Below are positions 1 to 64,000 of a DNA stretch of 64,000 bases, piece by piece. The notes beneath the pieces were generated by a model that searched no databases, had not been told where the DNA came from, and saw nothing but the letters and a program-made list of their open reading frames with translations. Both the position numbers and the translations under genes were made by a program. This stretch comes from Diabrotica undecimpunctata (lineage: Eukaryota; Arthropoda; Insecta; Coleoptera; Chrysomelidae), in contig NC_092807.1 of the NCBI RefSeq assembly GCF_040954645.1, forward strand, positions 28,947,054 to 29,011,053, written 5' to 3'. Each line of letters opens with the position of its first letter. Position 1 is the stretch's first letter.

Positions 1-37
1 CAGAGATATGTAAGAGAGGCTCTCTTATATATCTCTG
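1..37. repeat. Short inverted repeat (18-bp arms)
   Basis: The first 18 bases and bases 20-37 are reverse complements with one mismatch and almost no loop, so the strand can fold into a tight hairpin. Nothing coding overlaps it. It may be the edge of a foldback element that continues left of the window. Confidence 0.6.
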
Positions 38-152
38 GTCTGAAGACTGGTTTACATTCAGAAAAAAAAGTGTACCATTTTTATATGACGGGAAGTGTAT
101 AAGGGCACATAACACTATGTCCGGATGGTAAATGACGGTGCACACATATAGT

Positions 153-194
153 AGAGGTAAACAACACCAAGTCCACATGGTGTTGTTTACCTCT
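153..194. repeat. Perfect 17-bp inverted repeat with 8-base loop
   Basis: Bases 153-169 and 178-194 are perfect reverse complements around an 8-base loop. A further inverted match (about 163-175 with 203-215) overlaps it, so 150-215 is a compound foldback structure. No promoter or gene is visible beside it; a miniature foldback element is the simplest reading. Confidence 0.75.
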
Positions 195-2216
195 GACTGG
201 AAGTGGACTTGGTGTCTATTAAAAGTCGGTAACTTGCCGTAAAATTATCTCTGGACATGATATGGTTTACCTATGTGTAGAGCCAGAAAAGTTATATTCA
301 AAAGTGCAATAATCTAAATTTCGATAAAAATGGACATAGTGTCCTTTGCCTCCGGGCTGAAGAGAAGAAGTTATATATAGCTGTATGTGTTAAATATTTA
401 ATATCTAAGACCGACAATTTAGTGTGACCATACGGTTACGCTAGCAGAAAACGGATTAATGTAACAAGATATTTTGTACATAACCATAATCTATTTAAAC
501 TCTGTATAGTTGCGAATAGAATATCTGTTTTTTTTTCTGTATGGGATATAAAAAAGAGCTGAAAGTTTAAGTTTGAGAAATATATATTTTGTTAGAAACT
601 TTAAATTAATAATAATATACTACAACTAATGAAAGAAAAAAGAAAATCAAAGAACAACAAAGGAACGAACAATAATATCCAACAACAAATAAAAACCCCA
701 ATACGAAAATTTAAAGAAAATTGGCAAAAGTCTTTTGTAAGGGCCAAAATATCATCCGCATTAATCTGTACCATACAATTATTTGTGGATGGGAATGAAC
801 AAAAGTATTTTTAAGTTAATCGAGCAAAAGATCTGCAAGTAGGAGGGATACTGGATTTCCCATTGCCAAAGCTTCTGGTTGTCGGTAAATTGTATCATTA
901 AAGATAAAGAAATCTCGATATTTTCTTCTTATCATGTACAATAAAGATTATGTTAAAAAAGTAAAATATTTTTTATCCAACAACGCATTTATTCTACTTG
1001 AAGCGTCTTTAAAATTTCCTCAAATAGTTCACTCATAAAATTACTTTCACCCCGATGTCCATATACTATACTAGACCCATCAGAAATAACCCTCAAGCAA
1101 CGAGCGATTTGTCACGCCTGCACGCAACAACGAAATGTCTCACAGTATGTGTTTCTTTTTCTTATTATCTTTCGGTAGCTAAATAGAAACTGTTCCTCTT
1201 AACAAAGAAGTTTGTTCCTATTTTTGAGCAACACAGCATATTTTCTAAGAAAAGCTGAGATGTGGCTCTTCTATGAAATAACCTTCTCAGTCAGGAGAAA
1301 GTAGGAAAAGTATAGGAAATAAGACCGGACCAGACTTGTCAATTTAGTACCATTTTCACTTGGCACTCTACAGGGAGTACTCCCCCTCTTTTTAATCTTT
1401 AGTTGGTCTAAATATCGAAATTGTGGTACCTGCTGTATGCGGTTGTGTTCATCAAACGGCGGTAAGTGTAATTTAAATTAACCATTATCCATCGATCTTC
1501 CTAAAGTGCTTCCTACAGTAAATTTTTTCTCTCGTCGTTACAGACAGGTGGTCAACTCTGTTTGCTGTTAATTGTTTGTTACCTGATTCACCGACGCTGC
1601 TTTAGACGTACTTTCTCTTTGCTGCCTTCCTGACCGACGCCGACTCTGGCGTTCTTTCTCTTTGTTGCCTGTTTGACGCTCTGCCTTACCGACGCTGTCT
1701 CTGACGTTCTTACTCTTTGTCCGTTCGAAGCTTTGCCTGTATACTTAAAAAAAAATTATTTATTTTACTAATTTTTGTATTTTGAGAACGATTTCCGAAG
1801 TGGAAATTGAAACGTCAATAAACGTACTTTAACCTTTAGTTGTGGCTTATTCCCATTTAAATGGTAATTACCTTAAAATGCAACAAGAAACTAGCTTCAA
1901 AACAATCGTAGCAAAGTTATAGTTACACCGAGAAACAAATAATTATTAAAACTAATGTTTTTTAAGTACATCTGTTTTGTATGAATTGCAATTTTTTCTG
2001 TAAAATTTAATATAACCCTTAAATCAATTCTGTACTAATAAGTAAATAGATCTTAAGTAAAAAATATCGACTTGTTTTTTGTTTAACAAACAAATTACCG
2101 TACTGAAAGTATTTTAGTACGTTAAAAAACCGATAAAAAGCGATTGATTTGAGAGTTAATTTCAAAATAGAGGAAAATCAGTCGATTTCTATTACTTTTA
2201 TCGATTTCTTAACGTA
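195..2216. other. Non-coding AT-rich stretch
   Basis: No protein family is recognisable on either strand. The one longer open frame (629-814, Lys/Asn-rich) looks like a by-product of A-rich sequence. The only internal structure noticed is the minisatellite-like repeat at 1584-1735. Confidence 0.5.
1584..1735. repeat. Degenerate minisatellite (about 50-bp unit)
   Basis: Three diverged units occur in a row, each with the pattern gacgctg, then tctgacgtt or a variant, then ctttctctttg, then ctgcct. The units have drifted by substitutions and small indels, so this is an old tandem repeat. No open frame follows the period. Confidence 0.55.
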
Positions 2217-4396
2217 TTAAAATATGTATATGTAGGGAAGCACGGGGAACGTTGCAAAACGGGACACCTTGAAACATTGTTCGTATTTCAAATTCTGGCG
2301 GGTAAATGAGAACCTGTTACTGTCAGTGGCGCTTCGGTCGATACCAGAACTAGTCATCTTTGTTTCGTTATAATCTCAGTTGTTGTTTGAACGCGGCTGA
2401 GGAAATTGTGTTTCTGTGTGACAAAACTTGATTTTTTGAGGTAAAGTAATAAATTATAAAATTTTTTTGAGGTAAAAACTGCAATAGTTTATCTAGTGGA
2501 GTAGCATTATTCGAAACGTTTATATTTACTGAATTGTTTTATGCATTTTCTTTTCTATAGTTGTTATGTTCTTTGTGAATTTGGCATAAAATAGAAATTA
2601 TGGACGTTTGGGGTATAATGAAACATAAATCGACGGGGCACTTTGAAACGTTGGTGCTCCATAAATATTTAATTAAAATAATATTTTTTATTTTTGTTCC
2701 AGTATGGCTCGAAATTGTCATAGAAAAACCAATAAAGGTTTGTTTCTTGAGACTGACATGAAAGATGCAATATAGCTGGTTTGTCAAGGCCACTCCGTCA
2801 GGCGGGCAGCAGAATTAAAAAATGTATACTATGTAACATTATCTAGGTATGAATAGGTAAAAATATTCAATTTCATGGGACGCTGACAAATCGGCAGGAC
2901 AAGATTATTTCTATGGAGTTTTGAACAGAAATCCATCGCTAAGTCAAAGAACGCCTAAGGGATGTAGTTTGTCCTGAGCTACTTTCTTACACTTACCTTC
3001 ACAAGGGCAAATGTAAAAGTATTTTTTGACAAATTACAAGCAGTGTACAAAAATCCTTACTCTGCAGATGAAACACGAGTATTTAATCTGGACGGAACAG
3101 GCACACGCACAATTCACAATTCAGAAGCCTAAGCCTAAGCACAAGGGTACTAATGTGACAACCTGTTCTTTCATCTCAGCGAGCGGTAACTGCCCCCCCC
3201 CCGTCATGATATTTCCACGTGTACACTTTAAGCCTCACATAGTGCAGGAAGCCCCCACTGGCACACTTGGTTTAGCAAAATCCATCAGGCTGGATGACTT
3301 CTGTATTATTTATTGAAGTTAATAAACATTTTATCTATCACTCAAAAAGTAGCATGCAATTGCCCACTCTGATATTATGCGACAATCACGAAAGTCATTT
3401 ATCATTGGAGGCACTTAATTTGTGCAAAGAAAATGGAGCGACCATGTTAACTTCTCCACCACAATCCACCAATAAATTGCACCGTTAGAGTGTTTAAGCC
3501 ATTCAAAATATGACATACATGCTTTCATCGATGCCGATTATTTATGTAATCACGTTACCGATCGACCAATGGAGGACTTGCTAGCTACTTGTCAGGTAAA
3601 AGAGGATCCACCGTGAGGTGATGTTCTTGCTAAAAATATCAACAACTCAACAATGGAAATCGATGCAGATGCCAACTCCTTAAGTTTCAATAACAACTCG
3701 TAAGACCCCATTACTTCTACTACTATCAGTAAAGTAAAAATGTCCTTATGCGGATCTGAAGATTTTAGAGAATTTCCCAAGGCAGGGAGTAAGAAAAACA
3801 ATAGAAGAGGTGAAGTGAGAGGAAAAAGTATGATAACAAATGGAAAATAACACATTTTAATAAGAATGCTAGGAAGAAATCCAAAAAAATCGAAGAGGTT
3901 CAGTCTTCATTTAAAGAAGAAGATGTAGTCAATTATATTGAGACTGAGGACGACCTAACCGTCATTGAAGACATTTCAATCGACGTGACTAATTTAAATA
4001 TTGGCTAATTACTATATTCAAAGTTTGAATTATTTTTCCTTTGATTTTGTATTATTTTTTTATTATTGGAACAAAACTATAGCATAGCACTTTTATTGGG
4101 TGTACTTCTAAAGCAATCTCATTGGTTTATTGTACAACTTGGTCGTTTTTATATATGTTACATTGAACTCATATGTTTGTTACATTATACCCCAGTAGTG
4201 GAGCACAATGAAACATTTTTTTTAAACTTGAATTGATTATTACTCAAAATAGTTAATAATAAGGTTTTTAATGCTACTATAAGTCTGTTCCTAGTACCAA
4301 ACGGCATCTGTTAACACACATTTCAAACTGATATACCTACATGCAAAAACAGGAAAACTAAAAACATTAACATTAGTTTTAAAATATGTATATGTA
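2217..4396 (+). mobile_element. Decayed pogo/Tigger-like DNA transposon
   Basis: The span is defined by an 18-bp direct repeat (2217-2234 and 4379-4396) outside a pogo-type transposase relic. No convincing terminal inverted repeats were found, and pogo elements normally duplicate only TA, so the direct repeat may be chance in AT-rich DNA and the ends are approximate. The interior holds one decayed gene (2704-4007) and several short phrases of the gggacac-cttgaaac type in the 5' leader and 3' trailer. Confidence 0.5.
2704..4007 (+). pseudogene. pogo-type DDE transposase relic
   Basis: Reading across several frameshifts and stops gives a pogo/Tigger-like transposase. There is an N-terminal Psq-like helix-turn-helix start at 2704 (MARNCHRKTNKG). 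The first catalytic Asp region reads NLDGTGTRTIHNSEA at about 3080-3128. A conserved block KGTNVTTCSFISASGN then MIFPRVHFKPH follows at about 3144-3240. The second catalytic Asp is in LCDNHESHLSLEALNL at about 3376-3425. These are hallmarks of the DDE_1/jerky-type family, which cuts and pastes DNA in the nucleus. A C-terminal acidic tail ends at 4007. The frame is broken at least at about 2780, 2860, 3000, 3100 and 3300, so the gene is inactive. A second pogo relic of a different subfamily lies at 36650-37100 on the other strand. Confidence 0.8.
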
Positions 4397-4400
4397 TATA

Positions 4401-4401
<1 letters not shown>

Positions 4402-4464
<63 letters not shown>
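4402..4464. repeat. (TA)n microsatellite
   Basis: About 60 bp of uninterrupted TA. It follows the pogo relic directly. Confidence 0.95.
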
Positions 4465-4468
<4 letters not shown>

Positions 4469-5356
4469 TATTATTCTTTTTTTATTATTAAACAACACTT
4501 CTCAATACGTAAACAAACTTTAGTTTTTATAGGTTGACAGATAAACTATTTAGAACATGGCGGATTCTCATAGAAATTCGGATTGCCAAAAACCCCTTCG
4601 TTGCGCTTCTTGTTGGGCGGTGTATTCTGTGGTAATACAAACTATAGTGTATTTTTATGTATGAGAGAGTAATAAAACAATAAATTATGTATGCAAATCC
4701 CTAAACTGTTGATACGGGTGACTCAATGAAAAACAGATATTTGTCAACAAGTTTACAGAAGTATATAGGAAAACAATTTTAAATTGAGTATGACCACCAG
4801 GTATAAAGGTTGGAGCAGAATAGAATACAATAGTTGTGAGGGTTACTAATCCCTAAATAAGGTTGCCAGTGTTGGAGTGATGGAGGTTAACAGGTACTAA
4901 TGAATTTGCAAGAAATCTAAGATGTTTATTTTATTGGTTATATATAACCAATAAAAGTTTAATAAGTACCTACCTATTTGCAAAATAAAGTTTAATTCTT
5001 TAGATAAAATAAAACGTTTTATTTTATCTGTTTGCAAAATAAAGTTTAATTCTTTGCCTATTTTCAAAATAAAGTTTAATACTTTAGATAAAATAAAACG
5101 TTTTATTTTATCTGAAATGAGTGCATTCCACGAAGTAAGGGTTTCAACAATCAAACATTTAATTCTTTAATTCCAGGAATCTACGACAGTAATTGACTAG
5201 ATAATTACCTTCTAAACTTATTCCACAGAAAATGTGATAGTGGGTTTTTCCATTTTGTATATAGGAAGGTCCAAGTGGCGTATTCAAAATTCTTAACAGT
5301 TCACTAAAAGTAGGTACTTCAGTTCCAAGGTGCAGTTTATTGTGTATACTAGTGTT
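4465..5356. other. Non-coding stretch with repeated palindromes
   Basis: No gene is recognised. The open frame on the minus strand at 4897-5154 simply reads through the repeats and is not a credible protein. The stretch holds two identical 28-bp palindromes (5002-5029 and 5086-5113) and probably the leader of the transposase that starts at 5357. Confidence 0.5.
5002..5113. repeat. Two identical 28-bp perfect palindromes, 84 bp apart
   Basis: The sequence agataaaataaaac followed by its exact reverse complement occurs at 5002-5029 and again at 5086-5113. Each copy is preceded by the phrase aaaataaagtttaat, which appears a third time between them. It is a short tandem array of palindromes upstream of the transposase gene at 5357. 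Confidence 0.85.
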
Positions 5357-6694
5357 ATGGAAAATTTAGAAGTGCCGTGTAAACGCCGAAAAAATTGGTC
5401 CTCTAACAGTTAATGAAAAAACATTAATATTTAATTGTTTTAAATCATTTACAGACAAACGTTTATGTGAAAGTGTTGATGAGACCGTTGAGTTAGTTAG
5501 CAGTACACTTGGTGTTGGGAAATCTACGAGTTATAGAGTTATTAAAGTAGAGAAATGTGGTAGTTTTCAAATGCCACGTAATGCTCCAGGGAAACCAAAA
5601 TTTCAGATAGAATATCATTTTAAAGAAGGACTTCGACGGAAAGTGCAAGAATTCTTCTTTAGACAAGAATTTCCAACATTGGATAAAGTTCTTGTCTCAG
5701 TTTGAGATGATAAGGATTACCCAGAAATGAGTCGAAGTACGTTATGGAAACTTTTAAAAGAAATAGGCTTCTGCTGGAAAAAGAATCCCAGAAAGTCTAT
5801 TTTATTAGAAAGAAGCGATATTGTCATATGGAGAAGACATTTTCTAAGAACCATAAAGGAAATGAGAAACCAAAAAAGAAAAATATTTTATCTTGATGAA
5901 ACATGGATCAACGAGAGTCATACACCAAATAAATTTTGGCAGGATGAAACTGTTACAAGTCAAAGGCACGCTTTTGTAAATAACTTATCTACTGGTTTAA
6001 ACCCACCATCAGGAAAGGGACGCAGGCTGATAATAGTACACATTGGCAGTTCAGACGGTTTTGTTGAAGGTGGTTTATTAACTTTTGAATCAACTCGTAC
6101 CGGTGACTACCATGAAGACATGAACGCTGATGTCTTTCAAGAATGGTTCGAACAAATGATAGATCTTCCTAAGAACTGTGTAATAGTAATGGATAATGCA
6201 AGTTATCACTCCAGACTTATAGAAGGACTGCCCACAACCAAGTGGTTAAAAAAAGACTTGCAGAATTGGCTGAGTTCAAAAAATATTACGTACCATCCCG
6301 GATCTATAAGAAAGGAACTTTATTCGTTGTTGCCTTTCATAAAGAAAAATTTAAAAAATACGAAATTGATGAAATTGCCAAAAATCGTGGAATGACAGTA
6401 CTTAGATCCCCACCATATCATTGTGAATTAAACCCGATTGAACTGGTATGGGCACAGATAAAGAGTGAAGTTTCAAGAAAAAATACCACTTTTAAAATTC
6501 ATGATGTTAAACAGTTGTTTTTGGAGGCCGTAAATAATGTAAAACCTGAAAACTGGGAAAAGGCAGTAAATCACACTATTAAAGAAGAGGAAAAAATGTG
6601 GAAGCTGGACAATATTATTGATAAAATGATCGAGCCAGTTATTATAAATCTTGGTTCTGAAAGTTCATCTTCTGAATCTGATTTGGATTTGTAA
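5357..6694 (+). pseudogene. IS630/Tc1-mariner-type transposase, DD82E (copy A)
   Basis: A transposase of about 445 codons in three fragments. The start at 5357 gives MENLEVPCKRRK, then a one-base lesion near 5390 shifts the frame. An in-frame TGA lies at 5703-5705, and another frameshift lies near 6330-6340. Catalytic motifs are visible: the first Asp in IFYLDETWINESH (about 5881), the second in VIVMDNASYHS (about 6185), and the Glu in SPPYHCELNPIELVW (about 6405-6450). Across the last frameshift the Asp-Glu spacing matches the 82 residues counted in copy B at 8911-12529, so both belong to a DD82E group. The C-terminus is acidic and Ser-rich (ESSSSESDLDL), as in copy B. These enzymes excise and reinsert their own DNA. 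Terminal repeats for this copy were not found. The lesions make it inactive. Confidence 0.88.
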
Positions 6695-7060
6695 CAAGTA
6701 GCTGTAAGTTTTATATTAATATTTTTATTCATCTATTTAACATACCTTAGACGGTTTTAAAAACTCTTTTTCTCTTTTGTAATTTTTAAAAATTAAAAAA
6801 AATGTGAATTTTTTAAAACCCTTTTTAATGTAGGCCAGTCAGTTCTTATATAGTGTGTGATAAAAGAGGTCACTTTTGTTTACATACACATAACACTTTA
6901 TAACACTGAAATAATTCATTTATTTTTTACAATTATTCAAAGTAATTTTTCAATTAATCTTGAGCACGCCCATGGAGTGGTCGGAGCTACCAGTTAAAAT
7001 TATGCTAATTACTCTCTCGTTCATAAAAATAAACTATAAATATATCGTATAACAACGATA
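6695..7060. other. AT-rich trailer of transposase copy A
   Basis: No gene is seen. This is probably the 3' end of the transposon that carries copy A, but no matching inverted terminal repeat could be identified upstream, so the element boundary is unresolved. Confidence 0.4.
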
Positions 7061-8070
7061 AGTTAAGCGCTGAGATTGCAAAAACTGTTCGAATGTTTTA
7101 TATAATATTTTTGCCGATTGACCATTTACCTAAAAAATATAATTTTCACTAAGATATTAAATAATACCAGATTATTTAATTTTTAACTGTCAACAAAAAT
7201 GTAATATATGATGGAAAGCATGAATTTATTGATAATACAATCTAAATTATTTCTTGACTTTGACTATCAACAGCCCAGCCCGTCCAGATAATTTACTCTT
7301 AAACTTCATGCTATAATATTAAATAACACTAATTTAGATATATCTACTTTTTTATATCACAATTCATTCTTTCCATTTACTGTTTTTAATTTTAAGAGAG
7401 TTTTGAAAAGAACTTTTGCATAAAATGAGTAAAGATAAAATAATTTAAACAGAATACACAAATACAAAACGTAAAATCATAACAAAATCAAATTTAAATT
7501 ACGCGAGTAAATGTGGTGATTTTTAACGAGATACCCCTTTGACTGTTATTATTTTTAAAATAATGAGTTAAGCGCTGAGATTGCAAAAACTGTTCGAATG
7601 TTTTATATAATATTTTTGCCGATTGACCATTTACCTAAAAAATATAATTTTCACTAAGATATTAAATAATACCAGATTATTTAATTTTTAACTGTCAACA
7701 AAAATGTAATATATGATGGAAAGCATGAATTTATTGATAATACAATCTAAATTATTTCTTGACTTTGACTATCAACAGCCCAGCCCGTCCAGATAATTTA
7801 CTCTTAAACTTCATGCTATAATATTAAATAACACTAATTTAGATATATCTACTTTTTTATATCACAATTCATTCTTTCCATTTACTGTTTTTAATTTTAA
7901 GAGAGTTTTGAAAAGAACTTTTGCATAAAATGAGTAAAGATAAAATAATTTAAACAGAATACACAAATACAAAACGTAAAATCATAACAAAATCAAATTT
8001 AAATTACGCGAGTAAATGTGGTGATTTTTCACGAGATACCCCTTTGACTGTTATTATTTTTAAAATAATG
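7061..8070. repeat. 505-bp direct tandem duplication
   Basis: Bases 7061-7565 are repeated head to tail at 7566-8070. By eye only one base differs (A at 7525, C at 8030). The unit is AT-rich and non-coding. The near-identity points to a recent duplication or an assembly duplication. Confidence 0.93.
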
Positions 8071-8910
8071 AGGTAGTGTGCCGTCAACCATTAAGGTAAG
8101 AACTACACTATAGTTCTCTTTTACCGACTATTATTTTCATACCTTTGGTCTTGCGTATGTATATAGAGAATTTGTCCTCGAAAATCTACGTTTTAGAAAC
8201 CATGACAAATATTTGAGAATAAATTGAATGTGAGGTAGAACTCTATTTTATTAACGGTAAATATGCAGTATAATTAAATATATTGGTTTTCCGGGCTTTA
8301 CCTGGCGTTTCCCTTACAAAATATTTTGTATGGGTACACCGCATTAATCAAATTAAATATATTGGTAATACAAACTAGAAAACATTAAACAATATACTCC
8401 AAAATTAATTACCCTAATTCTGGGTAATTAATTTATTAACTGCATACAGTACACTAAATCAGTTGATGCAGTCACAAACAAGTTAATTTTTCAACTAGCT
8501 TTATTTTTATTTGCTTAACATATAAATATAGAAAAGTACCGCTTAGCCCTGATAAGATATTGCATAAATGTTAGAGTTTTTCCCGTTTGTACTCCATTAC
8601 ATTGTTTTTTTTTTGTACTTTTCGGTACTTGGACAATCAGAAAATAGTTGCCCCAGTAAACGAATTTTCAGATTTATTTGAAAATCGGTAATGAGAACTC
8701 ACCCTAGCTGGTATGAGATGATCCTATCGAATATTGTTTCATCTAGCTTTTTAAATATTCGATAACTAATTTCATATCCGAAGTGTCGAAGTAGTAGTTT
8801 AGATATTGCAATTATTCTATTGTGTTTTTGTTATAAATTCCATAAAGCCGTTTTAAAACGCGGTTATTGGATTATTGGAAATACTAAACGAAATATTTTG
8901 GACATTACTG
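8071..8910. other. Intergenic stretch with small repeat signatures
   Basis: No gene is recognised. A 15-bp direct repeat (8272-8286 and 8351-8365, aattaaatatattgg) flanks 64 bp, resembling a target-site duplication around a tiny insert. A 12-bp perfect inverted repeat with a 7-base loop sits at 8403-8433. Confidence 0.5.
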
Positions 8911-8940
8911 TCATCGCCAGTTAACTTGGCGGTGCGCACA
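8911..8940 (+). repeat. Left terminal inverted repeat of DD82E transposon
   Basis: It pairs with 12495-12529: the outer 20 bases match in reverse complement with one difference, then a short gap in the left copy, then a shared inner segment. Confidence 0.88.
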
Positions 8941-9786
8941 AACCCAAAATTGCTTAGTGGCTTAGGTGGTGGTCTTTAGTATCCTCCCAGTTATCAGGTG
9001 CGTAACACTTAAGTGATTTGCAGCTATTATTTTTCAGACTTCTTATTATTTCGGATAGTTAAGTGTATTTGTGACAATTTCTAACGATGGCGTTGAAAAA
9101 TAGTAGAAAGAATAATTCTGTTATCAGTGGACAATCTCGGGAGATTATATTTAATGTGTTTAATTATTTCAAAAATATTAAACTCGAAGCAGAGACCCTA
9201 AAAACTGTGAAAGAAAAGACAGCTAAAGCAACAGGTAAGTTTGTACTTACAATAAATTAATTTTAATTAGACGACTTCTAAATAATAACAAAACCGCACT
9301 ACGGTGGTCTATTTGGACCAAAAATAACTCTATATTTTTATTTCATTTTAATTATATATTATTTTTAAAACACAATAGTTCTATTTCTATTTATAAGGCA
9401 TTTTCTTCCCACTGGTGGAAATATTTTGTTTGTTTATGTCTACCTTGTATTAAATTAAAATAGATCAAAAATAGGTGAATATTTGACATACATAATAATG
9501 TTGACAGCTTACCACACTTACAAAAAATTTAAATTATTCGTTATTTTACAAGAAATGATCCAGAGTTCAGCACAATTCTATTACACATAAAATACAGAAA
9601 AATTAATCACGTGGATAGTTTCTTAGGTTTTTTGCTGATTACACACCTCACAGCAAGCTACAATATGATACATGTATATTTGCAAAATTTCGGGTTTCCC
9701 TTTTCGTACAGTATTTTCAATGCCCTCTTTTACCTATGAAAAAAAACCTATGACAAACAAACAAACCTATGATTTGTTGACAAACC

Positions 9787-10002
9787 TATGGCTTGTTTTT
9801 AAACCAGGAGGAGTAATTCAAATTTACCTTTAATTTTTTTTACCTTTAATAATTTTATAATGCTATAATATTTATGGATTACCGTCGAAGGCCGTCATGA
9901 TCAACCCAAAAAGAAGATATAATATATTTGCAGAATTTTCTAGCGACTTTCTTGGCTGTGAAACTTTTTAGTTTACTCCTCCTGGTTTAAAAACAAAACA
10001 TA
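9787..10002. mobile_element. MITE-like foldback insert in the transposase intron
   Basis: Bases 9793-9816 and 9973-9996 are perfect 24-bp inverted repeats, and the match extends imperfectly about 6-10 bases further out. The enclosed about 155 bp is non-coding. The left side also has three short caaacctatg phrases just upstream. Size and structure fit a miniature inverted-repeat element inside the intron of the larger transposon. Confidence 0.65.
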
Positions 10003-10289
10003 GTGGAGGATTTGGTTGATTTTGTGTCGGCATTCCAGATTATTGCATAACAGTTTGTCGAATATACGAGAGCAAATATTATTCTCCACGGGTGTAATTT
10101 CCTCAACAAAATAATTGTTTGCCTACGTTTGGAAGAGTATGTCATAATCCCACAGGTATTTCCCTCACTATAGTCGAAGTTGTTATTTCACGTAGATTTT
10201 ACTAAAAGACATTCGAGACATTATAATATTTACTTATTAAGTGTAAAAACATGTAAAATGTAAATAATAATTTTGAAATAATACCAAGA

Positions 10290-10520
10290 GTTAATGGATT
10301 TTGGGAACAGCTTTGACCTTGAAAATGCCACAAAGAATATAACTAAATATCTCTTTTCTTACTTAGACTCTTTAAAGTCTTTTACAATATTTTAGAATCG
10401 AAGATATGTAATTATATTATTAATGTATTAGATTTTGACAAGAGCTATGCATTACGCCTATTTAGTACAAAAGTTTATGTGAAATGTTCAAGGTCATAGC
10501 TGTTCCCGAAATCCATTACC
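10290..10520. mobile_element. Second MITE-like foldback insert in the same intron
   Basis: Bases 10290-10320 and 10490-10520 are inverted repeats of about 31 bp with roughly three mismatches. They enclose about 170 bp of AT-rich, non-coding DNA. The arms are unrelated to those of the 9787-10002 insert. Confidence 0.62.
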
Positions 10521-12121
10521 TCGACCTGTATAATTTGTTTACGATTAAAAAGACATTAATAGATTACGTCAAATTCAAAAAAATATTACTTGCTAATGAC
10601 ATAAGTATTTGTATAATACAGTTAAATAGCAAAACAGGTCAAATATTTCTCAGTATTTAAAATTTGGTATTTAAAACCCATTAAATTCATGACTTTCTCC
10701 TAATGACTGATTATGAAAGCGGGCGTTAAATTAGTTAGGACTAGTGTAATATATTGTGTACTGTCTTTCGATATGGCAGTAAATATAGACATTTTTATAC
10801 ACCTACATCCTAGATAAAATAAATCACTATAGTTACTAATTCTTTTACAGGCATTTCCATCAGAACAATCGAAAGAATAACAAGCGAGGCAAAATGTTCT
10901 TTGAAAAATACCGGCAGAGTCCATTTTTCCAGTCCAGGCAAAAAACGAGTCAGTAGATCAATCATAGATTTGCCGGAATACCAAATAAGCGACATTCGCA
11001 GAATAATTTACGATTTTTATAAAACAGAAAAATGTCGAGTTACGGTAAAAAAATTAAAACAAAAAATTCACACCGATTTGGATATCACAATTTCACAAAC
11101 ATCTTTAAGGCGACTTCTACGCAAAATGCAATTTCGTTGGAGGAAAACCGAAAACAACCGAAAAGTGCTTGTAGAAAAAAGTGCAATAAGAGCTTTGAGA
11201 ATAAAATATCTGAGGCAAATCAAATATTTTCGGAGTCAAAATAGGCCAATCGTGTATGTTGACGAGACCTACTTACACAGCGGTCATACTTCTTCAAAGA
11301 ACTGAACTGACGAATCAACCAAGGGGTTATTTTCAAATATTTCCAAAGGTCAACGACTAATAATAGTGCATGCCGGTGGGGATATGGGATTCATAAAAAA
11401 TGGGTTATTAATCTTTAAATCAGGTTCAAAATCAGGGGATTACCACTCTGAAATGAATTCAGACAACTATGGAAAGTGGTTACAAGAACATTTATTACCT
11501 AATTTACCTGCTAACTCGGTATTAGTTTTTGATAACGCACCTTATCACAGCATTCAGTTGGAGCGGGCGCCTACATCAAACTCAAACAAAAATCAAATGA
11601 TAGAATGGTTAATGCAGAAAAATATTTCATTTACACCTAGTGCTTTAAAACCTGAACTGTATAAAATAATTAAATATCATAAACCTCATCATGTAAAATA
11701 CAAATTCGACGAAATTCTACGTGCGCATGGCCATATTCCTTTACGTTTACCTCCTTACCATTCTGACCTAAACCCTATCGAACTAATATGGGCGACAGTC
11801 AAAAATAATATAAGGCAGAAAAACGTTACATTTAAGCTAACTGACGTACAAAAACTCGCCGAGGAAGAATTCACTAATATTGATGCAAATGAGTGGAGAC
11901 AACGATGTTACCATGTCATTAAGAAGGAAGATGAGTATATGGACAGCGAGATAGTTGCTGATAACGCCACGCAAATAGCTCCAATTATTATAAATCTTGA
12001 CAGTGACTCTTCCAGTACAGAGTTTTCTTCTTCCGAAGATGAAGATGAAGAAAATTATTAACAATCAATTAATTTTCAAATAGATACCACTTTTCAACAC
12101 GGGTACTTGTTTTAGTGTTAT

Positions 12122-12127
12122 AATAAA
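12122..12127 (+). promoter_or_regulatory. Polyadenylation signal of DD82E transposase
   Basis: A canonical AATAAA lies about 60 bases after the stop codon at 12061, inside the transposon and upstream of its right terminal repeat. Confidence 0.55.
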
Positions 12128-12494
12128 ACCAAAATATTAAAATTAAATAATTACTGTGTTGCATTTATTTATACAATATCCTCCATTTAATTTGAAACCC
12201 AATATCAAAGTAGATTTGTGAATTAAATTCAGTCAATATTTTATAATTTGTTTACTAAGTTAAATAAATATTATAAACTGTTGTATAAACAATGGCTTAC
12301 TATTTAAATTGAATAAAACAAAATTACAATTTCATCTTTCTAATAATATATTAAAGCTTGCGAAAAATATTACTTTTTTAATTGTGTAATAATTATTTGA
12401 CCTATACCGCTACGCTACTGAATATACTTATCAGAAATAGTAAACCAATAGGATGAATCATAGGGCGTAAACATAATTTATTTCTCTGTGACGT

Positions 12495-12529
12495 TGTGCG
12501 TACTCTCTCGCCAAGTTAGCTGGCGATGA
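12495..12529 (-). repeat. Right terminal inverted repeat of DD82E transposon
   Basis: Reverse complement of the left end at 8911-8940, with one substitution in the outer 20 bases and about five extra bases inside. Confidence 0.88.
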
Positions 12530-13196
12530 TTGTAAGTCTTATTGTGTTTTTTTTTCAAACGAAATTATGCTTATGCAAATTTGGGGAAAATATTTCGAGC
12601 CATCTTGAAGATGTATAATAAATATAGGTAGGTAAATACGCTGTTGGATTTTATATGTATTTCTAAATCATTAGTATAAAGTCCGTATGTATATTTCAAT
12701 TGCGCTTCAATTAGGGCTAATGAAGTTTTACCTCGATGCCAAAGGATGGTTGAAATGGCTTAATTTCCTAATGATTTCGGTGAGCAAAATTACTTCTCAA
12801 TTATTCTATGCGATATTTAGGGTTATATTTAATTTTTTCTGATATATTTTTAATTATTTATAGATGAGAAATTCGAAAATTATTTTGATCTTAATTTGGA
12901 TTTGGAGTAGCCAAAAACGAATCTTCAACAATTGATGACAACTTAAAAAAAGTTTAAAAGACAATGACGAGATTGCAGTAAATTTGGAAGATAAAAACGA
13001 AATAATTCCAAGTGACGTTCAAGATAATATGTTTTTTTTGTAACTAGTGATTTTGACCGTTGCATGCGACGGGAAATCCAATCAATTGCCTTCTTTAGGC
13101 ACTCATTAAATTAAAGCAATGCATTACTGGTGATTAGTAATCAGTGTAGTAGTGTCTGGGGTCTAGGGAGACTGAGACCTTATAATTCTTAAAGAA
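12530..13196. other. Non-coding spacer
   Basis: No gene or repeat family is recognised between the DD82E transposon and the first Penelope-like element. Confidence 0.5.
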
Positions 13197-13245
13197 GACA
13201 TCGAAGAGGATGTCGACCTGAAGACGACATCGAAGAGGATGTCGA
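13197..13245 (+). repeat. Tandem palindromic 20-mers, possible degenerate hammerhead
   Basis: A 20-base unit (gacatc, six-base loop, gatgtc, ga) occurs at 13197-13216 and 13226-13245, 29 bases apart. The second is preceded by CTGAAGA (which fits CUGANGA) and its hairpin is followed by GAA, which mimics a hammerhead core. The base after GAA is T, not the usual A, so any ribozyme is degenerate. Confidence 0.45.
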
Positions 13246-13319
13246 ATGCTCGGCACAATGATAATCGGCGCAATTCAACCCGAAGACTGTTGAGTTTAAT
13301 TGTTTAAAAATGGAGTTTA

Positions 13320-14519
13320 ATAATTAAAGAGACCTTCTTGGAGTTGGTAACCTTTTTGTTCAACAACACTTATTTCTCCTACGACAATAAGATATATAAA
13401 TCTACCTTTGGAACACCAATGGGTGCAAAAGTTTCACCAATCCTAGCTGCATATGTAGTCAATGACATCCTTGACACAGTTATTCCAGTGTTACCCTATA
13501 ACCTTACCTTTGTAAAGAAATATGTTGACGACATATCATTTTGGCACTTCCAAAAGATCAAGTTGAAGACATTTTATCAGTCTTCAACAGTTATAGTCCA
13601 TATATACAGTTCACAAAAGAAGTTGACAATAATGAACAATCTGCTTCTTTCCTCGACACTAAACTAATTAGAACTAATAACAACAATATCCTAGTGGACT
13701 GGTATAGAAAACCAACAGCATCAGGTAAATACCTACACTACCACTCATATCACAAACACTCAATGAAAATCAATCTATTAAAAGAAATGAAGGCAAGAGT
13801 GATGAAAATTTTAGATATAACTTTCCACGAAAAGAATCTCAAACTTTTGCACAACCTTTTTACAGTCAACTCTTACCCCACTGATTTACTTCTGAGTTAA
13901 GAAAATCCTTTATGACATCCCTTCATCCCTACCTCAGAGTATAGTAGATGAGTTAAACAACATCAATACAATAGTCCAGGGAGGAGTAGTTTGTGTCGAA
14001 CAAATTAACACCAACATCCGAGAAATAAGGAAAAATGTTAAACAGATTATAACCAATGAACCAATTACAGAATACACAATGATTTCTATGCCTTATATCA
14101 AAGAGCTCACACCCAGACTAGCAAGGGTACTTAATTCTTTATATAATTTAAAAATTGCCAATAAAACGGTACTTTCAATAAAAAGCCTTCACACAAAAGT
14201 AAAAGACAAAACACCTAAGGAGCAAATGTCACATGTAGTCTACAGCATTCCATGCAAAAACTGCAATAAAAAATACACACAGAAAGGCTTTTAAAAAATC
14301 GCATAATAAAATGAAGGACATCAGATGGACATTGATTCAGTAGAGGTTCTAAAAAGGGAAACCAGTTACATAAAACGTCTTTTCCTAGAAATGGCTTGTA
14401 TAGCACAAACAGAGAACAACATAAATAAAAAAACAGGCATCCACCACCTTAGTGAAATCTACTCCTTCCTTCTAACAGTTGACAAACACATGAAACACAA
14501 ACAGCATGAAATTCAATAA
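13320..14519 (+). pseudogene. Penelope-like RT and GIY-YIG endonuclease remnant
   Basis: The RT palm is clear: YDNKIYKSTFGTPMGAKVSP at about 13380, then YVDDI at about 13520 with the catalytic Asp pair. A frameshift near 13541 leads to EVDNNEQSASFLDTKL and WYRKPTASGKYLHYHS, typical of the PLE thumb region. A stop (TAA) closes this frame at about 13898. Further on, YIKELTPRLARVLNSLYNLKIA (13,900-14,300 in broken frames) and VVYSIPCKNCNKKY precede the position where the GIY-YIG motif should be, but the motif is lost and a frameshift/deletion follows (about 14283-14330). The C-terminal segment RETSYIKRLFLEMACIAQ ends at 14519. PLE proteins copy their RNA by target-primed reverse transcription. 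The N-terminal half of RT is absent, so this copy is 5'-truncated and dead. Confidence 0.85.
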
Positions 14520-15179
14520 TTTAATAGATTTCATTTTAGAATAAGATTATTACATTACCATATTATCACATAGTTTAACAATAGACTCTTAAGAAAAAAT
14601 GGTACAGCACACATTCAATTATAATAATTAATATTTCTTATCAAAAATTTTTTTTAAATACGACATCATTCTACACTACTCTTCAACCTTTACATAATAA
14701 CATAACTAGGTCTTGGAATTTACCAAGATCTAATTATCAAACTCTTGTTAAAGTGATCTTCAATCACTTTAACAATTTCAATTGTTTTTTAAATAGCTCC
14801 AACTTTAGCTACTAATCAAAGACAGGTATAGACATCCAGTGAAGACAAGGGCCACTAAAATCTCCACTCTACTTAGACCACCAAAGAGAGAAGAAGATTT
14901 TAGAGGTTAGTGTTTTCAAACCTGTAAATTAACCACATTGTCCACATTACATGACATAAAGTTCAGGTTATGAATTAAATAAAAAAGATGTAAAACTCTC
15001 TAGAGAGGACTTTGTGTCCGATACATAAAAGAAACACTTTTATGTGTTTTACAATACATGTTTTTTGTACGAAAACTTTTACAATTTTTTACAAAATTTT
15101 TTATAACTTTGACCAGCTTTCTTTACGGCGCTAATCTCAAATCGTAAGTAACATCAACTTTACATGTAAAACTATTTGT

Positions 15180-15240
15180 AGCTTATCCCTGATGATGTCG
15201 ATGAATATCGACGAAATATTGGAATAATAAAGGAATAAAG
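15180..15240 (+). ncRNA. Hammerhead ribozyme motif, PLE 1 terminus
   Basis: CTGATGA at 15189-15195 is followed by a 5-bp stem II (GTCGA with TCGAC) and then GAAA at 15213-15216. One extra T lies between the first core strand and stem II, as in the other PLE motifs here. Stem I can form between CTTATCC upstream and GGAATAAAG downstream with bulges. Stem III is weak (AT-only), so cleavage may be poor. Confidence 0.65.
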
Positions 15241-15286
15241 AGTACACTTAGCCTATACTTTCAGCTGTTTTCCCAAAGAGTCTCAA

Positions 15287-15290
<4 letters not shown>

Positions 15291-15330
<40 letters not shown>
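15291..15330. repeat. (TA)n tract at the 3' end of PLE 1
   Basis: About 40 bp of TA directly after the PLE terminus. All four PLE copies in this window abut such tracts. Confidence 0.95.
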
Positions 15331-15336
<6 letters not shown>

Positions 15337-15344
15337 GTACTGTT

Positions 15345-16190
15345 AGAGGCCCTCTTAAGGTCAATAAAGCAAATTTAATTTATAGTGTATCTATTTTCAA
15401 ACATAGTGTCATGTCATATCTCGTATGTCGTTATAAGTTCATTATTAATGAAGATGCTGTGTAGTGCTCTTTTGGTACTCGCCTTGTTTGTTTTTTGTTT
15501 CTTGATATATTTGTTATACCCTATTATTCCATTTGCTGTGTCGCATGTTAGGATTTAATCAGTCGCTTATTTTGTGCTTAGTCAGAGGCCTTCCTTAAGT
15601 CAATAAATCAAAATTTGTCCTACAGTAAATCTTATTGTATCCATAGTGCCCTATGATATCTTCAATGTCGCTATAAGTTCAATAATAATGAAGATACTGT
15701 GTAGTACCCTTTTAGTAAACGCCTTGTTTGTTTTTTCTATCTTAATTAATTCGTTATATCCTTTTTCTTTCATTTGCTATGTTGCATGTTAGGATTCGAT
15801 CAGTTGTTTATTTTGTGCTCAGCCAGAGGCCTTCTTTAAGTTAATAAATCAAAATTTGTCTTATAGTTCATCTATTTTTATCCATAGTGTCCTATGATAT
15901 CTTGTTTGCAACTATACGTTTATTAATAATAATGATACTCTATATTGCCCTTTTTGTAGTTGTCTTATTTGTTTTGTCTATTTTAATATATTCTATATAT
16001 CCTCCCCTTTTATTTAACGTATCACATGCTACAATCGGATAAATACCAAGGGAGATACAATGTAATGCTCTTTTGGCAATGCTGCCATGTGTGTTTTTTC
16101 TGTCTCAACATATTTGCTATTTGCTACCCCCTCTTCTTTCTAATGGTGTAGCATACGTCACTATTCGACTAACTATTTTACCCTTACCAC
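15345..16190. repeat. Tandem repeat, unit about 240-250 bp, about 3.5 copies
   Basis: Unit starts are marked by agaggcc at 15345, 15584 and 15835 (spacings of 239 and 251). Each contains the phrases tcaataaa, tatccatagtgyc, gtgtagt.ctcttt, cgccttgtttgtttttt and catttgctrtgt..catgttaggatt. A fourth, more diverged unit runs to about 16190. No open frame follows the period. It begins 15 bases after the (TA)n tract. Confidence 0.85.
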
Positions 16191-17204
16191 AAAACGCTCT
16201 AAAGATATTCAACGCTCTAAATTATCAATTTCAAGAATAAAGTAGCAATAAATCAACCGTATCGTTTTAAGAACAAAACATGATTGAAATGTCAAATGTT
16301 AGTAGTTCAGATTTCTTTCATAGATGGCGCTAGGAGTTATAGTGCCGGACACACAGTGTCAGTTGTCGTCTTGCTCTTGTATGTAGATAGATGACACAAT
16401 TTCGTTTCAACAGAAAATATCAGCTACCGAAAAATAGAATTACTACTAAACCTGCTGCTATTCCCCAAGTAAGTAAATCAAAGAGAAAAGTTTTTTATTT
16501 CTACTGATATGGTAAATGCAATAGTGAATTTTTGCAAAGCAACGAGGATTTTATAAAACTGAAGATTGTAATGGTGGCGTAGGTGATTTGATATGGAACG
16601 ACGTCGATTAAATTGAAATATATTTGTTTATTGGTTTGTTGATATGTGCCCGAGCATTAAAGGCTAATCATGAACCCATTGAGATGCAGTGGCATAGTGA
16701 ACCCTTTTACATCGTCGAATTTTTTTTGCAACAACGCCTTGATGTAGATTTACACAAAATTCTAGTTGGATGAATTCGACGATAAAAACACAGAATTAAA
16801 GAGAAAAATAAACAGATAAATAATACCTGCACGAGATATTAAAAGGTAAGCACGAGATAAGGAAAGAGAGTGGTACTAAATTTGGTTTTATTTAAGCCCT
16901 AGATACGGGATCACGACAGACAAATTTTTTATTTCTTTACCTGTTGGCTAAAAAGTTACTCGGCCAGGACAAACAACGGAATAATAAAATAACAAAAATT
17001 TGTAAAAAGTGTTAAATGAATTGCACGTAAACACATATTTTAGAAACAGATGATTTTTTTAAATGTTTCTTTCATTAAAATGTTCAAATTACTCCGCCTG
17101 TACTTACCAGATATGACCACCCAATAACCTGGACCCAAAAATCGCCTGGATTCGAGAATTTTATGGTTATTTACAAAGCTTTTGCGGAAACGACTAATTC
17201 TTAA
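16191..17204. other. Non-coding stretch
   Basis: Nothing is recognised on either strand. On the minus strand it could be intron sequence of the Ig-domain gene whose exon lies at 18025-18530. Confidence 0.45.
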
Positions 17205-17765
17205 GTGCTCTTAAAAAAAGTGCTCTTTGACAGTCAAGCGGCACTGAAGGCACCAGCGTGTCAGGAAGTGACGTCTAGGTTGATGTGGGATTGCATCAAA
17301 GAACTAGATGAACTGGGAAACCGGAACAAGGTTTAGCTTTTCTGGGTACCAGGACATCAAAGCATGGAAGGCAACAAAAAGAAGATCAACTTGCAAAAAG
17401 AGGATCGTACGAATCAAACGAATCAGCTGTAACTCTGGAAATACCTAAGGCTGCAGGGTTTGTAGGGCTGTAGTGGACTGCATCAGAGAGTATCATGAGC
17501 GATACTGGGAGGGAATCCCAAAACAAACACATGAAAAAATCTTCATTGGAGGAGCATGTACAAAAAGAATAGAGGAACTGCTTTATATGGACAGGGACAA
17601 ACAAAGAACAGTAACAGAAATGTTGACCGGGCATGTACCATGCGATTGCGATACGCTGCACCGTAAAAGACAAAAACTATGTAGGCAACCAAGAGGAGAC
17701 ACTGGTACATTTAGGACCCACTAGGTAAAAGATCTGTAAATATTTTTACAGGGTACAAAAATTCT
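17205..17765 (+). pseudogene. Non-LTR retrotransposon RNase H fragment
   Basis: Translation across shifts gives LFDSQAALKAPACQEVTSRLMWDCIKELDELGN, then WVPGHQSMEGNK. These are the third and fourth motifs of the RNase H domain found at the C-terminus of R1/I/Jockey-type LINEs. Downstream (17473-17724) KQRTVTEMLTGHVPCDCDTLHRK resembles the segment linking RNase H to the terminal Cys/His knuckle (LTGH...LNRHL...). There is an in-frame stop in the RNase H (about 17337) and at least two frameshifts. No RT precedes it, so it is a 5'-truncated dead copy. Confidence 0.78.
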
Positions 17766-18024
17766 AGACTGGGTGTAGCAAACTACAATAGGCAGTGAAC
17801 ACAATATGCTTTAGTTTCAGTGATAATGGAGATCTTTTTGATCAGACGGGCCCAGGAAGACAAAAAAATGTCTAAATAACTAACCGAGATTCTTTACTGG
17901 TTGATAATTCTATATGTCATGTACACAGAGATATTAAAATTACTTATATTATATTAAGATAAATTGTAGTTATAATTGCAGTTACAGACTGGAAGTTACG
18001 TACTGGTAAAAAAAAGAAACTCAC

Positions 18025-18530
18025 CTATAATCGTTAGATTTACGTGTGTAATTCTTGTAGAAGACTTCATGAAATCAACTTTACAATGAAATATTTGTTC
18101 GTCAATGAGCTTAGTCGGCGAAATGCTCATAACGGCCCTGTGATCATCGAGAATTCGTAAAAAGTACCTATTTTGCAGAGACGGTTCAGCCCAGCGCACT
18201 GGCTGATTACCACGAACGTCATATTTGTAAATTGGATTTTGCTCGGCACCTTTATACCACAACACTACACTTATTTTGTCCGGAGCCCCGACTGGGCTAA
18301 GATTGCACGGTAATGAGGCACTACCCCCATCTGAAGCTTCGATAAATTCGGTAGCCGGCTCAGCTTCGCAGGTTACTAGCAGAACTAGTACTAGAACTAT
18401 GAAACCGGACGTCGGCATTTTATGCTAACTACATGACAGACCACTGGAGATATCTTGAAAAAAACGCGAGCAGACTTGCTTCCGGAAGCTCTAACACGAA
18501 GTTATATGGTAGTTCAACTTCTCGAATTAT
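18025..18530 (-). CDS. Sidestep-like immunoglobulin-domain protein, first coding exon
   Basis: Minus-strand exon with an ATG at 18418 and a coding part of 394 nt, 131 codons plus one base. It ends at the donor G|GTGAGT (18024 downward). An acceptor CTTGTTTCAG at 18531-18540 starts the exon, leaving 112 nt of 5' UTR. Residues 1-20 form a signal peptide (hydrophobic VLVLVLLVTC). Residues 25-131 are a V-set Ig domain with Cys38 (SLPCNLSP), Trp54 (VVLWYKG), PIYKYDVRG and Cys112 (FHCKVDF). This arrangement resembles the first Ig domain of insect sidestep-family cell-surface proteins, which act in axon guidance and neuron recognition; that assignment is by resemblance only. Later exons (lower coordinates) are not visible in 1-18024, so the next intron must be long or the gene is fragmentary. 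The frame is intact and base composition is less AT-rich than around it. Confidence 0.82.
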
Positions 18531-19474
18531 CTGAAACAAGAAAAAGAAACGATTAGAAACAATTTATAACATATTTATCTGTTTTAAATGAATTAGGAAA
18601 AATTTTCAAACTATGAAAAATATATTTGAATAATTTAACGGTTATATTGGATAATTAATAAACAAAAAGAATAAAATAAATAAATTATAAATTAATGATT
18701 TAGTCAAGGAAGTTAATAGTAACTTGTTCTATTATTTATATCACCCTGTTGATGGACACAGATTAAAGAAAACAAATTTTGATGACTTATGCAACTCTAA
18801 TTAGTAGTCTTTACAGATCTACTTGGTTTTACTTTGTTATTTAACTTTTAACAAGTTAATTTTGTACTCTTGATGTGTATTAGCTGCCTTGATCATTTAG
18901 CTTCACAGTAGAAAGACCAGAATATATGCAAAATGCATTTTTTGCATATGTGGCATATTTTGAATACATTTTATATTTTTAACATAAATTGCATATTTTT
19001 TCTGAATGTGCCGAACTTTTCCTGAAATTTTTTAAACATACATAAACACTTTTAGCGGGACGGAGTCTTGGGTTTTTCCAAAATCCTAAAGGGACGGAAA
19101 TTTCGGTGAAACAAATTTTAAAAAGTGCATTTATAGTGTAATTTTATAACGTAATCTGTGACTTCGTTAATTTTTATAGAATTTAGCCATATCCCGAATT
19201 AAAGCTGTATGGAGAAAAATTATTTTGTCGAGTTTGCTCTAAAATTGTAAGTAAAAGTAACGTAAAAAAGTAAAAATCTTAACATTTTCATTTTAATACA
19301 AGTGCAAATAATTGTGAACGCATGTTTTGGTAAAAAACCTGTGAATAAGCGTTGGAATTATTTTATTTCAAATTTCTTCTGATTGAAAATTTTTAGTGGC
19401 AATTAGCATGCAAAGACACCTTCTCACGTTAAAAAGTGTGAAGAATGACGGTTCTCTAAGTATTATTGTGGTAA
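18531..19474. other. Upstream intron of the Ig gene, non-coding
   Basis: No coding signal. It includes a 10-bp hairpin around 18923-18948 (atatgcaaaa and its complement). It probably lies in the intron upstream of the Ig exon, because an acceptor site abuts the exon. Confidence 0.5.
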
Positions 19475-21358
19475 GTCTTCTGGCTATACTCTCTTCAATC
19501 TTCTTGTGGCAAGTGTTTGGGTGAATAAATTATTTATCAGTTTGTTGTTGTGATCAGTGATGCAATTTTTATATTTTATTGAGTGATTCTTTATTATGTC
19601 CTTAAGTAATGGGATGTCCAGATCATTGTGAAGTGTTTGGTTAGATACATACCATGGAGCTTTACTTATAATACGGAGTATTTTGGATTGAAATGGTTGA
19701 AGTGTCTTCATATTTGATGGTTTACTACAGCCCCATAGTTCTATTCCATATGCCTAAATTGGTATAAGTATAGCTTTGTACAGAACTAGTTTTTTTTAAG
19801 AGGACACTGAGACCTTTTGTTAAATAGCGAGTTCATATTTTTTAATTTAAGATTCAGTTGTATCCGTTTAGTTTTAATGTGCGTTATCTATATAAGTTTT
19901 TCATCCAGATGCAATCCCAAATATTTGACAACTGGTTTTATAGAAATGGGAGTATTATTAATATAAACTTGTGGACATGTAGATTTTCTTGTCGTAAAAG
20001 TAATTTATACCGATTTGCTAGCAATAACACTGATCTTTCATCGCTTAATCCAGTATTGTTATTGGACTAAATGATATTGTACTTTTTGTAATGCTACATT
20101 AGGGTTGATATCCACTGCCAATATACCCGTGTCATCGGCAATTAGCTTGCGTTGCGAGCTTAGCTGGTTTTGGAATCATAGTAAATTGAACAGTTTTCCA
20201 TTATATTGAAAAGTATGGAAGACATAGTATGCTGTTGTATATTATTGTAAATAACACCACTGCTTTTCTCGGTAGCTTCTGAAATAATTCTTCTGTTATC
20301 AAATCATAGCCAGGAGCGTTCTTAGGATTTAGCATTTTTATTTGTTGCCGAACCTCTGTCGGAGTAAATGATGTCAGAGGAAGAGATAGTTGACATGGAG
20401 TTGCAAGGTACATTTTTATATCGTCATCTTCATCGTTATCAGTATCTGTTGCTGCAAATACAGTTGCAAGATGCTCTGCGAATACTGTTGTTTTTTCTGC
20501 GTTTTTGCGGGCCCAGGTCATATCTGTTTTTCTTAAAGGTGATTTTGTTATTGTCGGTCGTTTAAATTTTTTTGTAGCTTTCCATATAGAGTGGTCTTCA
20601 TGTGAGAGGTTCGAAGCACAAATCTGAAAAGAGTCGTTTTTTTCTTTATGTAGTGCTCTATTTAGTCTATGACTTATCTTGTTAAGGCACGTTTTATTAA
20701 GTAGATTTCTCACTTATTTCCATATGCGTCGGGCTCTTCTTTTTCCTACTACAAGTTCTCTTATATGGAGGGGGATATTATGGTTTTCTTACACACTTCT
20801 TTGTCACTATGCTGTTGTTAGTAAAACTGTTGTTAAATAGTCTACTGCTTTCTTTACATCTTGGTTTTCTTTTATCCTAATATCTAGTCTAATCTTTGCA
20901 TTTACATAATTTTGAAAAACATCCCAGTTTGTTTCTATTGTTGTGAGTTTGGGTAGTGGTATTCTCCATATTATGTGTGTACTTAAAGTTATTATTATTG
21001 TTCTGTGATCTGATGTTAAATCGAAGTTTGACTCTATTGCACTATAGATGTCAGCTATCCCTTTTGTTACAGCAAAATCTACCAAATCTGGGATTTTGTT
21101 GGGATCCTTAGGCCAGTATGTGGGTTCTCCTGTTGATCTTAAGGTATTTTGTTGGATAATATTCAATAATCACCTTTAGGCGTGATTAACCTGGAACCCC
21201 CTGTGGTGTGTTTGCCATTCCAGTCTCCTGCTACTATGAATTTGGATCAAAGAGTTTGTATGAACTCATGATACTCTTCGCTGGAAATTGGATATCTAGG
21301 TAGGCTGTAGGCTGATAATACACTGAGAGAGGTATTTGTTTCGATTTTAATTATTGCC
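19475..21358 (-). pseudogene. Jockey-like non-LTR retrotransposon, internally deleted
   Basis: Read on the minus strand from 21358. The endonuclease C-terminal half shows FIVAGDWNGKHTTGGSR (about 21230-21180), then PDLVDFAVTKGI and SDHRTIII (21166-20990). A linker follows (MRNLLNKTCLNKISHRLNRA), then the RT start (SFTPTEVRQQIKMLNPKNAPGYDLI, about 20370-20290) up to about 20201. The sequence then jumps to LIADDTGILAVD (about 20140), so most of the RT fingers and palm (roughly 150 residues) are missing. The thumb follows (YLGLHLDEKL and YGIELWGCSKPSNMKTLQPFQSKILRIISKAPWYVSNQTLHNDL), ending at about 19484. Stops and shifts occur throughout. Jockey elements copy RNA into nicked DNA; this copy is dead and also lacks its 5' part. 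Confidence 0.85.
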
Positions 21359-21375
21359 ATAAGATTATTATTATT

Positions 21376-21421
21376 ATAAGATTAATTATAATTAATTAAG
21401 ATTAATTATAATTAATCTTTG
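21376..21421. repeat. AT palindrome cluster
   Basis: The perfect palindrome of agattaatta and its reverse complement occurs at the right side, with an overlapping copy just to its left. It lies at the 5' edge of the Jockey-like remnant. Confidence 0.7.
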
Positions 21422-23059
21422 AATCTGCATTACCGGCTGAGCATTAACCTTAACCAAGACCGGAACCATTTGTCAACTGTCAATTTATCTTCTTTTTCTT
21501 ATCTAATGTGAACTGTCAATTCTTCCTCGTTTTTCAACTCTAATTCTTCTTCTTTTTCTTAGCTAATGTTAGAACGAATCTACCGACCAATGGTAACAAT
21601 CCCCGCCCCAACAAACTCTTGTCCACCAACGCCACAAACGATCTGTTCGCTCCTTCTTATAAGCAGCCGTTAGCTGTCATTTTAAATGTCAAATATTCCT
21701 CTTTGCGTCGACTGTAATTTTTTTTTCTTTTCGTCTGTCATGTCAATTGTCGAATCTCCTTCTTTGCGTCGACTGTCATAGTCTTCCAACTATGAAACGA
21801 GGTAGGGCACTATGCACTATCTTTATCGATAAGACAGGGTATTTTTGTAGCTGGTTCGACTATCATTTCTTCAAGAATAGGTGAGTTTTATTTATTTTCA
21901 AACTCCTCTTCTGAGTATACATCCTCAATAGTTTCTGTAATACGGTCTTCAATCAAATTCCCATCATCATCTGCTTCTGCCTCTGAATCAGTTCAAACTT
22001 CCCCAGGAAGCCACAACAGCCATTCTCATTCCCTCTTTTTAAACGTATGCCCGAACATATAATATAAATCAGTATTGCAAACAAAAAAAAACAAAGTAAT
22101 TATTCTTTAAGGGACCGAACCGTATATTATATCAAAAATTTCTATTAATGATACACACAGTCCACTTGCTAAACTGTGACTAAATAAACACAGGCACGTT
22201 TGAAAGACACTATGAAGTGCATATTGAAATAAAAATTAGCTAGGTTTATATCGCGAAAATCAGTCTGTGCGAGAGACATAACTTAATCAGTTGAAGGTTA
22301 AAAGGACAATCACAAGCAATGATGACAGGAAAATTCTAGTGTTAATGATCTCGTTGGAAATAATAAGGAAAAACCAAAAAAGTCATGATACTTTCTCGAT
22401 ATAGTAAGTACTTGACCTTACATTTAGTTGACTCTCCTATTCTCTCTAAATCTATTTTGATTTAGACAATATTTGTATTGGGTTATCTACGGAAATTTAA
22501 CAAACGTAAAAACTGTATAATATAATTGTGTGAATAAAACTTAATCACGATTTTCGGTTATTTTTTATTTAAAATTATTTTAGAGCGAGTAAAATATACC
22601 AGTAAAATCTGTTTTTGATATGATTTAGGTAAATCAATTCTGGTGAAAAAAAAAATGGATGCAGTTCTACATATCTAATAATACTTATTGAAGGCCGTTT
22701 CACAAAGTGAGCCGACCCGTGTCAATTCCAGCCGGTGAAAAAATCCAGATAGAATTTCATTAATATTTCATGTTAACCGATCCCCTGTCTCTTCAGAAAC
22801 GTAGTTTTGTGGAATATCGGCACCAGAAACTAATCAAATATTTGCGAAATCTTCCAGATATAAATTGCTGAGGATTTGTACAGAAAAGTGGTATAGGGAA
22901 AACAAAATAAATAAAAAATAGCATCTATAATTTTTTATTTATGAATTTCTTCGGTTTCATATTATTTATCTTTTCATTTTTAATGTCTAGAGTGACTCCT
23001 CGAAAGTATATTCAAAAGATAATCTCTTAGTGTTATTCCTTAAAATTTGTAAGGATCAC
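21422..23059. other. Non-coding stretch with diffuse direct repeats
   Basis: Between 21470 and 21790 the phrases aactgtcaatt..tcttc, tcttctttttctta.ctaatgt and tctttgcgtcgactgt recur two or three times, suggesting an old minisatellite. The rest shows no gene or repeat family. Confidence 0.45.
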
Positions 23060-23239
23060 ATTATATACAGAGTGGAATGAAAAGTCTGGAAACGGCTAAT
23101 TATCTGTTAAGTGGATGGTCCGAGTGATGTAAAAACAGGGATCCGCCTATTTTGCAGTGTGAAGATTTAAAATTTCTTGTTCGTAGCGTTGCCAGATTTG
23201 CCAGTTTTCTGATATCATTGGTCAATTTGTTTTTTTAAC
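23060..23239. other. Possible transposon end
   Basis: The phrase tatacagagtggaatgaaaa has the look of a short insect transposon terminus (TA-x-CAGAGTG). No partner end was found, so this is a weak call. Confidence 0.25.
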
Positions 23240-23414
23240 GCCTTGACTGCGGCAGTTAAATACTTATTATACTAGTTCCTGCGTCACATGCCTCCGGAGA
23301 TACGTTATGATCGATTCTGTCTGTGCGTCACATGCCCCCTATGGCATGTGTGTACATGTAAGTACTTCATGCCCTCTTGTACGCAGAAGTATAAACTTTT
23401 GCATATATTACAAA

Positions 23415-23427
23415 CATAAAACTATTA
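23415..23427 (+). repeat. 13-bp direct repeat left of hammerhead block
   Basis: The sequence cataaaactatta recurs at 24844-24856 on the other side of the repeat block, as expected for a target-site duplication. Confidence 0.7.
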
Positions 23428-23463
23428 TATACGAAAATGGTTGCGTTTCGATTTAATTTGAGC

Positions 23464-23525
23464 TTCTTACCACTCCCTAACACGTGTTTCTGGGTCTACC
23501 CGTCATCAGAGAGAGTTTGTAAGAA
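23464..23525 (-). ncRNA. Hammerhead ribozyme motif, repeat unit 1
   Basis: Minus-strand copy of the 62-nt motif described at 24228-24289; CTGATGA reads in reverse at 23503-23509 and GAAA at 23487-23490. All paired segments of stems I and II are kept. Confidence 0.82.
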
Positions 23526-23910
23526 AACTCAAACTAAACCAAAACGCACCGACTACTCTGGCAATTATAGAAAAAAATAATTACCAGAGTATGCTACTAG
23601 AGACATCTAGAGATGAAAGATGAAGTTAAATGTGTCGATAGCAATTAAAGTAAATTGTATACTCATGCTTAATCAAGCCATTAAAAGCGATGCTGGGAAT
23701 ATTTATATTCCACTATGCATCAACAATTTACCCATATAAATTACCATCTTTCTTGTACTCATTGCGTCGAGTAAGAACGATAAATATACGAAAATGGTTG
23801 CGTTTCGATTTAATTTGAACTTCTTACCACTCCCTAACACGTGTTTCTGGGTCTACCCGTCATAGTGCATAGTGGAATATAAATATTCCCAGCATCGCTC
23901 TTAATGGCTT

Positions 23911-24068
23911 CTAACACCGCAACACCAGTGGACACATCAAAAATCCCAGTGCCACACCCATCACAAAGGAAACACGTCCTGAAGAGGCACAAGCCTAAAA
24001 CAGGACAGCTGATACACCCAATACACAAGATATACACACAACACACCAAAATCAACGCTACAATGAAT
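23911..24068. mobile_element. 158-bp insert with 11-bp flanking duplication inside a repeat unit
   Basis: One inverted unit is interrupted after cttaatggctt (23900-23910), which recurs at 24069-24079 where the unit resumes. The insert is visibly richer in G and C than its host and resembles spliced-transcript or LINE coding sequence (an open frame VPHPSQRKHVLKRHKP on the plus strand, Cys-rich on the minus strand). I do not recognise its source. Confidence 0.65.
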
Positions 24069-24227
24069 CTTAATGGCTTGATTAAGTGTGAGTATACAAT
24101 TTACTTTAATTGCTATCGACACATTTAACTTCATCTTTCATCACTAGATGTCTCTAGTAGCATACTCTGGTAATTATTTTTTCTATAATTGCCAGAGTAG
24201 TCGGTGCGTTTTGGTTTAGTTTGAGTT

Positions 24228-24289
24228 TTCTTACAAACTCTCTCTGATGACGGGTAGACCCAGAAACACGTGTTAGGGAGTGGTAAGAA
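24228..24289 (+). ncRNA. Hammerhead ribozyme motif, repeat unit 3
   Basis: CTGATGA at 24244-24250 and GAAA at 24263-24266 form the core. Stem I pairs 24237-24243 (ACTCTCT) with 24275-24281 (AGGGAGT), then after a small internal loop pairs 24228-24234 with 24283-24289 (seven more pairs). Stem II is GGGT with ACCC (24252-24255, 24258-24261). Stem III is A15.1-C with G-U16.1 around ACGT, and as ACACGTGT it is self-complementary. Predicted cleavage is between 24274 and 24275, after a GTT triplet. The first stem II position is a C-A mismatch. Confidence 0.85.
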
Positions 24290-24583
24290 GCTCAAATTAA
24301 ATCGAAACGCAACCATTTTCGTATATTTATCGTTCTTACTCGACGCAATGAGTACAAGAAAGATGGTAATTTATATGGGTAAATTGTTGATGCATAGTGG
24401 AATATAAATATTCCCAGCATCGCTCTTAATGGCTTGATTAAGCGTGAGTATACAATTTACTTTAATTGCTATCGACACATTTAACTTCATCTTTCATCAC
24501 TAGATGTCTCTAGTAGCATACTCTGGTAATTATTTTTTCTATAATTGCCAGAGTAGTCGGTGCGTTTTGGTTTAGTTTGAGTT

Positions 24584-24645
24584 TTCTTACAAACTCTCTC
24601 TGATGACGGGTAGACCCAGAAACACGTGTTAGGGAGTGGTAAGCA
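24584..24645 (+). ncRNA. Hammerhead ribozyme motif, repeat unit 4
   Basis: Exactly 356 bases downstream of the previous copy, with the core CTGATGA at 24600-24606. One outer stem I base differs (A to C near 24644); everything else in the motif is identical. Confidence 0.85.
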
Positions 24646-24843
24646 GCTCAAATTAAATCGAAACGCAACCATTTTCGTATATTTATCGTTCTTACTCGAC
24701 GCAATGAGTACAAGAAAGATGGTAATTTATATGGGTAAATTGTTGATGCATAGTGGAATATAAATATTCCCAGCATCGCTCTTAATGGCTTGATTAAGCG
24801 TGAGTATACAATTTACTTTAATTGCTATCGACACATTTAACTT

Positions 24844-24856
24844 CATAAAACTATTA
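24844..24856 (+). repeat. 13-bp direct repeat right of hammerhead block
   Basis: Second copy of cataaaactatta; see 23415-23427. Confidence 0.7.
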
Positions 24857-25339
24857 ATCTACTTTCCTCTCAAACAGGACATGCCGCCAACATCCGGTGT
24901 AACACAGACAGATAAACAAATTTTCTCTTGAAGAAAATTAAAGGTTTTTATAAAAACAAAATACTTTTACAACACAACAAACTCATATTAAAATCGATTG
25001 GTAATTTCTGCTTTTTCTTAATAATTATGTGCCTTATAAATAAGGCAAACAGTATCCAGGTTGACAAGGATAATCGAAACAAAAAGTTATTATCCTACGA
25101 ACTTTTTTATCCACTTCACGATAACTTAAACTTGTAGATTTTAATACTTAACGACAGCCTCTACATGGCTTTCGTCGTTTCCTTCTAGGTACTTAAGGTG
25201 TGGTAAAACTATGCACTCTTTTTTTGAAAGTGTTTTTTTTTTTCAGGTGATTATTAAAAAGTTTTGTTCTGAGTTTCATCTCAAATACTTCTTTCCTAAA
25301 AAAAATTAAAACAAAAGAGATATTAAAATTGTAACTTAT

Positions 25340-27990
25340 TTGTTTTTCTTACCGGTACCATTTCAAGCTTCGACGTAGCACTGTATGGTAAAATGACATC
25401 TGGTTAGAATAGTCTTCGCCTTTCTTTGCAGAGTTGTTATCAATTATACATTTTGGTTTCACAATATCCTCTTTTTGACTATTCTGCTTTTCTGTTGGAA
25501 TCAACTGTTTAGTATGGGCTGGGACATTTAAAATCATTAACACAGGTCTCTTATCCATCCACTTAATAATTTTTAGTCCATCTTTCTTTTTCCAATGACC
25601 TCTGTTGGCTTCATCTTCTTGGACTGGTTAAAAATAAGTGGTATTCCTTTTCTGTTTCCTCTTAGAGTCCCTCAGTACATCATATTTTTTGCAAACAATC
25701 TTTTAACGAGAGGTATTCCTGAATAAAAGGCTTTTTGCTGAAATTTGTAACCTTTGATCATTTTTTCCGAGTATCGAGGAGTTGGCCCGATGCCTCAACC
25801 CCCAACTTGGAGGACCAGGGTTTTAAATCAGAGTATCCTTCTCTTAGATAAGTTGCCTTCTCTATGGCTTAGGAGTCCTATCTAACCCACCTGTTGGTCC
25901 GCGGGTGGTATTTTATTTCCCACCTACCTGCCGGCCCAGCTGCAAACAGGCCGGTGAGGGCATTCCCCTATCCGCCACGTGGGGACGCGCTCTCTAGGGT
26001 TACAGGTTCCCCCGAGAGGGGGATAAAACTCTTTAAAATATAAGTCCAAGAAGAATTGAGGAATTGGAGAAATAAATGTAGATTTATGGGCATCGAAGTG
26101 GGACAAGAAACTCTGTATACATTGTTGTTTGCAGATGATGAGGTGGTGGTTGCAACCGATGAGGAAGATATAAATTATATGAATCGAAAATTATTTGAGG
26201 AATATGCCAAATGGGGGCTTACTGTAAACATAAGCAAAACAGAATATTTAAAAATTGGAGGAAATACCACAGATCTGAGGCTTAAAAACGCAGTCATAAA
26301 AGGCTGCAACCAGTATAAATATCTAGGAAGCATCATATCAGCAGATGGCAGAGTTAAGATAGATGTACAAAACCGAATAACCCAAGGGAAAAAATGCATC
26401 CGAATACTGAATTCATTACTGTGGTCTAATAAAATAAAGATGCATACCAAACTTCGCGTCTACAGAGCAATTGTAGAACCAATTACCACATATGGTGCCG
26501 AATGTTGGACGATGAGAAAGAATGGAATGAACGAGATAAAGTAGATGTTGTGGAAATGGATTATCTTAGAAGGTCATGTCGAGTATCGATAATGGAAAGA
26601 ATCAGGAATGAGGAAATACGAAACCGTACAGGAATTAGAGATACTCTTTCAGATAGAATACAAGGAAGGCAATTACAATGGTATGGTCATGTGATGAGAA
26701 TGGAGGAGGAGCGGTGGCCAAAGAAAGCCTTAATGTATGTTCCGCCAGAAAGAAGGAAAAGGGGAAGACCACCAAATTCCTGGAGAAGAGAAATTACAAA
26801 AACAACGCAATCTTAGGCTTAGAAGAGGGAGATTGGAGAGATAGGAAAAGATGGAGGCTGAAATGCGGGAAGCGGCAATCGCCGTAGGACCCCCGTTATA
26901 TGATGATGATGATTCCTGAATAAAAGTTATCAGCAAATAATATTTTGCCAGCTTTATCTGTGATACACTAAAGTCATTTTAGAACAACTGCTTCAGAGTG
27001 TGCTACATTAACTGGTTGTTGTTTATTTTTTCTTGTGTAGATACTTACATTGAAAGTATAGCCTTCAGGAGAACAGAGTTTGTATAGTTTTACTCCATAT
27101 TTATGAGTCTTGTTGGGGATGTACTGACGAAAATGGAGTTTCCTTCTAAAAGGTACCATAGATTTTTCTATAACGAGAATGTTGCCAGGCTCCATTATTT
27201 TTTAAAAATTATGAATCAACTTCGTAACTAAATTTCCTATTTTGCATAATCTATTAGTGGTATTAGATGTCTCATTATTTTCGAAATAAAGAAGTTTCAA
27301 TAAAATCAAAAAGCGGTCTCGACTTAAAACTTTTGCGATAAATTTATTATAAAATATATCATGTTTAGACTAATATAAATTTAAATGTGGTACATGAGTG
27401 AGACTCATTGTGATTATTACCCCTAGGAAGGCTCTTATGTCAGTTTTGTTTGTGGCTGTCCATAAATTTAACCTGAATTTTCTTGAGTATCGCATACTTA
27501 TTTGTTGAACAGCATAAATGTTGGTTTCATTAACAATAATATCCAATATTTCATCAGATACGAAATTACTAAAAACGTCTATTAGTTTTTTTACTGCATG
27601 TGATTCAATACCAACTAATGTATTCTTTCTAACTACAAAATCTTTACCATCTACATTTTCTTCTAAATCACACCATTCATCACTATCACTATTCTCAGCA
27701 CTCTGTTCATTATTAACTGATAGAACTTGCTCATATGGTGTAGTAATAATTTCGTCATCACTATCAATACAAGAATTTAAATCGAAGTATGAAGAAGATA
27801 TGAAGAAGATTCTAGCAATGAATCGCCACTGTCAAAGGAATCTTCGATATTGTCGGCAACAGATGAAGATTGAGTTGATCATTCTCCATATCGAGTTCAT
27901 CAGCCTGATTTGTTCCTTGTTCGTTTTCAATATTAAAATTTTCATAACTTTTAATCAACCCTGTATTATCATTATATCTGTAATTTGTTT
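25340..27990 (-). pseudogene. piggyBac-like transposase, degenerate and interrupted
   Basis: Minus-strand order. An acidic N-terminus lies at about 27850-27650 (ENSDSDEWCDLEENVDG). Then LVGIESHAVKKLIDVFSNFVSDEIL, IVNETNIYAVQQ and AFLGVIITMSLTHVPHLNLY run to about 27370. VIEKSMVPFRRKLHFRQYIPNKTHKYGVKLYKLC follows (27180-27060); Glu replaces the usual catalytic Asp and Lys the Glu after it. Next comes ADNFYS with the second catalytic Asp, exactly where a LINE is inserted. After the LINE the frame resumes as GIPLVKRLF, then NRKGIPL, DKRPVLMILNVPAHT, KPKCIIDNNSAKKGEDYSNQMSFYHTVLRRSLKWYR (25558-25349) with the third Asp region. Several stops and shifts make it inactive. It is only distantly related to the piggyBac at 50024-52344. 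Confidence 0.82.
25730..26912 (+). mobile_element. LINE with 15-bp target duplication inside piggyBac-like gene
   Basis: The insertion is bounded by attcctgaataaaag at 25715-25729 and 26913-26927. It begins with a GC-rich non-coding leader (about 25765-26035, with phrases such as cccccaacttggagg and ccgcgggtggta). This joins directly to an RT palm: YTLLFADDEVVVATDEEDINYMN (catalytic FADD, about 26115), then YKYLGSIISADGRVK, TTYGAECWT. A frameshift near 26515 leads into RRSCRVSIMERIRNEEIRNRTGI and WYGHVMRMEEERWPKKAL, RRKRGRPPNSWRREI. It ends in (GAT)n. Everything between the leader and the palm (endonuclease, RT fingers) is missing. This is an RTE-like group by eye. Confidence 0.85.
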
Positions 27991-28439
27991 AAAATAGTAT
28001 TTGTTTTAGAACTCTCTCCAAAGTTTTAATGATCACTGATTGTTTGCTCATTTGCAACTTCTATCACCTTTTATTTCACTATATCAACCATATATCTTGC
28101 CCTTTTCGACATTTTAACAAGTACACTCATGAAACATGCCTCCGGGGGTCTGTGACGCATAGTAACAACAAATTTTTGTTTATGTGCGACACGTGTCTCT
28201 GGAGCATGTCTTATATTACCGACATCAGTAGCTAGAATTAAAAATTTGCTATCGATAGCTATTTGTTACACTTAAAACGAAGTACAAATACCATTTTTAT
28301 CGCTACCGCAAGATGCGACCGTTTGACAAATTTTACTACTCCAGAGTTGAAAAATTACACACATGCCCCTGGGGATATTGGAGGATATTGGGGATACACA
28401 ACATCTCGGAATTCTCTCTAATTGATCCTCTGTGTATTT

Positions 28440-28700
28440 TGGAGCTTTCCTTCTTTTCCGGTAGATAATTTGTTACTCGATAGGGTCCTGTATAATACTG
28501 TAGTCTTTCCAACATGAAATCTTCTGGCCAGTTTTCGCTGTGAGACCCCAATTTTGTTCTTAGCTGCTTCAATCAGTCTCGCCTCTCTTATATGGTTCAA
28601 AATCTCAATAAATATTAACAATATCTCGTTTCGACATTCGCCCATTCGCCCATCCATATTATACACACCTCGACGAATATCAATTTTATAAGACATTTTG
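28440..28700 (-). pseudogene. Transposase N-terminal helix-turn-helix fragment
   Basis: The minus-strand frame contains RLIEAAKNKIGVSQRKLARRFHVGKTTVLYRTLSSN. A resolved helix, turn (VSQRKLARRFHVGKTTV) and basic tail are typical of the DNA-binding start of pogo- or Tc1-type transposases. No catalytic domain follows. It sits next to the LINE fragment at 28745-29750. It could be an old solitary exon, and the family is not certain. Confidence 0.45.
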
Positions 28701-28744
28701 CAGAGCACAAACCAAAATATTCTGCTTTGTTTATTAAATGTCAA

Positions 28745-29747
28745 TAACTGATGACATTTCAATTCCATGGCCTTTGTTAAATGCATTTTGCTTCTCAATC
28801 AGACCAGGTAAAGATTTTCCCAAAACTTTAGGAGCATACGTTATGTGTAAAAGCAAACTGATAGGACGGTAGTTGCTTATGTAATAAAGTAATGACTGCA
28901 TTATTCCATCGAGACGGAGTTTTTCCTTGGTATATGCATTCGGTGAAAAGCTTGGCCAAAGCCTGGATAATTTTATTTCCACCTAGTTTGATCGCTTTAA
29001 CCACTACTCCATCATCGCCAGGGGATTTGTTATTTTTTTTTAAAGTGCTGTTTTCATGTCGTATGGAGTCATTTGTAGTATTAATTCTGATCCCTGGTTA
29101 GTGATGTTGGGCAGGGGCTGATCTTGCCTTTCGTCGGTGCTCTTATATATTTCGCGATAAATGGACCTGGCACTTTCAATGATTTTGATTATATAGTAAT
29201 GTTTTTATTTGTGTTTTTAATTTTTACATATTTTTGGTGCCTATGTTGTTAGTATTTCGACTCAAAACTTTTAAACTTTTATTTTTTTGAATTATTTTAG
29301 TTATTTCTCTTGTATTGTTTTCTCTTACGTCTTTTCGTATTGACCCGTGGATATCTTTATTTAATTTCTTCATTGTTGTGTAGTTGTAGCCGTATTTTTC
29401 CGTCAGCTGTCTTCTTTTACCTATTATCTCTTTGGTATTTTTGCTTAGTTTTTCTTTATGGGTCAGAACGGTCTGGCAGCCCTCCCTTTCCGTTTCTTTT
29501 AGAGCCTTCATTATGCCATAATTTGCTTCATTTACATCTTCTATTTCACCTTGCAAGTCTTGTATATGTCTGGTTAGTGTATCTTTATACAGGTCGTTGT
29601 TTTCTAGGGGAATCCATTTCTTTTTTTCTTATTTTTAGGATCATCTTTGTTCTTTTCAATTTGACAGTTAATAGTATCTTAGCTCGGATTAATCTGTGGT
29701 CGCTTCCTTTTAATAAATTTGTTGAGTCTCTGACTTCGATGTCTTTA

Positions 29748-29750
<3 letters not shown>
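28745..29750 (-). pseudogene. RTE-like LINE fragment (endonuclease end to RT start)
   Basis: Minus strand from 29750: IEVRDSTNLLKGSDHRLIRAKI is the last endonuclease motif (SDHR). A basic linker follows (29556-29224, EREGCQTVLTHKEKLSKNTKEI). Then comes the RT start NKSPGDDGVVVKAIKLGGNKII, QGKTPSRWNNAVITLL and NYRPISLLLHI (about 29040-28850). It stops near 28745 before the catalytic YADD/FADD block. It is the same family as the LINE at 39422-40956 (compare NKAPGEDGVVTEAIKIGD). It has frameshifts and is truncated at both ends; its 5' edge abuts the (TA)n tract at 29751. Confidence 0.8.

Positions 29751-29796
<46 letters not shown>
29751..29796. repeat. (TA)n tract, left border of PLE 2
   Basis: About 46 bp of TA between the LINE fragment and PLE 2. 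Confidence 0.95.
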
Positions 29797-29798
<2 letters not shown>

Positions 29799-29904
29799 AA
29801 AGTCAAAGACAGTAACGGGTTACTGGTAAACAACAGATGGTTGAAGATAACCGGGAAAGACCCAATACTAAGGAAGCAATAAAAAACGGGTGCTTCTACG
29901 TGAG

Positions 29905-29962
29905 TGTCTTTTATTAAGAGTCAAGCTTTCGCCACATAATTTTGGGCTTCATCAGAACTTGC
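29905..29962 (-). ncRNA. Hammerhead-like motif, left end of PLE 2
   Basis: On the minus strand CTGATGA (29950-29956) is followed by a short GCC/GGC stem II and GAAA (29927-29930), then an A-G...C-T stem III candidate and a C at the cleavage position. Stem I is poor, so activity is doubtful. Confidence 0.55.
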
Positions 29963-30044
29963 TGTTATGGAAAAACATTCTTTACAATATCATAATTAGA
30001 GATGATGAATTATGATAAGGAAAAAAGAAGTCTTCGCTGACTAC

Positions 30045-30679
30045 GATAAAATAACCTTTTTATTGACAATTCGTACCCAAAACACCTAGTCACCAAGATA
30101 TTATTCAGTTTGACACCTAACATAGTACGCCAAAATGATGAGTTGCAAATTACTGTCACAAGCGAAGAACCGAATACCAATTGCTTATATACTTCTTTAA
30201 AATATATTAAAGACATAACACCCAGACTGGCAAGATTGTTCAAAGATTTTACCAACTTAAAAATAGCCTTTAAAACCTCAATTACTTCAAGATCTATATT
30301 TTCCAAAGTTAAAGATAAGAATGACATTAAGAATTGTTCCAACGTTGTCTACCAAATTCCATGTAACAATTGTAATTTAGTATATGTGGGACAAACCTCA
30401 CGCAGTTTAAGTAATCGCTTAATTAGTCACCGGAGTGATAGCAGATTATATCCTAAAAGATCTGCTTTAGCAGAACATGTTAACAAAAAACATCATAAAA
30501 TGAATTATGAATCGGTCAAAGTTTTAGCTATAGAGTCTAACTACACTAAAAGACTTTTCTTAGAAATCGCATTCATTTCTCAGAATTCCAATGAAATGAA
30601 CAAAAGAAGTTATATAAATCAATTAAGCACTATTTACTCCTACCTATTATATTTGGATAACCATTCTCTATTCCAATGA
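30045..30679 (+). pseudogene. PLE C-terminal region with intact GIY-YIG endonuclease
   Basis: The frame is open from about 30045 with no start codon needed, being the 3' part of a longer protein. YIKDITPRLARLFKDFTNLKIA is the linker after RT. VVYQIPCNNCNLVYVGQTSRSL holds the Cys pair and the VY..YVG form of the GIY-YIG motif, followed by the conserved Arg in SNRLISHRSD. SALAEHVNKKHH carries the His/Glu region, and NYTKRLFLEIAFISQ closes the domain. GIY-YIG nucleases nick the target to prime reverse transcription in PLEs. This domain looks undamaged even though the RT in front of it is gone. Confidence 0.85.
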
Positions 30680-31177
30680 TGTCTCATCAATTGATTCATT
30701 GTAATTTTTCAAATTTCATTCTTCTATCTTATATAAAATGAAAAAATAAAAAAAATTTAGTTTACAATTTTGGTTTTAAATAACTTTCTGGTAAATTTTG
30801 ATTTATATTCTATTAATAGTAATACTTCATAAGAATAAGAAAAAATAATAAAAGAAGAAGTTGTGTCATTTGCAATGTCCAAAATGACATTTTTTACCAC
30901 AATTCACAGTTGGCTGGCACACTTCTCCCTTAAAACAGTTTTTTAATTTTGTCTTTTTCTTACGTGTCAGTTTATATAATTTGTCAATTTAAATAAATTT
31001 TTTCCACGTTGAAATTTTTTAATTTTTAACTCATTTTATGAGTGGTGCGTAAAATTGTCACATGTTAGTGTAACATCCAAGAAATACTAATCTCAATAAC
31101 GTAAGTAAAAAAACAACTTTTACATCTTTTAATAAAAAAAAATTTTCGACGATGTTTTACTAACATTAGCACTTTAT

Positions 31178-31240
31178 TTCAGTTTTTTCCTGATGATGAA
31201 AATAAACATTTTCGAAAGCTTGAAACTCAGTTAAAAGAGT
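31178..31240 (+). ncRNA. Hammerhead-like motif, right end of PLE 2
   Basis: CTGATGA (31190-31196), a 5-bp stem II (GAAAA with TTTTC), then GAAA (31214-31217). Stem III can be AG with CT around seven bases, leaving C at the cleavage position. Stem I is partial. The downstream phrase agagtacactta is shared with PLE 1. Confidence 0.65.
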
Positions 31241-31285
31241 ACACTTATTTCACCGCTGCGTATCCCAATAATCCTCAAAGCTCAG

Positions 31286-31286
<1 letters not shown>

Positions 31287-31378
<92 letters not shown>
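31287..31378. repeat. (TA)n tract between PLE 2 and PLE 3
   Basis: About 90 bp of TA, uninterrupted. Confidence 0.95.
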
Positions 31379-31381
<3 letters not shown>

Positions 31382-31497
31382 CGAGAAAAGGAGTACGACC
31401 GTCAATCCAATATAAACTAAGGAACACTCGAAGAGTCGTGGGTTTTTCGGTCAAAGTGGAGAAATAACAGACAAAGAAGGTGGCTACTTCATCTATT

Positions 31498-31545
31498 TAT
31501 TGAAGACGTTTCGCTTCTTAATCAAGAAGCATCATCAGTTAATCT
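31498..31545 (-). ncRNA. Hammerhead motif, left arm of PLE 3
   Basis: On the minus strand CTGATGA (31532-31538), 7-bp stem II (GCTTCTT with AAGAAGC), then GAAACGTC (31505-31512), which holds the GTC cleavage triplet. Stem III would be AC with GT without a loop, so it needs two molecules pairing at ACGT. Confidence 0.75.
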
Positions 31546-32319
31546 AAAAAGAACAATATGAAAAAACAAACATTCATAGAAAAGTTATTATAGGTGGGTT
31601 ACCTTAAAAAGATATGTAGCAGTCAAAGATATAAAATGTGTAAAGAAGCTTATGATAATGGACATTAAATATTATGTTGTATAGACAATTAATTGAACTG
31701 AATACAGTTTACAAATTAACTCAACTTAGCACAGCAAGAGACATGTGGTAATGGTACATGTATATAAAAAATATGTGAAAAAACTTAAGTAAAAAAGATT
31801 AATTTACAGAGAACCAAACAGATCATATGATGCACTTCCAACAGTATATTATTATTTAAATTTGATTTTAACTTTCGGTTTATTACATAATTAAAAATTT
31901 GAATTATAGATATTTAAAAAAATTATATAATGAAGTTACCACTCTTAAGCTTCTCAATCGCTGTCGGTGAAATGCGACCAGAAATTTAGGTACCACGCCG
32001 AACGAGAAAAGACAGTGGCCATGAGGTCAAAATGTGACAGAACAGCAAGGCATTTTTTAGCAAGCAAGTTAATGTTGTGGCAGAATAGCCAACAACAGGT
32101 GAAGATTGATTTAACCTCCATCAGTCCAAGGTTCATACATTTGGAACTGAGAATAATATAGATTCTATGAATCTATTTTATTATACAACATAATATTTAA
32201 TGTCCATTATCATAAGCTTCTTTACACATTTTATATCTTTGACTGCTACATATCTTTTTAAGGTAACCCATTTATAATAACTTTTCCATGGATGTTTGTT
32301 TTTTTATATTGTTCTTTTT

Positions 32320-32370
32320 AGATGAACTGATGATGCTTCTTGATTAAGAAGCGAAATGTCTTCAATAAAT
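32320..32370 (+). ncRNA. Hammerhead motif, right arm of PLE 3
   Basis: CTGATGA (32327-32333), the same 7-bp stem II, GAAA (32353-32356) followed by TGTC. Stem I TGAA pairs with TTCA. The C-to-T change makes stem III weaker than in the left arm. Confidence 0.72.
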
Positions 32371-32439
32371 AGATGAAGTAGCCACCTTCTTTGTCTTTTA
32401 TTTCTCCACTTTGACCGAAAAACCCACCACTCTTCGAGT

Positions 32440-33554
<1,115 letters not shown>

Positions 33555-33815
33555 GTTATTAGAAATCATAAACACAATAAAACTAAGAAAGTTACAATAT
33601 CTGGGACTCGTAATGAGGGTATAGCGATATGAAGTGCTAAAATTGATGGTACAAAGAAAGATAAGGGGAGGAAGGAAAACAGGAAAAAGGAGAGTGTTCT
33701 GGTTGATAATTTTAAGAAACTGGTTTAAATGCAATTCAGTAAAATTCTTCAGAGCAACAGTAGATAGACTTAAAATAGAGATGGTGATATCCAACTTTCG
33801 ATTGGGAGACGGCAC
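33555..33815 (+). pseudogene. LINE 3' end fragment
   Basis: The frame reads RKLQYLGLVMRV, a stop, then YEVLKLMVQRKIRGGRKTGKRR and FKCNSVKFFRATVDRLKIEMVISNFRLGDGT. This matches, part by part, the last 70 residues of the LINE at 45701-46515 (KIKYLGHIMRGEKY, QGKIQGKRNSGRRK, LELFRSVANKIKTAMMISNL). It is therefore a short 5'-truncated copy of that family. Confidence 0.75.
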
Positions 33816-34057
33816 TCTGCTGAACTGTTGGGTAGTAATACACTCAAGGCATTAAAAGTAGGGACAAGGACAATATTTTTGGAGTGTTGTTCTTGTTGTC
33901 ACTAAATAATACATTTAACATTTAACATAAGTTTAATTTACTTTTTTAGTTTAATTACATTAACTCAAATTTAAAAGCTACAAAAAATTGAATCATGACC
34001 CTATCATTAAAACAACAATCGGTTTCTTGTGAAACAGATAGTAAAATGAAGATCCTT

Positions 34058-35230
34058 CATCGACTTATAGCAAGCATTCGATAGAATAAAAAGGAAGGAA
34101 TTAAAAGAGACCCTTGAGGAACTGGGAGTTAGCAGAAAGTTGCGTAACATGATACATCTTACTTTAGAGAATACAGAAAACAAAGTCAAAGTAAACAATC
34201 ATGCATCGGACAAATTTATAGTAAACGAACGATTAAGGCCTTTGGCGAACGACCCTTTGTCATCATTACTCTTCAATTTATGCCTAGAAAAAATAATGCT
34301 AGAAGCAAAAATCAATAGAGAAGGACTCCTATATCATAAAAGAAACCAAGTTTTGGCATTTGCGGATGATGTAGTGTTGCTGGCAAGAGGAAAAAAGAGC
34401 TACAGGAGATAGTACAGAGAATAGTAAAAGCAGCAAATAAAATGGGACTTTACATAAATGAAACTAAAACAAAATGTATGCAGTGGACAGATGATCAGTC
34501 AGGGATGGACAAAAGTGTAAAGTAGAAGTAGAAGAAAGAGCATCATACGAATTCGAAATGGTAGAAAGATTTACATATCTAGGTGCAATAATATCACGTA
34601 AACCTAACATTAACAAAGAAATACAAGCTAGAGTAATGGCAGGCAATAGAAGTGTACATGCTCTTAGTGGAATGTTGAAAAACAAATTTTTATTAAGAAA
34701 GGCAAAAATACAGTTATACAAAACCACTATACAACCAATACTAACATACTGCAGTGAGACATGGACAATGACAAAAAATGAACAAAAGTTAGTGGAGATA
34801 TGGGAAAGGAAAATCCTGAGGAAGATATATGGAGGAATAATAAGGGACGTTTTATGGATAAGAAGATCAAATGATGAGTTAAAGAACTTATATAATCAAC
34901 CTAACATAATAGGAGTCATAAAGGCACAGAGACTACGATGGTGAGGTCACCTAGAAAGGATGCCAAACACGAGGACTCCAAAAAGTGTACTAAACTACAC
35001 TATAGCTTTAAAAAAGAGAAAAGGAAGGCCAAAAATAGATGGAATCAAGAGGTAGAAAAAGATATGGAAGAAATTGGGCTAGAAAAGCAGAAAAGAAAAA
35101 TGAATAACAAGAAGAAATGGAGAAAAATCACATATCGAGCCAGAGAAGATCTCAGTACATAAAGGAAAGCGAAAATGAAGAAAGAACCAACTTTTCAAGC
35201 CATGGGCCTCTAAGGCCTTTAGTGCTATTG
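34058..35230 (+). pseudogene. RTE-like LINE, 5'-truncated, ending in (TA)n
   Basis: The RT starts inside the palm (QAFDRIKRKELKETLEELGVSRKLRN, about 34070). PLSSLLFNLCLEKIMLEAKINREGLLYHKRNQVLAFADDVVLLARG follows, with the catalytic FADD at about 34350. A frameshift is near 34410. Then YINETKTKCMQW, FTYLGAIISRKPNINKE, YCSETWTMTKNEQKLVEIWERKILRKIYGG (34558-34944), a stop in place of Trp-Gly near 34942, and a basic tail (KRKGRPKIDGIKR-like, 34938-35162). The 3' end runs into a TA tract, which appears to serve as its tail. Confidence 0.83.
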
Positions 35231-35243
35231 TATATATATATAT

Positions 35244-35298
<55 letters not shown>
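35231..35298. repeat. (TA)n tail of the LINE
   Basis: TA repeat with one AA slip, directly after the LINE 3' end. Confidence 0.93.
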
Positions 35299-35300
<2 letters not shown>

Positions 35301-36312
35301 TACTTAAAATGATTTTAAAATATTGCTATAAATAGTTTGTTAAAGTTATTTTTTATATTATGTGAAAGAATATTTGAAATTTATCATATGTTTAAAATTA
35401 AAGGATATATATTAAACTTTTAGTATAATTAACATTTGCAGGCATAAAATGCACAAAAGCCAAAGCAGGTATTGTTTTGACATACTAATAATGTTTAAAG
35501 TTTTGATGAGACTAAGCAGGCAATTTTCGAAACAGGAAATTGTGTTGTGAACAAACAACATTTTTAGCCTCTGGCTAAAAATTTTGATGAAAGGCAAGCA
35601 ATTTCCAAGTGAACGTGTGTACTTATTCGCTATTCGTAAATAAAAAATAATATTAGGAATAGCATAAAAATTTCCCGTGATTTACAACGTTTTAATTTTT
35701 TTATGATACGAAAATAAACTAATACGTAGAGAATTCTAAAATAAATTTTATTATTTATTTGGTATAAAATACCCACGTAGAAAGGAATCCAAATAAGATT
35801 GACTATTCTACCATTTTCTTAAAATAAGTGAAGCTCCAACTTGATTTTTTCAATTTAATGATTTGGATATATTATCCTTTATTCACTCCGTGTGTGACTG
35901 ACGCGACACCTACCGCCTTCATCTGACAGATTTGGACCTACCAATTTTCAGGTTAAACATATGACATTAATGACATATGTTTGACATTGTTAAATACAGG
36001 CGAAATTGACAATTATTAATAATTAACTTTTTAATTATATTTTTTCAGTTTATGTACAAAATAAATGTAGTATTAAAAACTGGGTTCCTCAAAATTCATC
36101 ATAATATATCTTTTTAAGTCCAAACGAAAAAGAAAAGTTAAAAATCTAGTACTGGCAAATCAAGTTTTTCACGTGAAAGAGGATATAATTAAAAACAGTA
36201 ATAGTAAAAGTTATGATATAAAAGCTAAAGTCATCAGGCACTCTGCAGTTAGCTTGAAGCCTTATAAAATATCATTTATAATAGTCTCCCGTTTTAGACA
36301 ATAAAATATTAT
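35299..36312. other. Non-coding stretch
   Basis: Nothing is recognised on either strand apart from simple AT-rich sequence. Confidence 0.45.
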
Positions 36313-36507
36313 TTAAGGTAAATTATTTAAATATTTCAATTGCATAAAAATGAGGTTACGTGATATTTCCTTTTTCATATTAATAGCACGGATCCATCTT
36401 TTTCTTTTCTCTAATTTATATGTAATCTTTGGGAACCTATAAAAACTACACTTACTATTTTTGGTATTATTAGCACAACTAAATACGCAACATGTATTTG
36501 CACACAT
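36313..36507 (-). pseudogene. THAP zinc-finger fragment
   Basis: The minus-strand frame starts MCANTCCVFSCANNTK and continues SKCSFYRFPKITYKLEKRKRWIRAIN. The start-proximal Cys pair, the SFYRFP block and the Trp are typical of the first two-thirds of the THAP (C2CH) DNA-binding domain of P-element-like transposases and THAP proteins. The final Cys-x2-His is not present in this frame. It may lie after a splice site (a GTAACC follows near 36360) or be lost. No partner exon was found. Confidence 0.6.
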
Positions 36508-36649
36508 TTTTGATAAAATTTATGCGTAAAAAGATAGTGTCCAATTTTGTCATATTTCGCCACTACGCACGCTGGCATCGTTTCAAGGTACCCCTACCAT
36601 GGTCACGCACGGAGCGAATACCGATGTTATCAAACTAAGCGAATCAGAA

Positions 36650-37100
36650 AAAATCACTACTCTAATTTGTGAAAATCTCAGTTTACATCCACCCTGAAGG
36701 ATGACAAACAAAAGCTGTTCCAGGTGGAGCGCCGTCTTGAAGTTCCACTTTTATGTGCTGTCTAGGGAACATAATAAAAGGAGGAATAAAAACTCCCCCA
36801 GCTGCCATAGAAATTACAAATGTGCCGAGAACACCTCTCTCTGCAGATATAAGAGATCTTAGCCCTTTTAGAGCAAAAATCTTTGAAGACTTTGACTGGA
36901 CAGTCATAAGTCCAGTATCATCATCATTGTAAACCCTATGAGAAGGATACAAGTGATGTTTTGATGCTAGATGTTTTTGAACATCCTTCAAAATATAAAA
37001 CAACTTAGTTACATTTGTTTTGTTAAATGCTTGCACCCTTGCTGCTGAAGTCGCTTCAGGTTTCCTGAACACAAGCTCAGGATGGCGCTATCTGAACCGA
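36650..37100 (-). pseudogene. pogo/Tigger-like transposase fragment 2
   Basis: The minus-strand frame carries LVFRKPEATSAARVQAFNKTNV, FYILKDVQKHL, VYNDDDTGLMTVQSKSSKIFALKG (region of the first catalytic Asp, normally NVDETG), GTFVISMAAGGVFIPPFIMFPRQHIK and APPGTAFVCHPSGWM. These are the central DDE_1 blocks of pogo-type transposases. The second Asp and C-terminus are missing. It belongs to a different subfamily from the 2704-4007 relic, as shared blocks differ at most positions. Confidence 0.82.
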
Positions 37101-39347
37101 GTTATTCAATATTTACCTGCTAATTTCGTTTCTTTATTGACACCATGGGGGATGTTATTCCGTTCAGCCAGTTCGTAAGCAAGGCTGTGCAACTCAGCTA
37201 CAGTAATTCCAGAAAAACTTACCTCCATCTTCAAGAGATAATTTACCAACTGCTGTTTTTGTTTGTTTTTCAATTAAAATATATTTTACTTTATGTCGGG
37301 CATAGTGATCACAGACGTGGCTACTGTGCCCTCTTCGCCGCCATTATATAAATGCCACACTACCGGCTAAACAAATCGAGCAAGTTGTTACACAGACACA
37401 TCGTTTTGTATCCTAAATACACCTCTTTTAGGACGTTACTATAATTTGCCTATATTATGAATGAAAGTTTGATTGTAATAATTAATTAAATAAACTTACC
37501 TTATATCGGGATATTGAAAAACACGAAAATTATCAATAACTTTTAAACAAATCATCAGAACAGCTTACACCTTTAACACATCTAAGATGACGTTCACATA
37601 AAAGAGTTGACATGCCCGTTGTTGTGTATCAACACCGTACTGTGCAGCAACAGCCAGTGACCACTATGCCTGCAGTGGCCACCCATTATGCCCACCCTTC
37701 CCCTACATCTTTTGTTAACAGATATTATTTTAGTTGTTTACTTTTTATTTATTGTCGGTATTTTGTTAGTTACTTTTTATGCAGTTTTGAATTTAAACTT
37801 ACTAAGAATAAAGATATGATAACTAGAGACGAAGTAGTAAATCGATGTGAAGACCGCTACCCGTGACGCCGTCTCATCACGCTTCTTCCATGACGCTCGT
37901 CTCACAGCATTTTACTATGAGAAAAATAATACAAAGCTGGTATAGAAGCTTCGTTTTAAAATAATTTCTTTAAATTTCAAAATAATTTAAAGCTTCGTTT
38001 CAAAATAATTTAAAGGAGTCTTTACAGTTAAAAAATTGTCATGTCACATGAAACATGTCACAATAATCATATGATTGAACAAAAGCTTGTGATGTTTGTT
38101 TGAAAAATATTTTTACAGGTTTTGTATTTTTTTTTTGAAAATATTGCTGAATATCTTGAATATTTTTAAATTCCACTTTTTCTACTAGTATAGTTGTACT
38201 TATTTTATTGCAAAAAATTCTTTTCATACTATAATTCTCTATTTCAAATAACTTTACTAACTTATTCTAAATTTCTAAACGAACCTTTTAACCTACACTT
38301 AACAAATAACTGTAACAAAAGCTGTTAAACGTAGGAAAGAGTATAATATAATATTTGATATCCTCCTGTGACCTTTGCCTGGGAAAGCGAATGAAACTCT
38401 ACCCAATTTGATTGTTGGCACTTGGCGTAGACATCTCACTTTAAGAATTTTACCGGTTTTCATAACTTTTTACGAACTGAAATGACAGGAAGCACAAGAA
38501 AGAATTTTAAAAATCCATATCAATTTATTCGTTGACGTATGGTAGGCCTACTGACTGAGAAATATCTCCTTTTAGAAATGAAACAGAGATCTTTAAATTG
38601 TAGCATGGGATGGAAAATTATATCACGATATAAAATTTCAGTATTTTTGAATGCTATCTTTTTTTTTATTTTAACAACTAGTTAAAATATGGTAACATCC
38701 CTTTTTGTTCGCTGTTTTATAAACAGAAAAATAAGTCCCAGGTAGAATTGTCCCATATTTTATAATGATTTCAATGCGGCGACGTTTAATCCCTTCTGTT
38801 TTTATACCGGACCGTACGTCTGTGCTAAAGCACACCAGAAGCGTTTTAGTTGGGAAGCAGTTCGTTAGTAGAGTGTAGAGTGTTATTTAGTGTAATTTAT
38901 TTATCGAGGGCTGAGAACCATAGGGTTGCAAGCCACCGTTTGTTCAAAATTTGATTTTTTAATTGAAACCTATTGTTTTTTGAATTCTGCATAAAATGGC
39001 ATTGAATGTTTTGCCATTCGTTGACAGATAGTGCCATAGTCAACACTGAAATTTAGTTCCAAGTTGCCCCCAATTTAACACCCTAATTATTACCGACAGA
39101 TTATCTATATAGTTTCATATTTTGTTTAGTTGATTTCCTATAGTAGTGTCAGTTGGACATTTGGTCAAATGAAATCGAGCATTCATAGAATTTGGAAATC
39201 TGCCCATCCAAGTTTAACATTTCCGTTAAGACTAGGAGCCATTCTCTCTCCTGATGCCACCCAATATGTACCTTCGTACATTTTCAATGATTTTTAAACT
39301 ATTTGTCCTTATGTCGTGTTGTATTTATATCGTTTAATGTTTATGAA

Positions 39348-39351
<4 letters not shown>
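37101..39351. other. Unassigned stretch
   Basis: Several short frames occur, none with recognisable content. The interval 38,790-39,050 is slightly less AT-rich but has no long frame. No repeats of note. Confidence 0.45.

Positions 39352-39421
<70 letters not shown>
39352..39421. repeat. (TA)n tail of the minus-strand LINE
   Basis: About 70 bp of TA at the 3' end of the LINE at 39422-40956. Confidence 0.95.
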
Positions 39422-39423
<2 letters not shown>

Positions 39424-40954
39424 CATCATCCAGCCACATTTTTACATCCATTGTTGGATATAGGCCTCCTCCAAACGTCTCCAGTTCTCTCTATCTCTAG
39501 CTGCTGCAATTCAGTTTGTTTCTATTCTCCTTAGGTCGTCGGTCCATCGGGTGCGTGGTCTGCCTCGACTTTGCTTGTCAGCTCTTGGTCTCCACTCCAA
39601 TAATCTCTTCGTCCATCTTCCGTCTTCTATTCTAGCAACATGTCCAGCCCACCTCCACTTTTGTTTATTGGTTCGCAGTATAATATCGTCTACGCCAGTT
39701 CGTCGGCGTATCTCCTCATTTCTCACGCGATCTCTCAAGGTCAGGCCCAACATTGATCTCTCTATTCGCCTTTGTGTTACCCTCAGTTTTTCGGAAGTAG
39801 CTTTCGTTAAAGTTAGGGTCTCTGCTCCGTAGATCAAGAGTGGTAAGATGCATTGGTTAAATGCCTTCCTTTTCAGGTGAATTGGGGTATTTATTTTAAA
39901 AATGTCTCTCATCCTTCCATATGCCGCCCATCCCAACGTGATTCGTCTATTTAGCTCGCAGGTTTGGTTGTCTCTGGTTATTCTAATTTCATGACCCAAG
40001 TATGTGTATTTATCGATTAATTCTACCTTGTTGTTATTGATCTGTATCCCTTCGCTGGGAACCATATTGGTCATCATTTTGGTTTTCTCGAAATTTAACT
40101 CCAGCCCAGTTTCTTGTAGTATGTCATTCAGTTCTTGGAGCATGTCTTTGATCTCTCCCAGATTATCTGACAGAAGCACGATATCGTCCGCAAAACGTAG
40201 ATGGTTTAATCTTTCTCCATCGATGGATATTCCTTTCTGTTGCCATGTTAGTCTTTTAAATGCATACTCAAGAACGGTAATGAACAGCTTTGGTGACATG
40301 GTATCACCTTGCCTGACTCCCCTTTTTATCTTTATTTTATTAGTTGCAAAATGTAGACTTATGGTTGTTGTGGCATTTTCATATATATTTTTAACTATAT
40401 TACAATATCTGTGGTCGACCTTGCAATCTTGTAGTGCTCTTAAGATGGACGGTACTTCCACTGTATCAAACGCCTTTTTAAAGTCTACAAATATCAATGC
40501 CAAGGGACGGTTATATTCGTTAGTTTTTTCTATCAGGGTTTTTAGGTACTGCAGGTGATCGTTTGTGCCGTAATTAGGGCGGAAACCGGCTTGTTCCCGA
40601 GGTTGGTAAAAACCCAGCTTTGTCTCTAATCTGTTCGTTATTATTCGGGTGTATAATTTATAAAGATGGTTAAGGAGACTGATTGGTCTGTATCTTTCCA
40701 GGTCTGCTATATCTCCATTCTTGTGTAAGAGTACAGTTATTGAATTATTCCACTTTGTTGGGATATTTTGATTCCATAGGCATAGATTAAAGAGGTTTTG
40801 AATTTTGGCTATCAGTACTGAGTCTCCTATCTTTATCGCTTCCGTGACGACACCGTCCTCCCCCGGAGCTTTGTTATTCTTCATCTTTTTTAGAGCCTTG
40901 TAAATTTCGTCCAAGGAGATTTCTGGGATATCTTCGGGACCCTGATTTTGAACC

Positions 40955-40956
<2 letters not shown>
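39422..40956 (-). CDS. RTE-like LINE reverse transcriptase, open frame, 5'-truncated
   Basis: The minus strand has an uninterrupted frame from about 40956 to 39511 (at least 467 codons), the best preserved LINE here. It starts within the linker (GPEDIPEISLDEIYKALKKMKNNKAPGEDGV), so the endonuclease is missing. RT motifs are in order: WNNSITVLLHKNGD, YRPISLLNHLYKLYTRII, EQAGFRPNYGTNDHL, LALIFVDFKKAFDTVE (first catalytic Asp), KRGVRQGDTMSPKLF, LRFADDIVLLSD (catalytic pair), YTYLGHEI, LIYGAETLTLT. The C-terminus has RWRWAGHVARIEDGRW-type and GRPRTRWTDDLRRI blocks. It lacks its own start, so it is a fragment despite the open frame. The 3' end has a TA tail; the 5' edge abuts another TA tract and then PLE 4. 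Confidence 0.88.

Positions 40957-40997
<41 letters not shown>
40957..40997. repeat. (TA)n tract, left border of PLE 4
   Basis: Short TA tract with two TACATA slips between the LINE and the inverted PLE. Confidence 0.9.
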
Positions 40998-40999
<2 letters not shown>

Positions 41000-41084
41000 T
41001 TGGAATATATTCAATGGTTGAATAGCAGAAGTTTTATCGGTCAATAATTGGCAAATAAAAGTCGTCAACTACTTTATTGATTTA

Positions 41085-41130
41085 TTTGAATACGTTTCGC
41101 TTTTATTTTTAAAAGCATCATCAGTTCACT
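41085..41130 (-). ncRNA. Hammerhead motif, left arm of PLE 4
   Basis: On the minus strand CTGATGA (41118-41124), 6-bp stem II (GCTTTT with AAAAGC), then GAAACGTA (41091-41098). Stem I TGAA pairs with TTCA. Stem III is AC with GT without a loop, so dimer pairing is required. Confidence 0.75.
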
Positions 41131-41595
41131 ACAAATAAAAAAGACTTTAAAATATAAGTAAACAAACCAACAGGGTTCATACTTACAAAAACAATTTGTA
41201 GGGTTTTTTTATAGATGTTATAAAAACTCTACGATAACTTAACATTAAAGATTACAAATTAAACGAGAGGCGAAACAAAAAAAAATACAAGTAAAACTTT
41301 AAGAACATTAGTTCATTTAATTTTAACTGATGGCTTCATTTGAACGTTGGTTTAAGCTCTTTCGAGGGTCAAACCACACTAATCTTTTCGATTGTTTTGG
41401 ATCAGCTCGTCATAATTTTCACATGTGGCTTGTTTTCGTCCATGTGTTTCTTTGGAATGCATGGTGTGGGTTACGATTTACGATTCTTAAGGGAATTATC
41501 AAGAGGAACAGGGACGGACCTTTTTTTTATAAAACGGGAAGAAATTTGGAAAGAAAAATGGGATTGAAGTTACTGTCTTGTAAGGGGTTTTTTTA

Positions 41596-41893
41596 TTTAT
41601 TTTGTATGATGAGGGAGTGATATATTTGACTCAAGTTGTCGATGTCGGTTCTCTTATTTAGGGAGGATGGATGTTTAAGAATTTGACACATTTCAAGGAT
41701 GGATCACTTATGATGATTTTGTTGTTTGCACAGTATTTTGGTATTCGTGAAGTCGATACTGTGTTTGGTTGAAATGGCATGCTGTGCAAGGGCACAAGAT
41801 GGTTTAGAAATCCTAATGTCGCTTTTGTGGGACGTTAGTCGACCTTGAAGGGAGCGGCTGGTCTGGCCAATGTAGCAGGAGTTGCACTCTGTA
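41596..41893 (-). pseudogene. PLE 4 GIY-YIG domain, left copy
   Basis: The minus-strand frame begins in the centre at CNSCYIGQTSRSLQGRLTSHKSD, which holds the second half of the GIY-YIG motif and its conserved Arg. ALAQHAISTKHSIDFTNTKIL, RSILEMCQILKHPSSLNKR and DIDNLSQIYHSL follow before a stop. This parallels the PLE 2 domain (SALAEHVNKKHH, RLFLEIAFI). It lacks everything N-terminal to the motif. The frame itself is open. Confidence 0.8.
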
Positions 41894-41894
41894 A

Positions 41895-42142
41895 CTAACG
41901 TCCCACAAAAGCGACATTAGGATTTCTAAACCATCTTGTGCCCTTGCACAGCATGCCATTTCAACCAAACACAGTATCGACTTCACGAATACCAAAATAC
42001 TGTGCAAACAACAAAATCGTCATAAGCGATCCATCCTTGAAATGTGTCAAATTCTTAAACATCCATCCTCCCTAAATAAGAGAACCGAGATCGACAACTT
42101 GAGTCAGATAATATATCACTCCCTCATCATACAAAATAAATA
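41895..42142 (+). pseudogene. PLE 4 GIY-YIG domain, right copy
   Basis: Inverted copy of the frame at 41596-41893, starting slightly later (LTSHKSDIRISKPSCALAQ), so the YIGQT motif is not included. A small change near 42108 disturbs the end of the frame relative to the left copy. Confidence 0.75.
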
Positions 42143-42614
42143 AAAAAACCCCTTACAAGACAGTAACTTCAATCCCATTTTTCTTTCCAAATTTCTTCCC
42201 GTTTTATAAAAAAAAGGTTCGTCCCTGTTCCTCTTGATAATTCCCTTAAGAATCGTAAATCGTAATCCACACCATGCATTCCAAAGAAACACATGGACGA
42301 AAACAAGCCACATGTGAAAATTATGACGAGCTGATCCAAAACAATCGAAAAGATTAGTGTGGTTTGACCTTCGAAAGAGCTTAAACCAACGTTCAAGCCA
42401 TCAATGAAGCCATCAGTTAAAATTAAATGAACTAATGTTCTTACAGTTTTACTTGTATTTTTTTTTCGTTTCGCCTCTCGTTTAGTTTGTAATCTTTAAT
42501 GTTAAGTTATCGTAGAGTTTTTATAACATCTATAAAAAAAACCCTACAAATTGTTTTTGTGAGTATGAACCCTGTTGGTTTGTTTACTTATATTTTAAAA
42601 TCTTTTTTATTTGT

Positions 42615-42662
42615 AGTGAACTGATGATGCTTTTAAAAATAAAAGCGAAACGTATTCAAGTA
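42615..42662 (+). ncRNA. Hammerhead motif, right arm of PLE 4
   Basis: CTGATGA (42621-42627), 6-bp stem II, GAAA (42647-42650) then CGTA. Identical in its core to the left-arm motif. Confidence 0.75.
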
Positions 42663-42768
42663 AATCAATAAAGTAGTTGACGATTTTTATTTGCCAATTA
42701 TTGACCGATAAAACCTCTGCTATTCAACCATTGAATATATTCCAAATTTAATCAACGGTCGTATTTTT

Positions 42769-42772
<4 letters not shown>

Positions 42773-42846
<74 letters not shown>
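42773..42846. repeat. (TA)n tract, right border of PLE 4
   Basis: About 74 bp of TA. Confidence 0.95.
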
Positions 42847-42851
<5 letters not shown>

Positions 42852-43959
42852 GATAGCCTAATTTGACGAAGTAAGTCTAAAATGTTACCTTACATAAAAA
42901 ATTTTTATCAACCATCAACTTCGAGTTTTTTCGAGTTAATTAATTTTTCTTTAGTTGAAAAAACGTTTCTGGGCTTATTTCAGATGCCTCTGAAGATTTT
43001 CTAGAAGCGAAAGTACTTGTGCAAGATTAAATAAAAACTGTGCTCGATATCTGCCTTTTATTTGATTAAAAATCTCAATATTTCTTGTAAAAATACATAC
43101 CGATAATGTACCATTATGTATGCACGATTTTTTAAATTTTTTCGACACAGGGGAGCTTTTATATAAACGTAATTTGGAAAGCGCGCTATAATTCCTGTGG
43201 TAATAATTTTGCCATCTAACGACTACAGACATTTAACAATCATTAAAGCCTTCGGGAACGCAGTTCGCAGTTGGGAGCTATTAATAAATAATTTGAAACT
43301 TGTCAACGTATGGTATAACAAGAGATTGGAATTCATTGGATTGAACCACCGAGGGTAATTTCCGGCGAACTATTATATGCTACGTCATTGTCGTTTTGAT
43401 ATCTACAGAGAATTAGGTAAATGTAAATCCATCAATAAAGGAAATTCCTGCGTAAGTTGCTTGCGTGTATATGATACCAGAGTGTAATAAATTAGTGGTT
43501 ACCAAGAAAAAAAAATAATAAAAATTAAAAAATAAAATTATACTTTAGCACCTTAAAAAAATACAAAGTCGCGTAGTAGCTATTGAAAAAATATAAACAA
43601 ACTTAAGTGATTAATTGACTAATAGTACACTTACACCACACCCAAGGAAAAAAAAAGCTGAAAAAATCTTATACAGATATTTGAAGGTTCTAAAAGGTAT
43701 ATGGGGGGTTACTCATGGAAAATTAGTAAACATTTTATGGCTGATATAGTATTGGTTTTTTTAAAACAATCTTAAAATGAGAAAAAAATAGTTTTTGTCC
43801 ATAAAACGCTTTTATACATTTAGAGAAAAATGTTTGAAATAAAAGGTATGTATCATAAAAATTTCTTTAATTTTGAGAATTTTCGCATTAAAATAGATAA
43901 AAAATTGGCCAAGTTAATTACAAAAAACTCGTATTTTTGCAGTAGTTTATAAATGTTAA
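42847..43959. other. Non-coding stretch
   Basis: Nothing is recognised. It ends where the 3' part of the I-type LINE begins on the minus strand. Confidence 0.45.
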
Positions 43960-44019
43960 TAACTTTGTGTTTTGCCTGTGGTAATATTACTTTTCAATAT
44001 TGTTGTAATATTTGAAACT

Positions 44020-44226
44020 CTCTAGAGTAATGCTGGACATTTCTCTAATATATATTTGACTGTTAATTTTTCTTTACAGTTGTTACATATTGGTTCTTGT
44101 TTGTTGGAAAACACATAGCTATTAGTTAATCGTGTATGACCCAACCAAAGTCGCGTTAATATTACCTGGTCTCTCCGACGTGTTGGTAATGTGGGCCAGG
44201 ATTTTATTGATTTTTTACTATCGACT
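44020..44226 (-). pseudogene. C-terminal knuckle of the I-type LINE
   Basis: The minus strand reads RLWLGHTRLTNSYVFSNKQEPICNNCKEKLTVKYILEKCPAL. The LGHTRLT phrase and the C-x2-C...C spacing are the standard end of I/Jockey-group polyproteins. It is separated from its RNase H domain at 46700-47093 by the nested insertion. Confidence 0.82.
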
Positions 44227-44237
44227 AACTTGGCCGA
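44227..44237 (+). repeat. Target duplication, outer nested LINE (left copy)
   Basis: aacttggccga, repeated at 46516-46526. Confidence 0.8.
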
Positions 44238-44243
44238 AGGATA

Positions 44244-44259
44244 TTGTGAAAGGTATTTT
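44244..44259 (+). repeat. Target duplication, inner nested LINE (left copy)
   Basis: The 16-mer ttgtgaaaggtatttt recurs at 45685-45700. In the plus-strand LINE the right copy reads on in frame as VKGILVNGN, showing that the inner LINE landed within it. Confidence 0.85.
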
Positions 44260-45684
44260 CATCATCATCAGTGGTGCTACAGCTCTAGTTGAGCCTTGAC
44301 CTTCCCCAGTCTATTTCGCCAGTTGTTTCTGTTCATCGCCAACCGTTGCCAATTTGCCGCGCCGATTTTCCTTGCGTCCTCGTCCACACCGTCCCTCCAT
44401 CTCAGTCGTGGTCTGCCTCTACTCCTATTTCCCACTGGGACCGATAATAGAGTTCGTCCGGGTGGGTAATTTTCATTTGCTCTTGACATCCCATCTAAGC
44501 CTATCTATTTTTATGAAGGATATTACATCTCTACCATTTACTATTTTTTTATACTTCTCGTACAATTCGAAATTATATCGCCTTCTCCAAATACCATTCT
44601 CACAGAATGCGCTTATTATTCTTCTTAGTATCTTCCTTTCGAAGACGAGCAGAAGATTTGCGTCTGTTTTGGAGATGGTCCATGTTTCTGACCCATATGT
44701 CAGCACTGGTAGGATGAGTGTTCTATATATCATTAGTTTGGTTTTCTGGCTTAAATTTCTGTTTTTTAGCTGCTTGCTTAGTCCAAAATAACATTTGTTT
44801 GCTAGCAGTACCCTCCGTTTTACTTCTTCAGATGTGTCATTATCGTTTGTTATGAGAGAACCCAAATATGTAAACTTATTTACTACCTCAAAATTATATT
44901 GGTCTATACTGAAGTTTTCTTCGGCGTTTCTAGCTTTATCTCTGTTATTTGGAATAGATGCTAACATTTTGGTTTTTTCCTCGTTTATTTTAAGGCCCAT
45001 ATTTTGTGTGGCTGTCAAGAAGGAGGAAGTCATCTCTTTAAGTCCTCGTGTAGTACGTGCGATCAAATCCAGATCGTCAGCGTAAGCCATAATCTGCGTT
45101 GATTTATTAAAGATTGTTCCCCTATTGTGTAACTCGGCATCTCTTATAGTCTTTTCTAACGCTATATTAAAGAGAAGGCACGCCAGCGCGTCTCCCTGCC
45201 TTAAAACTGCATATGTTTCAAACGCTTGTGACATATCGCCTTGTATTTGCACTCTGCAGATCACTTTACTCATAGTTGTTTTTACGAGCCTTATTAATTT
45301 ATGGGGAATGTTAAGTTCATTCATGGCTTCGTATAATTTACCTCTTAGGACGCTATCATACGCTGACTTAAAGTCCACAAAGAGATGGAACGTGTCAATA
45401 TTAAATTTATTGGTTTTTTCTAAGATTTGGCGTAGCACAAAAATCTGGTCAATTGTTGACCTACCTGGCCTAAAACCGCTTTGATACTCACCAAGGATTT
45501 CTTCCACGTACGTACTTTATTGCTGTACAGGGTGTTGGAGAATATTTTGTACATTGTATTCAGAAGAGTTATACCCCTATAATTTTTACATTCCAACAAA
45601 TCTCCCTTTTTGTGCAGTGAACATATGATTCCAGTGCACCATTCCTCTGGCATTTGTTCTTCTTCCCAGACTTTGACTATTATG
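44260..45684 (-). pseudogene. Inner nested LINE, 5'-truncated, one frameshift
   Basis: Minus strand from 45684: VKVWEEEQMPEEWCTGIICSLHKKGDLLECKNYRGITLLN, then a shift near 45500. The frame continues EEILGEYQSGFRPGRSTIDQIF, FHLFVDFKSAYDSV (catalytic Asp), AVLRQGDALACLLFNIALE, IMAYADDLDLIAR (catalytic pair) and FTYLGSLITNDND, TYGSETWTISK to 44473. A second shift leads to RPRLRWRDGVDEDARKIGAANWQRLAMNRNNWR (44489-44277). The 3' end has (CAT)n, that is (ATG)n on the coding strand. It is flanked by a 16-bp target duplication. Only a few lesions suggest a fairly young insertion. The endonuclease is missing. Confidence 0.88.
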
Positions 45685-46515
45685 TTGTGAAAGGTATTTT
45701 GGTCAACGGAAATAGCATTAATAATATTAGATATGCGGACGATACGGTCATATTTGCAAGTGACATGGAAGATCTACAGTACATAATACAAAATGTATAC
45801 AATGCATGTGAAAGGTACGGACTGCAAATGAATCTCAAGAAAACGAAATCAATGATATTCTCAAAAAAACCACAAAATGTAGATAACCTGATCATCAATA
45901 ATACAACGATCGATAGAGTAACAACATATCAATATTTAGGAACGTGGCTTACCGGAGATGGAGATCAAACAAAAGAAATCAGATCTAGAATAGAAATGCA
46001 AGAAACGCGTTCATAAAATTGAAGAACTTACTTTGCAACCGTAACCTTAATCTAGAGATCCTCACAAGAATGCTACGTCGTTACGTTTTTTCTACTTTAC
46101 TATACGGCATGGAAGCGTGGACAATAAAACAGTCTGAAACCAAAAAATTTAACTCCTTTGAGATGTGGCGCTACAGGAGAATCCACAGAATATCGTGGAC
46201 TGAAAAAGTAACTAATATAGAGGTGTTACAAAGAATAAAGAAAGAATGTGAAGTCATAAAAACTGTTAAAATTAGAAAGATTAAATATCTGGGTCATATA
46301 ATGAGGGGCGAGAAGTACGTTTTACTTAGATTAATTATGCAAGGGAAGATACAAGGGAAGAGAAACTCAGGACGACGCAAGATATCCTGACTAAGAAATT
46401 TGAGAGAGTAGTTCGGTTGCAGCTCATTAGAATTATTCAGAAGCGTGGCCAATAAAATTAAGACAGCGATGATGATTTCCAACCTCCTATAGGAGAAGGA
46501 ACCCTGAAGAAGAAG
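45685..46515 (+). pseudogene. Outer nested LINE (3' half), 5'-truncated
   Basis: The plus-strand frame VKGILVNGNSINNIRYADDTVIFASD carries the catalytic YADD. LQYIIQNVYNACERYGLQMNLKKTKSMIFSK and YQYLGTWLTGDGDQTKEIRSRIE follow. A shift near 46005 leads to LLYGMEAWTIKQSETKKFNSFEMWRYRRIHRISWTEKVTN and YLGHIMRGEKYVLLRLIMQGKIQGKRNSGRRK, then a stop and the 3' remnants. Its first 22 bases are on the far side of the inner insertion (44238-44259). It ends in a (GAA)-like tail at 46515, next to the target duplication. The fragment at 33555-33815 is the same family. Confidence 0.85.
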
Positions 46516-46526
46516 AACTTGGCCGA
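46516..46526 (+). repeat. Target duplication, outer nested LINE (right copy)
   Basis: aacttggccga; pairs with 44227-44237. Confidence 0.8.
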
Positions 46527-49500
46527 TGAGACTTTCCACTTTTCTTCCGACATATTTCGCACTTTACGTTTGACCGCAGCTTTCACGTCCGCACTTGAAA
46601 ATATTTCAGTACACTCAGCACTATCACTAGTTACAGATTCTTTTGCAGCATTGTCTGCCTCTTCATTTCCTTGAATTTTAATATGGGATCGTATCCAGAA
46701 GAATATAATATTTTTTCCATTCAGTTAAGCGGTATGAACTCCTTGTTTTATCTTGACGACCAAACGATTGGTTGGATAGACATATTGGATTGACTGTACG
46801 GAACTTAGAGAATCTTAGAGTATAATATAATTGGTATTATTGGATGCGTTGACAGCAAGGGTGGCCTGGTATAGAGCATATAGTTCAGCAGAGTAAATGG
46901 AGTACTCTGAAGGGAGTTTGTATTTATTTGTCGATGTTGGGGTTATGACTGCAGCATCAGTACCTTCATTTGATTTGGATGCATCTGTGTAGATATGTGC
47001 ATAATCCTTGTAGTTGCAAAGCATATCATTGAAGGTGGATTTGATTAACTGCGGGATTGTTGAATGTCGAAAGAAATGAGGCAAGTCAGGCACTGCCTAA
47101 CTTCTTTATTTGCCATCGAGAAATTGAGGACGATTGGCAGGGAAGACATTCTGGGAACGTGTAGTTTAATTGATTCAAGTAGCTTCTCATTCTTGGATAG
47201 AATGGTTTGACCGTTCTTGGCTTATTTATGAAGAGATTTGGAAACTTTTCTGTAAATAAGTTTTGAATAGTAGGGTTTTTTAAGTTAGACCTAATATTTG
47301 AGGCGTATGCTACACTTACATAAAGTCATCTTTCTTCCAGGGACGGTTTATCAACTTCACAATAAATACTTTCGATTGGTGTTGTACGAAAAGCTACAGA
47401 TATTATACGTAAAGAGAGATTGTGAAGAGTGTCAAGTTTTTTTGGCAGTGTCTTAGTGGCTGTAGAATACACAGTAGATCCATAATCTTATTTTGATCTG
47501 ACTAATGTTCTGTATAACATCAAAAGTGTTTGGCGATCCGCACTCCATTTTTTATTGGCCAGAGTTTTTAGAAGAATTATTGGCTTGTGAAAAGATAAGA
47601 TCAAATTTGTTATATGCAGTTTCCAGCTTAGAGTTTCTTGGAATGTCATGCCCAAAAACTTTATTGATGCTACACGTTTTAGGTTCTCATCACATAGTCT
47701 TAGGTTGGAGGTGTTTGTGATATTTTTCTTAGAGAACAGGACGAAACGAGTTTTTTCAGTGGAACAACAGAAACCTGTGTTTTGTGACCAGAGTTCTAAG
47801 TGTTGCATAAAGTTCTGTGTGTGACAAAATATATGTTGTATATTTTTATCTTTGCAAAAAACTACAAGATCATCGGCGTAGAATCGTGCCTTTATAGGCG
47901 AAGAGGGTAGGGCTTATAACCGAGCCTTGAGGAATGCCATTTTCTGGATACATTATATCTGATGTTGTGTTGTTTGTGCTAACTCTGAAAGCTCTATTTT
48001 GAAAGAAGTTTTTAATAAACAAGAGGCAGTGACTATGGATGTTCCAACTATGTAATTTTTTTATTATATAATCATGCCAGGCTGTATCAAAATCTCTTGA
48101 TATGTCAAAGAAAACCGCTAGACATTTACTCCTTAGTGCGAATGTTTCAGAAATCTCACTTTCCAAATCTATAATATTATCTGTGGTTAACATTTGCTCT
48201 CTAAAACCACTTTGTTCTGGAAAAATTTAATCTTGTCTCTCCAGGTGCCATCTTAGTCTATTATTAATAATTTTTTAGCAACTTACACATGGCGCATGTT
48301 AAAGATATTGTTCGGTATGACTCGGAACTTGTTTTAATACTATTAGATTTTTGTATAGGTATTACTCTAGATTTATGCTATTTTTCAGGAAATTTGTGCT
48401 GTAGCCAAATAGTAATAAATAGATCTAGAAGTTGTTTATGAGCATTAACTGGAAGGTGTTTGATAAAAATACTAGGAATATCATCCGGGCCAGAGCTAGT
48501 TTCTTTGAGATTTGATAATGCTTGTATACCTATACTCTAATTGAGAAATGGGTAAATTTAGCGGTTCATCTGCGTTAGGTATAATGCTAATTTTCTTATT
48601 TTCTTCTTGCTGTTTGTAATTAGTACAAGATTTTTTAAAATTAATATTACTGAATCGGTTTTTGTATGCGTTAGCAAGGATTTTGATAATCTCAATATTA
48701 CTAGTAATTACCTTTCCATTTATCTCGAGGCTTTTATTATTCTGATTGCTATTTAATTCAGATATTCTTCGGACGTTGTTCCACACTTTAGTCGTGGGAG
48801 TGTTTGCATTTAACGTTGATACATATTGAGTCCATGACTGGCTTTAGGTATTTCTAATTGTCTTTTTGGCTATAGCACGTTGTTTTGTGTATTTAATTTT
48901 ATTTTCAATAGTTTTGTGGCGCTTTTATTGGTTAAAAGCTCTTTTGCTAGACTCGATTGCTGTTTTGCAATGATGATTCCACCATGGGACAGGGTTGCGT
49001 TGTTTTATGTATGCAGTCTTTCCTATTGCTCTTTCTGCTGCTTTTGTGATAATGGCCACAAGGTTTTTTAGTATCTCGTCTATATTTGAGGTGCTTTTAA
49101 ATGTGGTCATACTGCTTTCGATTAAATTTAAAAAAAGATTCAGTTAGCATTTTTTAAATTCCATTTTGGACTAAATGTCTGTCCACATTGGTTTTTGTTA
49201 ATATGAACAAAAAGTGGATAGTGACCACTGTTGAATAAGAAGTCGAGCCTATCCCACGTAAGCTGTGGCGTCAGACCTGGTTCGCATATCGTAAGGTCTA
49301 TACATGAAGATTCACTGTTTTGTATATTAAATCTAGTGGACCTGCCGTCGTTTAAGGCTGAAAGGTTGGACTATTCCATTTTTCCCCTAGTATTTATAGA
49401 ACAGCCCCATAAAAAGTTGTGGGCATTAAAATCGCCCAAAATAAGTCTGAGTTGGGGAATTTGTTGTAAGAGTTCAGTTAATACTTCTGAGTCTACTTGC

Positions 49501-49960
49501 GTTGATGAGGTGTAAGTTACAAACGTAGATATTTGGACTTAAATTAAGTTTAATGCAAATTGCTTCTAGATTAGTTTGAAGAGGAATGACTGTGGTTTCA
49601 ATTGACTTTTGTATAAAGATATCTACTACGCCGCTGGCTTTTTCTTGGCCAGTTCCATTTTTGCAGTATTTTTTAAATTGTTTTAAAGCTTGTATTTTAT
49701 CATTTTTAAAATTAGTTTCCCAAAGACAAATTACATTTATCTGGATTGTATATGGCAAGAATTATTTGAAGCATCAGAAGGTTATTGTAAAAACCGCGAA
49801 TGTTCCACTGCAAAATTGAAGAGAAGCCCGTGTATAATAATAAAAACTGAAACTTAGAATTGTTACAGAAGTTATTGACTCGATCCCTGAGATAACTCAC
49901 TTTCAGTCTGTGATGACTCAACATCCGAGTAAGTCATCTGTAAATGTATCAGTAGTTTCT
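46527..49960 (-). pseudogene. I-type LINE: endonuclease, RT and RNase H
   Basis: Minus strand. The end of ORF1 may be TYSDVESSQTESELSQGSS (about 49945-49890). The endonuclease starts LQWNIRGFYNNLLMLQIILA (about 49815) and shows ICLWETNFKN, LILGDFNAHNFLWGC (about 49440) and SGHYPLFVHI (about 49210), where the usual SDH is SGH. PWWNHHCKTAIESSKRAF follows, then the RT: CLAVFFDISRDFDTAWH (48,130), ENGIPQGSVISPTLF (47,940). The YADD block falls in a broken stretch near 47880, where a DDLVVFC-like phrase is visible. The thumb is at 47808-47488. RNase H shows HIYTDASKSNEGTDAAV and YSAELYALYQATLAV (47010-46850). At least six frame breaks; inactive. Confidence 0.83.
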
Positions 49961-50023
49961 TTCTTATTTTTGTATATCTAGTTTTAATTTCTATACCCTA
50001 GTGTTGTTAGGATCATTTTATAA

Positions 50024-50038
50024 CCTCCTGAGACCTGA
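50024..50038 (+). repeat. Left terminal inverted repeat of piggyBac
   Basis: 15 bases starting CCTCCTGAGACC, matched perfectly by the reverse complement of 52330-52344. Confidence 0.92.
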
Positions 50039-50211
50039 TGTCCAATTAAATGGACATTTACGTTTTATATATTTTTTTGGAAAGAACTAAATTTACAGCG
50101 CCGAGTCCCACGGTTCATCGTAGTGTATATACAAGTGACCCTGACAACAGCGCGCCGTATTACTGTGACCACATTATAACTTAGTTAACCTGTTAATCTC
50201 AAGTGACAAAA

Positions 50212-52170
50212 ATGGCGGGCAATTATAGAAAAACAATTGATTGTAAGTAGCTAATTTTATTAGATTATTAACCTAAATGTTGCATTTTTAAATTGTTTTT
50301 TATCTAAAACGGGGATGTCCTTTTTTATGGACGTCAGGTCCTTAGGGATACATAAAATATTATATTAGACTTTTTTGTTTCAGCTGTGTTTGGTGATAAA
50401 AAATATTTAAGACCCGAAGTTGACATTGAAAGACTTTTTGAATGCCTGGAAAATTCAGATATAGACGTTTCAGATTCTGAAAACTCTGATGACGGCTTTG
50501 ATCCAAATGAAGAATCGTATCAGCCTCAGCAATCAGATTCGGCCCAACATACAGATGATGAACAAGATACAGAAATGCCACCCGAAGATGAATTAGATAA
50601 CGTGCCACTCAGTGAACGAAAAAAAAAAGGAGAACCGAAATACATGGAAAAAATGGGTGTTTTTGTCCCTCAGCATATAGACTTTACTGGAATTGTCGAT
50701 ACAGTCTACGAGAGGCAAAATTGGAAAATTGAAAACTATGTCGGTATGTATTTTGATGATTCAGATTTTGAGAATATTTGTAATTGTACAAATATTAAAT
50801 TTTTGCTATAAAAAGGAAAACCTTTGAACGTTACTCTAACGGAGGTGAAAAAATTTTTTGGAATATCTTTTCTAATGTCCTGTCTGAATTATCCACAAAT
50901 TAGAATGTTTTGGGCTAAGACAACAAAAGTCAACAGCATTGCACAAGCCATGACTCGTGATAGATATTTTCAAATCAGGAGCAACTTAAAAGTAGTTACT
51001 GACGCTGATGTGCCTCAAGATCAAAGAAATGCTGACAAATTATTTAAGATCCGGCCTTTAGTTGACATAATACGAAGAGGTTGCTTGACACTTCCAAGAT
51101 ACAATGAGGTTGCTGTGGACGAACAAATGATACCTTTTACGGGCGTGTGTAACATGAAACAATTTGTTCTAGGTAAACCTAACCCAGAAGGATTAAAAAA
51201 TTTTGTCTGTGCCACTCCCAAAGGATTAATATTAGACTTCGATATTTATCAAGGGAAAAATACATTTCAGCAGAATGATGATGATGTTAAGAAGTTAGGT
51301 GTTGGTCCATCCGCAGTTATTAAGTTATCTACAACGTTATTAGAAGGAACACATGTGTTCATCGATAGATATTTCACCACCTTACCTTTACTTGAGTACA
51401 TGTTAAACAAAAATATTTTTTTAACTGGTACAATAATGAGATCCAGAATACCCAAAACAGTTCATGTAACATCGGATAAGGTGATGACTCGATTGGGTCG
51501 TGGTTCATCTGAGCAGGATGTAAGAGCTGATGGAAAAATTAACATAGTCCAATGGTATGATATGAAATCAGTTATTCTAGCGTCAACTGCATTGCAAATA
51601 GAACCTTCAGATGAATATAAGCGGTGGTCAAAAAAGGACTCCCGATATATTGAGTTACCTAGACCAAACATTGTTAAAAAGTATAATGAATGCATGGGGG
51701 GAATAGATTTAATTGACAGGATGATAAGTTATTATAGAATGGGAGCTAGAAGTAAAAAATGGACAGTCAAAACCATTTTTCACTTATTTGATCTTGCGAT
51801 TGCCAATTCTTGGATTCTATACAGAGATGACCATAAGCAACTTGGTGATGCTAATAAAACCGTTATGAAGTTCCTGGAATTTAAAATAGCTGTTTCCGAG
51901 TTGCTCCTTAAAGACAACATTTCTGAAAATTCTGATTTTGGGAACACTTCAACATTAGTAACTAGAAACAGTTCCAATCCTAGACCATCACTTCAAACTT
52001 CTACTAAAAGAAAGATACAACACATTCCTGCGATGGCATCCGAGTTAAAAAATTCTGTTAGATGCAAGCTTCCAGGTTGCAAGGGTAAAACAAAAGTTTA
52101 TTGTGAATCATGTGACATATTTTTATGTTTAACGGGAAATAACAATTGCTTTAAACAGTTTCATTTATAA
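50212..52170 (+). pseudogene. piggyBac transposase, two exons, one premature stop
   Basis: Exon 1 is 50212-50242 (MAGNYRKTID), then donor GTAAGT. The intron is 50243-50383, ending TTTGTTTCAG. Exon 2 is 50384-52170, sharing a Ser codon across the junction; 605 codons in all. The N-terminus is acidic (DSENSDDGFDPNEES). The DDE_Tnp_1_7 domain has Asp in YNEVAVDEQMIPFTG, in THVFIDRYFTTLPLLEY and in YNECMGGIDLIDRM. The C-terminus has the Cys-rich zinc-binding tail RCKLPGCKGKTKVYCESCDIFLCL. A TAA at 50809-50811 (codon 153) interrupts an otherwise open frame, after KFLL and before KGKPLNVTLTEVKKFFGI. The enzyme normally excises the element precisely. It is distinct from the decayed piggyBac-like gene at 25340-27990, which lacks the first Asp. 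Confidence 0.93.
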
Positions 52171-52238
52171 TAATTTTGTATTGATGCGATCCTGATGTCC
52201 TTTTGAATGGACATAATTTTTTTCATATTTAACAACAA

Positions 52239-52244
52239 AATAAA
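52239..52244 (+). promoter_or_regulatory. Polyadenylation signal of piggyBac transposase
   Basis: AATAAA 69 bases after the stop codon, inside the right terminal repeat. Confidence 0.6.
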
Positions 52245-52329
52245 AATTTAGAAAAATTTACATGTGTTTTTATAATCAACATCATACGAATTTTACTATT
52301 TAATCAAAAAAAAAACAAAAAGAATCAGC

Positions 52330-52344
52330 TCAGGTCTCAGGAGG
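52330..52344 (-). repeat. Right terminal inverted repeat of piggyBac
   Basis: Perfect inverted copy of 50024-50038, followed by ATAA. Confidence 0.92.
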
Positions 52345-52348
52345 ATAA

Positions 52349-53624
52349 ACAACTCTGTATTAGCAAAAATAATAGGTAATGATATTACTAACTGGATTAT
52401 AAACTTTTGTTGTCAGTAGCTTATAAAAACTATTATAATGTTTTATGTCTCTCCTGAAAAATTTATTTAAATGGAGTTAGCTGGTTTTTAATTAGTTAAG
52501 TTATCGTTATCCAAAGACAAAATTTACTATTTGCCAAATAAAATTTTCAATACTTACTAGTTGATACGGAAAACACCAATCTATAACAAAAAAAGTCAAT
52601 AAGATAAACAATTTCTGAAATAAATGGTAATAAATAGTTCGTGCAATTTGTTTTTCGTAAAGTGACAACTTTATAACAACTCACAAAATGCTTGCAACGT
52701 GCCGACTATTCCATTATTCATGTCAAAAGTTTATAACGTACCAGAAAAATTACAAACCAAAATACATCATTTTGATAATAAACACAAACTCGCCCTTCTA
52801 TCGTCTTTAAATTAGTTTTTGGCGAAGTTGAAATAACTTTGGAACAATTTTGTCAGTTACAATAATGGATTATGGAATTCTCTCAGTATAACAACCACTT
52901 ATTTCCTAAGTTTCCGAATATCAAATCGTAAAACTACCCTGCAAACATCATGAGCGCAAACTTTTGTTCGGCCACTTCGGATAGGGGTGGACTTCTCCGG
53001 CGGCATGTAGGTCAAGTGCCTTACTGGAAATATAATGTAATACAGAACCGAGGAGAATTGTTTTTCGTGAAAGTTGAATACGGGTATATTTGGAAAAGCT
53101 TGTGACGAGAAAAGCTTTTGTGAGCCCGTAATTTGATAACAGCAATATTATCATAAAATAATGTTTCAGAACGTTCTGGAGTGAACACTTAAAAAATTAA
53201 CGGTGTTCACATAATAATAATATATTTAATTCTCAGACTTATGCATATACAGTCTAAACTAAACCTAAACTAGATTAATCCAAAAATCCAGTTCACATAA
53301 TGTCTGGATAACAGTCAACTTTTATTTTTGCATGTGAAAGTGCCAAGACGTAACATTTGGATGTACGGTTTACCGAAAAGCTACTTACACAGTCGGATAT
53401 TTAAACGGCCTTCTACACTATCATTATATAGTATATAAATGCCTATAAACAAATGGCAGGTATTTTAAGAAGAAACAACTATAATCAATAAACAATTAAA
53501 AAAACCATAGAACATCGTGAAAATACTCCTATACTTATACTTCTTATATACACTTCTTCGGCAAATTTCTTAATGATATCTGCTTTGTCCGGGTAGAAGA
53601 CGTCGAAATTAAAATTGTTGACAG
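52349..53624. other. Unassigned stretch
   Basis: No gene is recognised. It could hold the 5' leader of the I-type LINE displaced by the piggyBac, but no coding blocks of ORF1 are visible. Confidence 0.4.
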
Positions 53625-54215
53625 CTACATATAGCTTGGACATACGGTAAATATTAGCAGAGATAATCAAACTGCTGAGCTGCTAAGAAGAATAACACTG
53701 GGATGGGCAATATATGGAAGACTGCTTGATATTTTTAAAGGTGATATACATATCAGCTTAAAACGAAGAGCCTTTAATCAGTGTGTCCTGCCTGTCCTTA
53801 CATATGGCGCAGAGACACTTACCCTAAGAAGGATACCTAGACGAAAACTACAAGTGACGCAACGTAGAATGGAAAGATCATTGTTAGGCATAACGTTGCG
53901 AGATAGGGTAAGAAACGAAGAAATCCGTAGAAAAAGTGGTATAGAAGACATTATAAAACACATAGCCAAAATTAAATGGAGGTGGGCAGGACACATCCCT
54001 AGAATAAAGGATAATAGGTGGACCAAAGAAATCTTGGAGTGGAGAATGAGAGCGGATAGACGAAACCCGGGAAGACCACCCACAAGATGGACAGACGACA
54101 TAAAGAGGATTTGTACCAACTGGATTGCAGCAGCGCAAGATAGATCTGAATGGAGGTTTTTCGAGGAGGCCTATGTTCAGCAGTGGACGACTACGGGCTG
54201 ATGATGATGATGATT
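53625..54215 (+). pseudogene. RTE-like LINE 3' fragment with (GAT)n tail
   Basis: The frame opens near 53670 with NQTAELLRRITLGWAIYGRLLDIFKGDIHISLKRRAFNQCVL, then VLTYGAETLTLRR, KLQVTQRRMERSLLGITLRDRVRNEEIRR, KIKWRWAGHIPRIKDNRWTKEILEW and GRPPTRWTDDIKR, ending YVQQWTTTG. Before 53670 there is a stop in YI-LGHTV. It is closely related to the C-terminal third of the LINE at 39422-40956. It ends in GATGATGATGATGAT. No RT catalytic block is left. Confidence 0.85.
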
Positions 54216-54489
54216 TGCTTTGTACATTGCACCAATATTTTACATTTTTGTTTTTTGGTTTTTCTTTTTTTTTATCAGTTGTAACTTTTTTTATAGTGAC
54301 TGTTTAGACAGAGACAGAGAGTTTTACCAATTCTTATTTTTTTTGTTTTATGTTTTTTAGTGCCTTATTACAAATGTTTCTTCTCCTCTCTTTCTCTTTT
54401 TTACGTTTTTCATGCCTTTTTTGTTAAATTCCGATGAAATAAAAGCATTATTTATTTATTTATTTATTTATTAAATTAAAAATTAAAAA
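54216..54489. other. T-rich spacer with a short TTTA repeat
   Basis: Includes a (TTTA)5-like run near 54450-54475. No gene. Confidence 0.5.
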
Positions 54490-55589
54490 TTATTCCTCTT
54501 GCAATATCCCTCTTGCATTTCTTTGCCCAGTACAGTAGGTTTCCTACGAATTCTTTTACTATAGGCCATTTGGCTCACCTTCGACTCTCCATGTACCAGG
54601 TATTAGTTCTCCCGTGAGCACGTGCTCTGAATCAACAGTTTCTAGTGGACAGTAGGATAAAGTTAATTGACCGCTTCAAAGAAAATTTTGGGAATAGCAA
54701 CTTGCTAAAACTACCTTTTCTGACTTTGGAGGCTCAAGATACATTGGTTTTCTAAACACCCTGAATATAGCAGATACAATTCCAAATGTATTTTCTACTA
54801 TACATGTCTTGCTTTGCTGTATCTGTAATTGTAAATTCGAGCTGGTGACTCTTTCTGTTGGGTGCCTGGTAAGGGTGTTATCATATGCAGCTGCAAATCA
54901 AATCCCTCATCACCAAAAACAAAAAAGGGGAAGGTGATGTTCTTCCTGGTAAAACTTTCATTGATGGAAGATTTAAGAAAGAGGTTTCAAGTAATTGTTT
55001 AAACGTTGTATTAGCAAATACTCCGCTATCAGATGGTCTTATTATCATCAGATGCCAATACACCCTGAATATAGCAGATACAATTCCAAATGTATTTTCT
55101 ACTATACATGTCTTGCTTTGCTGTATCTGTAATTGTAAATTCGAGCTGGTGACTCTTTCTGTTGGGTGCCTGGTAAGGGTGTTATCATATGCAGCTGCAA
55201 ATCAAATCCCTCATCACCAAAAACAAAAAAGGGGAAGGTGATGTTCTTCCTGGTAAAACTTTCATTGATGGAAGATTTAAGAAAGAGGTTTCAAGTAATT
55301 GTTTAAACGTTGTATTAGCAAATACTCCGGTATCAGATGGTCTTATTATCATCAGATGGCAATGGCCTTCGCAACCTATATTTATAAATAAAAGGCAATA
55401 CTTAGCGTCCACTATAGCTAAAAGTACTATGCTGAAAAATTCCTTGTAGTTGAAATAGTCGCTTCTGATATTTACTGGAGGTTAAAAACATATATGTTTT
55501 CCATCGATATTGCCACAACAGTAAGGGTAATTCCACTTCAGGTCAAAATCATTTGCAATCTGTTGCCATTTGTCTTGATGTTTGGGCAC
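54490..55589 (-). pseudogene. PIF/Harbinger nuclease (DDE_4), duplicated and frameshifted
   Basis: Minus strand from an apparent acceptor (TTTCTTTAG at about 55590-55598): VPKHQDKWQQIANDFDLKWNYPYCCGNIDGKHICF holds the first catalytic Asp in NIDGKH. After a stop, PPVNIRSDYFNYKEFFSIVLLAIVDAKYCLLFINIGCEG follows, then SDTGVFANTTFKQLLETSFLNLPSMKVLPGR with the second Asp. In another frame comes FVFGDEGFDLQLHMITPLPG (third acidic residue) and IYNYRYSKARHV, ENTFGIVSAIFRVFRKPMYLEPP. These are the HARBI1-type blocks. A 304-bp stretch is repeated in tandem (54757-55060 and 55061-55364), so the middle of the domain occurs twice. Harbinger nucleases act with a separate Myb-like protein, which is not seen here. 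Confidence 0.85.
54757..55364. repeat. 304-bp tandem duplication within the Harbinger gene
   Basis: Bases 54757-55060 are repeated at 55061-55364 with two or three differences, for example tccgctatc against tccggtatc. It spans the second catalytic block to the FRVF block. Confidence 0.9.
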
Positions 55590-55613
55590 CTAAAGAAAGA
55601 ATAATTATGCTAT

Positions 55614-55707
<94 letters not shown>

Positions 55708-55732
55708 ATAGCATAATTATTCTTTCTTTAGG
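55589..55732. repeat. 144-bp perfect palindrome centred on (TA)n
   Basis: A (TA)n run (55617-55705) is flanked by 28-base arms (55589-55616 and 55705-55732) that are exact reverse complements, beginning cctaaagaaagaat. Because TA repeats are self-complementary, the whole segment can extrude as one long hairpin. The left arm also holds the apparent splice acceptor of the Harbinger exon. Confidence 0.92.
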
Positions 55733-56889
55733 AAATATATCTTCTGTCTCTCTCTTACTCATTATCTTACATATGTAATGATTTCGCCGATTCACTCCCG
55801 TACAAATTTCCAACGTGGAGCGCGCGTATAGAAGTATAACTTCAAAAAGTAATACAAATAAAGTTGCAGAAAATGTAATTTTCTACAAATAATATATAAA
55901 ATTTTCTGTAGAGTTCCTTATTTACGAGATGTAGCGGTAAACCCCTTGTTCCACATTTTCCAAGATGACGACCGCGGGGACAAGGGTGGCAACCGTACAA
56001 ACTTGAACGTTTGAAGCTTATACTAATTACCCCACACACTGTACAAAAAAGTAAAATTGCGTTCTTTTTAAAAAGTAACATCAATGGGATTTTTCAATGG
56101 ATTAAATTGTTTTTTAGAAAAAAATATTTAAAACTTTCCGAGATTTTGTGTTTTTTTGAAAACACATTTCTTTTTAAAAGAAAATCCAATAGGCATGTCA
56201 ATGCTAGAAAAACCGGAACAATATTTTATTTTATGTTAACTCTAAATAGCTAAAGGCCTAAATGTTGAAAATACTTTATCATACCATTGTGTACAATTTA
56301 AAAGTCACCAGATAAAAGCATTTATTTCTCTTCCTTATTTTGAACTCGATTTCATTGAAACACATTTTTGCCCTTTCAACTAACACACCATAAATCGAAA
56401 AAGTGTTGCGATAATTTATCATGTCAACACAGAGGCAACTTCCACATGTTAACAAATAAAAGATTCTCAAACTAAACGAATGAGATTTTCTAACAAAAAC
56501 AACAATATAATGATTTTTAGCAAAACATGACCATATATCAAAAACTAATCAACCTTTCACAATGCTCTTGATTTGCCATTAATAAATATTTTTTGAATAC
56601 ATCGAATTGATAGTATAGTAAGTAGGTATAGAAAACATAAAAATAAATATATATTGATTAACAATTATTTTATAATTTATGAAATTGGTTTCTACTTGAT
56701 GAAAATACGCCTTTGAAAGAACGTACTACCTAGCAAAATCAATGTCAAGGTGACACATACATTTGGTGGAAACAGAAAATTTATTTCTAATATATTGTAT
56801 TTTTAATATATTTATCATGGGATTGGATGGACAATTTGACAAAAGTGAAAGGCTTTGTACAAACGTACCACACTAGTTTTAAATAATTA
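55733..56889. other. Non-coding stretch
   Basis: No recognised gene or repeat. Short frames have no family features. Confidence 0.45.
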
Positions 56890-58090
56890 TACTCGTAGTC
56901 TTGCAGGTAAGATTATGGAAGTTAGATAAATGCCAGACGAATGGAGAAATGGAGAAGCAGCGTATTAGTACCTGTCTACAAAAACAAGAAAGATATACAA
57001 CAATGTACAAACTACAGAGCCATTAAACTACTTAGTCACACCATAAAAATTTGGGAGAGAGTAATTGGCAAATGGATACGTAGAGAAACCGAAATATTCG
57101 ATAATCAGTTTGTCTTATGGAAGGCAGATCAACAACAGACGCAATTTTCATTATAAGGCAACTGATGAAGAAATAAAGGAATAGAGAAACAAATGTCCAT
57201 ACAGTATTCATGGATCTTGAAAAAGCACATGATAGAGTTCCTCGTGAGATTCTTTGGTGGGCACTCAATAAGAAAGGAATCCCCGGTGAGTATGTAAAGA
57301 TTGTGAGAGGCCTGTATGAGGGAGTACCAACTAGTGTTAAGACTGGTGTAGAGACTGATAAATTTTATGTGAAAGTAGGATTGTACCAAGGCTCGGTGCT
57401 TAGTTCTTATTTATTCTCATTGATTCTGGATTAAATAAGAGCGAAGCTATAGAGTAATATTTTGTGGAGCTTAATGTATGCTAATGATGTAGTGTTAATA
57501 GGAAATAGTAGCAGCGATTTAAAACAAAAAATGAAACAGTGGAGACAAGCTCTTGAGAAAAAGGTTTAAAACTTAAAAAAAGTTATTACAAATAAAATGA
57601 TATATTTTGAATAGATGGAGATGCATGCAGTAGCATTAGGATTGGATGGATAAAGTGGACAAGACCAGCTATAATGTATGAAACTGTGCCATTAAAAAGA
57701 AAGAGGAACAACGAATGCATGTGCCGAAAATGAGAATGCTTAAATGGATGAATGAAGTAACAAAAAAGGATAAAATTAGGAATAAGTATATAAGGGGAAG
57801 TCTAGGGGCTGCCCAATTGTTTCCAAGATGAGAGAGCATAAGTTGAGATGGTTTCGTCGTATTCAATGTAGAGCCGTTATTCACCCAATACGAAGAATTG
57901 CTGATCTGCGGGCCTGAAAGTAGTAGGAGAGGAAGACCAAAAAAGACCTGGGGTAGACGCTTAGGCAGGACATGTCGGTAAAGGGTATTAATATTGTTAT
58001 GACCCAAGATAGACACTTATGGAGAAATATAATTAGGGAAGCCGACCCCGCATAGGGATAAAGGCAAAGATGATGATGATGATGATGATG
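56890..58090 (+). pseudogene. RTE-like LINE with (GAT)n tail
   Basis: The frame begins with the RT fingers: WRSSVLVPVYKNKKDIQQCTNYRAIKLLSHTIKIWERVI (56941-57060). A frameshift near 57115 follows, then FMDLEKAHDRVPREILWWALNKKGIPGEYVKIVRGLYEG (first catalytic Asp, 57210-57320) and VKVGLYQGSVLSSYLFSLILD. The YADD motif has become MYANDV (about 57478), so the catalytic pair is damaged. The 3' part is heavily shifted (HKLRWFRRIQCR, RGRPKKTWGR). It ends at a (GAT)n run at about 58070-58090. The fragment at 58640-59470 is of the same family. Confidence 0.83.
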
Positions 58091-58295
58091 ATTCTTGTAG
58101 GTAAGAGTTTGGATTTCGTAGATGCGCTTAAAATATGACTGTAGGCGAGTACTGGAGTACCAGAAAAAAATGTTAAAATATCAAGAAAATATCTATTCAC
58201 AGTAAACATGAGTAGAAACAATGTGAAAGAAAGTTCCAGTACAATTTCTAGTAATACAACCTTCATACAACCGGTAATTATTCTTCATGTTTCAT

Positions 58296-58640
58296 TTAAC
58301 GCCGTGGTGACTTATTGGGCGTGTCCCAGACGTAACAAGCATATTCCCTTGTTGAAAAGCATAAGGCCTTAGCTGTTGTTTTCAGGACCTGGAGGTTTGC
58401 ACACCACTTGCTTCCTACAAGTTTAAGGAGAAGGTTGTTTCTCGTAGAAACCTTTTGTCTTGTGCTCTGACAGTGGAATTTATATTTTAGTGACCGGTCT
58501 AGTAATACTTCAAGATATTTGGGCCTATTAATATGTTTCAAGCGTTGTTAATCCCAAGAAAGATTCAGTTTTACATGCGCCAGTTGGTTGTTGAGATGGA
58601 ATGCACATACTAGGGTTTTAGGTCCAATAAATTGCTTCAA
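58296..58640 (-). pseudogene. LINE RT thumb fragment (second family)
   Basis: Minus strand: CAFHLNNQLAHVKLNLSWD, a stop, then KHINRPKYLEVLLDRSLKYKFHCQSTRQKVSTRNNLLLKLVGSKW and VLKTTAKALCFSTREYACYVWDTPN. The KYLGV-LDRSL and ALCFS-EYAC-VW blocks follow the RT palm in Jockey/CR1-like elements common in arthropods. Both ends are missing. Confidence 0.75.
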
Positions 58641-59470
58641 AAATATGAGGTCGCCAAAGACGAAGCGAAAGAAGAAGTAACAGAAGCTATAGCAAGAACG
58701 TATACAAATCTAAACGATCAACTTGATATCAGAGAGGGTGGTGACGTAAGGAAGTATAAAATAGACAAATATAACAATATAAGGTAAGATTTGAATTCGT
58801 TGAGTCACCGGAGACAGTAGCATAAATGGTCACCAGAATAACAAAAGAGAAAGTTCTTTGAGCACTTCAAAACACAAAGAAAGGTTAATCAGTTGGACCA
58901 GATTATATCCCTGCCAAAGTGTGGTTAGCTTTACCAGATACAGAAACAAGTCTATAGGCTTGTTTAATAGAATTATGGAAGTGTGATAAATTCCAGACGA
59001 ATGGAGAGAGTTCCTGGTGGGTATGTAAAGATTATGAGGGAAATGTATGGGGTTTAAATACTACTGCTCAGATAAGAGCGTGAGAAACAGATAATTTTGA
59101 TGTAAAAGCAGGATTGCATCGCGGCACAAATTAAGCAGTTAATAGAGAAACTATAGGTTAACATTCGTTGGTGCTCAATATAATTATTATCAACATCTGC
59201 AAGAAATGTAGAATAAAAATTATAAGAAATAATGAAGAGGAGCTACTTGGAAAAAGGTTTACAACTTAGTAGGATAAACAGAGAGTATTTAATGTAAGAA
59301 TAAAGTTACTGCCAATAAAATGATAACTTTGAATGGTAAAATTATTCTGAAAAGTAATATTTTTGAGGTTGGTGTTACAGAGTTATGAGAAAATAGATTA
59401 AGATGCAGGAAGTAGAATTAAGCTAGGATGGATGAAGTTAAACGAAGCGAGTAATGTGGCGTGTAACGCA
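58641..59470 (+). pseudogene. Heavily decayed RTE-like LINE fragment
   Basis: Plus-strand frames give AKDEAKEEVTEAIARTYTNLNDQLDIREGGDVRKYKIDKYNNI, the linker between endonuclease and RT. GPDYIPAKVW-like, IPDEWRE, VPGGYVKIMREMYG and FDVKAGLHRG follow in broken frames to about 59130. The order and wording match the family at 56890-58090. No intact RT motif remains. Confidence 0.65.
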
Positions 59471-59824
59471 AATATTCTTCTTCTTCTTCTTGTGCACGTC
59501 ATTACAAGATATTTGCTTTTACTACATTAAAATGTTTTGTATTCTACGCCACTCTCAGTAATTGTTGATCGTCTATATCCGTCCAAGTTCTGATATTGCG
59601 AAGCCATGACATAGCTCTCCTGGCTACTTTCTCTTCGGCCCTCTATCATCCCTTCAATTGTTACTCGTAGCAGGTTATATTTATCATTTTTCATTATATG
59701 GTCTAGATATGAGGCCTTTCTTTTCTAAATCGTGGTTATAAGTTCTAACTTTCTATTAATAGTGTTTAATACTGTTCGATTTGTTATATTGAAGAGTATG
59801 CACCGCACTCTCCAATAAAAAAAC
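59471..59824. other. Spacer with possible old LINE 3' end
   Basis: The minus strand near 59560-59650 (MRAEEKVARRAMSWLRNIRTW-like in broken frames) hints at a LINE C-terminus, but I could not confirm it. Confidence 0.3.
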
Positions 59825-61539
59825 ATATGCACCGACGTGACAGTACTTAAAAAATTCTATACCGGGAGTGACCATAGATTGGTTAGAGCAAATATTAGAA
59901 TACAGACGAGAGTAGAACAAAACGAGAACGATACTCAACTACCTATGTCCTATTTCATAAACAAACGGAATACCAAAAAGACTAAGCACAAGACTAAAAT
60001 CAATAGAGACACTGAAACAAATGTATATAAACGGACTAGCCAATAAAATGAAAGTAACTGTAACGACATCGATTAAGAAAATATGCTCAAACACGAAAAC
60101 AGCCAAAACATCTAAACTCCAACCTAATACATTTAAACTACTCCAAGAAAGACGAAACAGAACAGATCGAACTTCGGACAGTTTCAAAAGTTTAAACAAA
60201 AACGTGAAGAAAGAAATTAGGAATGATCATAGAAACTATACTAACAATCTAATAAAAGATATAATACAAGATAATTGCAATATGAAAGTACTGAAAGCAA
60301 AAAACTCCATAACAAAAATCATAGAAATAAAAAATGAGAAAAACGTCACCGCCCGAGACAGAAAGGACATAAGCGAGGCCATTGACAAATTCTACACTAA
60401 ATTATACTAGGTAAATACACAACCACAACAACGACGTACTAAACGAACAATAATTAACACCGGCTCACAAGAAATACCGGACATAACTGACTATGAAATA
60501 AGAATGGCCCCAAATTAACTAAAAACGAATTAAGGTCCGGGAGAGAATAAAATTACAGTTGAAATGTTGAGAATTGGTGGCAGAAAAGTGGAACATGTAT
60601 TAAATATTTTATTTAATGAAGTAATTAATGCAGAAAAGATTCCTCAAGAATGCTACGACTCCGAAGTCATTCTTCTATTCAAGAAAGGAGACAAAGCAAA
60701 CATCGAGAATTACCGACCAATATCTCTGCTATCACATCTACATAAATTATTAACTAAAATCATAACCAACCGCCTGACACGTAAGCTCGATTTCTATCAA
60801 CCTATCGAGCAGGCTGGATTCAGAAAACATTTTGGTACCATAGACCACTTGTACACCGTAAGAACACTGATAGAAAAATGCACCAAGTATAATGTTCCAA
60901 TTCATATGGCTTTCGTCGATTTCCATAAAGCATTCGATTCCATCGAATTATGGGCAGTGCTTAAATCTCTAGAAAATGCACGTATAGATTTAAGATACAC
61001 TAACATAATTAAAAACATATATGAAAATGCCACCATGCAGATAAAGCTGGAAGAAAGCACAAAAACTAATCCCATAAGACTACAACGGGGAGTAAGACAA
61101 TGAGAAACCATCTCTCCCAAACTATTTACCCTTGCTCTAGAAGACATTTTTAAGAAACTAGAATGGAACAACAAGGGTATGAACGTCGAGGATCATACTT
61201 AAACCACTTGAGATTCGCAGATGACATAGTTTTAATAGCCGATAATATTTAGGAACTAAATGATATGTTACAACAATTGAATGCAGTTTCAGGAGGGTAG
61301 GCTTAAAAATGAACTGCAGCAAAACTAAAATACTGAGCCGAGACCAGACAAATATAACAATACAAAATCATACCATAGAAAATGTTGAACATTATGTATA
61401 TCTAGGTCATGTCATCAAACTGGGAAAATTAAATCAAGATGCTGAAACTAAAAGAAGAACACAACTGGCATGGGGCGTTTTCGGCAAACTAGCATATATC
61501 TTGAAAAACACCTCCATTCCTGTAAACTTAAAGAAAAAG

Positions 61540-61543
<4 letters not shown>
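59825..61543 (+). pseudogene. LINE endonuclease end and RT, upstream of the insertion
   Basis: TDVTVLKKFYTGSDHRLVRANIRIQTRVEQNEN carries the SDHR motif (59850-59910). A basic linker follows (60021-60410). The RT begins near 60540: KITVEMLRIGGRKVEHVL, SEVILLFKKGDKANIENYRPISLLSHLHKLLTKIITNRL, EQAGFRKHFGTIDHLYTVRTL, HMAFVDFHKAFDSIEL (catalytic Asp), RLQRGVRQ. A Gly/Trp codon has become TGA at about 61101. LRFADDIVLIADN (catalytic pair, about 61210) is in another frame, and YVYLGHVIKLGKLNQDAETKRRTQLAWGVFGKLAYI leads up to the insertion. At least four lesions. Confidence 0.85.

Positions 61544-61544
<1 letters not shown>

Positions 61545-61607
<63 letters not shown>
61545..61607. repeat. (TA)n tail of the nested LINE
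   Basis: About 60 bp of TA inside the target duplication, so it came in with the nested LINE. Confidence 0.92.
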
Positions 61608-61610
<3 letters not shown>

Positions 61611-62098
61611 GGGATTCTACAGTATTCACTGCCTTCCCTCGCTCAACCTTTTCCATCTCTCTCTGTTGTTCCATTCTCCATCGTTTAGTCCTCTCTTACT
61701 CATGGCGTCGTCTACTTCGTTCCTCCAGGATTTTCGGGGTCGTCCTCTTTTCCTCCTTCCTATGGGGCTCCATTCGGTTATTCTCTTTATCCATCTGCTG
61801 TCGCTAGTTCTTCTTACATGTCCATAACACTTTAGTCTTTTTTGTTCTATATATGTTAGTATGTCTGTTTCTATTGATGTTCTTTGCTTTATTTCGTCAT
61901 TACTTCTCCTATCCATTCTTGTTACTTTGCAGCATCTTCGCAGGCATTCCATCTCTGTTGCTACTATCTTACTGCTGTTTTTCTTGTTTATGATCCAATT
62001 TTCAGCCCCATATGTCATAATACTTCGCACTAATGTTTTATAAATCTGCGTTTTTGTCTTCATATTTAGGTGTCTATCCCACCATACTGAGTTAAGTA
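61545..62098 (-). pseudogene. Nested LINE 3' fragment with (TA)n tail
   Basis: Minus-strand frame: LLNSVWWDRHLNMKTKTQIYKTLVRSIMTYGAENWIINKKNSSKI, LRRCCKVTRMDRRSNDEIKQRTSI, RLKCYGHVRRTSDSRWIKRITEWSPIGRRKRGRPRKSWRNEVDDAM. It is only the last 160 residues of an RT protein. On the coding strand the 3' end runs into (TA)n (61545-61607). The 5' edge at 62098 meets the second copy of the host's target duplication. The fragment at 63715-64000 is the same family. Confidence 0.87.
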
Positions 62099-62560
62099 AA
62101 AAAGGTGTATAACACATGCATATTACCAGTTTGTACCTACGGCTTGGAGACAGTAGCCCTTACCAAAAAATCTGCTAAAAAATTAGAAACAACGCAAAGA
62201 GCAATGGAACGAATCATGCTTGGAATATCACTGAGAGACAAGATTAGAAACACCGAGATAACACGTAGAACAAAGATTATGGATATTGTGGAAGAAATTA
62301 CAAAAATAAAATGGCGCTGGACAGGTCACGTAGCCCGGTATAATGACAACAGGTGGACACGGAGAATTCTAAAATGGAGACCAAGGAGGACAATAAGAAG
62401 CATGGGAAGACATTAAAAAAGATGGGTAGATGACATAAGAGCAGCGGCAGGCAAACAGTGGATTAGATTGGCGCACGGTAGAAAAAGATGGAAGCAATTG
62501 GGAGAGACCTACATTCAGGAGAAGATGGAAAATGGTTGACAAAGAAGATTTGTAATATAT
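62099..62560 (+). pseudogene. LINE C-terminus, downstream of the insertion
   Basis: Resumes in the interrupted codon run as KKVYNTCILPVCTYGLETVALTKKSAKKLETTQRAMERIMLG, ISLRDKIRNTEITRRTKI, KIKWRWTGHVARYNDNRWTRRILKW, a stop, then RWVDDIRAAAGKQW and ETYIQEK. It matches the end of the 39422-40956 and 53625-54215 copies block by block. Confidence 0.85.
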
Positions 62561-63714
62561 TCTGTTTATGATACTCTGAGCATTCTGTGAAAAAGTTTCA
62601 TTTCACAGGCTTCTAGCCGTCTCACGGCATTTAATTTTAACGGTTAGGCTTCATTTCCAGAAGGACTAATCAAACGTAGCATACTCTAATTCGGATACGT
62701 AAGCTTAGTTTTCGATTATAGATAATTTGTTTTCATTTATTGTACACGTTCCTTAGCCTGTTCTGTTTGTGTTCTTATTTTTGTTTTTAGATCCCCCTTA
62801 AAATTTAGTACTAATAATAAATCTTTGAATTTGCGAATTTTTTTATCGAGTGTTATTAAGGTCAATGCGACAATGTTTTTTTGGGTCTTGCTAATCACCA
62901 TTACTCTAATTTTTTAAATAATATTTATTGTCAGTCTTCACTTGTATTGCTTCACTTTTATTATTATTTCTGTTTAATATATTTTGTAAATCTTACATTT
63001 TTTCTGCTATCAAAACGGTGTCGTCTGCATACGTGATATTGTAAATACATTTACCATATACAGGGTGTCCAAAAACTGTCCTGATAAACGAAAATTGGAG
63101 ATTCCTCAGATAATTTTAAGACGATTTAACCCAATTCACCTAGTCCGAAAATGCTTTCTAAGGGAGCTAAAGCTCTTTAAAGATGGCGCCTTTATACAAA
63201 GTAAATAAAATATCTACTTTAGTAAAAGTAAAACTAAAAAAAAGTTAACGTATTTTTACTGTGATCATGGTGGACAACTTAGTCCACTAGCATTAAAACC
63301 AACCATAATAAAATATTGCTAAAAGCACCCTTCAACGCTCCCCATATATTTTCAATATGTCTGATGGACTAACACGATGCACCGCGTCTTCAAACGTGAA
63401 AAGTCATGGTGGACAATATCGATTCACCACGGCGCCTAGACAAAAAATTTTCAACCTAAGTGGTCAACAACTTTGACCCACCATTGCACTTTATGTGTTA
63501 AGATTTATCGTTGTACTAAATATGAGTCATTACATTAAATAATATATTTGAAGACTATTTTGCCTTTTAATACTTTGGGGTTAAAACCGTAGCACACACT
63601 TGTGCTAGCACAAAAAATTGTAAGTATAACAAGAATTAAATCTTGAAGACTAAAAATATTTACTGAAAGTTTTTCACTTCAGAGCACCATTGATATATCT
63701 TTTTAGTTTTTCAT
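62561..63714. other. Unassigned, with a possible transposon end
   Basis: No gene. The phrase tatacagggtgtccaaaaac at 63056-63075 is a common start of insect repeats (TACAGGGTGTCC), but no inverted partner was found in range. Confidence 0.4.
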
Positions 63715-64000
63715 ATATCTATCTATCTATATAAGGATTTTTACAGCTGTCGCCGCCTTCCTTTTTTCAGCCAACGTCTCCAGTCCTTTCTGTTCTGCCA
63801 TTCTCCATCTCTAAGGTGTCGTCTTTCCATGGCCTCGTCCACTTCATCCCTCCATGATCTTCGGGGTCTACCTCTTTTCCTTCTTCCTATTGGGCTCCAA
63901 TCCAAAATCTTTGCTATCCACCTTGTATGATATGTTCTTCTCACATGTCCATACCAAATTAAACGTTTTTCTTCGATGTAGCTGAGTATGTCTTGTTTTA
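63715..64000 (-). pseudogene. LINE 3' fragment continuing beyond the window
   Basis: Minus strand: DILSYIEEKRLIWYGHVRR, TYHTRWIAKILDWSPIGRRKRGRPRRSWRDEVDEAMERRHLRDGEW and KDWRRWLKKGRRRQL. This matches the nested LINE at 61545-62098 closely and is less diverged from its consensus wording. It ends near an ATAG/TATC microsatellite (about 63715-63733). The upstream part lies right of the window. Confidence 0.8.

Follow-up and report, generated by a model that had tools for sequence, protein, structure and literature searches.

Retrozymes with type I hammerhead ribozymes (HHRs) have been described in many invertebrates, insects being among those named, and Penelope-like elements (PLEs) are regarded as strong candidate helpers (Cervera and de la Pena 2020, PMC7229834; PMC8969392). 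Which enzyme moves animal retrozymes is an open question, and in PMC7229834 the candidacy of PLEs is based on shared features and co-existence. PLE insertions in rotifers have an inverted partial copy, most often placed head to head; target duplications measure 8, 9 or 10 bp where they are described, and some copies lack them. As the source of the inverted copies, the authors prefer self-priming on antisense RNA (PMC3846280). In vitro, the PLE protein of a lizard cleaves the two target strands and extends each of them; synthesis begins within the RNA, and ATT is the preferred target in AT-rich DNA. A single pair of closely spaced start sites serves both strands, and a cleavable HHR is dispensable for insertion (PMC11167929).

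Here we describe a block of 356-nt units with a hammerhead motif within a 64-kb stretch of DNA (the window, meaning the whole stretch analysed). In our reading the block is one non-autonomous metazoan retrozyme insertion, probably made by two-strand target-primed reverse transcription and most likely with a PLE helper (rough probability 0.6).

Structure of the Locus

An earlier note on this DNA had described near-identical 356-bp units. The near identity was confirmed: Tandem Repeats Finder reports a period of 356 at 24068–24846 with 99% matches, and self-comparison within the block found pieces of 45–437 nt alike at 97.8–100% identity. The unit is indeed repeated, though not as a simple tandem: two arrays lie head to head in opposite orientation, the left one being inverted relative to the right one, which is itself split by foreign sequence. 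Neither the inversion nor the foreign sequence is mentioned in the earlier note. Unit sequence spans 23427–24846, between exact 13-bp direct repeats. The features are as follows, with unit position 1 being the first base after the predicted cleavage site.

23415–23427, left copy of the 13-bp target duplication, CATAAAACTATTA; its last A is common to the unit
23427–23863, minus strand, left array of 437 nt (1.23 units), running from unit position 329 through 356/1 twice to position 52
23864–23865, head-to-head junction, the bases AG, which belong to neither array
23866–23910, plus strand, beginning of the right array (45 nt, unit positions 117–161), with TCTTAATGGCTT as its 3′ end
23911–24067, foreign insert of 157 nt, splitting the right array
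24080–24846, plus strand, remainder of the right array, which stops at unit position 216
24844–24856, right copy of the 13-bp target duplication, CATAAAACTATTA; its first CAT is common to the unit

Together the two parts of the right array (23866–23910 and 24080–24846) come to 812 nt or 2.28 units, leading from unit position 117 across two boundaries to position 216. The outer ends of the block are thus at unit positions 52 and 216 and the inner ends at 329 and 117. As the outer ends differ in unit position, the block has no terminal inverted repeats. The predicted cleavage site is crossed without a scar in all four passages, two per array.

The copies differ very little. Private changes number two in the 812 nt of the right array and one in the left array, which has four further differences shared against all right copies and hence five in 437 nt overall. 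A comparison of these counts (5/437 vs. 2/812) gave p = 0.055, a weak hint that the arrays may have been copied from two different template molecules.

The insert at 23911–24067 is AC-rich, with two reading frames open throughout. It is flanked on both sides by TCTTAATGGCTT, forming a 12-bp duplication at 23899–23910 and 24068–24079, and a 157-nt piece between two such copies is most simply explained as a later insertion. The block is non-coding: the open reading frame listing has no ORF of at least 120 aa between stops in 22800–25500. No tRNA genes were found in the same interval. Comparison of the unit with the rest of the window gave only matches of 12–23 nt (best E 0.037). Two further near-perfect direct repeats are present at 54756–55363 (304-bp units, 99.3%) and 7058–8075 (513 nt, 99.4%).

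The 13-bp repeat reported by the earlier note on both sides of the block was found again, at 23415–23427 and 24844–24856. The block edges had to be moved, as unit sequence reaches from 23427 to 24846 and its edge bases overlap the duplication. Because these bases (CAT on the right, A on the left) are common to unit and duplication, the duplication proper is 9–13 bp. When intervals of the window were drawn at random (200,000 draws), a repeat of at least 13 bp bordered the interval on either side at a frequency of 0.0002, a value that is raised by the TA tracts of the window. The left target edge reads CTATTA. We also considered two insertions side by side and rejected this, since there is a single outer duplication, which argues for one event, and the inner junction shows no direct repeat.

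The Hammerhead Motif

Four copies of the motif, three of them complete, could be located.

23473–23515, minus strand, complete type I hammerhead of the left array, core start at 23509
23837–23866, minus strand, truncated hammerhead, innermost in the left array, without the first core bases and with three mismatches to the 30-nt core
24238–24280, plus strand, complete type I hammerhead, predicted cleavage after 24274 (between GUU and A)
24594–24636, plus strand, complete type I hammerhead, predicted cleavage after 24630

A hammerhead in every complete unit, as had been claimed before, was borne out. The 30-nt core is exact at 24244 and 24600 on the plus strand and at 23509 on the minus strand (mean 0.00 in 100 shuffles). 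A descriptor consisting of the core, stems I–III and the cleavage triplet, composed after the motif was seen, has three matches in the window, exactly the three complete copies. In 600 shuffled windows it matched 0.018, 0.005 and 0.0017 times per window when stem I had to reach 5, 6 and 7 bp, respectively, the last value representing one match in the 600 shuffles.

The covariance-model check proposed in the earlier note gave a hammerhead in short scans only. When 86 nt were scanned under relaxed filters, the Rfam model RF00163 (type I HHR) aligned to each of the three complete copies, scoring 24.1 bits (E 2.9e-4 per scan), below its gathering score of 34. At the gathering threshold Rfam gave no matches in the whole 64-kb window, and with E up to 10 it gave 12 matches on 1.9 kb, no hammerhead among them. 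A 24-nt stretch of the hammerhead core had no exact match in viral, bacterial or archaeal contigs, which has no bearing on host dispersal.

The core elements follow in the order CUGAUGA, C, GGG-UAGA-CCC, A, GAAA, CACGUGUU and then the 3′ strand of stem I. In stem I an internal loop stands between seven pairs (ACUCUCU/AGGGAGU, one of them G-U) and a long outer helix. Stem III consists of just two pairs and a loop ACGU, and lies within the palindrome ACACGUGU, so a longer stem III is possible in a dimer. In stem II a C.A replaces the first pair, adjoining the core.

Folding of the isolated motif and of the circle predicted a competing structure that is better by 1.9 kcal/mol, leaving the HHR at about 0.11–0.24 of the ensemble, with pairing of 0.11–0.23 for stem I and 0.22–0.24 for stem II. 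In the linear unit the corresponding values are 0.63–0.98 and about 0.78. The C.A at stem II, the short stem III, the low Rfam score and the better competing fold all count against HHR activity. The unit (35.7% GC) has a folding z of −9.69 relative to 100 shuffles, and this strong fold together with the stem pairing in the linear unit makes the predicted fold compatible with the putative ribozyme.

Penelope-Like Remnants and Other Features of the Window

Two inverted pairs with a minimal PLE-type HHR motif are found near the block, and their layout is like that of the two arrays.

31288–31683 (minus strand, left) and 32182–32554 (plus strand, right), inverted pair, 90.7%
40955–41839 (minus strand, left) and 41894–42811 (plus strand, right), inverted pair, 94.9%

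The motif reads CTGATGATG...GAAA in both pairs, and TA tracts lie outside each. The overall spans are 31287–32554 and 40955–42846. In each pair one arm outreaches the other on the outside: the right arm of the first by ~24 nt, the left arm of the second by ~46 nt. ACGGTCGTA is present in both extensions, which resemble the optional 30–40 bp tail of published PLEs. The left arm of the pair at 40955–42811 has a piece of a GIY-YIG domain, a weak match (E 0.0039) that falls short of Pfam's cut-off, and the right arm has no Pfam match at 0.05. A clear GIY-YIG domain (E 7e-7) is found in an ORF at 30050–30679; the region of this ORF extends over 30050–31381, with CTGATGATG...GAAA following at 31190 and then a TA tract. 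A further stretch at 15237–15336 is similar to 31234–31332.

Scanned in the same way as the HHRs of the unit, none of three PLE-type motifs (15165–15250, 32300–32385 and 42600–42685) was matched by RF00163. Two ORFs picked by eye as PLE pieces (13529–13900 and 13896–14294) matched no Pfam family at 0.001 and were dropped. The PLE copies are remnants and no intact PLE helper was seen in the window; an active helper, if any, would be located elsewhere.

The window also has a piggyBac-type transposase ORF at 50812–52170 (PF13843, E 1e-56). Among the best 120 of its 275 matches, the best named relatives come from the seed beetles Acanthoscelides obtectus (60%) and Callosobruchus maculatus (58%), with other proteins, up to 77%, ranking above them. 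The host is probably an insect; a beetle is a guess based on this one transposase ORF, as mobile elements are poor indicators of their host. An immunoglobulin V-set domain (PF07686, E 3.8e-8) at 17996–18424 on the minus strand may belong to an exon of a host gene.

Proposed Origin of the Block

Assignment to the retrozyme-like class, proposed in the earlier note, is supported at the sequence level by the unit length, the type I HHR, the 36% GC, the self-paired fold, the target duplication and the seamless passage of the cleavage site. The accompanying proposal of reverse transcription from such a circle falls short in its simple form, in which one circle gives one tandem, as the two arrays of the locus are oppositely oriented and do not share a start point.

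By analogy with published retrozymes, the type I HHR would cut multimeric transcripts into 356-nt units that are ligated into circles. A helper with endonuclease and reverse transcriptase, most likely a PLE, might then cut both target strands and leave 3′ overhangs. With both 3′ ends acting as primers, reverse transcription would begin at two separate places within the RNA, unit positions 52 and 216. Each cDNA would cross the unit boundary twice, the inner cDNA ends would be joined head to head, and repair would create the 13-bp duplication. If sense RNA is copied from the two broken 3′ ends, the antisense array should come to lie on the left and the sense array on the right, as is the case here. 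The seamless passages imply that the template was either a multimer that had escaped cleavage or a closed circle, which leave the same trace, and are thus compatible with a circular template.

Two opposite arrays with different internal starts and one target duplication are the expected trace of two-strand target-primed copying. Whether the double array was in particular left by a PLE protein that primed on retrozyme circles from the two strands of a single break is, in our estimate, an even bet. If so, a natural locus would hold structural evidence that connects metazoan retrozymes with the PLE machinery, a connection so far proposed from co-occurrence and shared features.

The lizard PLE protein counts in favour of a PLE helper in that it cuts and extends the two strands, begins within the RNA and prefers ATT, a triplet present in the left target edge CTATTA. 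Also in favour are the inverted, mostly head-to-head copies of rotifer PLEs and the minus-left, plus-right pairs of the window, one of them with the weak GIY-YIG match, besides the separate ORF with a clear one. Against it, in the lizard system the cleavage of the HHR is dispensable and the two strands use the same nearby starts, whereas the starts of the block are 164 nt apart (PMC11167929). The low HHR score, the competing fold, the PLE copies of the window being mere remnants, and the different explanation given by the rotifer authors also weigh against this reading.

The retrozyme might instead have been moved by a LINE, through ordinary target-primed reverse transcription with twin priming inverting one part; we consider this unlikely. 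Twin priming yields an inverted part between target duplications, as seen here. Several LINE-type reverse transcriptase ORFs are present in the window (RVT_1 in the three ORFs tested), and the right edge shows a 3-nt microhomology, CAT. However, neither edge has a poly(A) or simple-repeat tail, and the head-to-head layout is regular in PLEs (PMC3846280) and in the PLE-type pairs of the window.

Rather improbable is an event at the DNA level, in which a hammerhead satellite array left its place as a DNA circle, or was flipped during break repair, without reverse transcription. Hammerhead satellite DNAs are known in insects (PMC2837043), but the exact 13-bp duplication at both edges, the ends of the arrays at unrelated unit positions and the lack of any array at the locus outside the block are hard to reconcile with such an origin.

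Snap-back self-priming, where the cDNA folds back and copies itself as a second arm, fits the inverted layout and has been proposed for rotifer PLEs (PMC3846280); we give it very little credence. The inner ends (329 and 117) are not adjacent in the unit, so that neither arm arose by snap-back from its partner, and the right array exceeds the left in length and has another end point. A terminal-inverted-repeat DNA transposon or MITE with a chance hammerhead-like motif would account for the long inverted arms and the target duplication, but it is highly improbable, given outer ends (52 and 216) that are not inverted copies of each other, so that the block is not such a transposon, and a descriptor result far beyond chance.

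Two-strand target-primed copying with a PLE helper is our preferred reading, and the question of the helper can be tested by comparing the array orientation and start sites of retrozymes with those of PLEs across one genome.

Comparison With Known Systems

The block shares with PLEs, as described in PMC3846280 and PMC11167929, a direct partial tandem plus an inverted partial copy that is mostly head to head, a short target duplication, an HHR motif and an internal start of reverse transcription. It differs from them in having no protein-coding region, while PLEs are defined by an ORF with reverse transcriptase and GIY-YIG endonuclease, and in its HHR, a fuller type I form matched by Rfam, where the PLE motif is minimal.

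The pDo500 satellite DNA of cave crickets is likewise an insect repeat with a hammerhead, but is described as satellite DNA (PMC2837043), and the comparison is by description rather than by sequence.

Retrozymes as such are already known. The block differs from the published metazoan ones in having two opposite arrays in one insertion; the word "inverted" does not occur in the main text of PMC7229834. No description of inverted head-to-head retrozyme arrays was found in the retrozyme literature searched, which includes passages on inversion in PMC7229834, PMC7761336, PMC11722881, PMC4918200, PMC8490949 and PMC6431247 and has most subscription papers outside its scope. In other respects the block resembles the metazoan non-LTR retrozymes described in PMC7229834: the tandem unit of 356 nt falls within their 150–450 bp, the HHR is of type I, the GC content is below 50%, the unit RNA is self-paired, the target duplication is longer than 4 bp, and PLEs are present in the same genome.
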